From Clostridia bacterium (lineage in GTDB: Bacteria; Bacillota; Clostridia; Oscillospirales; QAMX01), in contig JAFXIT010000065.1 in the NCBI GenBank assembly GCA_017532825.1, positions 1 to 52,631 on the forward strand: a DNA stretch of 52,631 nucleotides. The letters are read 5' to 3'. Under the pieces are notes generated by a model. The model was not told the DNA's origin, made no database searches, and saw only the letters and a list, made by a program, of their open reading frames with translations. Positions 1-52,631 of this stretch are shown here, in pieces (position 1 is the stretch's first letter; each line of letters starts with the position of its first letter). Position numbers and translations under genes: made by a program.

Positions 1-1
1 C

Positions 2-214
2 GCAGACATCCAAGACGGTCAGCTCAAAAGAGAGCAAACCCAAACCCGACTCGACGATATATACACCATCCTGGACGGACTGAAAAACCGCCCGATGGAA
101 TACGATGAGCAGATCGTAAGACAACTGCTCGAATGCATAACTGTAGATTCCAAAGAACAGATCACGGTGATTTTTGTAGGCGGTCTCAAAGTGGTGCAGC
201 CACTGATCGACTGA
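2..214 (+). CDS. C-terminal tail of a large serine recombinase (partial)
   Basis: Only the last 70 codons are present and the reading frame runs off the left edge. The piece is a charged, probably helical coiled-coil stretch followed by MEYDEQIVRQLLECITV and a short beta segment (ITVIFVGGLKV). This matches the end of resolvase/invertase-type large serine recombinases common on clostridial mobile elements. The catalytic serine domain lies outside the window. It suggests that an integrated element ends at or just before position 214. The assignment rests on the C-terminal motif alone, so the subfamily is uncertain. Confidence 0.7.
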   Translation, partial: ADIQDGQLKREQTQTRLDDIYTILDGLKNRPMEYDEQIVRQLLECITVDSKEQITVIFVGGLKVVQPLID

Positions 215-323
215 CGGTGGCTCACCACCACACACTAAATTAGAAAGCTCAAGATATTTTGTGAGAGTTCGAAGTCATACGCAAAACGGCCGAAAATATC
301 TTTTTTATAGTCCTTACACAAGG

Positions 324-363
324 AAAACACACATTTGTCTTTACGGCAGATGTGTGTTTTTTT
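324..363 (+). terminator. Rho-independent terminator
   Basis: An 11-bp arm AAAACACACAT pairs with ATGTGTGTTTT (324-334 with 350-360). A short inner helix (TGTC with GGCA) tops it and a T-run reaches 363. It lies between the recombinase tail and the P-loop kinase. It probably ends transcription from the left and insulates the kinase gene, whose ribosome binding site starts only about 8 nt after the T-run. Confidence 0.75.
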
Positions 364-383
364 ATCAATTGGAAGGTGAGTTT

Positions 384-899
384 ATGGTAATTTTGATCAC
401 AGGAGCATCACATACAGGGAAGACCCTGCTTGCTCAAAGGATGCTTGAAAAATATAAATACCCATACCTTTCGATCGACCATCTGAAAATGGGTCTGATA
501 CGAAGCGGAAATACAGACCTTACTCCTATGAGTGACGAAGAAAGCCTTACGGCATATCTTTGGCCCATCGTATCCGAGATCATAAAAACAGCGATCGAGA
601 ATGACCAAAATCTCGTTGTGGAAGGATGTTATATTCCGTTTGATTGGAAGGACAGCTTCGGGCGGGAATATATTGACAGTATAAGATGTTATTGTCTTGT
701 TATGAGTGAGGATTACATAAAGGGCCACTTTGACGATGTTAGAGGGTTTGCTTCGGTGATAGAACACCGTCTTGACGACGGATGGTGTACTCTTGAGACT
801 GTCCTTGAGGACAACGCAAACGTCCTAAGGATGGCTCGGAAGCATGGTGCAAATGTTATCCTTATAGACGAAAAATACGAAGTAGACATTGAGCTGTGA
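384..899 (+). CDS. Small P-loop kinase / AAA-type NTPase (adenylate-kinase-like)
   Basis: This 171-residue cytosolic protein opens with a beta strand and a Walker A loop, GASHTGKT (residues 7-14), the layout of small nucleotide or metabolite kinases often annotated as adenylate kinase-like or 2-phosphoglycerate kinase-like. VVEGCYIP fits a central strand that ends in an acidic residue. The ATG at 384 was chosen because GGAAGGTGAG precedes it at the right distance. A longer in-frame start at 261 would run through the terminator hairpin. The gene stands alone between that terminator and the promoter of the sugar operon. The substrate cannot be told from sequence. Confidence 0.75.
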   Translation: MVILITGASHTGKTLLAQRMLEKYKYPYLSIDHLKMGLIRSGNTDLTPMSDEESLTAYLWPIVSEIIKTAIENDQNLVVEGCYIPFDWKDSFGREYIDSIRCYCLVMSEDYIKGHFDDVRGFASVIEHRLDDGWCTLETVLEDNANVLRMARKHGANVILIDEKYEVDIEL

Positions 900-917
900 T
901 AGGTGCGTTTTCAAAAG

Positions 918-946
918 TAGACAAGCGGCGGTTGCTGTGGTATAAT
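918..946 (+). promoter_or_regulatory. Sigma-A-type promoter of the first sugar operon
   Basis: The -35 box TAGACA (918-923) and a perfect -10 box TATAAT (941-946) are separated by exactly 17 bp. Transcription would begin near 952-954. An ATG at 955 would then be leaderless, so the gene more likely starts at 976. Confidence 0.75.
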
Positions 947-975
947 ACTTAAAAATGCAAAAAGGGATGAGCAAT

Positions 976-3090
976 ATGTTTAAACGAGCTGTTCCTGTCT
1001 TTGAAACGGGCAGAGAAAAAGAAATGAATACCTTTTACGGATTCTATACGAGAGTTCAGTCGGGTGAAAATACCCTGCTTAGAATTGCAGGATCGTCAAT
1101 ATATTCGATATTTATCAACGGAAAGTTTGTTTTTACAGGCCCTGCCAGAGCGGCGCACGGATACTACCGTGTGGACGAAATACCCGTGGGTAAATACCTT
1201 ACCGAGGAGACTAACGTCATAACCGTAAGGCTTTGTGCCTACAACTGCAACAGTTTTTCCTTGCTCGACCAGCCGGGATTTCTTTGTGCAGAGCTCGAAC
1301 AGGACGGGGAGATCGTCAGATACACCGATGAAAACGGTATGGGCGGATTTGGTTGCGTAGAGCTTGATGAACGTGTCAGGGGAGTTTTTCGCTACTCCTT
1401 CCAGAGAAACTTCTCCGAGGCATACCGTCTTGACGGGAGATATGCGGCGTTTGATCTGGATCCCGAAAATTCGGGACACCGTAGCGTTTCCCTTTCCAAG
1501 CAGGAGACCAAGAGCTTTATTGCAAGAGATCTTTTCCTTCCTGACTTTGATGTCGAGCCCGTGCAGGAGATAGTTGGCCGCGGAACGGTCATCTCCGGGA
1601 TCGAAGCGCCGCTCTACCGTACCCGTGAACACTTTAAGACCGACATACTTGACTGTTTTGACGATGACGAGCTTGAATATCGTTGCCTTGACGAGGTAAG
1701 ATCACTTGCCTTCGAAAAGACTGACAGAACGGTACTTCCCTGGGAAGCTGAGGAGATCGTTGCCGATAGGTTCACCGATCTTAGCTTCCGTTGCAATCTG
1801 ACGGGACTTATTGACCTTGACTTTACCGTTTCCGAGCCCTGCGAAATCTTGATACTTTTTGATGAGATATATAACGGAGAAAACGTAGATTATCTGCGTC
1901 TTGGCTGTGCCAACGTCATCCGTGTGGATGCTGCGGTCGGACATCATCGTCTGCTCACCCAGGAGCCCTATACCTTCCGTTATATGCGTGTTGTCTGCCG
2001 CAACGGTAAGGTACGGCTTAACGGTGCCTCCGTCCGCAGAGTAGGCTTTTATGCAATAGCGGACGATCTCGGTGTCGACGATGCGGAGCTTTGCAGGATA
2101 TACACTGCCGCCGTAGAGACCTTTAGGCAGAACACCTATGACATATATATGGACTGTCCCTCCCGTGAAAGGGGCGGCTGGCTTTGTGACAGCTTCTTTA
2201 CGTCGAGGGTGGAGCGCGAACTGACGGGTAAGACCGAGGTGGAAAAGTGCTTCCTTGGCAACTTTATCGATCATCCCACCGATCCAAATCTTCCCGACGG
2301 AATGCTCCCCATGTGTTATCCGTCCGACCATACCGATCACGTTTACATCCCCAACTGGGCAATGTGGTTTGTTCTTGAACTTCGGGAATACGTTGCCTTT
2401 ACCGGAGACAAGGAGTTTGCTGAACGTGCCAAGGACAGGGTGCTTGGTCTTCTTGAGTTCCTCCGTAAATACGAGTATGCCGACGGTCTGCTTGAAAAGC
2501 TTGATTCCTGGGTCTTCGTGGAGTGGTCAAAAGCAAATGACTTTGTACAGGATATAAACTATCCCACAAATATGCTCTATGCCCGTCTCAAACGTGATAT
2601 TGCCGATATGTACGGCGATAAGTCGCTGATCAAAGAGGCTGAGAAGATAGAGCAGTATATCCGTGACAATACCCTTGTCAACGGATTCTTCTGTGATAAT
2701 TCATATCGTAAGGAGGATGGCAGTCTGGAACTTTCCGGTGAGTGCACCGAGGCTTGCCAGTACTACGCCTTCTTTATGGATATTGCTACACCCGAAAGCC
2801 ACCCCGAGCTTTGGAAGATCCTTACTACCGACTTCGGCCCGCATCGCAAAGCAAATAATGCATATCCGCAGATACACTTTGCAAATTCCTTTATCGGAAA
2901 TTATCTCCGTCTTGATCTTCTTCGCCGTTACGGACTTAATGAACGGCTCATCAAGGAAATACGCGGATATTTTCTGCATATGGCCGACAAGACCGGAACA
3001 CTTTGGGAACACGACGGCGAGGTCGCCAGCTGTAATCACGGCTTTGCATCTTATATTGCCGTCCTTCTGCGTAAAGCACTTTGTATGTAG
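976..3090 (+). CDS. GH78-like alpha-L-rhamnosidase family protein
   Basis: The protein has 704 residues. The N-terminal third is beta-rich, with a jelly-roll-like IFINGKFVFTGPAR segment typical of the carbohydrate-binding domains in front of GH78 enzymes. From about residue 370 it becomes a helical (alpha/alpha)6 barrel carrying DCPSRERGGWLCD, the GH78 signature region (family form roughly DCPxRDERxGWxGD). GH78 enzymes hydrolyse terminal alpha-L-rhamnosides. There is no signal peptide, so it should act inside the cell. The ATG at 976 follows AAAGGGATGAG; upstream ATGs at 955 and 967 are badly placed. It is first in a five-gene operon. The motif is divergent, so a different deoxy-sugar or pentose glycoside is possible. 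Confidence 0.8.
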   Translation: MFKRAVPVFETGREKEMNTFYGFYTRVQSGENTLLRIAGSSIYSIFINGKFVFTGPARAAHGYYRVDEIPVGKYLTEETNVITVRLCAYNCNSFSLLDQPGFLCAELEQDGEIVRYTDENGMGGFGCVELDERVRGVFRYSFQRNFSEAYRLDGRYAAFDLDPENSGHRSVSLSKQETKSFIARDLFLPDFDVEPVQEIVGRGTVISGIEAPLYRTREHFKTDILDCFDDDELEYRCLDEVRSLAFEKTDRTVLPWEAEEIVADRFTDLSFRCNLTGLIDLDFTVSEPCEILILFDEIYNGENVDYLRLGCANVIRVDAAVGHHRLLTQEPYTFRYMRVVCRNGKVRLNGASVRRVGFYAIADDLGVDDAELCRIYTAAVETFRQNTYDIYMDCPSRERGGWLCDSFFTSRVERELTGKTEVEKCFLGNFIDHPTDPNLPDGMLPMCYPSDHTDHVYIPNWAMWFVLELREYVAFTGDKEFAERAKDRVLGLLEFLRKYEYADGLLEKLDSWVFVEWSKANDFVQDINYPTNMLYARLKRDIADMYGDKSLIKEAEKIEQYIRDNTLVNGFFCDNSYRKEDGSLELSGECTEACQYYAFFMDIATPESHPELWKILTTDFGPHRKANNAYPQIHFANSFIGNYLRLDLLRRYGLNERLIKEIRGYFLHMADKTGTLWEHDGEVASCNHGFASYIAVLLRKALCM

Positions 3091-3100
3091 GTAGAATAGT

Positions 3101-3829
3101 ATGAAATTACTCTCGATAGGAAACAGCTTTTCCAACGATGCACACAGATGGCTGCATAAGCTTGCGGAACAAAACGGTGTGGATCTTTACACAGTAGATG
3201 CGGATATCGGCGGATGCACATTAGAGCGTCATTGGAATAACGTTTCGGATGATCCGCACGACTACTATCTTCAGATAAACGGAGAGTCTGTGGATAGGAT
3301 GATATCTCTTTCCGAGGCCCTTTCCATGGAACAGTGGGACGTTATTACGATCCAACAAGCAAGCCCGTTTAGCGGTATGCCGCAGACCTTTTTCCCCTAT
3401 ATTACGGATCTTTCGGAATACCTCAGAAAACTTCATCCTCAGGCAAAGCTCTTCTTCCATCAGACTTGGGCATACGAGATCGACTCCGGACACGGCGGAT
3501 TTCCTGCCTATGACTGTAACCAGCAGGAGATGTTCCGCAGGATAAAGGACTGTTCCGAAATGGCGTCAAAGGTCATAGATGCGGAGATACTTCCGACGGG
3601 AAGTATCATACAAAAGCTCAGAGAGACGGTACCCGAGTTTAACTATGCAGAAGGCGGGATGTCGCTTTGCCGAGACGGATTCCACCTTTCGCTTGATTAC
3701 GGCAGATATGCCGCAGCTGCAATATGGGTAAAGACGCTCACGGGAATTACCGTAAAGGCATATCCCATGGAGAATTTCGATATAGATCTCCTTGGAAAGA
3801 TCGTCGATATAGTCAACCAAGAACTTTAA
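3101..3829 (+). CDS. DUF4886 / SGNH-hydrolase-like protein
   Basis: The 242-residue protein begins with KLLSIGNSFSNDA, the block I Gly-Asn-Ser region of the DUF4886 group in the SGNH/GDSL fold, where the serine is the nucleophile. WDVITIQQAS is a middle block. CRDGFHLSLDYGRYAAA near the C-terminus supplies the Asp-x-x-His pair. Members of this fold are usually esterases that remove acetyl or other acyl groups from carbohydrates. It begins 10 nt after the GH78-like gene and has no signal peptide. De-esterification of a sugar released by the neighbouring hydrolase is a reasonable inference, but no substrate can be seen. Confidence 0.8.
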   Translation: MKLLSIGNSFSNDAHRWLHKLAEQNGVDLYTVDADIGGCTLERHWNNVSDDPHDYYLQINGESVDRMISLSEALSMEQWDVITIQQASPFSGMPQTFFPYITDLSEYLRKLHPQAKLFFHQTWAYEIDSGHGGFPAYDCNQQEMFRRIKDCSEMASKVIDAEILPTGSIIQKLRETVPEFNYAEGGMSLCRDGFHLSLDYGRYAAAAIWVKTLTGITVKAYPMENFDIDLLGKIVDIVNQEL

Positions 3830-3852
3830 TACAAAAAAAGGGGAGCGGTTGA

Positions 3853-4896
3853 ATGTCTCTGGATAAAATCGGAGTAACGAGCAATGAAAAAAGGGGAATA
3901 ACGGTAGCCGGGAACCTTATAACGGATATTGTAAAAAATATCGACGGCTATCCCTCGATTGGTATGCTTGCAAATATATCCTCCGTTTCTAAAGCGGTAG
4001 GAGGCTGTGCCGCAAATACGGCTATAGATCTGTCGAAAATAGATCGGTCGCTCCAAATAAGCGTTGCGGGATGTATCGGAGAGGACGAATACGGTCGCTT
4101 TATTCTGTCAGAGCTTGAGACGAATGCAATCGATACCGGTCGTATCCGAAGGACTAATGAGGCTCCTACGAGTTTCAGCGACGTTATGAGTATGCCGTCC
4201 GGAGAACGCACTTTTTTTCATGCAAGGGGAGCAAACGCTCTGTTTTGTCCGGATGATATAGATGTCTCGGGACTCAGCTGCAGCATCCTTCACATCGGAT
4301 ATATTTTGCTTCTCGACCGATTTGACCGATCTGACGACGAATACGGCACCGTTATGGCCCGCTTTTTAAAGCAGGTCAGAGAGCAGGGAATAAAGACGTC
4401 GATCGATGTCGTAAGCGAAAGCTCGGCCGATTATCCAAGCAAGATAATTCCTGCCCTAAAGTACAGCAATTACGTGATAATAAATGAGATAGAGTGCTGT
4501 AACATATGGGGGATAAACCCCAGAAAAGAAGACGGAAGTCTTGACGTTACGGCAATCGAGACTGCACTACGAAAGACGATGGATTGCGGAGTGGAGGATA
4601 AGGTCATAGTTCACAGCAAGGAAGCAGGCTTCTGTCTTAGCCGGGATGGGGCATTTGCCGTTGTTCCTTCACTTAAAATACCGTCAGAGGAGATAAAGGG
4701 AAGCGTAGGTGCGGGAGATGCCTTTTGCGCGGGCAGTCTTTACGGCATTTACAATAATTTCAGTGACCGCGAGATACTGGAATTTGCATCCGCAGCAGCT
4801 GCCTGCAATCTTTTTTCGGAAAATGCGGTAGACGGTATGCGGTCGTACCCTGAGATATGTAACCTTGCCAAGACATATCCAAGACGTGATATGTAG
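3853..4896 (+). CDS. PfkB-family carbohydrate kinase
   Basis: This 347-residue ribokinase-superfamily protein carries both PfkB signatures. One is the N-terminal Gly-rich VGGCAANTAIDLSKI; the other is the C-terminal SVGAGDAFCAGSLYGI, whose Asp is the catalytic base and whose GAGD forms the anion hole. Such kinases phosphorylate a sugar or nucleoside using ATP. The start has the site AAAGGGGAG in front. It lies between the hydrolases and an aldolase/isomerase pair, so it probably phosphorylates the ketose made by the lyxose-isomerase-like enzyme or a related sugar. The family covers fructokinase, ribokinase, tagatose-6-P kinase and KDG kinase, and the specificity is open. Confidence 0.9.
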   Translation: MSLDKIGVTSNEKRGITVAGNLITDIVKNIDGYPSIGMLANISSVSKAVGGCAANTAIDLSKIDRSLQISVAGCIGEDEYGRFILSELETNAIDTGRIRRTNEAPTSFSDVMSMPSGERTFFHARGANALFCPDDIDVSGLSCSILHIGYILLLDRFDRSDDEYGTVMARFLKQVREQGIKTSIDVVSESSADYPSKIIPALKYSNYVIINEIECCNIWGINPRKEDGSLDVTAIETALRKTMDCGVEDKVIVHSKEAGFCLSRDGAFAVVPSLKIPSEEIKGSVGAGDAFCAGSLYGIYNNFSDREILEFASAAAACNLFSENAVDGMRSYPEICNLAKTYPRRDM

Positions 4897-4930
4897 TTTG
4901 AACGAGTAAATAATACGGAGAGTATAATTT

Positions 4931-5767
4931 ATGCTTGTAAATCTTGATTCTGTTCTCAGAAAAGCGCAGGCGGAGCATTACGCCGTCGGTCTTTTCAATA
5001 CTACCGACACCGATATGGCCGAGGCTGTCATTTCGGCGGCCGAGGAACTTCGTTCACCCGTGATAATCGGTACGGCCGAGGTATTGCTCCCATACGGCGA
5101 GCTTAAGCTTATTGCGCCGTCTCTTTTGGCGGCTGCGGAAAGATCGAGCGTTCCCGTAGTTTTGAATTACGATCACGGTCTTACTTTTGAAAGGTGCGTT
5201 GAGGCTCTTAAGCTTGGATTTTCCTCAATTATGTACGACGGTTCGGCTCTTTGTGAAGCGGAGAATCTTGAGTCGACCGCCAGAATGGTCGAAATAGCGC
5301 ACGCAATGGGAGCCTCGGTAGAGGGAGAGATCGGGCACGTCGGCCAGGCCTCTGACGGTGATGGAGCACAGGCTGATATGTATACTACTCCCGAGGAGGC
5401 CGTTGCTTTCGTCAAAGCAACGGGTGTAGATGCTCTGGCTGTCGCTATAGGAACGGCACATGGGGTGTACAGATCCAAGCCGAGACTTGATATAAACCGT
5501 CTTTCGGAGATACGTGCCGCAATTGATACGCCTCTTGTACTTCACGGAGGATCGGGCCTTTCGGACGATGATTTCAGAAATACTATTGCGGCCGGTATTG
5601 CGAAGGTAAATATCTTTACCGATCTTTGCATCGCAGGTGCACAGGCAATGAAGGAAGGCCTTGAAAAGGGATTGGGATACCTTGATATTCGCAACGCAAA
5701 GGTAGAGAACATCAAACGTGCAGTCATGAAAAAGATCGAACTTTTCGGCTCTGCGGGTAAGATATAG
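4931..5767 (+). CDS. Class II fructose-bisphosphate aldolase family protein
   Basis: The 278-residue protein follows the zinc-dependent class II aldolase pattern. Seen are NYDHG (catalytic Asp and zinc His), EGEIGHVGQ, AIGTAHGVY (second zinc His) and LHGGSGLSDDDFR (third zinc His and phosphate-binding Gly-Ser). These enzymes cleave a ketose phosphate to dihydroxyacetone phosphate and an aldehyde. Its length is close to the KbaY/GatY (tagatose-bisphosphate) and Fba groups. In this operon the likely substrate is the phosphorylated ketose from the PfkB-type kinase next door. Whether it needs a bisphosphate or a 1-phosphate cannot be decided here. Confidence 0.9.
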   Translation: MLVNLDSVLRKAQAEHYAVGLFNTTDTDMAEAVISAAEELRSPVIIGTAEVLLPYGELKLIAPSLLAAAERSSVPVVLNYDHGLTFERCVEALKLGFSSIMYDGSALCEAENLESTARMVEIAHAMGASVEGEIGHVGQASDGDGAQADMYTTPEEAVAFVKATGVDALAVAIGTAHGVYRSKPRLDINRLSEIRAAIDTPLVLHGGSGLSDDDFRNTIAAGIAKVNIFTDLCIAGAQAMKEGLEKGLGYLDIRNAKVENIKRAVMKKIELFGSAGKI

Positions 5768-5779
5768 GGAGGATTCGGT

Positions 5780-6466
5780 ATGAAGCGTTCGGAGATAAAC
5801 CGTGCACTTATAGAACTTGAGCGGATGTGCGAGAAATACTGTTGTTATCTCCCGCCGTTTTGCCATTTTACCCCCGAAAAATGGCAGGATCTCGGTCACG
5901 AGTACGACGAGGTACGTGACTGTATGCTCGGCTGGGATATAACCGATTTCGGCCTTGGTGACTTTGATAAGGTCGGGTTTTCACTTATAACCATACGAAA
6001 CGGCAACCTTAATATGAAGGATAAATATCCGAAGGTTTATGCTGAAAAGCTTCTCTACCTTAAGGAAGGACAGACGGCCTGCAACCACTTCCATTGGTAT
6101 AAGACTGAGGATATAATTAACCGTGGCGGCGGAAACTGCCTTATAAGAGTATACAACAGTCTGCCGGACGAATCTGTGGACTACGAATCCGACGTTACGG
6201 TCAACTGCGACGGAAGGACGTTTACCGTACCTGCCGGAACACAGATACGTCTTACTCCGGGTGAGAGTCTGCATATAAAGCAGTATATGTACCACGACTT
6301 TGCTGTCGAAGAGGGGAGCGGTCCGGTACTGCTTGGCGAGGTAAGTCAGTGTAATGACGATAACTGTGATAACCGTTTTAATCCTCCCGTGGGCAGATTC
6401 CCCGAGATAGAAGAGGATGAGCCGCCCTACCGTCTTCTCTGTAACGAATATCCCGAGGCGAAATGA
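5780..6466 (+). CDS. D-lyxose ketol-isomerase family protein
   Basis: This 228-residue cupin-type protein matches the D-lyxose isomerase family, which interconverts D-lyxose with D-xylulose and often also D-mannose with D-fructose using Mn2+. The metal site is visible as NHFHWYKTEDI (two His and a Glu), a further His in YMYHDFAVEEG, and the family segment GEVSQCNDDNCDNRF near the end. The site GGGAGGATTCGG precedes the ATG and the gene begins 12 nt after the aldolase. As the last gene of the operon it would supply the ketose to the kinase and aldolase. It could instead act on another 2,3-cis aldose. Confidence 0.88.
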   Translation: MKRSEINRALIELERMCEKYCCYLPPFCHFTPEKWQDLGHEYDEVRDCMLGWDITDFGLGDFDKVGFSLITIRNGNLNMKDKYPKVYAEKLLYLKEGQTACNHFHWYKTEDIINRGGGNCLIRVYNSLPDESVDYESDVTVNCDGRTFTVPAGTQIRLTPGESLHIKQYMYHDFAVEEGSGPVLLGEVSQCNDDNCDNRFNPPVGRFPEIEEDEPPYRLLCNEYPEAK

Positions 6467-6501
6467 TCATACGTTTTTAGGGTTGGTAAAAGTTTAAAAG
6501 A

Positions 6502-6531
6502 AAAAGGCTGACGAAATTTTCGTCAGCCTTT
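6502..6531. terminator. Bidirectional terminator between the sugar operon and groESL
   Basis: AAAGGCTGACGAAA pairs with TTTTCGTCAGCCTTT with almost no loop. A-rich sequence on the left and T-rich sequence on the right let it work on both strands. It closes the plus-strand sugar operon and the minus-strand groESL operon. Confidence 0.85.
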
Positions 6532-6546
6532 CTGTTTGTTTTTGGA

Positions 6547-8184
<1,638 letters not shown>

Positions 8185-8198
8185 TTATAAATAAAATC

Positions 8199-8553
<355 letters not shown>

Positions 8554-8560
8554 CGTGTAT

Positions 8561-8589
8561 ATAATAAAGAAATTTTGGGCTATTTACAA
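8561..8589 (-). promoter_or_regulatory. Sigma-A promoter of groESL
   Basis: Read on the minus strand, TTGTAA (8584-8589), a 17-bp spacer and TATTAT (8561-8566) form a good sigma-A promoter. Transcription would begin at about 8554, at the edge of the CIRCE operator. From here to 8744 I see no other convincing element. Confidence 0.75.
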
Positions 8590-8744
8590 GAAGCATTATG
8601 CCCAAAAAATACCTGCGCAACCCACGGTCGTTTTGATAACTTTTACATATTCTTACCTGTTGCAAGAACAAATAAGTGACCTGCGGCGCACGATCGGCAT
8701 AGGATAAAATAAAAAGTGTCAGCAATTATGAAAGGAATAATCCG

Positions 8745-8990
8745 ATGGAAATATATATAATTACGGTCAGAAGCGTAACTTATGCGCAAAAAACGGTCGG
8801 AATACTTTCGGAAAACAGAATAAAAAGCAGAATAATAAAACGTCCCAAGGGATTGGACGTAGGCGGATGCGGATATGCAGTAGAGGTACGAACATCACGG
8901 ATCGGGGAGGTCACAAGCGCTCTTGCCGATGCGGCTCTTCCGGATTTTAAAATCTACAAAAGAGGGAGAGACGGATATGTATTATTTTGA
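8745..8990 (+). CDS. DUF3343 (putative Se/S carrier-like) protein
   Basis: The 81-residue protein matches the DUF3343 family. It has a beta-alpha-beta start (YIITVRSVTYAQKTVGIL), then RIIKRPKGLDVGGCGYAVEV with the conserved Cys-Gly after a Pro/Gly-rich turn. The family is described as putative selenium/sulfur carriers and is often encoded beside cysteine-desulfurase-like enzymes. That is the case here: its last 14 nt overlap the next gene, which implies translational coupling. The cysteine is the probable acceptor. No selD, yedF or other selenium gene is visible nearby. Confidence 0.85.
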   Translation: MEIYIITVRSVTYAQKTVGILSENRIKSRIIKRPKGLDVGGCGYAVEVRTSRIGEVTSALADAALPDFKIYKRGRDGYVLF

Positions 8991-10110
8991 TAGCGCGGCA
9001 ACGAGCTTTTACCGTCCTTACTCTGTACGTGTTGCCGTAAATGACGCAATAGCAAGGCTTGCCGGATACGGTCGCAGCGGACACACCTCTGCAGCGGCTG
9101 CAGCCGAGCGGGTCTATCTTTGCAGAAAATCGGTGGCCGAGCTGTTTGGAATGAGTAACCCGGAAAGGGTTATTTTTTGTAATAATGCTACCCACGCCTT
9201 AAACATTGCCATACGTGGCTTTTCACGTAAAAACGGTGTAGGGGTAATATCTTGTTTTGAACACAACGCAGTAAGCCGTCCTGCATACGCATGCGGAAGG
9301 GTAGCCGTTGCAGAGTTTGATCCGTATAATGAAGATTCTATTCTGTCTTCATTCAAGGGATTGCTTGCTTCGGGAGTAAGTCTTTGTGTCTGTACCATGG
9401 TATCAAATGCGTTTGGCAATATTCTGCCCGTGTCAGAGATCGGGGCTATGTGTAAAAAACGCGGAGTACCGTTTGTGGTCGATGCTTCACAGGCGGCAGG
9501 GACTCTTGACATAGATGTTAAAAAATTGAATGCCGATGCCGTGTGTATGCCCGGGCACAAGGCGTTACTCGGTCCTACCGGCACGGGTATATTGCTGCTG
9601 ACGTCTGATATGCTGCCTGCGCCGATAATGTTTGGCGGTACCGGCAGTATGTCTCAAAGCCGTGATATGCCCGACGTACTGCCGGACAGATATGAGGCAG
9701 GCACGTTAAACGTAGCGGGAATATGCGGTCTGCTTGAGGGGGTCCGATTTGTCAGACAAAATCGAGAAGGAATATTCAAGCACGAAGCATTGCTGTGCAA
9801 GGAATTGCGAGCAATGCTGACAGGGATACCAAGGGTAAAGCTGTATTACGGACCTGAGCAGATGCAGTGTCCCGGATTGCTGTCGTTTGGCGTTGACGGA
9901 CGTCCCTCTGAGGAAATAGTGCAAGCGCTTGCCGACGAGGGGTTTGCCCTCAGAGGCGGATTGCACTGTGCTCCGCTTGCGCATAAGCGTATGGGGACGA
10001 CGGAAAACGGTACGGCAAGGGTAAGCTTTTGCTATGCAAATACCCTTTACCAGACGGTAAAGCTTGCTGAAGCAATAGAAAAGCTTGCAAATCAAAAAAA
10101 CATGATATAA
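8977..10110 (+). CDS. Cysteine-desulfurase-like class V aminotransferase-fold enzyme
   Basis: The 377-residue PLP enzyme shows FDSAATSFYRP at the N-terminus, VDASQAAGTLDID (PLP-binding Asp), MPGHKALLGPTGTG (Schiff-base Lys) and ALRGGLHCAPLAHKRMGT, where the Cys would carry the persulfide or selenide intermediate. This is the compact form often annotated as a SufS-like cysteine desulfurase family protein. The ATG at 8977 follows AGAGGGAGAG and overlaps the DUF3343 gene by 14 nt. The pair probably moves sulfur or selenium from cysteine or selenocysteine to the carrier. No scaffold protein (IscU/SufU) is present, so a general Fe-S role is less likely. Confidence 0.88.
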   Translation: MYYFDSAATSFYRPYSVRVAVNDAIARLAGYGRSGHTSAAAAAERVYLCRKSVAELFGMSNPERVIFCNNATHALNIAIRGFSRKNGVGVISCFEHNAVSRPAYACGRVAVAEFDPYNEDSILSSFKGLLASGVSLCVCTMVSNAFGNILPVSEIGAMCKKRGVPFVVDASQAAGTLDIDVKKLNADAVCMPGHKALLGPTGTGILLLTSDMLPAPIMFGGTGSMSQSRDMPDVLPDRYEAGTLNVAGICGLLEGVRFVRQNREGIFKHEALLCKELRAMLTGIPRVKLYYGPEQMQCPGLLSFGVDGRPSEEIVQALADEGFALRGGLHCAPLAHKRMGTTENGTARVSFCYANTLYQTVKLAEAIEKLANQKNMI

Positions 10111-10126
10111 AATTTTTATCAAGCCC

Positions 10127-10155
10127 TTTAAAACAGCTGAAAAATGTGGTATCAT
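10127..10155 (+). promoter_or_regulatory. Probable promoter of the cdaA operon
   Basis: TTTAAA (10127-10132), a 17-bp spacer and TATCAT (10150-10155) form a moderate sigma-A promoter. In the leader a short hairpin (AAGGGC-TGAG-GCCCTT, 10169-10184) follows, without a T-run. Confidence 0.5.
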
Positions 10156-10209
10156 ATATTAAAGTAACAAGGGCTGAGGCCCTTGCGAAAGGGGCGCACG
10201 GAAGAAGAC

Positions 10210-11064
10210 ATGGAACAGATACTTGTTCTGATGAAAAATTCGTTGGATGTTATACGTTGGCAGGACATCCTTGACATACTTCTTATCTGGTTTCTTTTGT
10301 ACAAGATATCTAAGCTGATAAGGGATACAAGTGCCGGACAGGTCGTGAAAGGACTTATCGTTCTCGTGATATTCATGGAAGTCGTGGGATGGCTTCAGCT
10401 TAACGTTATTTACTACCTGCTTTCCAGTGCGCTTCAAATCGGAATTATTGCTCTGATTATTCTGTTCCAGCCGGAGCTCAGGCGTATGCTTGACACTATC
10501 GGACGAAGCCGTTTGCCGGCGCTGTTTACAAACAGTGAAGCAGAGGATCTGCTTGCAAATGAAAATGCCAGATCTATCAACAAGCTCGTCGACACCTGCG
10601 GATATTTTTCCAGAACCCGTACGGGGGCTCTGATCGCCGTTGAGCGTGAAACTAAGCTTGGCGATATTATGAAGAGCGGTACGATGATCGACTCGGAGAT
10701 ATCGGGAGAGCTTCTTAAAAATCTTTTCTATAACAAGGCCCCGCTCCATGACGGAGCCGTTATCATTCGCAAAAACCGCGTAGCCGCTGCGGGCTGTGTT
10801 TTGCCGCTTTCCCTTAATAAAAACCTCAGCCCGGATCTCGGTACTCGCCACAGAGCGGGTGTCGGGCTTAGCGAGAACTCCGATGCCGTTGTTATTATCG
10901 TTTCTGAGGAGACGGGAGCCGTTTCTGTTGCTATAGGAGGACTTCTTAAGCGTAACCTTTCTCCGGAGACCCTTAAGGCTATCCTTACCAAGGAACTGAT
11001 AACAGAGACGGACACCAAGGCAAAGCTTGAAAAGTTCCGCTTTTGGAGGTCGAAGAATAAATGA
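10210..11064 (+). CDS. cdaA: Diadenylate cyclase CdaA (c-di-AMP synthase)
   Basis: The 284-residue protein has about three N-terminal membrane helices (residues 20-90) followed by a DAC (DisA_N) domain. The catalytic motifs are visible: DGA at 181-183 (LHDGAVII) and RHRAG at 213-217 (GTRHRAG). CdaA condenses two ATP to c-di-AMP, which controls potassium and osmolyte transport and cell-wall balance. The ATG at 210 nt past 10000 follows GGAAGAAG; a further in-frame start 27 nt upstream would add residues unlike the family. The stop overlaps the cdaR start by 4 nt (ATGA). Confidence 0.96.
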   Translation: MEQILVLMKNSLDVIRWQDILDILLIWFLLYKISKLIRDTSAGQVVKGLIVLVIFMEVVGWLQLNVIYYLLSSALQIGIIALIILFQPELRRMLDTIGRSRLPALFTNSEAEDLLANENARSINKLVDTCGYFSRTRTGALIAVERETKLGDIMKSGTMIDSEISGELLKNLFYNKAPLHDGAVIIRKNRVAAAGCVLPLSLNKNLSPDLGTRHRAGVGLSENSDAVVIIVSEETGAVSVAIGGLLKRNLSPETLKAILTKELITETDTKAKLEKFRFWRSKNK

Positions 11065-12320
11065 AGCAGCGATTTGAAAAAAGAGACCTCCTGTATTTTC
11101 TTATAACCGGTGTCCTTGCAGTTATAATCTGGTTTGTTGTTCTTGCGCTGATAAATCCGGAGATCAGAATGGATTTTGATGACGTAAAGGTCACCATCAA
11201 GGGCGAGACCGAATTGCTCAACAACAGAGAATACTCTATTTTAAGCTCTACGGATATAACCGTTAACGTAGAGCTGAAGGGAAAACGTAACGCAATGCTG
11301 TCTCTGGAAAAGGAAGACGTAGAGGTCGTTGCCGACGTTTCTTCCATATCCGGGGACGGTGAGAATGTTATTCAGTGTGAGGTAAATACTCCTTACAGTG
11401 AGGACATCGTCGTTACCAATAAAAACCAACTCAAGATAACGGTAGTTGTTGATAAGATAATCGATAAAGAGGTCGACGTTAGGTTGGAGTACAGCGGTTC
11501 TCTTGCTAACGGACTTAAGCTTGGCGAAGGAAGGCTCGAAACCGAGACGATAATGGTCAGAGGACCGCAGTCCGAGGTATCAAAAATATGGTACGCAAGG
11601 GCAACGGCCCCCCTTACGGCCCTTGACGATACTGCATCAATGGAATTACCCATAACTATTATAGACAATTCGGGAGAGCCGATGACGCTGACCTATTCGC
11701 AGGTTCAGACTCAGCAGGTTGCTGCCAACATTAAGGTCCTTCAGGTCGTTGAGGTCCCGTTGAGGGTTACCCTTGTAAGCGGCGGAGGTCTTACCGAGAA
11801 GGAAGTAGATGTCAAGATCACCCCCCAGAAGGTGACGCTTGTCGGAGAAAAAAATCTTCTTTCGGAAATTGAGTTCCTTAATCTCGGAAGGATAGATCTT
11901 GACGGTATAGGAGACAGCCGTACGACCGAAATGCAGTTTTTGCTTTCGTCAGGCATTACCTGTCAGACCGACCGCACCTCGGCAGTCGTTTCTGTTACGG
12001 TTAAGGACATCGTTGTCAGAGAGTTTGCTCTGTCCACCTCTCAGATCAGCGTTACCGGAGCGGATTCCGAATACGACCTCTCTTTCGCTTCGCAGTACGT
12101 CACTATTATGATCCGCGGCAATTCGACCCTGCTTGGCAGGCTGTCTGCACAGGACATATCTGCTACTCTCAGGCTTGCCGATATAGACCTCGTTGAGGGA
12201 GAGCAGCAGTTACCTCTGTCGGTCACCCTCAAAAGCAAGGTCAATGCAACGGTTGTTCCGTCTGACTATACAGTGTCGGTTATTGCTACCCCGTCACAAC
12301 CGCCGGAGGATGTTGAATGA
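11061..12320 (+). CDS. cdaR: CdaR / YbbR-domain regulator of CdaA
   Basis: The 419-residue protein has one N-terminal membrane helix (about residues 11-30) and then a series of YbbR repeats of roughly 80 residues facing outward. Recurrent elements include VDVRLEYSGSLANGLKLGE and VPLRVTLVSGGGLTEKEVDV. CdaR binds CdaA at the membrane and tunes its activity. It overlaps cdaA and the next gene by 4 nt each, so the three are translationally coupled. In many Firmicutes glmM follows; here a FAD oxidoreductase takes that position. Confidence 0.92.
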   Translation: MKQRFEKRDLLYFLITGVLAVIIWFVVLALINPEIRMDFDDVKVTIKGETELLNNREYSILSSTDITVNVELKGKRNAMLSLEKEDVEVVADVSSISGDGENVIQCEVNTPYSEDIVVTNKNQLKITVVVDKIIDKEVDVRLEYSGSLANGLKLGEGRLETETIMVRGPQSEVSKIWYARATAPLTALDDTASMELPITIIDNSGEPMTLTYSQVQTQQVAANIKVLQVVEVPLRVTLVSGGGLTEKEVDVKITPQKVTLVGEKNLLSEIEFLNLGRIDLDGIGDSRTTEMQFLLSSGITCQTDRTSAVVSVTVKDIVVREFALSTSQISVTGADSEYDLSFASQYVTIMIRGNSTLLGRLSAQDISATLRLADIDLVEGEQQLPLSVTLKSKVNATVVPSDYTVSVIATPSQPPEDVE

Positions 12321-13882
12321 GCATAATAGTATCGGGAATATCTCTGCCGATATTTGAAGATGTGAATATTGCCTATAGAAACGCCGCAAGGATATGCGGC
12401 GTTTCTTTGAATGAAGTAGTTGCAAGAGAGTTTAAGTGCTCGGCCGATGCAAGGGGACATATGCCCAAGTTTGTACGTTCGATAGAGCTTGACGGCATAG
12501 AAAATGAGGCAGATATCGTTAAAAAAATTGACAGGCCTAACGTCAAGCTTCATTCGCACATCGATCTTGAAAGTCTCGTAAGTAACCTGCCTCCTTCTTC
12601 GGCAAGACCGATAGTTGTAGGCTTTGGGCCTTCGGGAATGTTTGCGGCACTGACTCTCGCTTTACGTGGCATGGCGCCGATCGTCCTTGAACGCGGCGAG
12701 TGCCTTGAGGAGCGTGACGGCTCGGTAGACATTTTTTACCGCCAAAGAAGATTGAATATCGACAGCAACATACAGTTTGGCGAGGGTGGAGCAGGAGCCT
12801 ATTCCGACGGTAAGCTTACAACGAGAATAAACGATCCGTACTGCGAGGCGGTGCTCGATGCATTTGTAAAAAACGGCGCACCGTCAGACATCCTCCGCAA
12901 TGCAAAACCTCATATCGGTACCGACGTGCTTAAGCCCGTAGTTGTAAATATCAGAAAGCAGATAGAACGCCTGGGCGGCCGTGTGCTCTTTAAAACAAGG
13001 GTAGACGGACTGCTGCTTCGTGCAGGCAGAGTTATAGGCGTTATGACTAACAACGGCGATTTTGAATCCGATGCGGTCATTTTGGCAATCGGTCACAGCG
13101 CAAGGGATACTGCTCAAATACTCTTGGATCTGGGCGTTGAGATCCATCCTAAACCGTTTTCAATGGGAGTAAGGATAGAACATCTGCAGGAAGATCTTGA
13201 CCGCTCCATGTACGGTAAATATGCGGGGAATCCGCTATTGCCAAGCGCAGAGTATCAGCTCTCATATCGAAACGGAGAAAGGGCATGTTACTCCTTTTGC
13301 ATGTGTCCCGGAGGAAGCGTTGTAGCGGCCGCCAGCGAGTATGGACGTGTAGTTACAAACGGAATGAGTCGGCATGCCCGTGACGGTAGAAATGCAAATG
13401 CCGCACTGGCTGTTCCGGTATCCGTTGAAAGCTTTCCCGGTGGAGTCCTTGGGGGAATAGACCTTGCAAGAGGCGTTGAAGCGGCGGCCTTTTTGGCAGG
13501 AGGGAGCGACTATACCGCTCCTGCTCAACTGGTGCGAGATCTTCTTGAAGGGAAACCGTCTCGTTGCGGCGGACGTATTAAGCCGACCTTTCCGATGGGT
13601 GTCAGATGGGGAAGCCTCGAGGGCGTTCTCCCTGACGGATTTACAGATAGCCTAAGAGAAGGACTTTTGTCATTTGCGAAAAGCATCAGATGCTTTGGTG
13701 ACGGGGATGCCGTGATGACAGCCCCTGAAACGCGGACCTCTTCGCCGATACGTATTCCGAGGAATACCGACTTCAGTTCGCTTACATATTCGGGGCTGTA
13801 TCCATGCGGAGAAGGCGCTGGGTATGCAGGAGGAATAATGTCGGCTGCTGTTGACGGTATACGCATTGCAATGTCACTGTAA
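12317..13882 (+). CDS. FAD-dependent oxidoreductase (NAD(FAD)-utilizing dehydrogenase family)
   Basis: This 521-residue protein has a short alpha/beta N-terminal region (about 90 residues) and then a FAD-binding Rossmann fold starting PIVVGFGPSGMFAALTLA. Further family marks are QFGEGGAGAYSDGKLTTRI, a second dinucleotide stretch (VILAIGHSARDT) and a C-terminal FAD-contact region GLYPCGEGAGYAGGIMSAAVDG. It matches the large, poorly characterised clostridial group annotated as FAD-dependent oxidoreductase. The family substrate is unknown. The 4-nt overlap with cdaR places it in the cdaA operon, which may reflect convenience or an envelope link. Confidence 0.85.
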   Translation: MSIIVSGISLPIFEDVNIAYRNAARICGVSLNEVVAREFKCSADARGHMPKFVRSIELDGIENEADIVKKIDRPNVKLHSHIDLESLVSNLPPSSARPIVVGFGPSGMFAALTLALRGMAPIVLERGECLEERDGSVDIFYRQRRLNIDSNIQFGEGGAGAYSDGKLTTRINDPYCEAVLDAFVKNGAPSDILRNAKPHIGTDVLKPVVVNIRKQIERLGGRVLFKTRVDGLLLRAGRVIGVMTNNGDFESDAVILAIGHSARDTAQILLDLGVEIHPKPFSMGVRIEHLQEDLDRSMYGKYAGNPLLPSAEYQLSYRNGERACYSFCMCPGGSVVAAASEYGRVVTNGMSRHARDGRNANAALAVPVSVESFPGGVLGGIDLARGVEAAAFLAGGSDYTAPAQLVRDLLEGKPSRCGGRIKPTFPMGVRWGSLEGVLPDGFTDSLREGLLSFAKSIRCFGDGDAVMTAPETRTSSPIRIPRNTDFSSLTYSGLYPCGEGAGYAGGIMSAAVDGIRIAMSL

Positions 13883-13913
13883 ATAAGATCGGCATAAATA
13901 ATTAAATATTGGG

Positions 13914-13942
13914 TCATAACCATCCTTTTACGGCAATATGAT
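13914..13942 (+). promoter_or_regulatory. Possible sigma-E-like promoter for sipL-spoIVA
   Basis: TCATAAC (13914-13920), a 14-bp gap and AATATGAT (13935-13942) resemble the sigma-E arrangement of an ATA-containing -35 element and a CATACAAT-like -10 element. By my alignment the -10 matches 5 of 8 positions. Transcription would start near 13949, inside the loop of the hairpin at 13918-13973. spoIVA and sipL belong to the mother-cell sigma-E regulon in studied spore formers. The match is imperfect and hand-made. Confidence 0.4.
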
Positions 13943-13973
13943 ATTAACGTATATAAGCCGTGAAAGGATGGTT
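13918..13973 (+). promoter_or_regulatory. Long hairpin sequestering the sipL ribosome binding site
   Basis: Arms 13918-13934 (AACCATCCTTTTACGGC) and 13957-13973 (GCCGTGAAAGGATGGTT) pair over 17 bp with a single T-G wobble around a 22-nt loop. The right arm contains AAAGGATGG, the only plausible ribosome binding site before the ATG at 13981. Only a weak T-tract follows, so it is a poor terminator for the gene upstream. A read-through transcript would carry a hidden ribosome binding site, while a transcript starting in the loop would not. Confidence 0.7.
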
Positions 13974-13980
13974 TTCTGTA

Positions 13981-15525
13981 ATGGACCTGATATTGGCAAA
14001 AAATGAATACCGCTCCGTACAGGTTGTTTTCGACAGTTATGCCGTAACAGAAGAAAGCGGTGATGCGATCGTACCTGATTATTGCCCGGATATGATTCGT
14101 ATAGCCGAAACATCTGCGGAGCTCGAGCTCACAGGAAAGGAAATACGGGGAGGCCGGGTGTTTGCCGAAGGATTGGTCCACGCCGGCGCCATCTATGTTC
14201 CGGAGACTGACTTCGGGATATTCAGTATACCCGTAACAATACCCGTGACACAGACCTTTGACATCTCTGCACTTAACGAAGATAAGATAGAGCAGGTGTC
14301 TGTGAGCGCAGAGATCGTTTCGGTGTCTGCCAGAGAACTTAACCCAAGAAAGGTATCTGTCAAAGCGACGGTTTCTTTTAGGTGTACAGTCTACTCCTCT
14401 GATGTCATAACGCTTTCCACAGATATAGCCGATGCGGAGTTATACGGTGTGGAATACAAGAAGGAACCGGTTTACGGGCAGTACATGACATTTTGTAACG
14501 AAAAGATGTTAAGTATTTCGGACAGCTCGGAGCTTAATGACTTCCGTCCGGGAGAGCTGGAAATACTAAAGCTGTCGTCAACTCCGGAAATAACGGACTG
14601 TAAGCTTATAACCGATAAGATAGTACTAAAGGGTGAGATGTCTGTATCTATGCTCGTTCGTACGGGAGACCAGACAAGACCTGTCGCATCTGCAGAAACG
14701 GTATTTCCGTTTTCGGGAGTAATAGACTGCCGCGGCGTACGTCCCGAAAGTAAAATAAAGCAGTACTGCAGGATCCTTTCGTCAAAGTATAAGATCACGG
14801 AAGAGGCAGGTACCGGCAAAGCTCTGCTTGTAATGAGTGCTGACATTTCTGTGTTTACCGAGGTCTGGGAGGCGCTTGAGGCAGAGATTATCGTAGATGC
14901 GTACGCTGTTAAGAATAATTATGAGCTTAAAAGTATTCCGCTGAGCTTGTCAGGAGGAAATGAAGAGATAACGCTTAAAGAGCAGATCAAGGAAAGTATA
15001 TCGGCGGGGGTGGGTATACGTTCTGTATATTCCTGTTCTGTTAATGCCGCAAACCCCTCGACTCAAAGGGAAGACGGACGTACCAATGCCTGCTGTGATG
15101 CAAAGCTTAAGATAATCTTTGAAGCTGACGACGGTGGAATATATTCGCTTTCAAAAAACATTCCCGTATGCTGTGCAATAGATACAGATACGGAGGTACG
15201 TGCGGTTTACGCTAAAGCGGTTGATGACAGCTTCCACATAAGCGGAAATGAGGATATTGAGCTTAGGTTCTCGGTCGAATTTGTGATCGAACACGGCGGC
15301 ATCCTATCTCTCACACAGGTTGATAGCATTGTTCTTGGAGAAAGTAGCGGAGGCATAAGAACGCCTGCCTTGACGCTGTGTTATGCCGATCCGGATGAAA
15401 AAGTTTGGGATATGGCAAAGAGACTAAGGGCCGCAGCGGCTGATATTGTAAGGGCAAACGGGCTCGCTGATGATTGCCTGCCGCAGGGACGTCTGCTGTT
15501 AGTCCCCAGAGGAGGGAGAAAATGA
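13981..15525 (+). CDS. sipL: SipL-like spore coat/cortex protein (DUF3794 repeats plus LysM)
   Basis: The 514-residue protein is built of repeated DUF3794-type beta domains (for example DAIVPDYCPDMIRIAETSAE near the start and later copies). It ends in a degenerate LysM domain: DEKVWDMAKRLRAAAADI followed by NGLADDCLPQGRLLLVP. This is the layout of Clostridioides difficile SipL, whose LysM binds SpoIVA to anchor the coat to the forespore membrane. The gene lies directly before spoIVA with a 4-nt overlap, which supports the same role. The start at 13981 gives MDLILAKNEY; an upstream start at 13960 would lie inside the hairpin arm. No signal peptide, as expected for a mother-cell cytosolic coat protein. 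Confidence 0.85.
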   Translation: MDLILAKNEYRSVQVVFDSYAVTEESGDAIVPDYCPDMIRIAETSAELELTGKEIRGGRVFAEGLVHAGAIYVPETDFGIFSIPVTIPVTQTFDISALNEDKIEQVSVSAEIVSVSARELNPRKVSVKATVSFRCTVYSSDVITLSTDIADAELYGVEYKKEPVYGQYMTFCNEKMLSISDSSELNDFRPGELEILKLSSTPEITDCKLITDKIVLKGEMSVSMLVRTGDQTRPVASAETVFPFSGVIDCRGVRPESKIKQYCRILSSKYKITEEAGTGKALLVMSADISVFTEVWEALEAEIIVDAYAVKNNYELKSIPLSLSGGNEEITLKEQIKESISAGVGIRSVYSCSVNAANPSTQREDGRTNACCDAKLKIIFEADDGGIYSLSKNIPVCCAIDTDTEVRAVYAKAVDDSFHISGNEDIELRFSVEFVIEHGGILSLTQVDSIVLGESSGGIRTPALTLCYADPDEKVWDMAKRLRAAAADIVRANGLADDCLPQGRLLLVPRGGRK

Positions 15526-16997
15526 TGGATAGAAGCATATATAAGGATATCGCCGAGCGTACGGGCGGAGACATATACATAGGTGTTGTAGGTCCTGTCA
15601 GAACGGGGAAATCTACGTTTATAAAGCGGTTTATGGAAACGGCGGTAATACCGCATATTGATGACGAATATAAGCGTGGCCGAGCCATGGATGAGCTTCC
15701 TCAAAGCGGAGCGGGGCGTACAGTCATGACGGCTGAGCCAAAGTTTATACCTGAAGACGGTGTAAGCATCGCTCTTGACAACGCAACCTTAAACGTTAGA
15801 ATGGTCGATTGCGTAGGGTACATGGTTCCAAGCGCCTTGGGTCAGTTTGAAAACGATATGCCCAGAATGGTGAGGACACCGTGGTCGGAAAACGAGATAC
15901 CTATGGTCGATGCCGCCGAGCTCGGTACACGAAAGGTGATAAGCGACCATGCAACTATCGGTGTGCTTGTAACTACCGACGGAAGTATTACGGAAATTCC
16001 TCGGGAGGAATATGCAGAAGCCGAGGCCCGTGTCGTTGCAGAGTTGAAGGCGTCCGGTAAACCGTTTTTAATGCTTGTCAATTCTGTACATCCAACTGAC
16101 AGCGAGACGGTAGAGCTTGCAAAAAACCTTTGCAGCAGATACGGAGTAACCGCCCTTCCGATAAATGCTCAGCTTATTGATGACGAGGAAATAAAGGATA
16201 TTCTTCGGGGCATTCTTTGGGAGTTTCCTCTTCGTTATGCTGACATTTATCTTCCGCAGTGGTGCGATTCTCTCCCTGCCGATCACTGGCTAAAAGAACG
16301 TCTCTTTGCAGGCATATCAGCTGCCGCAGAAAATATGACGAGGCTTAAGGATGTTGCACTTGCCGCAGAAGCCGCAAGCGGTTGCGATTCGGTTGAGCGC
16401 TGTCGCACCGGAGAGATAAGACTGGGTGAAGGCAGTGCTGATATAGAGGTAGAGATACCGAGAGAGGTCTTTTACGGTATAATAAATGAGCAGACCGGAC
16501 TTGATATAAAAGACGATTCCTCACTGCTGCCGATCTTTACAGAGCTTGCGATGATTAAACGTGCATACAAGAGAGTGGAGACGGCGCTGCTTGAGGTAGA
16601 GCAAAAGGGGTACGGCATAGTTGTTCCGGGTATCGACGAGCTTACACTGGACCCGCCCGAGATGGTAAAGCAGGGGAGCCAGTTCGGTGTCCGTCTGAGG
16701 GCCAGCGCACCATCTATCCATATGATGAGAGCGGATATTCAGACGACCGTTTCACCTGTTGTGGGAAGCGAAAAGCAGTCAGAAGATCTTGTGAATTACC
16801 TTCTCAAGGAATTTGAGGGGGATGTATCCAAAATATGGCAGAGCAACATATTCGGTAAATCGCTGCATGAACTCGTAAATGAGGGTCTTGCAAGCAAGCT
16901 GAATCATCTCCCTCAGGAAGCCAGGGAAAAACTGCGGCATACCATGGAACGGATCATAAACGAAGGAAGCAACGGCCTTATCTGTATCATCCTGTAA
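15522..16997 (+). CDS. spoIVA: Stage IV sporulation protein A (SpoIVA)
   Basis: This 491-residue ATPase is close to the length of Bacillus SpoIVA. Residues 24-31 form the Walker A loop GPVRTGKS, followed by the family stretch FIKRFMETAVIPHI and LNVRMVDCVGYMVPSA (Walker B region). The C-terminus ends NEGSNGLICIIL, as in the family. SpoIVA polymerises with ATP hydrolysis on the outer forespore membrane and forms the coat basement layer. Two adjacent ATGs exist; the first (15522) overlaps the sipL stop by 4 nt and follows GAGGAGGGAGAAA. The gene places the organism among endospore formers. Confidence 0.98.
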   Translation: MMDRSIYKDIAERTGGDIYIGVVGPVRTGKSTFIKRFMETAVIPHIDDEYKRGRAMDELPQSGAGRTVMTAEPKFIPEDGVSIALDNATLNVRMVDCVGYMVPSALGQFENDMPRMVRTPWSENEIPMVDAAELGTRKVISDHATIGVLVTTDGSITEIPREEYAEAEARVVAELKASGKPFLMLVNSVHPTDSETVELAKNLCSRYGVTALPINAQLIDDEEIKDILRGILWEFPLRYADIYLPQWCDSLPADHWLKERLFAGISAAAENMTRLKDVALAAEAASGCDSVERCRTGEIRLGEGSADIEVEIPREVFYGIINEQTGLDIKDDSSLLPIFTELAMIKRAYKRVETALLEVEQKGYGIVVPGIDELTLDPPEMVKQGSQFGVRLRASAPSIHMMRADIQTTVSPVVGSEKQSEDLVNYLLKEFEGDVSKIWQSNIFGKSLHELVNEGLASKLNHLPQEAREKLRHTMERIINEGSNGLICIIL

Positions 16998-17010
16998 TTG
17001 ATCTGCATCT

Positions 17011-17045
17011 ATCAAGAGCGCTTAAAAGGCGCTCTTGATTTTTTT
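17011..17045 (+). terminator. Rho-independent terminator after spoIVA
   Basis: ATCAAGAGCGC (17011-17021) and GCGCTCTTGAT (17029-17039) form a perfect 11-bp stem with a 7-nt loop, followed by seven T residues. Confidence 0.95.
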
Positions 17046-17063
17046 GCATAAAAAGTATATAAT
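17035..17063 (+). promoter_or_regulatory. Candidate promoter of the HtrA-like protease gene
   Basis: TTGATT (17035-17040), a 17-bp spacer and TATAAT (17058-17063) fit sigma-A, but the -35 box sits inside the preceding terminator. Other -10-like boxes (17101-17106 and 17121-17126) lack -35 partners. An 11-bp direct repeat ATAATATTTCA occurs at 17059-17069 and 17087-17097. Confidence 0.4.
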
Positions 17064-17159
17064 ATTTCATTGTTAAGAAAAAGTTCATAATATTTCAAAT
17101 TATAATACGGTTTCGGGTGTTATACTCTTAATGTAAAAATACGAAAGGTTGATCTATAT

Positions 17160-18302
17160 ATGAAGAATAAGTCCTTTCTTAATGCTACGAATATAATCAT
17201 CGTATCGCTTATGTGCGTTGCCTGTCTCCTGACCGGGACGCTTACCGGAATGGTGGCATTTGGCGACAGAGAAGATAGTTCAACATCCATACAGACCGAG
17301 AGTACGACCGGACGGGCAGATTTTGTTTCGTCTCTTACACCGTCTACGCCTACTGTCAAGCCCGGAGAGAAAATGACAAAAGCTGAAGTTTACAGCTTGA
17401 ATATCGGTGCGGTAGTCGGAATCAAGATAGAAGGTATGTCTGAGTATTACGGTGAAATGACGCCGTTTTCTGCAAGCGGAAGCGGATTTGTTATTTCATC
17501 CGACGGATACATTATGACGAATAATCACGTTGTAGAAGGTGCAACAAAGATCTCTGTTATCTTTGCGGATGGCAGAACGTACGATGCAACAGTCGTTGGT
17601 ACTGATAGCGACGGCAACGACGTGGGTCTTATTAAGATTGAAGCAACGGGACTTCAGACGGTCGCTCTTGCAACAGAAGATAGCTTTGCTGTCGGAGACG
17701 ACGTAGTGGTAATCGGAAATCCGCTTGGTGAGATGACCTTCTCGCTTACTTCGGGCTCGGTCAGTACGCTTGCCAGGACTGTAACGGTGGACAATGACGG
17801 ACTTACTCTTTTTCAGATAGATGCTGCTGTTAACCCCGGCAACTCCGGAGGACCTGTGTTTGATATGTACGGACGTGTAATAGGAATCGTAACAGCCAAG
17901 TATTCCGATACGGACGTTGAAGGTATCGGCTTTGCTATACCTATTTCAGTGGCATCTGCGTCCGTAAACGACATCATAGAATACGGATATGTCAGAGGAA
18001 GACCCTACTTTGGTATTTCGGTCACCGATTATTCAACTACCCAAAACGGCAAGCCCGGATTCGGAACGACAGTTATTAAGGGCGCAAAGGTTCTTTCTGT
18101 TGATGCAGAAAGCTGTGCTGACAAGGCAGGCCTTCTTGTGGATGATATCATCACTGCGCTTGATGATGTTGAGATAACATCCGTGGCTGATCTTCTTGCG
18201 GCAAAGAAATCATATTCTGCGGGCGATACGGCGAGTATAATCGTATTCCGCAACGGAGAATTTATTACATTAAGCATTACCTTTGACGAAGCAAAGTCAT
18301 AA
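17160..18302 (+). CDS. htrA: HtrA/DegP-like membrane-anchored serine protease with PDZ domain
   Basis: The 380-residue protein has one N-terminal membrane helix (about 11-34), a Thr/Ser-rich linker, a trypsin-like S1C domain and a C-terminal PDZ domain (about 280-375). The catalytic triad is visible as His123 (NNHVVEG), Asp154 (DGNDVGLIKI) and Ser229 (NPGNSGGPVFD). Proteases of this type degrade misfolded exported proteins outside the membrane, often under envelope stress control. The gene is monocistronic, bounded by terminators. Its leader is AT-rich and holds a direct repeat that may bind a regulator. Confidence 0.95.
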   Translation: MKNKSFLNATNIIIVSLMCVACLLTGTLTGMVAFGDREDSSTSIQTESTTGRADFVSSLTPSTPTVKPGEKMTKAEVYSLNIGAVVGIKIEGMSEYYGEMTPFSASGSGFVISSDGYIMTNNHVVEGATKISVIFADGRTYDATVVGTDSDGNDVGLIKIEATGLQTVALATEDSFAVGDDVVVIGNPLGEMTFSLTSGSVSTLARTVTVDNDGLTLFQIDAAVNPGNSGGPVFDMYGRVIGIVTAKYSDTDVEGIGFAIPISVASASVNDIIEYGYVRGRPYFGISVTDYSTTQNGKPGFGTTVIKGAKVLSVDAESCADKAGLLVDDIITALDDVEITSVADLLAAKKSYSAGDTASIIVFRNGEFITLSITFDEAKS

Positions 18303-18328
18303 ATTTTCAGAAAAAAGCCTTTAAATAT

Positions 18329-18373
18329 AATCCCAAGGTGTATCGCTGAAAGCGTCTGCCTTGGGATTTTTTT
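18329..18373 (+). terminator. Rho-independent terminator after htrA
   Basis: AATCCCAAGG (18329-18338) pairs with CCTTGGGATT (18359-18368), with a small inner helix (CGCT-GAA-AGCG) and a run of seven T residues. The -35 box of the next operon begins at 18375. Confidence 0.9.
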
Positions 18374-18374
18374 A

Positions 18375-18403
18375 TTGACAGCAGATATAATTTTGTTTAT
18401 AAT
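18375..18403 (+). promoter_or_regulatory. Perfect sigma-A promoter of the second glycan operon
   Basis: TTGACA (18375-18380) and TATAAT (18398-18403) are separated by exactly 17 bp. It abuts the htrA terminator and leaves a leader of about 40 nt before the lipoprotein gene. No operator palindrome is obvious, so the control mechanism is unknown. Confidence 0.85.
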
Positions 18404-18451
18404 TAGCTCAAAGATATGTCCTTGCTACATGCTGAATTGGAGGCAGGTTAT

Positions 18452-21235
18452 ATGAAACATAAACCTTTTTTTCGGTCTATTGCTGTTGCTTTGGCGGCAA
18501 CAATGCTGCTTTCTGCATGTTCCGGAAAGCAACCGGCGGATGAAACACAGCCGGCCGAAACCACGGCAGTAACTACTGGAGAAAATAATAACGCAATATC
18601 TCTTAAGGGGCTTTCGGGTACGTATCCCTACCGGCCCGACCCTGATATTAAGACGTCTGTCAGCGTAGATGAAAACTCCGCAGTGCTTACAGCAGGCGGA
18701 AACCGTATAGAGTTTAAGAAGGATAACGAAGGCAGATATTGCCTTACAACATATCTTCTTGACGGAGAAACCTGGAAGCCCTTCTTTGACGCAGGCAAGC
18801 CCGTAATCCAGGGAAATAATTTTAATATATACCCTACGACATGTGAGCTTATCAACGATAGTGATCTGGTAAAGACGGTCAAGCTTACCGGCGTTCAGGA
18901 AAAAAACGGTTATTCTTTTGAAATTATAGCCGAGGTTTATCAAGGAAATCCGCTTATCCATCTGCGCATTACCAACCATTTGACCGAGGCACTTACGATG
19001 TCGGGGCGTGAACCTACTATAGCACTTTGGAAAAATGGGATGCCCGAGGATTCTGTTTCGTTTAATCAGGGAACTCCAAATTACCAGACTGTCGAAGACA
19101 GTGTGTACTGGTACAGCGGTTTTCCTGCGGCTTTTTACTATACAGACGGACTTGCATCTGCGATTTATTTTGATGTTACCGATATGGATTGGTTTTCGGG
19201 TGATCAGATAGACCGATTTAATTGCTTACAGGTACGGACTATTGAGCGTGGAGGCATGAGCGGTATTGGTATTGAAACGAGAATCGGCCTGAAAGATCGC
19301 GAGATTCCGGCAGGGGATATGTTCATAGACTTTTATATCTACGGAACGTCGCTTGAATCTGCACCTACAAAGCTTGAAGCCCTTGATATGTCGGTTGAGG
19401 CATTTTCATACTGCCTTGCTACCGACTCGGATATGCCGACAAACTATGTTGATGATGTCGTAAGCTATGAATTCTATACACAAAAATTAGTTGAAGGTCT
19501 TATGACAGAGGGGGTAAGTTATTGCTGGAAGGATCCGCATATCGGTCCGGTGTGGAATGACGGTCCTGCGATAGCGGATTTGTCTGTTGACAGAATATTG
19601 CATCGTTACGGACATATTTCACCCGCAGACGAGGTGGTTACCCATGACGGAGACTGGAACTGCAATAACAACTGTCTTATTCCTCTTGTTCTTTGGGAAC
19701 GTCTTCATCCCAATACCCTTCAAAAAGAACTCATTGATGAGTCTGTAGCAGGACTTGCTGCTTATTTTGACGACAAGGCAAGATTCTACAGAAGCTTTGA
19801 TGTCTTTGAAGGGAACTATGGTACGGGCATCGAGTTTACATTCCAGAACTATACAATGACATATTCGACCCTTTGGGCAAATCTTTTTATGCCGATCGAG
19901 GATTTCCTTCCGGAGCTCGGAGGAAAATATATTATGTCAATGGACGGATACCGTGATGTTGCCGAGAACACCGGATATCTTCAGCCGCAGCTTATAGACG
20001 TAGCCAATAAAACTGCTGCAAATTCGATAGACGAGGTTGAACTCGGCAAGGTCCAGGAGGCGTGGAGCGGAGGCTTTTACGCTTATTGTATGTGTTATGC
20101 CTACGAGATAACAGGGGATGAGGTCTACCTTGAGCAGGCAAAGCGCCAGATGGATATCCTGTTTGAAGGCTTGGAATTTTACGTAAACGATCTGAAAGAG
20201 AAATTTTATACCGACCCGTATGAATTCCCGGTAAACGAGGTAAACTCTGTTGCCTACGGTGTTGCGGCATGTGAGTGGATATATCGTTTTACCGGCGATA
20301 AGAAATACGATGATTATGCCGCTCATATACGCAATTTGACATTGAGAATGATGAAGTGGTATGAGTCCTCGCTTTCGTCAGAACCCATGGATCAGGCGCT
20401 CAGAAGCATTTCCTTCTTCCAGGCTTTTTCAAAGACCGACACAACCTGTCCCTGGGAAACGATCCATACATATCTGCCGCTTACTATGGAACTGAAAAAT
20501 ACAGAATCTGAAGTATCTCAAGCTGTGCTGAAGGCATTTAATCTTTTTAAGAAAAATGCCCTTTCGTTCTCCGGAGCATCTTGGGATCCGGATGTCGTTG
20601 CAGGCGCAAGGGAATATCAGCAAAGTGTAACCGCTTACTATACTCCCGAGGCCTGGTATAGCCTGGAGATACCGACTGTTCCTACAGTCTGGGGATCAAA
20701 CAGCTATATGAGCTGCAGTATTATGTACGCATATCTGCTGTTTGAGGGATATGCCAAGGCAACGGATGAGGATATACTTTCGGTCAACCTCGACCTTATT
20801 GATAACAGCTTTGGACTTTCAAACGGCCTTGAAAGGAATTTCCTGCTGTTTAATCCCACCGTCGAAGACAAAAGCTTTAAGCTTCTGCTGTTTGACCTTA
20901 CCGAAGGTGCGAACTATACGGTAAGTATTAAGGATGAAAACGGAACGGATCGTGTTTTACACGCAAGCGGTGCAGAGCTCAGCCAAAACGGTATTGAGCT
21001 TTCTCTTGAGGGAATGCGATATTGCAACCTGACCGTATCCCTTTCTGAAGATTCCGAGGAATATTTGGAGCTTACATCGGCAAAGGCCGCACAATATGCA
21101 TTGATGATCGAGTATGCATCCGTGCAGTCGGCGGCTCTCGACGGAGAGACTGTAGATACGTCGGATTACTATGCCGCACTTGAACACTATCACAACGGTG
21201 AATATTCGCACTGTGTTGAATTACTGACAAAATAG
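18452..21235 (+). CDS. Large lipoprotein, glycosidase-like, function unknown
   Basis: This 927-residue protein begins with a lipoprotein signal peptide (MKHKPFFRSIAVALAATM, then LLSAC as the lipobox) and a Thr/Glu-rich linker, so it should be anchored outside the membrane. After a beta-rich region (about 60-320), the middle (about 340-760) looks like a helical (alpha/alpha) barrel, with stretches such as YAYEITGDEVYLEQAKRQMD and ACEWIYRFTGDKKYDDYAAH. These resemble six-hairpin glycosidases and lyases. A small beta domain and a helical tail follow. TTGGAGGCAGG precedes the chosen ATG. It may capture or trim extracellular polysaccharide for the intracellular enzymes encoded next. I do not recognise the family. 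Confidence 0.75.
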   Translation: MKHKPFFRSIAVALAATMLLSACSGKQPADETQPAETTAVTTGENNNAISLKGLSGTYPYRPDPDIKTSVSVDENSAVLTAGGNRIEFKKDNEGRYCLTTYLLDGETWKPFFDAGKPVIQGNNFNIYPTTCELINDSDLVKTVKLTGVQEKNGYSFEIIAEVYQGNPLIHLRITNHLTEALTMSGREPTIALWKNGMPEDSVSFNQGTPNYQTVEDSVYWYSGFPAAFYYTDGLASAIYFDVTDMDWFSGDQIDRFNCLQVRTIERGGMSGIGIETRIGLKDREIPAGDMFIDFYIYGTSLESAPTKLEALDMSVEAFSYCLATDSDMPTNYVDDVVSYEFYTQKLVEGLMTEGVSYCWKDPHIGPVWNDGPAIADLSVDRILHRYGHISPADEVVTHDGDWNCNNNCLIPLVLWERLHPNTLQKELIDESVAGLAAYFDDKARFYRSFDVFEGNYGTGIEFTFQNYTMTYSTLWANLFMPIEDFLPELGGKYIMSMDGYRDVAENTGYLQPQLIDVANKTAANSIDEVELGKVQEAWSGGFYAYCMCYAYEITGDEVYLEQAKRQMDILFEGLEFYVNDLKEKFYTDPYEFPVNEVNSVAYGVAACEWIYRFTGDKKYDDYAAHIRNLTLRMMKWYESSLSSEPMDQALRSISFFQAFSKTDTTCPWETIHTYLPLTMELKNTESEVSQAVLKAFNLFKKNALSFSGASWDPDVVAGAREYQQSVTAYYTPEAWYSLEIPTVPTVWGSNSYMSCSIMYAYLLFEGYAKATDEDILSVNLDLIDNSFGLSNGLERNFLLFNPTVEDKSFKLLLFDLTEGANYTVSIKDENGTDRVLHASGAELSQNGIELSLEGMRYCNLTVSLSEDSEEYLELTSAKAAQYALMIEYASVQSAALDGETVDTSDYYAALEHYHNGEYSHCVELLTK

Positions 21236-21254
21236 AGTAGAGGAGACAAAGAAA

Positions 21255-24200
21255 ATGAGCAGATACTCTCTTGACGGACGTTGGTATATACATGATGATC
21301 CGGAATCGCTCGGCTTTGAGGCGATTTCTTCTGCAACAGACGGATTCATTGCCGCTACAGTGCCGGGTAATATCCAGGGCGATCTTCAGGATGCACGCAT
21401 CCTTCCGCCGTTTAGGTATGGTGCTGTTGATGAACGATACTATGCAGTCGCAATGAAGGACTGGTGGTATAAAAAGGAGTTCATTCTTCCGAAAGACTTT
21501 GTCGGAAAGCGACTGACTCTTGAATTTGAGGGCGTAGACTATTCCTGCGAGATTTGGCTCAACGGAGAGAAGGTATATGTCCACGAGGGAATGTTTGAAA
21601 GGTTTTTCTTTGACGTTACCGACAGCGTACGTAGCGGAAAAAATGAGCTTTTTGTACGTATTGAAAAAATGCCCGAAGAGTTTCTGGAGTATATTATAGG
21701 CTCTGACGGCGCACAAAGCGGTGCCGGTACGCCGTATCATTTTGTAACCGGAAACAACGTGATAAGAAACCGTCTCAAGGGCCTAAAAAGTCCGGCAAAC
21801 CTGTCTTATGACTGGGGCTCAAATATGTATACCCTTGGAATTTGGCGCTCTGTCAACCTCTGTGCAACGGGGGACGTGCGCATAGACTGGATGCAGGTAA
21901 AGCCGTCTGTGGATTTGGACGGAAAGAAAGCATCTGCCGCATCTGTAACGGTAAATCTGGAGTGTGACTCTGTTTGCGACGGAGAGGTCAAGGTAAAGTA
22001 TACTGTAAGCGGCCCCGGAGTCTCTTCAAGCCTCGAAAAAACCTTTGCAGTAAAGAAGGGCCAACAGACACTTTCTGCCGAGATCGACTGCAACGGCGCT
22101 GAACTTTGGTGGCCGATAGGCTACGGAGATCAGCCTTTATATACCGTAACTGCAGAGGTGATCGATAATGACTGCGCCAAAGCGATTACCGCATTCAGAG
22201 ATGTAAAATGGGTAAATTGCGAAGGCGTTCCGGATGACTTCGAATTTAAATATCAGCTTGTTCTGAACGGAACTCCAATACGTCTTATGGGCTCTAACTA
22301 TGAGACGCCCGATCTGATGTTTGGAAGACAGGGAAAACGTGCTGAACACTATGTTAAAATGGCTGCAAGATGTAACATGAACTTCCTGCGTCTCCATGGC
22401 GGAAGCTCGGGACACAATGACGCTGTTTTCGATGCTGCTGACAGATACGGTATTATGCTTTCGGTCGAGTATCCCATAGGCAACTGCTGTATAGAGAATG
22501 ATGACGAGCTTATGGACAGGCTCGATATAACCTACGTTAACTTTATCAAGCAGTTCCGCAATCATCCGTCTATTATTGAATGGGGAGGCGGCAACGAGCT
22601 TGAGTGGTGGTTCAGACCAAATGAAGACAGGACTGCAATGTACCGTCAGGAGAAGGCAACCTATTCCGCCGACGACACGCGTCTTTTCAGGTATACCTGC
22701 CCCGTGCCGGGGTCACGTCACTCGCCTTGGACGTACATACCCGATTGGCATTACAAAATGTATAATTTGGACGACATGGGCGATAACTTCAAGATCGCAC
22801 CCAATATGCGCTTCGGAGAATTTGGCGTTCAGACCCCGTCGAATATCGACGTGTGGTATAAGGATATCCCCGAGCCCGATCGTTGGCCGCTTGACGTAAA
22901 TAATCCGGTGCTCATCCGTAAAAATGCCGTAAATTCTGTCTTTGACCGTGATACCTGGTTTTGTTTACCCACGATAGAAGCCCTTTTTGGTAAGCAGGAT
23001 CGACTTGAAGATGCAATAAAGGCGGGACAGTTTTTAGGTTGGGAGGGGCTCAGATACGCCTTTGGCCAGCTTCGCGCCAATGACCGCAGGATAGGCGGTA
23101 TGGCAAACTGGGATTATAATGAGCCCTGGCCCAATGCCGCAGGAAGCTATCTTGTAGACTATGACGGACGCCCCGTTATGATGTACTGGGGTACCAAGGA
23201 AGCACTGGAGCCAATCTCCATACAGCTTAAGTATGAGCATATCCTATATGAGTTTATAGGAAACAGCACTGCATTTGTTCAGGTCGTTTCCGATCGTCCG
23301 GATTTTAACGAGGAGCTCGAGTGGAGCTGTGTCGTTTATGACCGCAACGGAAATAGGTTTGTTTCCGAGAGCGGACCGGTGCTTCCGGAGTATTTAACGA
23401 CCAAAACGCTTGCGGAGATCCCGATGTCAGGTCCTGAAAATACAAGATACGGTCCCAATGTGGCGATCGTATCTCTTAAGAACTCAAACGGAGACGTTCT
23501 GAGCGAAAAGTGTTACATTTTTGGGGCAAAGGGTGTATACGAGCCTCTGAGAGGTCTTATCGGAAAGTCAAAGGCACCGTATGAATACGGTGGCACCTAT
23601 AATCTCTCCGGTATTTACGCCGGAGATATCAGACGTACTTCGGTTAAGGCCGAAGTATGCGGCAGAGAGACCGACGGCGACAGCGAGAAGATGTCGATAC
23701 GCATCACAAATACGGGAGATATGCCGGCACTCTTTGCGGATATAAAGCCCGTACACGAATATATGCCGGAGCTTTATATTGACCGTAATTTTGTAACTGT
23801 ACCTGTGGGAGAATCAAGAGTAGTTAATATTCTTTCAGAGAACAATGACGGAACATCGCTTAGGCTCGGTCAGGTAGGCTTCTCTGTTGAATGTTTTAAT
23901 GCAGATAGGGTGGATATAGCCCCCGACGAGACGGCAATATTGCTCATCGGACGTAAAGACGGTACAACGCAGGGATATATGCGTAATCAGTCGGGCGGAT
24001 GCGTATGCATTAACGCTGCCAAAGCAAGCTGCGCTGCCGATGAAGTACCGTATTTGATAGACGGCTCTTTTGAGGTCTTGTTTAATTCCGATACGGATAA
24101 GACGGCAAAGCTGATGCTTAACCTGTGTGACAGCGATAACAACGGACTTTCAACCGTCACAGTAAAGGTCAATTCCTTTGAGAAGGTATTCAAACTCAAG

Positions 24201-24371
24201 CCCGGTGCGGGTGTACAGAATCGGGAACCCTGGAGGCTTGCTTATCCCGAAACCCTCGACATTGAGATTCCGAAGGGTACACTTTGCATAGGGGAGAACA
24301 GGCTTTCCGTAAGTGTCAGTAACGGGTGGATTACGCTTGATTCGATTTCGATTTGTAAGGAGGAGCAGTAA
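21255..24371 (+). CDS. GH2-family glycoside hydrolase (beta-mannosidase-like)
   Basis: The 1038-residue protein shows the GH2 order. First comes a sugar-binding jelly roll (YSLDGRWYIHDD through WYKKEFILP and CEIWLNGEKVYVHEGMF). An immunoglobulin-like domain and a TIM barrel follow. The acid/base Glu is in IIEWGGGNELEW and the nucleophile Glu in MRFGEFGVQ. TVPGNIQGDLQDA near the start is typical of the beta-mannosidase / exo-glucosaminidase branch. The last ~150 residues form an extra beta domain that may bind carbohydrate. There is no signal peptide, so it acts on imported substrate. It begins 19 nt after the lipoprotein gene and overlaps the next gene by one base. Confidence 0.88.
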   Translation: MSRYSLDGRWYIHDDPESLGFEAISSATDGFIAATVPGNIQGDLQDARILPPFRYGAVDERYYAVAMKDWWYKKEFILPKDFVGKRLTLEFEGVDYSCEIWLNGEKVYVHEGMFERFFFDVTDSVRSGKNELFVRIEKMPEEFLEYIIGSDGAQSGAGTPYHFVTGNNVIRNRLKGLKSPANLSYDWGSNMYTLGIWRSVNLCATGDVRIDWMQVKPSVDLDGKKASAASVTVNLECDSVCDGEVKVKYTVSGPGVSSSLEKTFAVKKGQQTLSAEIDCNGAELWWPIGYGDQPLYTVTAEVIDNDCAKAITAFRDVKWVNCEGVPDDFEFKYQLVLNGTPIRLMGSNYETPDLMFGRQGKRAEHYVKMAARCNMNFLRLHGGSSGHNDAVFDAADRYGIMLSVEYPIGNCCIENDDELMDRLDITYVNFIKQFRNHPSIIEWGGGNELEWWFRPNEDRTAMYRQEKATYSADDTRLFRYTCPVPGSRHSPWTYIPDWHYKMYNLDDMGDNFKIAPNMRFGEFGVQTPSNIDVWYKDIPEPDRWPLDVNNPVLIRKNAVNSVFDRDTWFCLPTIEALFGKQDRLEDAIKAGQFLGWEGLRYAFGQLRANDRRIGGMANWDYNEPWPNAAGSYLVDYDGRPVMMYWGTKEALEPISIQLKYEHILYEFIGNSTAFVQVVSDRPDFNEELEWSCVVYDRNGNRFVSESGPVLPEYLTTKTLAEIPMSGPENTRYGPNVAIVSLKNSNGDVLSEKCYIFGAKGVYEPLRGLIGKSKAPYEYGGTYNLSGIYAGDIRRTSVKAEVCGRETDGDSEKMSIRITNTGDMPALFADIKPVHEYMPELYIDRNFVTVPVGESRVVNILSENNDGTSLRLGQVGFSVECFNADRVDIAPDETAILLIGRKDGTTQGYMRNQSGGCVCINAAKASCAADEVPYLIDGSFEVLFNSDTDKTAKLMLNLCDSDNNGLSTVTVKVNSFEKVFKLKPGAGVQNREPWRLAYPETLDIEIPKGTLCIGENRLSVSVSNGWITLDSISICKEEQ

Positions 24372-26113
24372 TGGATAAGCGTTGTGATTGGTACCTTAGG
24401 GCAAAATACGGAATTTATATGACTATGTCATACGAGGGGTATGACCGCAATCCTCTTCCCAGACGCTACCTTGATACCTGCGGAGTTTTCTCTGACGGAA
24501 GAATGCCTACCGATATTAATGAGATCGCCGATGCTTTTGACGTGCAGGGATTTGCTGACTTCTGCCATGAAGTTGGACTGCAGTACGTTAACTTTACGCT
24601 TTATCATGCGCATATGTATATGCTTTGTCCTAATGCAGCTCTCGACCGTTGGCTTCCCGGGCATACATCAAGGCGCGACGTGCTCAGAGAACTCATTGAC
24701 GCCTTGCATGCATACGGCATACGCTTCCAGGTCTATATTCACGCCAGCGTAGGCGATACGATGACCGATGCCGAACGTGAGGCGACGGGATATAACGAAC
24801 CGGAGGGACGTTTTAAGCGCTGGAATGACTTTATAAACGACGTGTTCTCGGACCTTTGTGACCGATACGGCTCGGACATTGATTCGTATTATTTTGATAT
24901 GATATTTGATCAGCCGTTTATGGATATGGTTGACATTCCGCGTCTGCGTTCACTTTTCAGGACTAAATGTCCCGATTCCGTCATTACCGGCAACGGTGAG
25001 GCAAATGATCTGGTCGATTTCAGCTCCAGAGAGGACTGCTCTATCTACATCGAGAGTGAGTATGACAGGTATTCTACAGCCGTACAGCACGTTGTGCTCC
25101 TTCCTGCACATGAATCAAAGGGCTGGTGGTCGTCTGTACCAACCGACCATCCTTCGGTCGTAAAGTATTCTCCGGAGCATCTTTACCGTACCATCGTGTT
25201 AAATGCAGGAAGCAATACCTGTGGAGGCGGTGTCGCATTCGGATTTGGTCCGTATTGTGACAGCGGCTTTGAGCCGGGGATCAGAGAGACCATGAAGGGG
25301 CTTTGGGAGCTTATTAAGCCTGTCTCCGAATCTATTCTCGACACCGTTCCGAGCGGATCTTGGGTCACGCCGTCCGCAGTAAAGATATCCGAGCTTCCTT
25401 ACGGCTTTACTGCCGTGACTTCGGGATCGGGCGAGTATGAGTATATCCACATTCTTACCAAGCCCGACTCCGATTCGATCGTCCTTCCCAAGCCTCTTGA
25501 CGGACGCAGGTTTTCAACCCCCTGCCTGTTGGCAGACGGAAGGGAGCTTGAGCTTATTACAAGCGAAGAAGGGTATCGCATTGTCAACCGACTCGGTTGG
25601 GATGATCTTGATACCGTAATCAGACTTAAAGTCGTGGGTGCGGCTGATAATATTCCATCGACTACTGCCGTTATTCTCCCTAAGTCGTCAATGAAATTTG
25701 AATCTCCTGATTCCGTTAAAGGGTGTCCTGCATCGAATTTGGGACTTGATGATCCCGAAAAGTACTGGAAGACCGACTCGGGGAACATTCATGAGATAAC
25801 TATTTCACTGGACGGTACGTACAATGTTCAGGGTCTCCACATTTTACCGGTGCAGTCAAACGCCCGTGAGGATCTTGAAAAACACATTGCTATCTGTTCA
25901 ATATACCTTAGCAGTGATAGCGGCGAGACCTGGAGAGCGGTATACACCGGAGAGCTTAAGCGTTCTACGGTTGAAAAGATCTGCAGGTTTTCACCGATGA
26001 AGGCAAATGCTGTCAAGCTTGTCTGCGGTCCCGACTGGTTTTTGACCTATGAACACAAGACGGATACTGCTGCCGAGATCTCTGTTGAGCTTGCGGAGGC
26101 GTGGAATGACTAA
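24371..26113 (+). CDS. GH29-like alpha-L-fucosidase family protein, divergent
   Basis: The 580-residue protein has the (beta/alpha)8 layout of GH29 and related families. WYLRAKYGIYMTMSYEGY stands where GH29 has the AKFGIFxHWG motif, so the His-Trp pair is absent. YYFDMIFD carries the likely nucleophile Asp. C-terminal residues ~430-580 resemble an F5/8 C (CBM32) lectin domain (TYNVQGLHILPVQSNA, SSDSGETWRAVYTGEL), as in many fucosidases. GH29 enzymes remove alpha-L-fucose. Loss of the usual active-site motif suggests another sugar or a distinct subfamily. No signal peptide. The start overlaps the GH2 stop by one base and the end overlaps rhaB by 8 nt. Confidence 0.75.
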   Translation: MDKRCDWYLRAKYGIYMTMSYEGYDRNPLPRRYLDTCGVFSDGRMPTDINEIADAFDVQGFADFCHEVGLQYVNFTLYHAHMYMLCPNAALDRWLPGHTSRRDVLRELIDALHAYGIRFQVYIHASVGDTMTDAEREATGYNEPEGRFKRWNDFINDVFSDLCDRYGSDIDSYYFDMIFDQPFMDMVDIPRLRSLFRTKCPDSVITGNGEANDLVDFSSREDCSIYIESEYDRYSTAVQHVVLLPAHESKGWWSSVPTDHPSVVKYSPEHLYRTIVLNAGSNTCGGGVAFGFGPYCDSGFEPGIRETMKGLWELIKPVSESILDTVPSGSWVTPSAVKISELPYGFTAVTSGSGEYEYIHILTKPDSDSIVLPKPLDGRRFSTPCLLADGRELELITSEEGYRIVNRLGWDDLDTVIRLKVVGAADNIPSTTAVILPKSSMKFESPDSVKGCPASNLGLDDPEKYWKTDSGNIHEITISLDGTYNVQGLHILPVQSNAREDLEKHIAICSIYLSSDSGETWRAVYTGELKRSTVEKICRFSPMKANAVKLVCGPDWFLTYEHKTDTAAEISVELAEAWND

Positions 26114-27584
26114 AAAGGTTTTGGCGTTCGACCTTGGCGCATCAGGAGGACGAGCCATAGTTGTAAGCTGCGACGGACAAAGCCTTAACAGCAGTGAAAT
26201 ATACAGGTTTAAAAATGAACCTGTAACGATCGCAGGGCATATGTATTGGGATTTTCCACGTCTGTGCCATGAGGTCACCGAGGCTCTCATAGCGTGTGCA
26301 AATTGCGGTGAAGGTGATATTGATTCCATAGGGATAGATACCTGGGGTGTTGATTTTGGGCTGCTTGATAAGGACGGCGATCTGCTTGGCAATCCGGTGC
26401 ACTACCGAGATAGCCGTACTGACACAATAGAAGCGCTTATAGACAGAGAGGTAGGCCTTGAAAATCTCTATGAGATGTCGGGAATCCAGAATATCTGGTT
26501 TAATACGTCTTACCAGATGTGTGCGTTGAGGGAACAAAAGCCGGAACTCCTCGCAACGGCCAAGAAATTTCTTATGATGCCTGATCTCATAGCCTATTAC
26601 CTTACGGGTGAGGTCTGCAATGAGTTTACTGCAGCAGCGACAACGCAGTTGTTTGATCAGAACAGCGGTGAGTATGACGTAAAGATCCTTAAAGCTTTGG
26701 GGCTTCCTACGGATATCTTTCCAAGGCCTGTTATGCCCGGTACGGTGATAGGAAAGCTCCTCCCGTCTATTGCCGACCTGTGCGGTCTGCGGCAGGATAT
26801 ACCCGTAATTGCCACTGCCTGCCACGATACGACTGCGGCAGCAACAGCTGTTCCTGCTGATGGAGATGATTTTATCTTTATTAGCAGCGGGACCTGGTCG
26901 CTCATGGGCACTGTTCTTGAAAAGCCTATAAAGACAAAAGAGGCATTTGAATTTGGACTCTCAAACGAAGGAATGCCGGAAGGGAAAATAAAGTTTCTAA
27001 AGAATATAATGGGTCTTTGGATCGTCCAGGAGTGCAGAAATCTTTGGAAACGCCGCGGTACGGAATATTCGTTTAGTGAGCTTGAAAAGATGGCAACGGA
27101 GGCAGAACCTTTTGAAGCGTTTATTGACGTTGAGGACGATCTGTTTGCTAATCCGAGTGATATGCCTGAAGCTATTTGCGAGTATTGCCGCAGAACGAAT
27201 CAGACGCCTCCCAGTACAAAAGGCGGTCTGATCCGTTGCGCCTACGAATCGCTTGCGATGAAATATCGTTTTGCTGCCGAAAAGCTTGCAGATATTACAA
27301 AAAAGAAGTTCGATGCAATTCATATTATCGGTGGAGGTTGTCACGCTACGATGCTTTCGCAGATGACTGCCAACGCTACGGGAATGAAGGTGGTTGCGGG
27401 TCCGTCGGAAGCCACATCGATCGGTAACGCAATTAACCAATTTATAGGTATTGGAGTATTTGATTCCGTGGCGCAGGCCAGGGCTGTGCTGAGAAAATGT
27501 ATTGATACTGCGTCTTATACCCCCGAAGACCGAGCGCTTTGGGATCTTGGCTATGAACGATATCTTAAGGTGATATCAAGGTAA
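26106..27584 (+). CDS. rhaB: Rhamnulokinase-like FGGY sugar kinase
   Basis: The 492-residue protein is an FGGY-family kinase of the RhaB group. It has LAFDLGASGGRAIVV at the N-terminus, SIGIDTWGVDFGLLD, NPVHYRDSRTD, the ATP-binding FISSGTWSLMGTVL and the C-terminal IHIIGGGCHATMLSQMTA. RhaB phosphorylates L-rhamnulose at C1; relatives accept L-fuculose. The start at 26106 overlaps the GH29-like gene by 8 nt; a start at 26049 would add a basic, unrelated stretch. It is the last gene of the operon. The rhamnose isomerase and rhamnulose-1-phosphate aldolase needed downstream are not in the window. Confidence 0.9.
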   Translation: MTKKVLAFDLGASGGRAIVVSCDGQSLNSSEIYRFKNEPVTIAGHMYWDFPRLCHEVTEALIACANCGEGDIDSIGIDTWGVDFGLLDKDGDLLGNPVHYRDSRTDTIEALIDREVGLENLYEMSGIQNIWFNTSYQMCALREQKPELLATAKKFLMMPDLIAYYLTGEVCNEFTAAATTQLFDQNSGEYDVKILKALGLPTDIFPRPVMPGTVIGKLLPSIADLCGLRQDIPVIATACHDTTAAATAVPADGDDFIFISSGTWSLMGTVLEKPIKTKEAFEFGLSNEGMPEGKIKFLKNIMGLWIVQECRNLWKRRGTEYSFSELEKMATEAEPFEAFIDVEDDLFANPSDMPEAICEYCRRTNQTPPSTKGGLIRCAYESLAMKYRFAAEKLADITKKKFDAIHIIGGGCHATMLSQMTANATGMKVVAGPSEATSIGNAINQFIGIGVFDSVAQARAVLRKCIDTASYTPEDRALWDLGYERYLKVISR

Positions 27585-27589
27585 AAAAA

Positions 27590-27617
27590 GACCTCTGCAT
27601 CATTTGATGCAGAGGTC
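27590..27617. terminator. Bidirectional terminator between rhaB and pfk
   Basis: GACCTCTGCATC (27590-27601) and GATGCAGAGGTC (27606-27617) form a perfect 12-bp stem with a 4-nt loop. An A-run lies before it and T-rich sequence after, so it serves both convergent genes. Confidence 0.93.
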
Positions 27618-27629
27618 CTTTTGTTTACT

Positions 27630-28877
27630 TTACTTGGCGACGACTTTCTTGAGCTTCGCAAAACGGGGGAGACCGTTAACATAGGGGGGATGTGCTTCGC
27701 CTGCGATAAGGGGCAGAGCGTAGTCAACAAATTCCTTGTTCAGGCCGTTGCCCTCTTCGTTGATCCACTCTCTGGGGATCTTCTTTTCGGTATTGGCAAC
27801 CTCGGAGAGATCGAGAAGCTCGGTCTCGCAGGTGTAACCGTTTTCACGGTTGCACTTAAAGCCGACCATCTTGTCTGTGATACCGTTGACGGCGCACTCA
27901 ACAGCGGTCTTACCGGCGAGGAAGGACTCCTCAACGTCAGTAGCGGAGGCGCTGTGTGCGGCGCAACGCTGCATAAGAGAGAACTCGATGCCGCGGGTCT
28001 TGCAGCCCAGGCGCTCCTTGATGTTGTTGGCAAGGGTAACACCTATGCCGCCGAGCTGAGCGTGACCGAAGGAGTCACGGGCAACGTTTGCACCCTCTGC
28101 AAACTTCTCAACCATCAGCTTGCCGTCGGCATCGGCAATACCTTCGGAGACTGCAACAATGCACTTACCGTTGGCCTTGTAGATTCGCTCGACGTCAGCA
28201 TAGAACTTTTCAAGATCAAAGGGAACCTCGGGGAGGTAGATGAGGTCGGGGCCCATGCCGTAGTGGGTGGCAATGGCGCTTGCGGCGGTAAGCCAACCTG
28301 CGTGACGGCCCATGATCTCAAGAACGGTGACCATACCGGTATCGTAAACTCTGGCGTCAAGGTAGATCTCCATTGCGGTAGTGGCAATGTACTTTGCAGC
28401 AGAGGAATAGCCGGGGCAGTGGTCGGTGCCGAAAAGGTCGTTATCGATGGTCTTGGGAATACCCATGACACGGCACTCATAGCCATTCTTGAGCATAAAC
28501 TTGCTTATCTTGTTGCAGGTATCCATGGAGTCGTTGCCGCCGTTGTAGAAGAAATAACGGACGTCATACTTCTTGAATATCTCAAGAATTCGCTTATAAT
28601 CGGTATCGTCAACATCGGGGTCCTTGAGCTTGTAACGGCAGGAACCAAGAGCGGACGAAGGGGTGTTTTTCAGCAGGGCAAGTTCTTCGGCATCTTCGGC
28701 ACTCATATCGTAAAGAACGTCATCAAGAACGCCCTTGATACCGTGAGCGGCACCGTAGACCTTGGTGATAACATCGCTGTCAAGAGCGGTACGGATAGCA
28801 CCGTATGCGCTGGCGTTAATGACCGAGCTGGGGCCGCCGGACTGACCGATGATGCAGGCACCTTTTAATACTTTCAT
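27630..28877 (-). CDS. pfp: 6-phosphofructokinase, probably pyrophosphate-dependent
   Basis: The 415-residue protein is a PFK of the long PPi-type group. It has GQSGGPSSVINASAYGAI at the N-terminus, FFYNGGNDSMDTCNK where ATP-dependent enzymes have GGDGS, then PKTIDNDL with the catalytic Asp and EIMGRHAGWLTA. The Asn-Asp at this position is a mark of pyrophosphate use. It converts fructose 6-phosphate to the 1,6-bisphosphate, reversibly with PPi. GGAGGTAATACAA precedes the ATG at 28877. Codon bias resembles groEL, which suggests high expression. It stands alone with its own promoter and terminator. An ATP-using enzyme is not excluded by sequence alone. Confidence 0.9.
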   Translation of the reverse strand: MKVLKGACIIGQSGGPSSVINASAYGAIRTALDSDVITKVYGAAHGIKGVLDDVLYDMSAEDAEELALLKNTPSSALGSCRYKLKDPDVDDTDYKRILEIFKKYDVRYFFYNGGNDSMDTCNKISKFMLKNGYECRVMGIPKTIDNDLFGTDHCPGYSSAAKYIATTAMEIYLDARVYDTGMVTVLEIMGRHAGWLTAASAIATHYGMGPDLIYLPEVPFDLEKFYADVERIYKANGKCIVAVSEGIADADGKLMVEKFAEGANVARDSFGHAQLGGIGVTLANNIKERLGCKTRGIEFSLMQRCAAHSASATDVEESFLAGKTAVECAVNGITDKMVGFKCNRENGYTCETELLDLSEVANTEKKIPREWINEEGNGLNKEFVDYALPLIAGEAHPPYVNGLPRFAKLKKVVAK

Positions 28878-28908
28878 TTGTATTACCTCCAAAATTTATC
28901 TTCAAGGT

Positions 28909-28937
28909 ATTATACCTCAAATCCAAATAAAAATCAA
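28909..28937 (-). promoter_or_regulatory. Sigma-A promoter of pfp
   Basis: On the minus strand, TTGATT (28932-28937), a 17-bp spacer and a perfect TATAAT (28909-28914) precede the gene. The -35 box overlaps the last codons of the DUF1015 gene. Confidence 0.8.
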
Positions 28938-30127
28938 TATATACGACGCGCTTCCAGATAATATCTCTTATCGTTTGCTTCGCCAAGCGAGAATGTCTTT
29001 CGTGGAAGCGCTCCGTCTTTTTCTACCGCAGGGAAGAGGGAAAACTTATCTATCGCCGGAAGCAGGAAGGCAATCGAGCATTCGTTTTCCGCCAAGGCCG
29101 CTGCAGAGCCTTCCCCGTGAACGTAGTCTACACTTCCTCCGTTTTCAGAGATATACTCGTCGATAAGCTGCTGGAGCGCACCTACGGCGAGTGCATTCGA
29201 GCCTGCGGGGAAACGGACGGTTTGTCTTTTGCCGCCAAATATTGCATCTGCGGTAAATTCTCCCGAGTCTGAAGAAATATAAGACAAAAGCTTTTGCGGA
29301 TCAACGTTAAATACTACACGGTGTATAGGCTCGAACACCATAGCGGCATCGTGTATGTTGCAAAGCTCAGCAAGCGCATATCTGGCAGGATGCTCGAGAG
29401 CTTTGTCTCCGATTGCTTTTTTAAGATTGTTATAGCAGGTCTTTGCAGTCGCAAGCGAATGATTACCGTCTCCTACGGCTATTTTTATATTTCCGGAAAG
29501 AGAAGAGACGGCGCTTGAGATCTTATTGCAAACCTTTGAGGGAATAAGCTTCCCGATGATATGTCCGCCGTTACAAAGCAAATCGGTATCGTAGACAGTT
29601 TCAAGCTGTGAAGGGACAACACAGTCAAAAACGGTATTGGATGCATCGTCAATAAGCAGCATTATATGCGGAAGCTCAAGGCTTGCATTCTTTCGAATCT
29701 CGACCCTTGGCGGTATTCGCTCAAGTACCGTTCCTTCGGTTGCACGCACCTCGCTTTTGCTTCCTACAGAAAAGTCGTACCTTTCGAGGTCGACCGCTCC
29801 GACGATTCCGCGACGTATCCGTCCGTCGGAAACGGTTCTCTCAACATATACCATCGAATTGGGATGGGACATAAATATATCAGAGGAGAGGTATTCCTCC
29901 ATCTTTTTATTTATATTTTCTATACGGAGCGCTGTGTCTTCTTTTCCGAGATATAATTCGGGGAGAATAAGATCCAATGTGCTAGGACGAGAATCGATCT
30001 GATTTTCAAGCGACTCCCAGTACTTGGGCTCGGAGGTATACTGGTCACAAGCCACCACGGGCCAATACGGATACAGGTCCCTTTTGGGGAGAAGAATGTT
30101 TGCTGATGAAAAGAGAGGTTTATTCAT
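28934..30127 (-). CDS. DUF1015 family protein
   Basis: The 397-residue protein matches DUF1015. It begins FSSANILLPKRDLYPYWPVV followed by ACDQYTSEP, and has the central GDGNHSLATAKTCY motif and LCNIHDAAMVFEPIHRVVF. GDGNHS-type motifs occur in the ParB/SerK-like fold, so phosphotransfer or nucleotide binding is possible, but no function is established for this group. There is no signal peptide or membrane helix. Its start overlaps the stop of the upstream membrane-protein gene by 8 nt, so the two form a small minus-strand operon. The gene ends directly at the pfp promoter. Confidence 0.88.
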   Translation of the reverse strand: MNKPLFSSANILLPKRDLYPYWPVVACDQYTSEPKYWESLENQIDSRPSTLDLILPELYLGKEDTALRIENINKKMEEYLSSDIFMSHPNSMVYVERTVSDGRIRRGIVGAVDLERYDFSVGSKSEVRATEGTVLERIPPRVEIRKNASLELPHIMLLIDDASNTVFDCVVPSQLETVYDTDLLCNGGHIIGKLIPSKVCNKISSAVSSLSGNIKIAVGDGNHSLATAKTCYNNLKKAIGDKALEHPARYALAELCNIHDAAMVFEPIHRVVFNVDPQKLLSYISSDSGEFTADAIFGGKRQTVRFPAGSNALAVGALQQLIDEYISENGGSVDYVHGEGSAAALAENECSIAFLLPAIDKFSLFPAVEKDGALPRKTFSLGEANDKRYYLEARRIY

Positions 30128-30611
30128 TGTCGGCTTCCTTTTTGAATTTATCGGGATATAGGTCGTTTAGTATCTCTAACAGTTCGTTGCTTGGCGCAAT
30201 GAAAACTGAAAAGTTCGTTTCTCCGTCATTACAAAGAATCCGCCAAAGACGTTCCTTTTTCACTGAGAAGAGTGGATAGGCATTAAGCTTATTATATTCA
30301 CTGCGGTACGATCTGGATATTTCAAGTATCATATCTTCAGATATTCCTGCAATTAGTTGACGGTAAACGCCTTCTCCTCGTGCAATTATCAAAACTTCTT
30401 CATCAAAAGAGTACTCGTACGGAGTAAGGAGATTTTTTATCAACAGATATACTCCGGCAATAATCAACACAAACAGCACAAGTTGAATGATCGATGAGTA
30501 CGGGAGGTGTTTTGTAAGGGTGAAGATAACGGCTGTTGCAGCAATAACCGAAAGCAATAGGACAGAGACCAATCGTCCGTAAGCTGGATAGATCTTTTCA
30601 GAATGTTTCAT
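30120..30611 (-). CDS. Two-helix membrane protein with a PH-like C-terminal region
   Basis: The 163-residue protein has two hydrophobic helices (about 14-33 and 39-58) separated by a short turn. A soluble tail follows in which YEYSFDEEVLIIARG, then SRSYRSEYNKLNAYPLFSV, have the strand pattern of bacterial PH-like domains. The ATG at 30611 has a modest GGTGA site; longer in-frame starts lack one and overlap the divergent gene. It overlaps the DUF1015 gene by 8 nt. I do not recognise it beyond this. The 61-bp gap to the divergent gene holds an AAGCTTAAAAGCTT palindrome. Confidence 0.7.
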   Translation of the reverse strand: MKHSEKIYPAYGRLVSVLLLSVIAATAVIFTLTKHLPYSSIIQLVLFVLIIAGVYLLIKNLLTPYEYSFDEEVLIIARGEGVYRQLIAGISEDMILEISRSYRSEYNKLNAYPLFSVKKERLWRILCNDGETNFSVFIAPSNELLEILNDLYPDKFKKEADNE

Positions 30612-30672
30612 AGCGTCACCGTAACAAAGCTTAAAAGCTTGCATAGTATGTAATAAACGGAGGTAAAATGCA

Positions 30673-30921
30673 GTGAAAAGGGAAAACGCAGAGGCAAAGC
30701 TTGCCGAAAGTATTTCGGAAATCAGATCACTTGCAGAGTCTGCAGAGGGAAAAGCGCTGGTCTCGTCATTGGATAAAGAAACGCTTAGCGGGATAAAGAA
30801 AGCTGCTGACGGGGTTAAGAACGGAGACAGCGCTGCAATGCGTGATATGCTCATACTGCTGAAAAACAGTAGGGAAGGAAACGAAATACTAAAACGCCTG
30901 GCAGAGATCACTAAAAAGTGA
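30673..30921 (+). CDS. Small helical protein of unknown function (first of three)
   Basis: This 82-residue, charged protein looks all-helical (for example AEAKLAESISEIRSLAESAE, then GNEILKRLAEITKK), with no signal or membrane segment. The start is GTG at 30673 with CGGAGG nine bases upstream; an ATG at 30668 runs into a stop at once. It begins a compact run of three small genes with 10-13-nt gaps ending in a terminator. I do not recognise the family. Confidence 0.75.
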   Translation: MKRENAEAKLAESISEIRSLAESAEGKALVSSLDKETLSGIKKAADGVKNGDSAAMRDMLILLKNSREGNEILKRLAEITKK

Positions 30922-30934
30922 GGTCGTAAAATAA

Positions 30935-31279
30935 ATGGAAGAACATATAGACCGACTTCTTTCGGATCCGGAGAGTATGTCAAAGATAATGGAGATCGCA
31001 AGATCTTTGGCCGGCAATGCGGAAAAAGCAGCTGAAAAGAAGGAGTCCGAGCAGATACCTGCACAATCTGTTTTTTCAGAGCTTAATATCAGCCCCAAGC
31101 TGCTTGAAACTGTGGGAAAGGCGCTTGGCGGAATTGACGGAAAGGAAAATAAAATAGTGCTGTTATCCGCCGTGAAACCGTTTGTAAGGGAAGAACACTG
31201 CGAGATAATAGACAATGCCATAAGAGCGTTCAAGCTGGCAAAAGCCGCACGTATGATCCTAAACGGGCTTGAAAGGTAG
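30935..31279 (+). CDS. Small helical protein of unknown function (second of three)
   Basis: The 114-residue protein is predicted mostly helical, with an acidic/basic middle (AEKAAEKKESEQ) and a C-terminal part SAVKPFVREEHCEIIDNAIR followed by AFKLAKAARMILNGL. No catalytic motif is visible. GAGGTCG lies before the ATG. The gene sits 13 nt after the first small gene and 10 nt before the third, so they are probably co-transcribed. It may be a cytosolic partner of the small membrane protein that follows. Unrecognised. Confidence 0.75.
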   Translation: MEEHIDRLLSDPESMSKIMEIARSLAGNAEKAAEKKESEQIPAQSVFSELNISPKLLETVGKALGGIDGKENKIVLLSAVKPFVREEHCEIIDNAIRAFKLAKAARMILNGLER

Positions 31280-31289
31280 GATATAAAAT

Positions 31290-31571
31290 ATGTTTGAGGA
31301 CATGAGGACCGAAAGGGTACCTGTATCACAACAAAACAACGACGTATTTGGAGAAACGGAAGGTCGCCGCGACATAGTTTTCCGTCCGAAGGGGACCGTC
31401 ACTGATTCGGTAATGAATGCCTTTGGATGGCTCGACGATGTGAAGGGATTGATTCATAAATACGAGCAGCTTGTAATTGTTGCGGTGTTGATATTGCTGC
31501 TTCTTGATTGTGATGACAATATCGAACTCCTTATTGCAGCGGGGATAATGCTTTACCCGTTGCTGAAGTAA
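31290..31571 (+). CDS. Small C-terminally anchored membrane protein (third of three)
   Basis: The 93-residue protein has a hydrophilic N-terminal half and a hydrophobic hairpin in the last ~33 residues (QLVIVAVLILLLLDC, then IELLIAAGIMLYPLLK). AGGTAGGAT lies before the ATG. It ends the three-gene run, and a terminator follows within 20 nt. No homologue is recognised. It may tether the two helical proteins to the membrane, which is inference from order only. Confidence 0.72.
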   Translation: MFEDMRTERVPVSQQNNDVFGETEGRRDIVFRPKGTVTDSVMNAFGWLDDVKGLIHKYEQLVIVAVLILLLLDCDDNIELLIAAGIMLYPLLK

Positions 31572-31583
31572 ATTACATATATG

Positions 31584-32312
31584 TCATTCGGCGACGGAAA
31601 ATCTTTCGTCGCCGGGTTTTTCGTAGGAAACACTTTGCATGGCGCTTTTATAGATGAGCACGTTTCCTTCGAAAATTTCGGTCATTACCAGCAAGCCGTT
31701 GTCAAGTGAATAGAACTGTTTGCAGGCGTAGCCATCACGCGAGAATTCCACATACACAGTGCTGGTTCCGTTGAGCTCCTCAAACCCGTAGCGTGATATC
31801 TTGGACGGCTGAGTTTCGGGTGGCAAGGTTGGGTTCTGAATTCCGCAGATCATCCATAGGTCGAAATCCACTGCCGATTCGGAATATTTATCGCCGTCTG
31901 CCGAAACTGTGTAAACTCTGCCTTCTCTTAAAACGTAATAACGGTCAGCAAGACCGATTCGGCATAGATTACCCGAGTCGACATACTCTGCAGTAGCGCT
32001 GTACTGCTTAATGGTATTGTCATTGCCGAGAAGACAGGATATTTCCGCTGAAAAATGCGCCGGTCGCGAAAGCCCGGATATCATATCAAGAAGGCCATCA
32101 ACCGTTACGTTTAGCTCCTGATAGTGGGAAGGGTCGTTGAGGTTTGACGGGGGGAGGGTGCCGATTCCTATATCCGGAGTGTTGTTTGAAGGGGGGAGAA
32201 AAATATTTCCGTGCCCTTTAGAATATCTTTCGGAGAGTAGGAAAACTGCGACGAAGGACATAACTATAAAGACAACAACAGATGCCGTAACAAGCGATTT
32301 TTTGCTTGGCAT
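31584..32312 (-). CDS. Membrane-anchored extracytoplasmic protein, unknown function
   Basis: The 242-residue protein has one N-terminal helix (about 8-27) and a Pro/Asn-rich linker (FLPPSNNTPDIG). A beta-rich domain follows, with NVTVDGLLDMISGLSRPAHF and YVLREGRVYTVSADG. The strand pattern recalls LolA/RseB-like or outer-leaflet lipid-binding folds, but no family is clear. AAAGGAGGACATAAGCT gives a strong ribosome binding site. It is the last gene of the minus-strand operon with the polyprenyl-linked polymer genes, so a cell-envelope role is reasonable but unproven. Confidence 0.75.
   Translation of the reverse strand: MPSKKSLVTASVVVFIVMSFVAVFLLSERYSKGHGNIFLPPSNNTPDIGIGTLPPSNLNDPSHYQELNVTVDGLLDMISGLSRPAHFSAEISCLLGNDNTIKQYSATAEYVDSGNLCRIGLADRYYVLREGRVYTVSADGDKYSESAVDFDLWMICGIQNPTLPPETQPSKISRYGFEELNGTSTVYVEFSRDGYACKQFYSLDNGLLVMTEIFEGNVLIYKSAMQSVSYEKPGDERFSVAE
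31589..31621 (+). terminator. Terminator of the three small genes
   Basis: CGGCGACG (31589-31596) pairs with CGTCGCCG (31607-31614), extended by inner A-T pairs and followed by GGTTTTT. It lies inside the last codons of the convergent minus-strand gene, so it serves both as coding sequence and as terminator. Confidence 0.75.
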
Positions 32313-32337
32313 AGCTTATGTCCTCCTTTGTCGGATT

Positions 32338-33486
32338 TCAGTAACGTGGAGAAAATTCTGCGGGAGGCTCTCCGAGGCCGAAATGATTGAGAATGGCCGC
32401 AACAATGCGTTTGGATGCCTGCCCATCACCGTAGGGATTTACTGCATGAGACATCTTGGAATAGAGCTCAGGGTCATCCAAGAGTGCTGTTGCTGCTGAA
32501 TATACCTCGTCGTAACCGTTGCCTGCAAGCATAGCAGTACCGGCGGTAATGGCTTCGGGACGCTCTGTGTCATTTCTCAGAACAACAACCGGCTTGCCCA
32601 GACCGGGGGCTTCTTCCTGGATGCCGCCGGAATCGGTGAGCACAAGATATGAGCGACCGATCAGATTAAGATTATCATCTATTTGCAGCGGCTCAATGAG
32701 GTGGATGCGAGGATGTCCGGAAAGCTCTTGGGCAGCGGTCTGCCGCACCACGGGGCTTAAATGCATTGGGTATACCAACTCTGTATCCGGATGCTCATCG
32801 ATGACACGTCTTACTGCACGGAAAATATTATGGAGCGGCTCTCCGTAATTTTCTCTGCGATGTGCCGTCATAAATATCAGACGCTTATCCTTTCCCAATT
32901 CGGAAAGGCCGTTTTCTCTGAATTGATGATCGCTGCTATAAAGCAATTTTACGGTATCTATCGCAGTGTTTCCGCAGACATATATACCGTCGTGAATATT
33001 TTCTTTTTCGAGATTTACCTTGCTGTCGGGGGTAGGACAAAAATGCAGTGCGGCAATAGGGGCTACGAGGCGACGGTTGATCTCTTCGGGGAAGGGTGAA
33101 TATATATCGTAGGTACGGAGACCTGCTTCAACGTGGCCCACGGGAACCTTGGCATAATAGCCCGCAAGTGCACCCACAAAGGCGGTAGAAGTATCGCCGT
33201 GGACAAGCACTATATCGGGCTTGACATTCTCCATAATGTCGACAAGGCCTTCGAGAGACCTGGTGACGATAGAAGAAAGGGTCTGCTGTTTTTGCATTAT
33301 GTTAAGATCAAAGTCGGGTTTGATCTTGAAAAGATCCAGAACCTGGTCGAGCATCTCGCGGTGTTGCGCAGTCACGGCAACGACAGACTCAAACTCGTCT
33401 CTTGAAGAAAGCTCAAGAACAAGCGGAGCCATCTTGATCGCTTCGGGACGGGTACCGAACACGGAAAGAACCTTTATTGGGGCCAT
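32338..33486 (-). CDS. wecB: UDP-N-acetylglucosamine 2-epimerase (non-hydrolysing)
   Basis: The 382-residue protein shows the epimerase pattern: IKVLSVFGTRPEAIKMAPLV at the N-terminus, VLVHGDTSTAFVGALAGYYA, HVEAGLRTYDIYSPFPEEIN and LVLTDSGGIQEEAPGLGKP. The enzyme makes UDP-ManNAc from UDP-GlcNAc for teichoic acid or capsule synthesis. It starts immediately after the tagO stop with AAGGACG inside the tagO end as the ribosome binding site, so the two are coupled. Together with the tagO-like gene it supplies the first steps of a polyprenyl-linked wall polymer. The later glycosyltransferases are not here. Confidence 0.95.
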   Translation of the reverse strand: MAPIKVLSVFGTRPEAIKMAPLVLELSSRDEFESVVAVTAQHREMLDQVLDLFKIKPDFDLNIMQKQQTLSSIVTRSLEGLVDIMENVKPDIVLVHGDTSTAFVGALAGYYAKVPVGHVEAGLRTYDIYSPFPEEINRRLVAPIAALHFCPTPDSKVNLEKENIHDGIYVCGNTAIDTVKLLYSSDHQFRENGLSELGKDKRLIFMTAHRRENYGEPLHNIFRAVRRVIDEHPDTELVYPMHLSPVVRQTAAQELSGHPRIHLIEPLQIDDNLNLIGRSYLVLTDSGGIQEEAPGLGKPVVVLRNDTERPEAITAGTAMLAGNGYDEVYSAATALLDDPELYSKMSHAVNPYGDGQASKRIVAAILNHFGLGEPPAEFSPRY

Positions 33487-34566
33487 TTATTTCACGTCCT
33501 TATTATCATGTTCCTCGGAATTGTGGCGGTGAAGATGTGGGCGAAGCACAAAAGCCCAAACTGCAGAAATTATCGTTACTGCCAGACTGATAAGTATCTT
33601 TATAATATCACTGGTCGCAAGGATAACTGCAAGTAGACAAAGAATACTTGTAAGCGTGTATAAAGTTGCAACAGCTTGTTTTTGGTTCATTCCAATGCCG
33701 AGAAGTCGGTGGTGGATATGGCCTTTATCTGCGTGGAACGGGCTCTGTCCGTGGCATATTCTGCGTATGGATGAGAATAAGAGTTCAAATATCGGGAAAC
33801 CCATCAGGAGGAAGGGGGTGGCGTAGGTGACGATGGCGTACCATTTAAACATTCCGGAAATAGAAACAGTTGCAAGAATATACCCCAAAAACATCGATCC
33901 TGTATCACCCATAAATATCTTGGCAGGGTTGAAGTTAAAGGGCAGGAATCCGATGCATGCACCTGCAAGCGCCGCTATAATCAAAGCGGTAACGGGATCG
34001 CCAAGCTGAGCGAGGATAATAAAAATCGATACCGAAGAGATGGTGCACACTCCGCAGGCCAACCCGTCAAGACCGTCGATCCAGTTAACAGCGTTAATGA
34101 GGGCAACGATCCAGATGAGAGTCAAGGGTATTGAAAAAATACCGAGCTTGATATATTCGCTGCTTGTAACGGAGAAGAAGTCGTTGATCTGAGATATTTT
34201 CAGACCGAACATAATTGGAATAAGAGCGGCTATTGCCTGGAAAAAAAGCTTTAGTATGGGTTTGAGAGAATAAATGTCATCAAAAACACCGAGGGCAACT
34301 ATTACAATACTTCCGAGGAGTATACCCAATATCTGCTTGGAAGGTGTTGTGAAAATCAGAAGGGAGGCGACAAATCCGATATAAATTGCCAAGCCGCCCA
34401 TTCTCGGCATCGGAACAGTGTTTATTCGTCTTGCTGACGGCTGATCTACGGCACCGACCTTGAATGCCAGACGCTTTACAAGCGGTGTGGATATTGCCGA
34501 TATCGCTGCTGCAGTCAAGAATATAAAAAGAGCGGTAAGGTAATCGGCTTTGGAAAGTGTAATCAT
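33487..34566 (-). CDS. tagO: Undecaprenyl-phosphate GlcNAc-1-phosphate transferase (TagO/WecA-like)
   Basis: The 359-residue protein is a polytopic membrane enzyme of the MraY/WecA family, with about ten or eleven helices. The family motifs are present: [11 protein letters not shown] (Asp-Asp, Mg2+), [33 protein letters not shown] and the cytoplasmic [16 protein letters not shown]. It transfers GlcNAc-1-P to undecaprenyl phosphate to start wall teichoic acid or other polymer synthesis. The start at 34566 follows GGAGGACAGAAA. It lies 17 nt after trpS and directly before the epimerase gene. Confidence 0.94.
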
Positions 34567-34583
34567 TTTCTGTCCTCCGCCTC

Positions 34584-35606
34584 TCAACCGTTACGACGGG
34601 GCTTAGCGATAAAGCCAACCTTGCGATAAACCTTGTCCATCGTACGTCTGGCAATAGCCTCGGCCTTTTCTGCACCGAGAGAGTATACGGATTCAAGATA
34701 GTCCTTGTTTTTTAAAAGCTCATTAGCCTTTTCTCTTATGGGAGAGAGCATATCGCAGACCGATTCTCCGACTGCAAGCTTAAAGCTGCCGTAGCCCTTG
34801 CCGGAAAATTCGTTACTTATCGTATCAAAGTCTTTACCGGTCGCAACGGAGTAGATCGACATAAGGTTTGAAACGCCCTTCTTGTTTTGAGGATCAAACC
34901 TAACTTCCATATCACTGTCGGTCACGGCACGTTTGAACTTACGCATTATGTCGTCGTTGGAATCGGTAAGAAGAATGCAGCCGGCGTTTGAATCGTCGGT
35001 CTTCGACATTTTCTTGTCGGGCTCGCTCAAGCTCATTATCCTTGCACCGACTTTGGGGACAAAGGACTCGGGGATAGTAAAGGTATCGCCGTATACACCG
35101 TTAAAACGGGTGGCAATATCCCTGCATATCTCTACGTGCTGCTTTTGATCCTCACCGACGGGAACCAGATCGGTCTTGTATAAAAGAATATCGGCAGCCA
35201 TAAGAACGGGGTAGGTGAAAAGACCGGCATTTATGTTGTCGGCATTCTTTGCAGATTTATCCTTGAACTGGGTCATACGGGAAAGCTCACCGAACATGGT
35301 ATAACAACCAAGCGTCCATGAAAGCTCGGCGTGTGCGGGGACGTGGCTTTGGATAAAGAGTATGCACTTTTCCGGGTCGAGACCGCATGCAATGTAATAG
35401 GCCAACTGCTGCAACGCATTTCTGCGAAGCTCTGCGGGATCCATACGTACGGTAATGGAATGCATATCAACGATGCAGAAGATGCTGCGGTAGTCATCAA
35501 TAAACTGCTTCCAGTTTTTTATTGCGCCCAGGTATGAACCCAGGGTGAGTGTTCCGGTGGGCTTTATTCCGCTGAAAAGAATCTTCTTGTTCTGAACGTT
35601 TTCCAT
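34584..35606 (-). CDS. trpS: Tryptophanyl-tRNA synthetase
   Basis: This 340-residue class I synthetase has [20 protein letters not shown], where TLGS stands for the HIGH motif, IVDMHSIT, and KKMSKTDD for KMSKS. It charges tRNA-Trp. The ATG at 35606 follows GGAAGTGATCAT; a start 69 nt upstream would add unrelated residues inside the aminotransferase gene. It is embedded in an operon between an aminotransferase and the wall-polymer genes. No T-box is visible immediately upstream because it has no leader of its own. Confidence 0.97.
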
Positions 35607-35610
35607 ATGA

Positions 35611-36807
35611 TCACTTCCTAATAAAACACTTTGCCGCTTCTGCGAGGGATGCAATGCCGCGATCGATCTGCTCAAGTGTTGGCAGAGAGAAGTTAAGGCG
35701 AATACCCGAGCTTATTTCGGACTGGTCGATTACGAATGCTGCGCCGGGTACTGCGGCGACCTTATAGGGCGCAAGAGTCTTACAAAATGCGGCAGAATCG
35801 TATCCCTTGGGCATCATGCACCACAGGAACAGTCCTCCGTCGGGACGGTTGACGGTTATCTCCTCGGGGAAGTACGCTTTTACAGCGTCCATCATTCGGT
35901 CACGCTTGACCCTGTAGAGGTTTTTTATTGAGTCGATGTGTGCGTCTATGCTGTGCTTTTTGAGGAACTCGGACACGAGCATCTGGAAAAATTGATTTGT
36001 GTGAACGTCGGAGACCTGCTTGGCAACGGTCATCTTTGACGCAATGGGCTTGGGTGCGGTTGCAAAGCCCATTCTTATACCGGGAGCGAGAACTTTAGAG
36101 TATGAGCCTGCAAAGATGACCCTACCGTTTTTGTCAAGTGCTTTTATCGGGGGAACGTAATCTCCTGAATAGCGAAGCTCGAAATAGGGGCTGTCCTCGA
36201 TGATGATAAAGTCATATTTGTCGGCAAGCTCAAGTAATGCCTTGCGCTTTTCGAGAGAGGTAGTTACGCCGCTGGGATTCTGAAAGGTCGATATAACGTA
36301 GAGCAGCTTTACCTTGCTGTCGTTTTTGAGGATGGCTTCAAGCTTGTCCAGATCCATACCGTCGTTTTCAAGGTCAACGCCCTTGAGGTTAAGGTTATAA
36401 GAACGGAATGCGTTGAGCGCACCGATAAAGCTGGGTGACTCGCATATAACCGTATCGCCCTCATTACAAAGAACCTTTGCGGCAAGCTCAATACCCTGCT
36501 GGCCGCCCGAAACGATAAGCGTGTCGTCGATATCGTCGTTGCCTACGGAATATTTTTCCTGCATCCGAATACGGGTCTGTTCACGCAGAACGGGGTATCC
36601 CTCGGTGATGCCGTATTGGAGTGCTGCTGCAGGGCTTGATGCAAAAAGCTCGGCGGCTATCTGAGACATTTCGTTTACGGGGAACGACTCGGCGGCAGGA
36701 TTGCCTGCTGCAAAGGGGATTATATCGGTACCTCCGGTGCCCTTGAGGATCTCTCTTATTATCGAGGGCTGAAGAGCACTTATGCGGTCTGAAAACTTAT
36801 ATTCCAT
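35611..36807 (-). CDS. PLP-dependent aminotransferase (MocR/2-aminoadipate-type, class I/II)
   Basis: The 398-residue fold-type I enzyme starts FSDRISALQPSIIREILKGT and shows VSGGQQGIELAAKVLCNEGD, STFQNPSGVTT (PLP Asn), FIIIEDSPYFELRYSGD (PLP Asp) and FAGSYSKVLAPGIRMGF with the Schiff-base Lys. It lacks the DNA-binding domain of MocR regulators, so it is an enzyme like LysN/ARO8-type aminotransferases with broad aromatic or aminoadipate specificity. It is the first gene of the operon and trpS begins 4 nt after it. Its own promoter lies at 36851-36879. Confidence 0.93.
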   Translation of the reverse strand: MEYKFSDRISALQPSIIREILKGTGGTDIIPFAAGNPAAESFPVNEMSQIAAELFASSPAAALQYGITEGYPVLREQTRIRMQEKYSVGNDDIDDTLIVSGGQQGIELAAKVLCNEGDTVICESPSFIGALNAFRSYNLNLKGVDLENDGMDLDKLEAILKNDSKVKLLYVISTFQNPSGVTTSLEKRKALLELADKYDFIIIEDSPYFELRYSGDYVPPIKALDKNGRVIFAGSYSKVLAPGIRMGFATAPKPIASKMTVAKQVSDVHTNQFFQMLVSEFLKKHSIDAHIDSIKNLYRVKRDRMMDAVKAYFPEEITVNRPDGGLFLWCMMPKGYDSAAFCKTLAPYKVAAVPGAAFVIDQSEISSGIRLNFSLPTLEQIDRGIASLAEAAKCFIRK

Positions 36808-36850
36808 ATGACGGTGACTTCCTTTTTGTGTGTATTACATTATCCTTAAT

Positions 36851-36879
36851 ATTTTACCACATTATTCTGAAAACTGCAA
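36851..36879 (-). promoter_or_regulatory. Promoter of the aminotransferase-trpS-tagO-wecB operon
   Basis: On the minus strand, TTGCAG (36874-36879), a 17-bp spacer and TAAAAT (36851-36856) form a good sigma-A promoter. Confidence 0.65.
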
Positions 36880-36903
36880 ACCCTTTCAGGGAAATTTCTC
36901 CTC

Positions 36904-37161
36904 CTAAATTACCTCGATATTCCATTTTCTACAAAGCAAAGCGAGTCTTGCGTCTTTTTCGGGGGTTCGGACGGGGTCTTTGATGACCGTCACGCTTATA
37001 TTGCACAGCCGACTTAAATGCATTGCTGCAGAAATTGAGAACTCATTTTCGCAGACAAAAAGATGCCCTTGAAGCAGTCTGGCATACTGAATTGCCAAAA
37101 GCAGGATAACGCCGCAAAAAACGAAAAAACAAAATAATACAAACAGTATAATTTTGAACAT
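36904..37161 (-). CDS. Small single-pass membrane protein, unknown function
   Basis: The 85-residue protein has one strongly hydrophobic N-terminal helix (residues 3-26, rich in Phe and Cys). A short soluble domain with an alpha/beta feel follows (CENEFSISAAMHLSRLCNIS, then EKDARLALLCRKWNIEVI). TAGGAGGAG lies before the ATG, so it is probably translated. It sits between the ECF-gene terminator and the next promoter, so it needs read-through or a promoter I cannot see. Not recognised. Confidence 0.65.
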   Translation of the reverse strand: MFKIILFVLFCFFVFCGVILLLAIQYARLLQGHLFVCENEFSISAAMHLSRLCNISVTVIKDPVRTPEKDARLALLCRKWNIEVI

Positions 37162-37185
37162 ATTGCGGCTCCTCCTAAAAATAAA

Positions 37186-37213
37186 GCGTCCACTGCAGTC
37201 TATGCGTGGACGC
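37186..37213 (-). terminator. Terminator after the ECF transporter gene
   Basis: GCGTCCAC (37186-37193) and GTGGACGC (37206-37213) form an 8-bp stem. On the minus strand it is followed by TTTATTTTT. Confidence 0.85.
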
Positions 37214-37227
37214 CTTAAAGTGTGAGG

Positions 37228-37773
37228 TTATTTTGCGTGGAACATCTTTATGAGCTTGGATATTCCTTTGTAAACGACAAAGGTGATCGCTCCGTTTATA
37301 CCTGCTTTTGCGAGATTAAACGGGATTATGCCGGGGAGTAAAAGGTTGGCAACGCTCTTTACCGGCCAGCCCGTGAACAGGGGGGTGATAAGAAGGTTTG
37401 CAGGTATCATTATTGCGGCCATTGAGATTATTCCTGCCGCAATTGCAATGGCGGCTGTTTTTTTGCTTGGCTTACGTCTGTATATAAGGCCGGTAACTGT
37501 CACATAGGTGCCGGTTGCTATAACATGCATTATTATTCCGTATATCCCGCTTGCGGCACTTACTGTAAGCCCCTGGATGACCGATGCGATCAAGGTTACG
37601 GCAAGACCTGCAGGGACACCGAACGCAAAGCCGCATATCAGTATGGGGATATCGGCAGGGTCGTATTCAAGAAACGGCGCTGCAGGAATTAAAGGAAAAT
37701 GAATAAGAGCTACAAGAGCTACCGAAACTGCGGCCAAAAGGGCCATCGTTGTAAGCTTTCGGGTGTTGTTCAT
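37228..37773 (-). CDS. ribU: ECF transporter S component, riboflavin type (RibU-like)
   Basis: The 181-residue membrane protein has about six helices. It begins TRKLTTMALLAAVSVALVAL, then FLEYDPADIPILICGFAFG, typical of RibU/ThiT-type S components that bind a vitamin and dock to the shared EcfAAT module. The FMN riboswitch in its leader identifies riboflavin or FMN as the likely ligand. TTTTTGGAGG precedes the ATG at 37773; a longer start would run back into the terminator hairpin. The energy-coupling genes are not in the window, as expected for group II ECF systems. Confidence 0.9.
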   Translation of the reverse strand: MNNTRKLTTMALLAAVSVALVALIHFPLIPAAPFLEYDPADIPILICGFAFGVPAGLAVTLIASVIQGLTVSAASGIYGIIMHVIATGTYVTVTGLIYRRKPSKKTAAIAIAAGIISMAAIMIPANLLITPLFTGWPVKSVANLLLPGIIPFNLAKAGINGAITFVVYKGISKLIKMFHAK

Positions 37774-37784
37774 TGATATGCCTC

Positions 37785-37821
37785 CAAAAATAAAATGTCC
37801 GAAAGAAACAGCTTTCGGACA
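37785..37821 (-). terminator. Expression-platform terminator of the FMN riboswitch
   Basis: On the minus strand, TGTCCGAAAG (37821-37812) pairs with CTTTCGGACA (37805-37796), followed by TTTTATTTTT. The T-run ends just before the ribosome binding site of the ECF gene. FMN binding would favour this terminator and switch the gene off. Confidence 0.88.
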
Positions 37822-37837
37822 CAGCGACAAAGCACAC

Positions 37838-37948
37838 TGCTTCTATCATCCGGACTTTACCGTCGGCACAGGAATCTCACCTGTTCGGCCTTCTGACGAA
37901 GGTTAGCGGGCTATACCGCCGGTAGGGGAATTTCACCCCACCCCGAAG
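37838..37948 (-). promoter_or_regulatory. FMN riboswitch (RFN element)
   Basis: Read on the minus strand, the element starts CTTCGGGGTGGGGTGAAATT and continues through TACCGGCGGTATAGCCCGC. After GATTCCTGTGCCGACGGT it closes with AGTCCGGATGATAGAAG. These are the conserved blocks of the RFN aptamer in the right order, with outer CTTC/GAAG helix P1. It sits between a consensus promoter and a terminator ahead of the ribU-like gene, so it controls transcription in response to FMN. Confidence 0.97.
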
Positions 37949-37965
37949 CTGTTAAATTTTATATA

Positions 37966-37994
37966 ATTATATGCTCTCGGAAGCATTTTGTCAA
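37966..37994 (-). promoter_or_regulatory. Perfect sigma-A promoter of the FMN riboswitch-ribU transcript
   Basis: On the minus strand, TTGACA (37989-37994) and TATAAT (37966-37971) are separated by 17 bp, a full consensus promoter. Its -35 box is one base from the -35 box of the divergent aldo/keto reductase promoter. Confidence 0.9.
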
Positions 37995-37995
37995 C

Positions 37996-38024
37996 TTGCT
38001 TTTAGATGCGTTATGAGGTAAAAT
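37996..38024 (+). promoter_or_regulatory. Promoter of the aldo/keto reductase gene
   Basis: TTGCTT (37996-38001), a 17-bp spacer and TAAAAT (38019-38024). It is back-to-back with the FMN-riboswitch promoter. Confidence 0.6.
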
Positions 38025-38061
38025 ATATAGGGATGCTTTTATAATACGGAGTGAGCTTATT

Positions 38062-38985
38062 ATGAGATACGGATATATTGCAGGAGAACGAATTTCAAAA
38101 TTTATCCTCGGAACAGACGTTTTTTCGTTAAAAGACAGCGAACATGCATTCGAGCTTATGAACTGCTTTGTCGACAGTGGCGGAAATGCGTTTGACACCG
38201 CAAGACTCTACGCCGAGGGACAGAGTGAGGCGGTCATCGGAAGATGGCTTGCCGCCAATCCTGACAGTAGCGTCAAGATCATTTCGAAATGCTCTCATCC
38301 TACGCAGGGAATGCATATATCCCGTCTGTCAAAGGAAGAAATTGACGCTGACGTCAAGACGAGCCTTGAGTATCTTCCTAAAATTGATTTTCTTCTTCTG
38401 CACCGTGACGATAGATCTGTGGACGTAGGCGGCATAATGGAAAGCCTGCAGGCATGGATAGAAGACGGACGTGTAAAGCACATAGGTGCATCCAACTGGA
38501 GTGTTGAGCGGATTGCGCAGGCAAACGCCTACGCTGTTTCTCACGGCTTGACTCCGTTTTCTGTAAGCGAGATAGCCTGGAGCTTTGCAAAAATAACTCC
38601 TAAGGCATGGGGAGACGAGACCCTTGTGTGCATGACCGATGACGAGGGGAAAATATACCGAGAGACAGGATTTCCCGTATTGGCATATGCATCTCAGGCT
38701 AAAGGCTTTTTCACCAAGCTTCGCAATGAGAATATTGACAGCAAGGTGGAAAGCCGCTACCGTAACGATGAAAACGTTGCAAGAGCGGAGAAGCTTTGGA
38801 AGCTTGCCGACGAAAAGGGTGTGTCGTCGACAGCCGCCTGTGCGGCATACGTTGCGGGAGAACGTCTTAACGGATTTGCAATACTCGGGTGCAAGACAGT
38901 AGAACATCTTAAAGACAGTCTTTCGGCTGCCGATCTTGTGTACACCCGAGACGAGTTTGAAATGCTTTGCGGAGATGGGTTTTAA
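38062..38985 (+). CDS. Aldo/keto reductase
   Basis: The 307-residue protein is an NAD(P)H-dependent reductase of the AKR superfamily. The catalytic tetrad is visible as Asp45 and Tyr50 (FDTARLYAEGQSE), Lys76 (IISKCSH) and His114 (LLLHRDD). GRVKHIGASNWSVERI is the usual GASN motif. The substrate is a carbonyl compound not identifiable here. CGGAGTGAG lies before the ATG. It has its own promoter and is followed 3 nt later by the recD2 gene, so they may share a transcript. Confidence 0.92.
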   Translation: MRYGYIAGERISKFILGTDVFSLKDSEHAFELMNCFVDSGGNAFDTARLYAEGQSEAVIGRWLAANPDSSVKIISKCSHPTQGMHISRLSKEEIDADVKTSLEYLPKIDFLLLHRDDRSVDVGGIMESLQAWIEDGRVKHIGASNWSVERIAQANAYAVSHGLTPFSVSEIAWSFAKITPKAWGDETLVCMTDDEGKIYRETGFPVLAYASQAKGFFTKLRNENIDSKVESRYRNDENVARAEKLWKLADEKGVSSTAACAAYVAGERLNGFAILGCKTVEHLKDSLSAADLVYTRDEFEMLCGDGF

Positions 38986-38988
38986 ACA

Positions 38989-41226
38989 ATGGAGAACGGT
39001 AGAAGAATAGAAACACTGTCCGGACAGATCGTTGACGTCATTCATGCGAATGATGCCAGCGGATATTCTGTGCTTGAAATTGAAGAAGCCGAGGGCGGGG
39101 ACAGGGTTACTGCGGTCGGTTATATACCGTTTCCCGGGATCGGGGAGTTCCTTACTGCCAGCGGATACTATGAGGTGCATTCACGCTATGGAATGCAGTT
39201 TAAATGCATCGAAATGGATAGAGAGCTTCCGTCGTCTACGGGTGCGATGCTTAACTACCTTGCCTCGGGTGTTATAAAGGGTATCGGGAAGGTTACTGCC
39301 GCCAAGATCATTGCAAAATTCGGAGAAGATACGTTTGACGTTATAGAGTATCAACCGGAGTTACTTACACAGATCAAGGGAATTACCTTATCAAGGGCAA
39401 AGGAGCTTTCGGCTGAATTTACCACAAAGCTTGTCATCAAGGACCTAATGAGCTATATCGCAAAGTACGATCTTACTCCCTCAATGGCCTACCAGGTATA
39501 CCAGAACTTCGGCGCAAACTCGATCGAGATCATAACGGAGAATCCATACGTCTTGGCGCTTCCTCCGTTTTTTGCCGATTTTCCGAAGGTCGACAATATG
39601 GCTTTGTCTATTGGATTTGAACCCGATGATGACGTGCGCTTGGAGGCGGGAGCGGTCTTTGAGCTTCATTTCAATCAAAACGACGGCCACGTTTTCATAC
39701 CGTTTGACCTTTTGTGCGGTGTTACGGCAAAGCTTTTAAGAGCTCCGATAGATCAGGTCAGCCGTGCTGTTGCCGCTGCTGCCGAAAAAGGAATTATCGT
39801 GCGCCAACAGGCAGACGGATACGACGCCTGCTATCTTCAGCATCTGTACTCTGCCGAGGTACGCACTGCGGAGCGAATTGCATTCTGTTCCTCGTTAAAG
39901 TTTGATATGCCGCCAAATATCGACGAAGTTATTGCCGCTGTTGAAAAGCAGCAGGGGATAGAATATGATCAAAAGCAGATCGAAGCTATCAAGACTGCAG
40001 TATCCTCACCCATAATGGTACTGACGGGTGGTCCCGGTACGGGAAAAACAACAGCTGTACGGGGAATTCTTGCTGTTTTAGAGCGTATCGGCTCCAAGAT
40101 CGCTCTTGCGGCTCCTACCGGACGTGCAGCAAAACGTATGAGTGAGCTTTGCGGCCGTGAGGCAAAGACTATACACCGTTTACTGGAGGTTGGTTTTGAC
40201 CGCAACGGAATGAAGTTTTTACACGATCAGTCGGATCCTCTTGATGCTGATGCCGTTATTGTTGACGAAATGTCGATGGTGGATCTTACCCTTATGGATG
40301 CGCTTTTATCCGCAATGAAGAAGGGCAGCAGAATGATCCTTGTCGGAGACCCCGATCAGCTTCCCTCGGTTGGACCGGGTACCGTTCTTAAAAATATACT
40401 TGATTCCGGAGTCGTTAAAAACGTACATCTTGACAAGATATTCCGTCAAGCGCAGGAAAGTGATATTATAGTCAACGCTCACGCCGTAAACAGGGGTGAA
40501 ATGCCTACTCTGCATCACAACAAAAAGGATTTCTTTTTTATGAATCGCAGTGATGAGGAGGCTGCTGCGGAGACCATCGTAGAGCTCTGTGCACAGCGTC
40601 TTCCCAAGAGCATGGACTTCGACCGATACGAGATCCAGGTGATCTCTCCAAGCCGCAAGAACGGATGCGGGGTAGAGCTTCTCAACCGTATGCTGCAGGC
40701 TCGCCTGAATCCGCCTGCTCCGGATAAAAAAGAACGCCGTTTCGGTGAGGTCATCTTTCGTGAGCATGATAAGGTCATGCAGATCAAAAACAACTACGAT
40801 CTTCCCTGGAGAAAAAAGGACAGCGAGGAGGTCGGCCTTGGAGTATTTAACGGAGATATCGGTTTGATCAAAAGCATTGACTATGGTGCTCAGACACTTA
40901 CAGTTCAGTTTGACGATAAACTCAGCACCTATAGCTTTGATATGCTTGGCGAGCTTGAACACGCATACGCCGTAACGGTCCACAAGGCACAGGGAAGCGA
41001 ATTCAGGGCAGTGGTGTTTGCTGCCGTACTGAAAAATTCAAGACTTTTAAACAGGAGCCTTTTCTACACGGCTATAACAAGGGCCAAGGAAATGCTTGTC
41101 ATCGTAGGAGATCCTGAGAGTGTGGAAACGATGACTGCCAATAGAAATCGCCGCAAGCGACTAAGCGCCCTTACCGAAAGAATCCTTGCAGAGGTGGAGC
41201 ATGGCAAAGATCCCAAGCTGGCTTAA
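38989..41226 (+). CDS. recD2: RecD2-type ATP-dependent DNA helicase
   Basis: The 745-residue protein is a superfamily 1B 5'-3' helicase. The N-terminal part (about 1-330) contains the OB-like and HhH region (GVIKGIGKVTAAKIIAKFG). The helicase core follows, with Walker A TGGPGTGKTT near residue 346, VDEMSMVDLTLM near 426, VGDPDQLPSVGPGTVL and the C-terminal AYAVTVHKAQGSEF plus LFYTAITRAKEMLVIVG. RecD2 proteins act alone in DNA repair and replication restart in bacteria without RecBC. The end overlaps comF by 26 nt. Confidence 0.96.
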   Translation: MENGRRIETLSGQIVDVIHANDASGYSVLEIEEAEGGDRVTAVGYIPFPGIGEFLTASGYYEVHSRYGMQFKCIEMDRELPSSTGAMLNYLASGVIKGIGKVTAAKIIAKFGEDTFDVIEYQPELLTQIKGITLSRAKELSAEFTTKLVIKDLMSYIAKYDLTPSMAYQVYQNFGANSIEIITENPYVLALPPFFADFPKVDNMALSIGFEPDDDVRLEAGAVFELHFNQNDGHVFIPFDLLCGVTAKLLRAPIDQVSRAVAAAAEKGIIVRQQADGYDACYLQHLYSAEVRTAERIAFCSSLKFDMPPNIDEVIAAVEKQQGIEYDQKQIEAIKTAVSSPIMVLTGGPGTGKTTAVRGILAVLERIGSKIALAAPTGRAAKRMSELCGREAKTIHRLLEVGFDRNGMKFLHDQSDPLDADAVIVDEMSMVDLTLMDALLSAMKKGSRMILVGDPDQLPSVGPGTVLKNILDSGVVKNVHLDKIFRQAQESDIIVNAHAVNRGEMPTLHHNKKDFFFMNRSDEEAAAETIVELCAQRLPKSMDFDRYEIQVISPSRKNGCGVELLNRMLQARLNPPAPDKKERRFGEVIFREHDKVMQIKNNYDLPWRKKDSEEVGLGVFNGDIGLIKSIDYGAQTLTVQFDDKLSTYSFDMLGELEHAYAVTVHKAQGSEFRAVVFAAVLKNSRLLNRSLFYTAITRAKEMLVIVGDPESVETMTANRNRRKRLSALTERILAEVEHGKDPKLA

Positions 41227-41920
41227 GTTTCCGTTTTGGCTTGGAAGCTGTCTGGCAGAAATGATACTGCCTACGGTGTGCATAGGGTGCGGCAGATTCC
41301 TTGACCAACGGGAATACGAGTTTTGCCCTGAATGTCTTGAAAATGCACGGAAACGGATGCTCTCAAGGCCGATCCACATCAAATACACCGATTTATCCTT
41401 TGCTCCGTTTACCTACTCGGGTGTCGTCAGGACGGCCTTGCTTCAATTCAAATTCAACGGCAAGCCGCATTACGATAAGGCTCTTGCAAAGTATATTGCT
41501 TATATGCTTGTAAAGCTTGGAATTGAAAAGCCTGACGTGATAACGTATGTGCCGACATCGAATATGCGTGCTCGGAAAAGAGGATATGACCAGGCCGAGC
41601 TGATTGCCCGTAGAGTTTCCGAGATAGCCAATATTCCTTTGGTACGAGCGTTAGATAAGATCCGGAATACTCCTAAACAGTCCAAACTTTCCGCTTCCGA
41701 AAGGCATGGGAATGTACTGGGAGCGTACGATCTTACCGATAAGGCGTTTGACCTTTACGGCAAGCGGATACTGTTGATAGACGACGTAATCACTACCGGT
41801 GCAACAATGAGTGAGGCTGCAAAGACGCTTAGAGAGGTAAAACCTTCCGCTATTATTGGAGCGGCGGTGGCTAAAACAGGGAAATTCCACAAAAAACGGT
41901 TGAAATTAAAGCAGCAGTAA
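41201..41920 (+). CDS. comF: ComF family phosphoribosyltransferase-like protein
   Basis: The 239-residue protein has an N-terminal zinc-ribbon-like part (CIGCGRF and FCPECLENA) and a PRTase domain whose PRPP loop is ILLIDDVITTGATMSEA. VPTSNMRARKRGYDQAELIA is the typical ComF stretch. ComF is needed for DNA uptake in naturally competent bacteria and is widely kept in others. The start at 41201 follows GAGGTGGAGC; it lies within the end of recD2, giving a 26-nt overlap and probable coupling. The mreB promoter begins inside its last codons. Confidence 0.93.
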   Translation: MAKIPSWLKFPFWLGSCLAEMILPTVCIGCGRFLDQREYEFCPECLENARKRMLSRPIHIKYTDLSFAPFTYSGVVRTALLQFKFNGKPHYDKALAKYIAYMLVKLGIEKPDVITYVPTSNMRARKRGYDQAELIARRVSEIANIPLVRALDKIRNTPKQSKLSASERHGNVLGAYDLTDKAFDLYGKRILLIDDVITTGATMSEAAKTLREVKPSAIIGAAVAKTGKFHKKRLKLKQQ

Positions 41921-41928
41921 TATATAAT
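41900..41928 (+). promoter_or_regulatory. Sigma-A promoter of the mreB-murC-uxaC run
   Basis: TTGAAA (41900-41905), a 17-bp spacer and a perfect TATAAT (41923-41928). The -35 box lies within the end of comF. Confidence 0.78.
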
Positions 41929-41982
41929 AGTATATATTGCTTATAATTAGATAAAGTACGATTTCGGAGGTTGTCTGAATTT

Positions 41983-43011
41983 ATGTTTTCAAGCGATATA
42001 GGTATAGATCTTGGTACTGCGTCAATTCTCGTATACGTCAAGGGTAAAGGTATAGTTCTTCGTGAACCGAGTGTCGTTGCTCTTAATAAGGACACCGGAA
42101 AAATGCTTGCGGTAGGGGCGGAAGCGCAGAAGATGCTTGGACGTACTCCGGGTAACATAATTGCAATACGTCCCCTGCGTGACGGCGTTATATCCGATTA
42201 CGAAGTGACCCAGCGCATGATCAAGGAATTTATAAAGAAGGTCTGCGGCTTTCGTCTTTTAAAGCCCAGGGTCATTATCTGTGTGCCCAGCGGTATTACC
42301 GAGGTCGAGGAGCGTGCTGTATTTGATGCAGGACTTCAGGCAGGAGCAAGACAGGTATATCTTATCGAAGAGCCTGTTGCGGCGGCTATCGGTGCCGGTA
42401 TCGACATTTCCAAGCCTAACGGAAATATGATAGTCGATATAGGCGGTGGTACGACAGATATCGCTGTTATTTCGCTTGGCGGAATCGTTGAGTCCAGCTC
42501 AATAAAAATCGCCGGAGACAAGTTCGACGAGGCTATAATCAAGTATATCCGCAGAAAGCACAACGTCCTAATCGGTGAACGCACCGCAGAAGCTCTTAAG
42601 ATCGAGATCGGCTGCGTTTATCCGAGACCTGAGGAGCTTTCTATGGACGTCAAGGGACGTTGTCTTATGACGGGTCTTCCTAAGGTATTTGTGGTGAATT
42701 CAAGTGAGATCCTTGAGGCCTTTGAGGAGGTATCCGTAACTATTATTGAGGCGATACACGCCGTTATGGAACGCACACCGCCCGAGCTTGTTGCCGATAT
42801 TTCGACCAACGGTATCACTATGACCGGCGGCGGAAGTCTGGTATACGGATTTGATAAGCTCATCTCTAATCACACGGGCATTGAAACGCATATTTCCGAG
42901 GATGCCGTATCGTGCGTTGCGTACGGAACCGGTAAGGCTCTTGACAATCTGTCCATAATGCAGGAAGGTTCTACCAATATTTCGCGTAAGCGTCAGATAC
43001 AGAGAATGTAA
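41983..43011 (+). CDS. mreB: MreB/Mbl rod-shape-determining actin homologue
   Basis: The 342-residue protein has the actin-fold motifs of MreB: SDIGIDLGTASILVYVKGKG (phosphate 1), VDIGGGTTDIAVISLGGI (phosphate 2) and TGGGSLVYGFDKLI (adenosine). It forms membrane filaments that guide cell-wall synthesis. The ATG at 41983 lies 12 nt after CGGAGG; an in-frame TTG at 41971 touches the ribosome binding site and is unlikely. mreC and mreD do not follow, so this is an Mbl-like stand-alone copy. Its stop overlaps the murC start (TAATG). Confidence 0.95.
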   Translation: MFSSDIGIDLGTASILVYVKGKGIVLREPSVVALNKDTGKMLAVGAEAQKMLGRTPGNIIAIRPLRDGVISDYEVTQRMIKEFIKKVCGFRLLKPRVIICVPSGITEVEERAVFDAGLQAGARQVYLIEEPVAAAIGAGIDISKPNGNMIVDIGGGTTDIAVISLGGIVESSSIKIAGDKFDEAIIKYIRRKHNVLIGERTAEALKIEIGCVYPRPEELSMDVKGRCLMTGLPKVFVVNSSEILEAFEEVSVTIIEAIHAVMERTPPELVADISTNGITMTGGGSLVYGFDKLISNHTGIETHISEDAVSCVAYGTGKALDNLSIMQEGSTNISRKRQIQRM

Positions 43012-44378
43012 TGCAGATGAAGCTTATTGATAGGATACTTGAAGAAAACGGACGTATACACTTTATAGGCATCGGCGGCATAATGATGAGTGTTCTTGCG
43101 CTTGAACTCAAGCGTAGGGGAGCTAACGTGTCGGGCAGTGACCGTGATATGAGCGAGACGGTCTCAATGCTTATATCCAACGGTATCCCTGTTCAGCACG
43201 GACATATGCCGGAGGTAATTGACGGAGCGTCTTTGATCGTAAGAAATGCGGCCATAAAGGATGACTTTCCCGATATCGTAAGAGCCCGTGAGCTTGGAAT
43301 CCCCGTTATGGAGCGTCCTGAACTGCTCGGACTTCTTATGAAGGATTATGCTTGTCCGATTTGTGTTGCCGGAACTCACGGGAAATCTACTACCAGTGCT
43401 ATGCTTACCTCTGCGATGATGGCTGCAGGGTGTGATCCTACAGCTTTTTTAGGTGCAGTCCTTCCTGAGATCGGAGGAGCATATACACTCGGAGCAAAGG
43501 ATTATTTTGTTGCGGAATCCTGTGAATACCGCGATTCGTTCCTTAATTTGTTTCCGCGCATCGCCGTTATACTGAACGTCGAGGAGGATCATCTTGACTA
43601 CTTCTCGGGTATTGACCATATAGTGTCATCGTTTGCAAGGTTTGGATCCCTTGTCGGTAAAGACGGTTGCGTTGTTTATAATGCCGACAACCAAAACGCC
43701 GTCAAGGCGGCCAATATGTCGGGCAGAAAGACCGTCGGATTTGGTGTAGAAAACGGAGAATACCGTGCAATGAACGTCAGCTTGTCCGACGGATATCCCA
43801 AATACGAGCTCTTTAAAAACGGAGTTCATTTGGCGGATATTTCTTTGAGCATTCCGGGGATGCATAACGTGTTTAATTCGCTTGCGGTTGCTGCCGCAAT
43901 GGACGTCTGCGGAATTGCTCCGTCGGTAATAGCCTCCGGGATAAAGCAGTTTGGCGGGGTACTTCGACGTTTTCAACGGGTAGGAGAGCTCAATGGAGCC
44001 GACGTGATTGACGACTATGCACATCATCCCGATGAACTGAAAGCTACGATAAATACAGCCAGGAGCATGGGTGATCATCGAGTGGTATGCTGTTTTCAAC
44101 CGCATACCTATACCCGAACCGCTGCCTTACTTGACGACTTTGTGCAGGCACTTTCGCTTGCCGACAAGGTCATAGTTACGGATATATTTGCTGCGCGCGA
44201 AAAAAATACGGTGGGTATAACGAGTGAGGATATTACCGATCGGATAGATAATTCCGAGTATATTCCTTCTCTTGAAGGCTGCGAAAAGCGCCTGCGTGAG
44301 TTGGTACGGGCGGGAGATATCGTCCTTGTGTGCGGTGCCGGAAGTATTACCAAGGTTGCCAAGAATATTGTTAAATAG
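43011..44378 (+). CDS. murC: UDP-N-acetylmuramate-L-alanine ligase (MurC)
   Basis: The 455-residue Mur ligase has HFIGIGGIMMSVLALEL at the N-terminus, the ATP loop VAGTHGKSTTSAMLTSAM, AESCEYRDSFL, NVEEDHLDYF and DDYAHHPDELKATI. These identify MurC, which adds L-alanine to UDP-MurNAc in the cytosol. The usual GGIGMS motif reads GGIMMS. It overlaps mreB by one base; a second ATG at 43017 is also possible. Position beside mreB rather than in a dcw cluster is unusual but known for clostridia. Confidence 0.95.
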   Translation: MQMKLIDRILEENGRIHFIGIGGIMMSVLALELKRRGANVSGSDRDMSETVSMLISNGIPVQHGHMPEVIDGASLIVRNAAIKDDFPDIVRARELGIPVMERPELLGLLMKDYACPICVAGTHGKSTTSAMLTSAMMAAGCDPTAFLGAVLPEIGGAYTLGAKDYFVAESCEYRDSFLNLFPRIAVILNVEEDHLDYFSGIDHIVSSFARFGSLVGKDGCVVYNADNQNAVKAANMSGRKTVGFGVENGEYRAMNVSLSDGYPKYELFKNGVHLADISLSIPGMHNVFNSLAVAAAMDVCGIAPSVIASGIKQFGGVLRRFQRVGELNGADVIDDYAHHPDELKATINTARSMGDHRVVCCFQPHTYTRTAALLDDFVQALSLADKVIVTDIFAAREKNTVGITSEDITDRIDNSEYIPSLEGCEKRLRELVRAGDIVLVCGAGSITKVAKNIVK

Positions 44379-44392
44379 AAAAGGTGAGCGTT

Positions 44393-45790
44393 ATGAGCAT
44401 TATCCACGACGATTTTATGCTTCGTACCGAGACTGCAAAACGTCTGTATCACGATTATGCCGAAAATCTTCCCATAATCGACTATCATTGCCATCTTTCT
44501 CCTGCGGAGATCGCTTCCGACAAGAGATTTGCAAGCATAACCGAAGCCTGGCTTGGGGGAGACCATTATAAGTGGCGTCTGATGCGCATTAACGGTGTGT
44601 CGGAGGATTATATTACCGGACAAGCTGACGATTTTGAAAAGTTTATGGCATATGCCAAAACTCTTGAAACGGCAATCGGAAACCCGCTCTACCACTGGAC
44701 ACATCTTGAAATGAAGCGGTTTTTCGGTATTAACGAATATCTTACCGCCGATAACGCAAGAAAGCTTTATGATCAAATGAACGAGATGATCGTTTCTCCC
44801 GAGTTCTCTGCCAAGCGCCTTATTGAACGCTCACGAGTTGAGACTATCTGCACTACCGACGATCCGGTTGACTCCCTTGAATACCACAAAGCCGTTGCGG
44901 CGGAGCCGATAAAGAACTGTACTGTCAGACCTACCTTCCGTCCCGACAGAGCCGTGATCATTGAACGTGACGGATTTGATGAGTACATGAGGCTTCTTTC
45001 TGCTGCATCCGGTATTACCGTTGACAGCTTTGACTCTATGAAAAAAGCGCTGTCCAATAGGATTGAGTTTTTCCATGATAATGGATGCAGACTTTCCGAC
45101 CACGACTTCGGTAAGCTGCCTGAAGTCATCTGCGATGAAGCCCTGGCTTCAAACGCCTGGGAAAAGAGAGCCAACGGCGGGGTGCTTACCGATAGGGAGA
45201 TAGATGCGTATAAGACCTGCATCATGCTTTACCTTGCCGGTGAATTTTCAAAGCACGGCTGGACAATGCAGCTGCATATGGGCGCAATGCGAAACAACAG
45301 CTCGAGGATGTTTGCTTCTGTTGGCAAGGATACGGGCTTTGATACTATGTCCGACTATGAAACGGCGTATCGTCTGGGAAGACTGCTCGATGCGATCGAC
45401 AGCTATGCAGAGCTTCCGAGAACCGTGCTGTATTCACTTAACCCAAAGGATAATTACGCTCTTGCGGCGCTTTGCGGCTGTTTTACAGCACCGGGGGTGA
45501 GGGGAAAGACCCAATTCGGATCGGCATGGTGGTTTGTTGACCATAGGGACGGCATGGAAAAGCAACTGCGTGACACGGCGTCGCTTAACCTTTTGTCCTG
45601 CTTTATCGGAATGCTTACAGATTCCAGAAGCTTCCTTTCTTTTCCCAGACACGAATACTTCCGCAGAATCCTGTGCAATCTTCTTGGTGAATGGGTTGAA
45701 AACGGAGAATATCCTAAGGATCAGGCACTTCTTTCACGTATTGTCGAGGGAATTTGCTATAAAAATGCGAAGGACTATTTTGCGTTTTAG
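44393..45790 (+). CDS. uxaC: Glucuronate isomerase (uronate isomerase)
   Basis: The 465-residue protein is the usual length of UxaC. It shows IIDYHCHLSPAEIASDKRF (metal His-x-His), ICTTDDPVDSLEYHKAV, MQLHMGAMRNNSSRMFASVG and the C-terminal LGEWVENGEYPKDQALLSRI with KNAKDYF. It converts D-glucuronate to D-fructuronate or D-galacturonate to D-tagaturonate in pectin and glucuronide breakdown. AAAGGTGAGCG precedes the ATG. It follows murC by 14 nt without a visible promoter; no other uronate gene is present. Confidence 0.95.
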   Translation: MSIIHDDFMLRTETAKRLYHDYAENLPIIDYHCHLSPAEIASDKRFASITEAWLGGDHYKWRLMRINGVSEDYITGQADDFEKFMAYAKTLETAIGNPLYHWTHLEMKRFFGINEYLTADNARKLYDQMNEMIVSPEFSAKRLIERSRVETICTTDDPVDSLEYHKAVAAEPIKNCTVRPTFRPDRAVIIERDGFDEYMRLLSAASGITVDSFDSMKKALSNRIEFFHDNGCRLSDHDFGKLPEVICDEALASNAWEKRANGGVLTDREIDAYKTCIMLYLAGEFSKHGWTMQLHMGAMRNNSSRMFASVGKDTGFDTMSDYETAYRLGRLLDAIDSYAELPRTVLYSLNPKDNYALAALCGCFTAPGVRGKTQFGSAWWFVDHRDGMEKQLRDTASLNLLSCFIGMLTDSRSFLSFPRHEYFRRILCNLLGEWVENGEYPKDQALLSRIVEGICYKNAKDYFAF

Positions 45791-45793
45791 GCT

Positions 45794-45815
45794 GTATCTG
45801 AATCGTATCTGAATC
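45794..45815 (+). repeat. Two tandem 11-bp repeats upstream of the VanW array
   Basis: GTATCTGAATC occurs twice without a gap (45794-45804 and 45805-45815), starting 4 bases after the uxaC stop and ending 15 bases before the -35 box of the VanW promoter. The period is about one helical turn, as in some activator sites. Confidence 0.7.
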
Positions 45816-45830
45816 GTAACCGTTTTGTGG

Positions 45831-45859
45831 TTGAAAAGCGTACGAGGCTGATATATAAT
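45831..45859 (+). promoter_or_regulatory. Sigma-A promoter of the VanW array
   Basis: TTGAAA (45831-45836), a 17-bp spacer and a perfect TATAAT (45854-45859) stand about 45 nt before the first gene. Confidence 0.8.
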
Positions 45860-45902
45860 TAGTTCAGGATAGCCCCCAAATCTTTATTATCGGTGGTATT
45901 TG

Positions 45903-47579
45903 ATGAACGATTGGAAAAAAGTGCTTGAGCAGACGTCCCGGGAAGATAACGCCGGTGTAGCCGTTGCGGTTGCAGAAAAGAAGCAGCGTGCTTCTTCCGG
46001 AAAGAAGGGCCTGATAGCGTTATTCATAGTGCTTCTAGTTGCTGTACTTGCAATTGCGGGATTTTGGGTATACAAAACCGCAAAGCATATATACGGATAC
46101 GATAGGATATATCCGGGGGTTACTGCCCTTAACCTCAATCTTGGCGGTATGACCGTTGAAGAAGCAGAAGCAGAGATCCGTGAGTACAGTGCTAATTATT
46201 ACAGCGGTAAACAAATTGAAGTTAAATGCGGAGATGAGTCCGAATTTATAAATGCAAAAGATGTAAGTATCGTTGTAGATGCTGCCGAAGTTGCAAGGCA
46301 GGCCTATAATTACGGCCGAATCGGCAATTTTTTCAAGAGATACAGGGATATTACCTCTGACAGTATTCCTCCGATCAACGTCAACCTTGTTAACGGCTAC
46401 GACATAAGTTACGTGGAAAACAAAATCGATGCTCTCGTCGCTTCGGTAAACGTTGAATTCAAGCAGTACTCGTATGTAATGACCGATGCGGGTATTACGA
46501 TCACTAAGGGACGTGACGGAATAACGATCAACCGTGAAAACGCCGTTTCTCAGGTAAAAGCAATGCTTGAAAGCAATCAGTACGGTGTCCTTGAACTGAC
46601 TCCGGAGGTGCAGACTGCCGTTATCCCGGATTGGAGCATACTGCGACAGTCTGTATACGTGGAGGCGAAGGACGCTGTTGTCAAAAAATCCGGTTCCAGA
46701 GGATACTACATCGAGCCGCACGTCTTGGGCAAGGATGTTGATTTGGACCGTATTAATGCCGATATGCAGGCAGATGATTGGGAAATAAGGACCTACCCAA
46801 TAGTTACTATTGAGCCGGAAGTTACAGACGCAAAGCTTTCTGCGGCGCTGTTCAGAGATGTTCTTGCAACCGTCACCACGCGTCTTGATAAGTATGATGC
46901 AAACCGCACCCAGAACGTAAGACTATCTGCCGAGGCGATTAATGGGTATATTCTCCTTGACTACGACGATCCGAACACAAAGGCAATAGACAATAGATTT
47001 TCCTTTAATGACGTTGTGGGAGAACGTACCGAAGCAAAGGGATATAAGAACTCTGTGGTGTTCACAAACGAAGATATGGTTGACGGAATCGGAGGCGGTA
47101 TCTGTCAAACGTCTTCGACCCTTTACGTTGCAACCTTGCTTTCGGATATGAAGGTCGTAGAGAGACACACCCATACCTTTGCAGTTGATTATGTAGATCT
47201 GGGCATGGATGCAACGGTACAGTGGGGGTATCTTGACTACGTATTTGAGAATAATACCGGATATCCCGTTCGAATAGAAGCTACCGTGTTTGAGGATGCA
47301 CTTATCATAACCTTCCGTGGTACCAATGCGGCTCCTGCGAAGTCGGTAGAACTTGAAAGCAGGACCGTAGCCACTTATGCTTATCAGACTGTAAACAGCC
47401 TAAACGATAAGCTTGCGCCCGGAACAAGCGTTGTTGCCCAGGAGGGTAAGGAAGGCTATAAGGCTGAGCTTTACCAGATAATTTATAACGGACCCGATAT
47501 AGTTGAACAGAGGCTTGTAAATACGAGCTATTACAGATCACTTGATGAAAAAATACAGCACGGTCCTACTGTGCGATAA
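45903..47579 (+). CDS. VanW-family membrane-anchored protein (first of three)
   Basis: The 558-residue protein has a basic cytosolic N-terminus, one membrane helix (about 40-62) and two repeated peptidoglycan-binding-4-like domains (GVTALNLNLGGMTVEEAEAE near 76-95 is typical). The C-terminal VanW domain contains FNDVVGERTEAKGY and GIGGGICQTSSTLY. The G-G-G-I-C-Q motif is a hallmark of VanW. These proteins face outward and are linked to cell-wall functions, but no enzymatic role is settled. The start ATG at 45903 has a weak GGTGG site; a TTG one codon earlier is possible. It leads a promoter-driven array of three paralogues. Confidence 0.85.
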   Translation: MNDWKKVLEQTSREDNAGVAVAVAEKKQRASSGKKGLIALFIVLLVAVLAIAGFWVYKTAKHIYGYDRIYPGVTALNLNLGGMTVEEAEAEIREYSANYYSGKQIEVKCGDESEFINAKDVSIVVDAAEVARQAYNYGRIGNFFKRYRDITSDSIPPINVNLVNGYDISYVENKIDALVASVNVEFKQYSYVMTDAGITITKGRDGITINRENAVSQVKAMLESNQYGVLELTPEVQTAVIPDWSILRQSVYVEAKDAVVKKSGSRGYYIEPHVLGKDVDLDRINADMQADDWEIRTYPIVTIEPEVTDAKLSAALFRDVLATVTTRLDKYDANRTQNVRLSAEAINGYILLDYDDPNTKAIDNRFSFNDVVGERTEAKGYKNSVVFTNEDMVDGIGGGICQTSSTLYVATLLSDMKVVERHTHTFAVDYVDLGMDATVQWGYLDYVFENNTGYPVRIEATVFEDALIITFRGTNAAPAKSVELESRTVATYAYQTVNSLNDKLAPGTSVVAQEGKEGYKAELYQIIYNGPDIVEQRLVNTSYYRSLDEKIQHGPTVR

Positions 47580-47599
47580 TTTACTTTTGGAGACAACAA

Positions 47600-49177
47600 A
47601 TGACGAAAAGAACTGCTGTTCTGACAACGACAATACTTTTTTTAGTGCTACTGTTTGCAGGTTGCATGTCCAATAACAATCGGCCTTCCGAGCAAACTAC
47701 GGAAGGCTCTTCGGGGGATGCTGTTACAAGCACGAATGCAACAACTACGTCAATGCCTGCGGACGAGATAGCACGGATTGCAAGCGGATATATAACAGAA
47801 TATCTTTCGAACAAATCCGTTAAGGTCTCTGCGGCAGGCTATGAACTCGATATCGAGGCGAATGATGTTAACGCCCCCTTTGATGTTCAGGGGCTTATGA
47901 CCTATGCCGCCGAGAAGGGTCTCGACAGCGATATCCTAAAAAAGTATCTTGATACGGAAGCTCCCGCAAGAATCGTTGACAGAGCATATATCGAGGTTCT
48001 TGTTGATGAGTTTGCAGACAGTGTGGATGCGGGCTGTGATTTTTCCTATGAGATAGGAGAGAGCGGCATTACGATATACCGTGGAAAAGAATACACGGTT
48101 TTCGACAAGGTTTCTTTGTGTGACAAATTGGTTGCTGCTTTTGAAAATTTCGAATATCTGCCCGTTGAAGTAGAACTGGAGACGGTACCTGCCGCCTATG
48201 TCGATATGAATGAACTTGTTGAACAGGCCGTCATTGATGCAAAGGATGCATATTACGACATTGAGTTTTTTGAAAGCTCTCAACCGGGCTCTTCTGACGC
48301 CTCGAGAACTATTGTAATTGAAGAGGTCATAGGCAGAGGCTTTGACTATGAAGCCGTTGTAAACGGAATGGAAAACGAAAGCTGGGATTGGAAGGTTTAT
48401 CCGTTTTTTGAGGTCATCCCCCAGGTTACTGTAGAGAACATTGATCAGCAGTATTTTAAAGACCTTCTGGGTACTTATACAACGTCCTACAGCACTTCAG
48501 CGGTAAACAGAACCACAAACTTAATTGTTGCAAGTGAGGCTGTTAACGGAACGATAATTCTGCCGGGTCAACTTTTCTCGTTTAACGACGTTGTAGGCGA
48601 AAGAACTGCCGAAAAAGGATACAAGGAGGCAACGATCTTCACGCCTAACGGAAGTGAGCCGGGACTTGGCGGCGGAATCTGTCAGCTTGTGTCAACTACG
48701 TATGCCGCAGCACTGAAAGCCGGACTCAAACAGGTACAAAGATACAATCACGGCTACGCCGTGACCTACATCCCCCTCGGAATAGATGCTACCGTTGCAT
48801 GGCCATACTTCGATTACCGCTTCAGAAATGATACTTCCGAACCGCTTAAAGTTATTGTAACGAACAGCAACGGGAAGCTTACCGTAGATATATACGGTAC
48901 ACAGACGGTAGAAAACCGAGTTATTAAGTTTAAGCACAATACTGTTGAGATTCTTGAACCGGAAAAGGAGTACGTTACCGATCCGACACTTAGACCGGGG
49001 CAGACGGTATCTCAATCCTTTACCTATGGATATGTAATTGAAACGTATATGACCACCATCGTAAACGGTCAGCAGGTCAGCAGTGTTTTACTGCATACAG
49101 ATAAGTACTACCCCAATCCTAAAAAGCTCATAGTTAAGGTGGGACCAGAACTTTCCGATCCGTATCCGCAGGATTAA
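47600..49177 (+). CDS. VanW-family lipoprotein (second of three)
   Basis: The 525-residue protein starts with a lipoprotein signal (MTKRTAVLTTTILFLVLLF, then AGC as the lipobox) and a Ser/Thr-rich linker. The body has the same order as the third protein: a 100-residue N-terminal domain, a second repeat, then VanW with FNDVVGERTAEKGY and GLGGGICQLVSTTYA. The last ~80 residues resemble a G5-like or beta tail (YVTDPTLRPGQTVSQSFTYG). TTGGAGACAACAA precedes the ATG and the gene starts 20 nt after the first. It is much closer to the third copy than to the first. Confidence 0.85.
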   Translation: MTKRTAVLTTTILFLVLLFAGCMSNNNRPSEQTTEGSSGDAVTSTNATTTSMPADEIARIASGYITEYLSNKSVKVSAAGYELDIEANDVNAPFDVQGLMTYAAEKGLDSDILKKYLDTEAPARIVDRAYIEVLVDEFADSVDAGCDFSYEIGESGITIYRGKEYTVFDKVSLCDKLVAAFENFEYLPVEVELETVPAAYVDMNELVEQAVIDAKDAYYDIEFFESSQPGSSDASRTIVIEEVIGRGFDYEAVVNGMENESWDWKVYPFFEVIPQVTVENIDQQYFKDLLGTYTTSYSTSAVNRTTNLIVASEAVNGTIILPGQLFSFNDVVGERTAEKGYKEATIFTPNGSEPGLGGGICQLVSTTYAAALKAGLKQVQRYNHGYAVTYIPLGIDATVAWPYFDYRFRNDTSEPLKVIVTNSNGKLTVDIYGTQTVENRVIKFKHNTVEILEPEKEYVTDPTLRPGQTVSQSFTYGYVIETYMTTIVNGQQVSSVLLHTDKYYPNPKKLIVKVGPELSDPYPQD

Positions 49178-49198
49178 GCCTTAAGGAGGAATCGGGCT

Positions 49199-50830
49199 AT
49201 GTGTGCAAAAAAGAAGAAAAAATCAGTAGGCGGAGCATCGTTTGTTATCGTTATGCTCACCGGCGTTGTACTGTTGGGGTTTATGGTCATTTGGCTTATC
49301 GGAGAGCTGAAAAATCTGACCTCCGGAGGAACCCCCGGATCATCGGATTCTTTAAAAGACAGTACCACGCTTCCGCCTGTTATTCAGACTACTGCACCGA
49401 TCGACGTTGTATCTGTTGTAGAGGGATACATCGGTGAACTATTGTCAACAAAGGAGATTAAGATCACTGCAAACGGCGAGAGCGTTACCTTAAATGCGGG
49501 ACTCGCCAAAGCTCCGGTTGATTATGAGGAGTTAAGGAATTTTATTTCTTCCCGTGGCGGAGATTCGTCCCTTGTCGGGCGGTATCTGACCGTTATGGCT
49601 ACCCAAGGGGGCGGTGCTCCGCAATTTAACAGCAACTATATTTCCGATATGGTTGACAGACTTGCCGAGGCTGCCGATAAAGGAGTGGATACCTCTTATG
49701 AGGTGACCGAGGAAGGCGTTAGGTTCGTTCGTGGAACGGACCATACGATAGTGGATGCGGATGATCTTGTTTCACGCATAACCGACGCTCTTTCCATGTA
49801 TGACTATTCCGATATTGAGGCAAAGACTGTATCTGCAAAACCGATACATCCGGATGTGGATGCAATTCGTAACGAAATATATTATCCTGCGGTCGATGCG
49901 CACTATGATACAGAATACTTTGAAGGAACTATTCCAAACGAAGGAATGGTTGGACAGCGCACGATCGTCGTTAAGGAGAGTAACGGCAGAGATATTGATA
50001 CTGCCGCAATTCTAAACGGCCTTGAAAACGAAAGCTGGGATAACAAGACCTATCCGTACATAGTCCTTGAACCGTCGATCGTTGAAGCCCAGGTAGGTGA
50101 GGACTGTTTTAAGGATCTTCTTGGCAGTTATACCACCACCTACAGCACGTCCAATAAAGAGCGAACTGCTAACGTGTTGCTTGCAAGCGAAGCGGTTAAC
50201 GGTGTAATAATACTCCCGGGCAACAAGTTTTCATTTAATGATATAGTCGGCGAACGAACTCCGGAAAAAGGATACCAGCCTGCTTTGATATACACTATTG
50301 AAGGCATGGAACCTGACTACGGCGGAGGGATCTGTCAGGTAGTGTCGACCATCTATGCTGCATCCCTTAATGCCGGTCTTAAGCAGACGCAGAGGTATAA
50401 CCATGGCTATACCGTAAGTTATATAAAACTCGGCATTGATGCGACCGTTGCATGGCCGTATACAGATTATAGGTTCAGAAATGACACCGACTATCCCATA
50501 AAGGTTGTTGTAACTAACAGTAACGGTAGACTAAAGGTCGACATTTACGGTACTGCAACGGGTGGAACTCGACGTGTCGAGTTTAAAATGGTAAAGCTTG
50601 AGGATCTTATACCGAATATGACGGAGGTAGTCGATCCCTCACTTGCTCCTGGCAAGCGGATCGTTCCGAAGTTTTCATACGGATATGTCATTGAGACTTA
50701 TATGCTTACGTATATCGACAATCAGCTTGTAAGTGAAGTAAAGCTTCATACCGATACCTACAGTCCGTACCCAAAGAATATCGAGGTTCGTGTCGGACCT
50801 TCGGTTACAGATGAACCGGTAACAGAGTAG
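49199..50830 (+). CDS. VanW-family membrane-anchored protein (third of three)
   Basis: The 543-residue protein has a Lys-rich N-terminus (MCAKKKKKSVGG), one membrane helix (about 14-37) and a Gly/Ser/Thr linker. Two repeats and a VanW domain follow, with FNDIVGERTPEKGY and YGGGICQVVSTIYA, and a C-terminal beta segment (VVDPSLAPGKRIVPKFSYG). From residue ~70 it aligns almost throughout with the second protein, so one probably arose from the other by tandem duplication, with a change of anchor from lipid to helix. AAGGAGGAATCGGGCT precedes the ATG. A terminator follows. Confidence 0.85.
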   Translation: MCAKKKKKSVGGASFVIVMLTGVVLLGFMVIWLIGELKNLTSGGTPGSSDSLKDSTTLPPVIQTTAPIDVVSVVEGYIGELLSTKEIKITANGESVTLNAGLAKAPVDYEELRNFISSRGGDSSLVGRYLTVMATQGGGAPQFNSNYISDMVDRLAEAADKGVDTSYEVTEEGVRFVRGTDHTIVDADDLVSRITDALSMYDYSDIEAKTVSAKPIHPDVDAIRNEIYYPAVDAHYDTEYFEGTIPNEGMVGQRTIVVKESNGRDIDTAAILNGLENESWDNKTYPYIVLEPSIVEAQVGEDCFKDLLGSYTTTYSTSNKERTANVLLASEAVNGVIILPGNKFSFNDIVGERTPEKGYQPALIYTIEGMEPDYGGGICQVVSTIYAASLNAGLKQTQRYNHGYTVSYIKLGIDATVAWPYTDYRFRNDTDYPIKVVVTNSNGRLKVDIYGTATGGTRRVEFKMVKLEDLIPNMTEVVDPSLAPGKRIVPKFSYGYVIETYMLTYIDNQLVSEVKLHTDTYSPYPKNIEVRVGPSVTDEPVTE

Positions 50831-50841
50831 TTTTTAGTTTG

Positions 50842-50872
50842 GATCCTCCGAGGCTTGTCGGGGGATCTTTTT
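50842..50872 (+). terminator. Terminator after the VanW array
   Basis: GATCCTCCGA (50842-50851) pairs with TCGGGGGATC (50858-50867) with one T-G wobble and a 6-nt loop, followed by five T residues. Confidence 0.9.
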
Positions 50873-50903
50873 CTTAAGAATGCAGGAATTAATATTTTAT
50901 CTA

Positions 50904-50932
50904 TTGTTTTTGATCTGCTGTTTTGATATACT
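50904..50932 (+). promoter_or_regulatory. Promoter of the DUF975-rlmH transcript
   Basis: TTGTTT (50904-50909), a 17-bp spacer and TATACT (50927-50932). Confidence 0.6.
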
Positions 50933-50971
50933 AATTAAAGTTGTTTTACTAACGCTTGCAGAGGTGACATT

Positions 50972-51814
50972 ATGGACAGGGCAACAATAAGAGTAAGAAC
51001 GAAAATACTTGCAAAGTCCGTGCTTTCCGAAAACTTCGGTAGGGTGTTTTTTGTAATAATCCTTGAGGCAATAACGACGGCGGTGCTTTCCTATCTTTTT
51101 AATGGTATTGCCGCAAAAGCCTTTCCTAACGCCGTGGCAAATATTGCCGGATTTAATGTATATTACGCCTTTATTGCGATCACCTTAATCGGTGAGATCA
51201 TGCTTATTCCTCTTAAACTGGGTGTTGCCGAATTTATACTTGGTCTTGTAAGACGGAAATCACCGAAGATTGCCGACATCTTCCTATGGTATTCCGATGG
51301 GGAAAAGCTTCGCAGAGTTCTTTCATACTGGGGCTGGACGGTGTTTCTGTCACTTGTTTCCATTCCGTTGGTCACCGTGCCGTCTGACTACCTTTTGGGC
51401 GTAGTAAATGATATCACGGCTGAGGCTGCCGCACAGCTTTCGGGCGGAGCACAGCAGGTCGTATTGCCGGCAGGGTTTATCAACAATACAAATATTCTTT
51501 TGTCTGTTGGGGCAATTTTGTTGTACGGAATTATAACTGTCAGGCTTATTGCTGTTCCATACGTTGTCGCAGACGGAAGAGAGCGCAATGCGTTTAAGGC
51601 TGCGGTGACCTCGTGGAAGCTTATGAAGGGACACTTCTTTGAGTATATCATTTTCGTCTTAAGCTTTTTCCTTTGGGGCGTTGGTATGGTATTTACATCA
51701 TTCATACTTGCTATTTACTTTGTTCCTTACTTCCGTCTTTCACAGCTGATATTTATTGAGTATGCAAGGGCTGAAAAAGATATAAACGCAATGCCCGCAG
51801 ATGAGGGAAATTAA
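50972..51814 (+). CDS. DUF975-like polytopic membrane protein
   Basis: The 280-residue protein has about six membrane helices and matches the DUF975 pattern: a first helix, then ITLIGEIMLIPLKLGVAEFI followed by LGLVRRKSPKIADIF, with a charged loop between helices and a C-terminal hydrophobic pair ending FVPYFRLSQLIFIEYA. Its function is unknown. GCAGAGGTGAC lies before the ATG. The stop and the rlmH ATG abut (TAAATG), so the two genes are likely coupled. Confidence 0.8.
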   Translation: MDRATIRVRTKILAKSVLSENFGRVFFVIILEAITTAVLSYLFNGIAAKAFPNAVANIAGFNVYYAFIAITLIGEIMLIPLKLGVAEFILGLVRRKSPKIADIFLWYSDGEKLRRVLSYWGWTVFLSLVSIPLVTVPSDYLLGVVNDITAEAAAQLSGGAQQVVLPAGFINNTNILLSVGAILLYGIITVRLIAVPYVVADGRERNAFKAAVTSWKLMKGHFFEYIIFVLSFFLWGVGMVFTSFILAIYFVPYFRLSQLIFIEYARAEKDINAMPADEGN

Positions 51815-52279
51815 ATGACCGGAATAAGAGTCGTTGCAGTCGGCAAACTAAAAGAGCGTTTTTATATCGATGCCTGCGCAGAGTATTTGAAGCGGCTTGG
51901 AGGATATTGCCGAGCAGAGGTTATCGAATTACCCGAAAAGGGAATTGAAAAAGATGCCGCAGAGATCAGAAAGGCTATTCCGGACGGAGCATACACGATT
52001 GCGATGTGTATTGAAGGTGAAATGCTTTCCACCACAGAGCTTGCCTCTAAACTGTCTGCCTTGGAAACGTCGGGTAGAAGTCGGTTTTGCTTTGTGATAG
52101 GTGGATCCGACGGAATGAGTCAAGAGATAAAGGATCAAGCCGATCTTTGTTTGTCAATGTCCAGGATGACATTTCCCCACCACTTTGCAAGAACATATGG
52201 TATAAATGGCAACTTTCCTGCCTTTGCCTGTCTTATCAAATATTGTCTGCATATATCTTCAAATATAGGTCCCATATAA
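51815..52279 (+). CDS. rlmH: RlmH 23S rRNA (pseudouridine-1915-N3)-methyltransferase with replaced C-terminus
   Basis: The first 126 residues follow RlmH closely: IRVVAVGKLKERFYIDACAE, ELPEKG, CFVIGGSDGMS (SAM pocket of the SPOUT knot) and LSMSRMTFPHHFAR. In the family this is followed by roughly 30 residues ending in a segment like YRAFKIxxGEPYHK that completes the knot. Here it is TYGINGNFPAFACL and unrelated sequence instead. The switch falls at about 52171-52194, where the opposite strand reads as the end of an AAA ATPase. The protein as written would probably be inactive. This is either a real truncation or an assembly join. Total length (154) is near normal by chance. Confidence 0.85.
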   Translation: MTGIRVVAVGKLKERFYIDACAEYLKRLGGYCRAEVIELPEKGIEKDAAEIRKAIPDGAYTIAMCIEGEMLSTTELASKLSALETSGRSRFCFVIGGSDGMSQEIKDQADLCLSMSRMTFPHHFARTYGINGNFPAFACLIKYCLHISSNIGPI

Positions 52280-52631
52280 TCATTCATTTCACGAATGATT
52301 TCATCTGTTGCAGCCTCTACCCCCAGCATATCATAATAACTTCTATTAGAAAATACATAGCGATACCAGAATTTATAAAAATTATCTGTAATCTGGTAAA
52401 TACCCTTTTTGCTGTCCTTGGACTCGCCGCAGGGAACTTGCTTTTCAAGCAGTCGAATTGTCTGCAATGTAAGCATATATTTACTACACTTGCTCTTATC
52501 CTCATGAATTCGATCAGAAATTTCCATCACTCTGTTACATCCATTAGATACCGCCTCCAGTATGGAATTGTATATAATCGGCTCTCTAAGTTCCATTCGT
52601 AGTAATATTTGCGGTTCATCGTTCAAAAAAG
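52171..52631 (-). pseudogene. Fragment of an AAA ATPase with DUF234-type C-terminal domain (partial at both ends)
   Basis: On the minus strand the frame is open through the right edge (reading FLNDEPQILLRMELREP with no stop). It matches the C-terminal region of prokaryotic ATPase_2/DUF234 proteins: an HTH-like part (AVSNGCNRVMEISDRIHEDK), KKGIYQITDNFYKFWYRYVF, and MGPIFEDICRQYLIR followed by VLAKWWGN. In the family, WWGN is followed by a nuclease-like E-x-D-x-(V/I) segment. Here it is replaced at once by rlmH antisense sequence, and the frame stops at 52135. The ATPase domain lies beyond the window. Proteins of this group are typical of mobile or accessory DNA. Confidence 0.75.

Follow-up and report, generated by a model that had tools for sequence, protein, structure and literature searches.

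A hairpin over the sipL ribosome-binding site probably acts as a translational insulator against read-through in a Clostridia bacterium

The hairpin that precedes sipL in this Clostridia genome probably functions as a translational insulator against RNA that reads through from the genes upstream. The support comes from a long stem, the position of the sipL ribosome-binding site within it, a promoter pattern conserved among relatives, a species-specific match between promoter spacer and ribosome-binding site, and a difference in folding between the two RNAs predicted for the locus. Throughout, "the window" refers to the entire stretch of DNA analyzed, 52,631 nucleotides in length.

The genes for CdaA, YbbR and an FAD-dependent protein (positions 10210–13882), sipL (13981–15525) and spoIVA (15522–16997) lie in this order, all on the + strand, with spoIVA overlapping the sipL stop. 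The gene identities assigned in the initial annotation held: SipL matches PF12673 (E 6.8e-24) and SpoIVA matches TIGR02836, and both lie behind CdaA, YbbR and the FAD protein. The cdaA-ybbR-FAD genes are the likely source of read-through. The upstream neighbor of sipL is co-directional, and a scan for simple terminators (loops of 3–8 nt) listed no terminator-like site between its end at 13882 and the start of the stem at 13918. This upstream context was not found at any other sipL that we collected. The usual order in most relatives is rsgA, thiN, spoVM, sipL and spoIVA, with spoVM directly before sipL. The spoVM gene of the window genome (MQIVVVKAPKYLRGVLRLIFGMKRT) lies on another contig (L299:1502-1579, contig C38 near 20757) and has an ordinary terminator behind it.

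The stem consists of 17 bp formed by a left arm (13918–13934) and a right arm (13957–13973) separated by 22 nt; it is 94% complementary, with 16 Watson-Crick pairs and one G-U pair. Folding of positions 13890–14010 yielded −39.6 kcal/mol, compared with an average of −19.98 for shuffles (z −5.69), and 0 of 200 shuffles were equally stable; across shuffle tests, z for the hairpin in the window was −5.7 to −6.7. These values bear out the near-perfect stem described in the initial annotation, which had also placed the sipL ribosome-binding site in the right arm. There we find GAAAGGA at 13962–13968, 12 nt before the ATG at 13981. Because GAAAGGATG at this position is also kept in the two closest relatives (L006 and L007), GAAAGGA is supported as the real sipL site. 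The fold of 13890–14010 also revealed an outer helix absent from the initial annotation, in which 13905–13915 pairs over 11 bp with 13984–13994, the latter covering sipL codons 2–5. This helix belongs to read-through RNA only, and in that longer RNA the sipL ATG lies between the inner stem and the outer helix.

To obtain a base rate within the same genome, we surveyed the window together with stretches of 20 contigs, about one fifth of the genome (219 gene starts, 353 kb). In this sample sipL was the sole strong site-hiding stem accompanied by a sigma-E-like promoter; the other top matches that we inspected (L283 and L288) resemble ordinary terminators at mis-called starts. On the basis of this sample, and of the other genes in the window and in the loci collected from relatives, we rejected the possibility that such hairpins are a general property of gene starts. 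A dispersed repeat was also rejected, as the stem sequence occurs in a single copy in the genome. Membership in a known RNA family was rejected as well: among Rfam families (riboswitch or known leader), none matched the sipL leader above its gathering score, and the only match was at chance level.

The left flank and the loop of the hairpin contain a sigma-E-like pair of elements, TCATAAC (−35-like, 13914–13920) and AATATGAT (−10-like, 13935–13942, in the loop), with 14 nt (13921–13934) between them. The pair lies where the initial annotation had noted a resemblance to sigma-E promoters, and relatives preserve both its pattern and its spacing. Among relatives from the window's own family, the corresponding pairs, each 20 nt apart, are ACATATC/CATATACA in L006, GCATAAG/AATATAAT in L007, GCATATC/AATATAAT in L008 and GCATATA/AATATGAT in L019, the last sharing all 8 letters of the −10-like element with the window. 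When the distance was allowed to vary from 14 to 26 nt and a home-made promoter score was applied, 91 of the 180 sipL leaders described below had a high-scoring pair at a start-to-start distance of 20 nt, versus 1 after shuffling. The conserved elements are an ATA-type −35 and a CATA-type −10; the −10 of the window begins with AATA, as it does in several relatives. In C. difficile, sigma E has been described as using an ATA-type −35, and transcription of C. difficile sipL was reported to be lost without sigma E (PMC3789822). The sequence pattern thus supports a putative sigma-E promoter whose −35/−10 spacer is formed by the left arm of the stem.

Because the left arm would be the promoter spacer, RNA from sipL's own promoter is predicted to begin in the loop and to be free of the left arm. 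Judged by the distance to the −10-like element, the start would fall at 13948–13950, downstream of the left arm, a placement to which both the sequence pattern and its conservation point. RNA that enters from cdaA-ybbR-FAD, presumably in growing cells, would hold both arms and fold the sipL site into the 17-bp stem, with the start codon enclosed by the 11-bp outer helix, and sipL would go untranslated. RNA started by sigma E at about 13949 would lack the left arm and be translated. The initial annotation had proposed folding these two predicted mRNAs, and the outcome agreed with its expectation. Opening the sipL site costs 17.2 kcal/mol in read-through RNA, in which the stem covers the site, versus 1.6 kcal/mol in RNA from 13949, and the cost of 17.2 kcal/mol was the same for read-through starts at 13600, 13800 and 13871. 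Opening the site together with the start codon costs about 24 versus 7 kcal/mol.

We then examined sipL leaders from the same order. We collected 227 sipL starts, mainly from Oscillospiraceae, and analyzed 180 leaders that were no more than 70% alike over the 60 nt preceding the start. The genomes are unannotated drafts; gene starts and upstream neighbors were assigned with simple rules, and p values derive from 100–500 shuffles. When the region from −90 to −28 was tested for pairing with the region from −27 to +4, using dinucleotide shuffles as the control, 64 of the 180 leaders reached p≤0.05 (9 expected) and 33 reached p≤0.01 (1.8 expected); p≤0.05 was missed by 116. Other genes at the same loci reached these thresholds in 13/185 and 4/185 cases, respectively (sipL versus other genes, Fisher 1.3e-11), and window genes other than sipL showed pairing in 0/24.

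Since lineages differ in their register of pairing, we used a swap test rather than fixed-column covariation. For the leaders that carried a promoter pattern, each spacer was compared with its own site and with the sites of other species, omitting the −35 and the start codon (n=132). This test gave z −10.4, and z −7.6 when swaps were GC-matched, and the spacer-site pair of the window was the strongest of the set. The surveyed leaders are related and not independent; thinning to 50 very different leaders, a partial remedy, gave z −4.7, or −3.7 without the window. Individually, 35 of 132 spacers matched their site at p≤0.05, and the corresponding counts were 12/132 for the segment upstream of the −35 and 2/41 for the segment after the −10. 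Examples of matched spacer and site are CCTCTCCCC with GGGGAGAGG (L223 and L224), GGCGTCCTCCT with AGGAGGACGCC (L267), GTCCACGCCT with AGGAGTGGAC (L252), CTCCTTTG with CAAAGGAG (L146) and CTTCCCCGG with CCGGGAAAGG (L057). The letters differ and the spacer-site relation stays the same, as expected for RNA pairing and not for a protein site. Spacer and site vary together, which is the kind of compensatory change across relatives that the initial annotation had suggested looking for. Across the order, selection has preserved complementarity in related leaders; within the window's own family, it is seen in the window genome only.

Several artefacts were considered and rejected. Composition was rejected because the signal survives dinucleotide shuffles, spacer-only shuffles and GC-matched swaps, and relatedness because it survives thinning. 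Complementarity between the CATA of the −35 and the TATG at the start codon was rejected as the sole cause, since the spacer-only test omits both and still gives the same 35 matches.

The spacer signal is concentrated in Oscillospiraceae (24/61), with single cases in other families; outside Oscillospiraceae and unplaced database loci it is weak, with 7/55 leaders at p≤0.05. The window itself is the sole case (1/11) in its own family. Pairing seems to have been gained and lost often across these relatives, and because no other member of its family is significant in the spacer test, the window hairpin is probably an independent gain. Upstream orientation was assigned from a SpoVM profile and from direct reading of the upstream ORFs of the closest relatives. 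A gene for a SpoVM homologue lies directly before sipL on the same strand in 111 of the 180 leaders, 47 of which are paired. The four closest relatives (L006, L007, L008 and L019) have a divergent upstream gene and show no pairing (p 0.38–0.47). Pairing was found in 1/10 leaders with a divergent neighbor versus 48/112 when the window was added to the co-directional set (Fisher 0.049), a contrast that, resting on 10 divergent cases, is suggestive only. In B. subtilis, spoVM is itself under sigma E. Because spoVM is the upstream gene in most relatives, silencing in vegetative cells may not be the sole use of the arrangement.

A second case is found at sigG of the window genome (L300:1420-1500, contig C7 near 25940), where GATCCTCCG and CGGAGGATC form a stem with the ribosome-binding site in its right arm. 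The left arm lies within the 15-nt spacer of GTATA ... GGGTAAACT, a pair like sigma-F/G promoters. TTTTTT follows the stem, directly before the ATG, and because of these six T the sigG stem could also terminate transcription. Among Oscillospiraceae sigG leaders, 9/20 paired at p≤0.05 and 7/20 at p≤0.01, and a spacer-site swap test on 18 pairs entered by hand gave z −4.9.

The sigG stem bears on an alternative reading of the sipL hairpin, to which we assign a small but real probability: that its main role is that of an intrinsic terminator for the cdaA operon, overlapping the sipL promoter. Polymerase would stop at a U-rich stretch past the right arm, and sporulation RNA, without the left arm, would escape; the outcome would still be insulation, at the step of transcription. 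This reading would account for TTTTCTGT after the sipL stem and for the lack of any other terminator listed behind the FAD gene, and the T run after the sigG stem of the same genome agrees with it. However, the sipL hairpin has an interrupted U stretch and a 22-nt loop, whereas ordinary terminators here carry T5–T7. The terminator scan, which allowed loops of 3–8 nt only, did not list it. In relatives, GA-rich sequence free of T runs usually comes after the right arm, which argues that termination is not what was kept. Termination at the sipL hairpin may also be partial, and translational block and termination could act together there.

The remaining readings, a protein site, a role at the upstream 3' end and chance, are unlikely. 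There is a very slim probability that a regulator such as SpoIIID binds the inverted repeat as DNA and that no RNA structure is involved; the repeat does overlap the promoter, but its half-sites are 39 nt apart, and the arms differ between lineages yet remain complementary within each, unlike a fixed protein site. We give equally little weight to a stem that serves to protect or process the upstream message at its 3' end and whose overlap with the ribosome-binding site is incidental: the stem comes directly after the upstream gene, both here and behind spoVM in relatives, but the co-varying part centers on the promoter spacer and the ribosome-binding site and does not lie past the upstream stop. 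Chance or a neutral inverted duplication, to which the solitary position of the window within its family might point, is scarcely credible given the shuffle z of the window hairpin and its recurrence in other lineages.

Translational insulation of the kind we propose for sipL has precedents before late phage and sporulation genes, as the initial annotation had stated. In phage T4, the early, longer RNAs of gene e, soc, 49 and I-TevI hide the ribosome-binding site; RNA from late promoters, which are located within the structure's 5' strand, lacks it and is translated, with an effect of about 100-fold for gene e by experiment (PMC3014915). As predicted for sipL, the site is hidden in the longer RNA and exposed in RNA from the gene's own promoter. 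Unlike sipL, the T4 genes use phage late promoters in another host, and their case is proven by experiment whereas that of sipL is known from sequence. For B. subtilis sigG (spoIIIG), PMC5942855 describes a large hairpin that was proposed in 1988 (Masuda) to block translation of RNA from the upstream operon and that cannot form in RNA from sigG's own promoter. It shares with sipL a long stem against read-through and a sporulation-promoter RNA free of that stem; it differs in having a sigma F/G promoter behind spoIIGA-sigE, where sipL has a sigma-E-like promoter behind cdaA-ybbR-FAD, and the description consulted mentions no location in the promoter spacer. The same paper describes a small sigG hairpin of five pairs, within the own-promoter RNA, that always dampens translation 2–4 fold (PMC5942855); it too conceals a sporulation gene's ribosome-binding site but, unlike the sipL hairpin, is not a read-through insulator. 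We found no paper in the open-access literature describing a read-through-insulating hairpin for sipL. The design is already known from T4 gene e and has been proposed for B. subtilis sigG; the sipL case appears to be new.

Sporulation genes, switched on at a single time in a single cell, often sit behind growth genes, and it is usually assumed that control of transcription alone keeps them in check. Because relatives re-form the same arrangement with different letters, our data suggest that the hairpin represents a common means of keeping spore genes quiet in growing cells. It is about an even call whether it belongs to a recurrent class of insulators in spore-forming Clostridia, in which the spacer of a sporulation promoter would serve as the anti-Shine-Dalgarno strand. 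Such a class would have arisen anew on many occasions, at genes preceded by housekeeping or earlier genes (sigma E for sipL, sigma F/G for sigG), leaving only RNA made by the right sigma factor translatable. If this is true, the sequence separating the promoter elements also works, as RNA, to lock the ribosome-binding site, leaky transcription becomes harmless, and sequence alone predicts which sporulation genes face read-through. As two short, separate segments match in many species, the idea lends itself readily to testing.

The initial annotation had extended the insulation to the SipL-SpoIVA pair. The layout and the folding difference support insulation of sipL, whose site is hidden, but silencing of the SipL-SpoIVA pair is supported only in part: spoIVA has its own strong ribosome-binding site, AGAGGAGGG (15508–15518), which costs 3.4–6.8 kcal/mol to open. 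Since this site is not hidden, silence of spoIVA would need coupling or polarity, and spoIVA may be translated from read-through RNA even when sipL is blocked. Within 15505–15530 of the window, spoIVA starts inside the sipL stop (ATGATGG). In relatives, spoIVA genes that follow sipL, often with a sigma-E-like promoter of their own, pair no more often than expected (1/24), versus 7/22 where sipL is not in front (Fisher 0.02), a contrast that fits insulation from foreign upstream genes.

In L042 and L088, where sipL is not in front, a strong stem of CCTCCATGCG with CGCATGGAGG lies over the spoIVA ribosome-binding site. The spacer of the sigma-E-like spoIVA promoter in L041, L078, L082, L087, L097, L102 and L112 carries a conserved GCTTATCC[AC]CATA, a sequence similar to a DnaA box (in L041, TTATCCACA).
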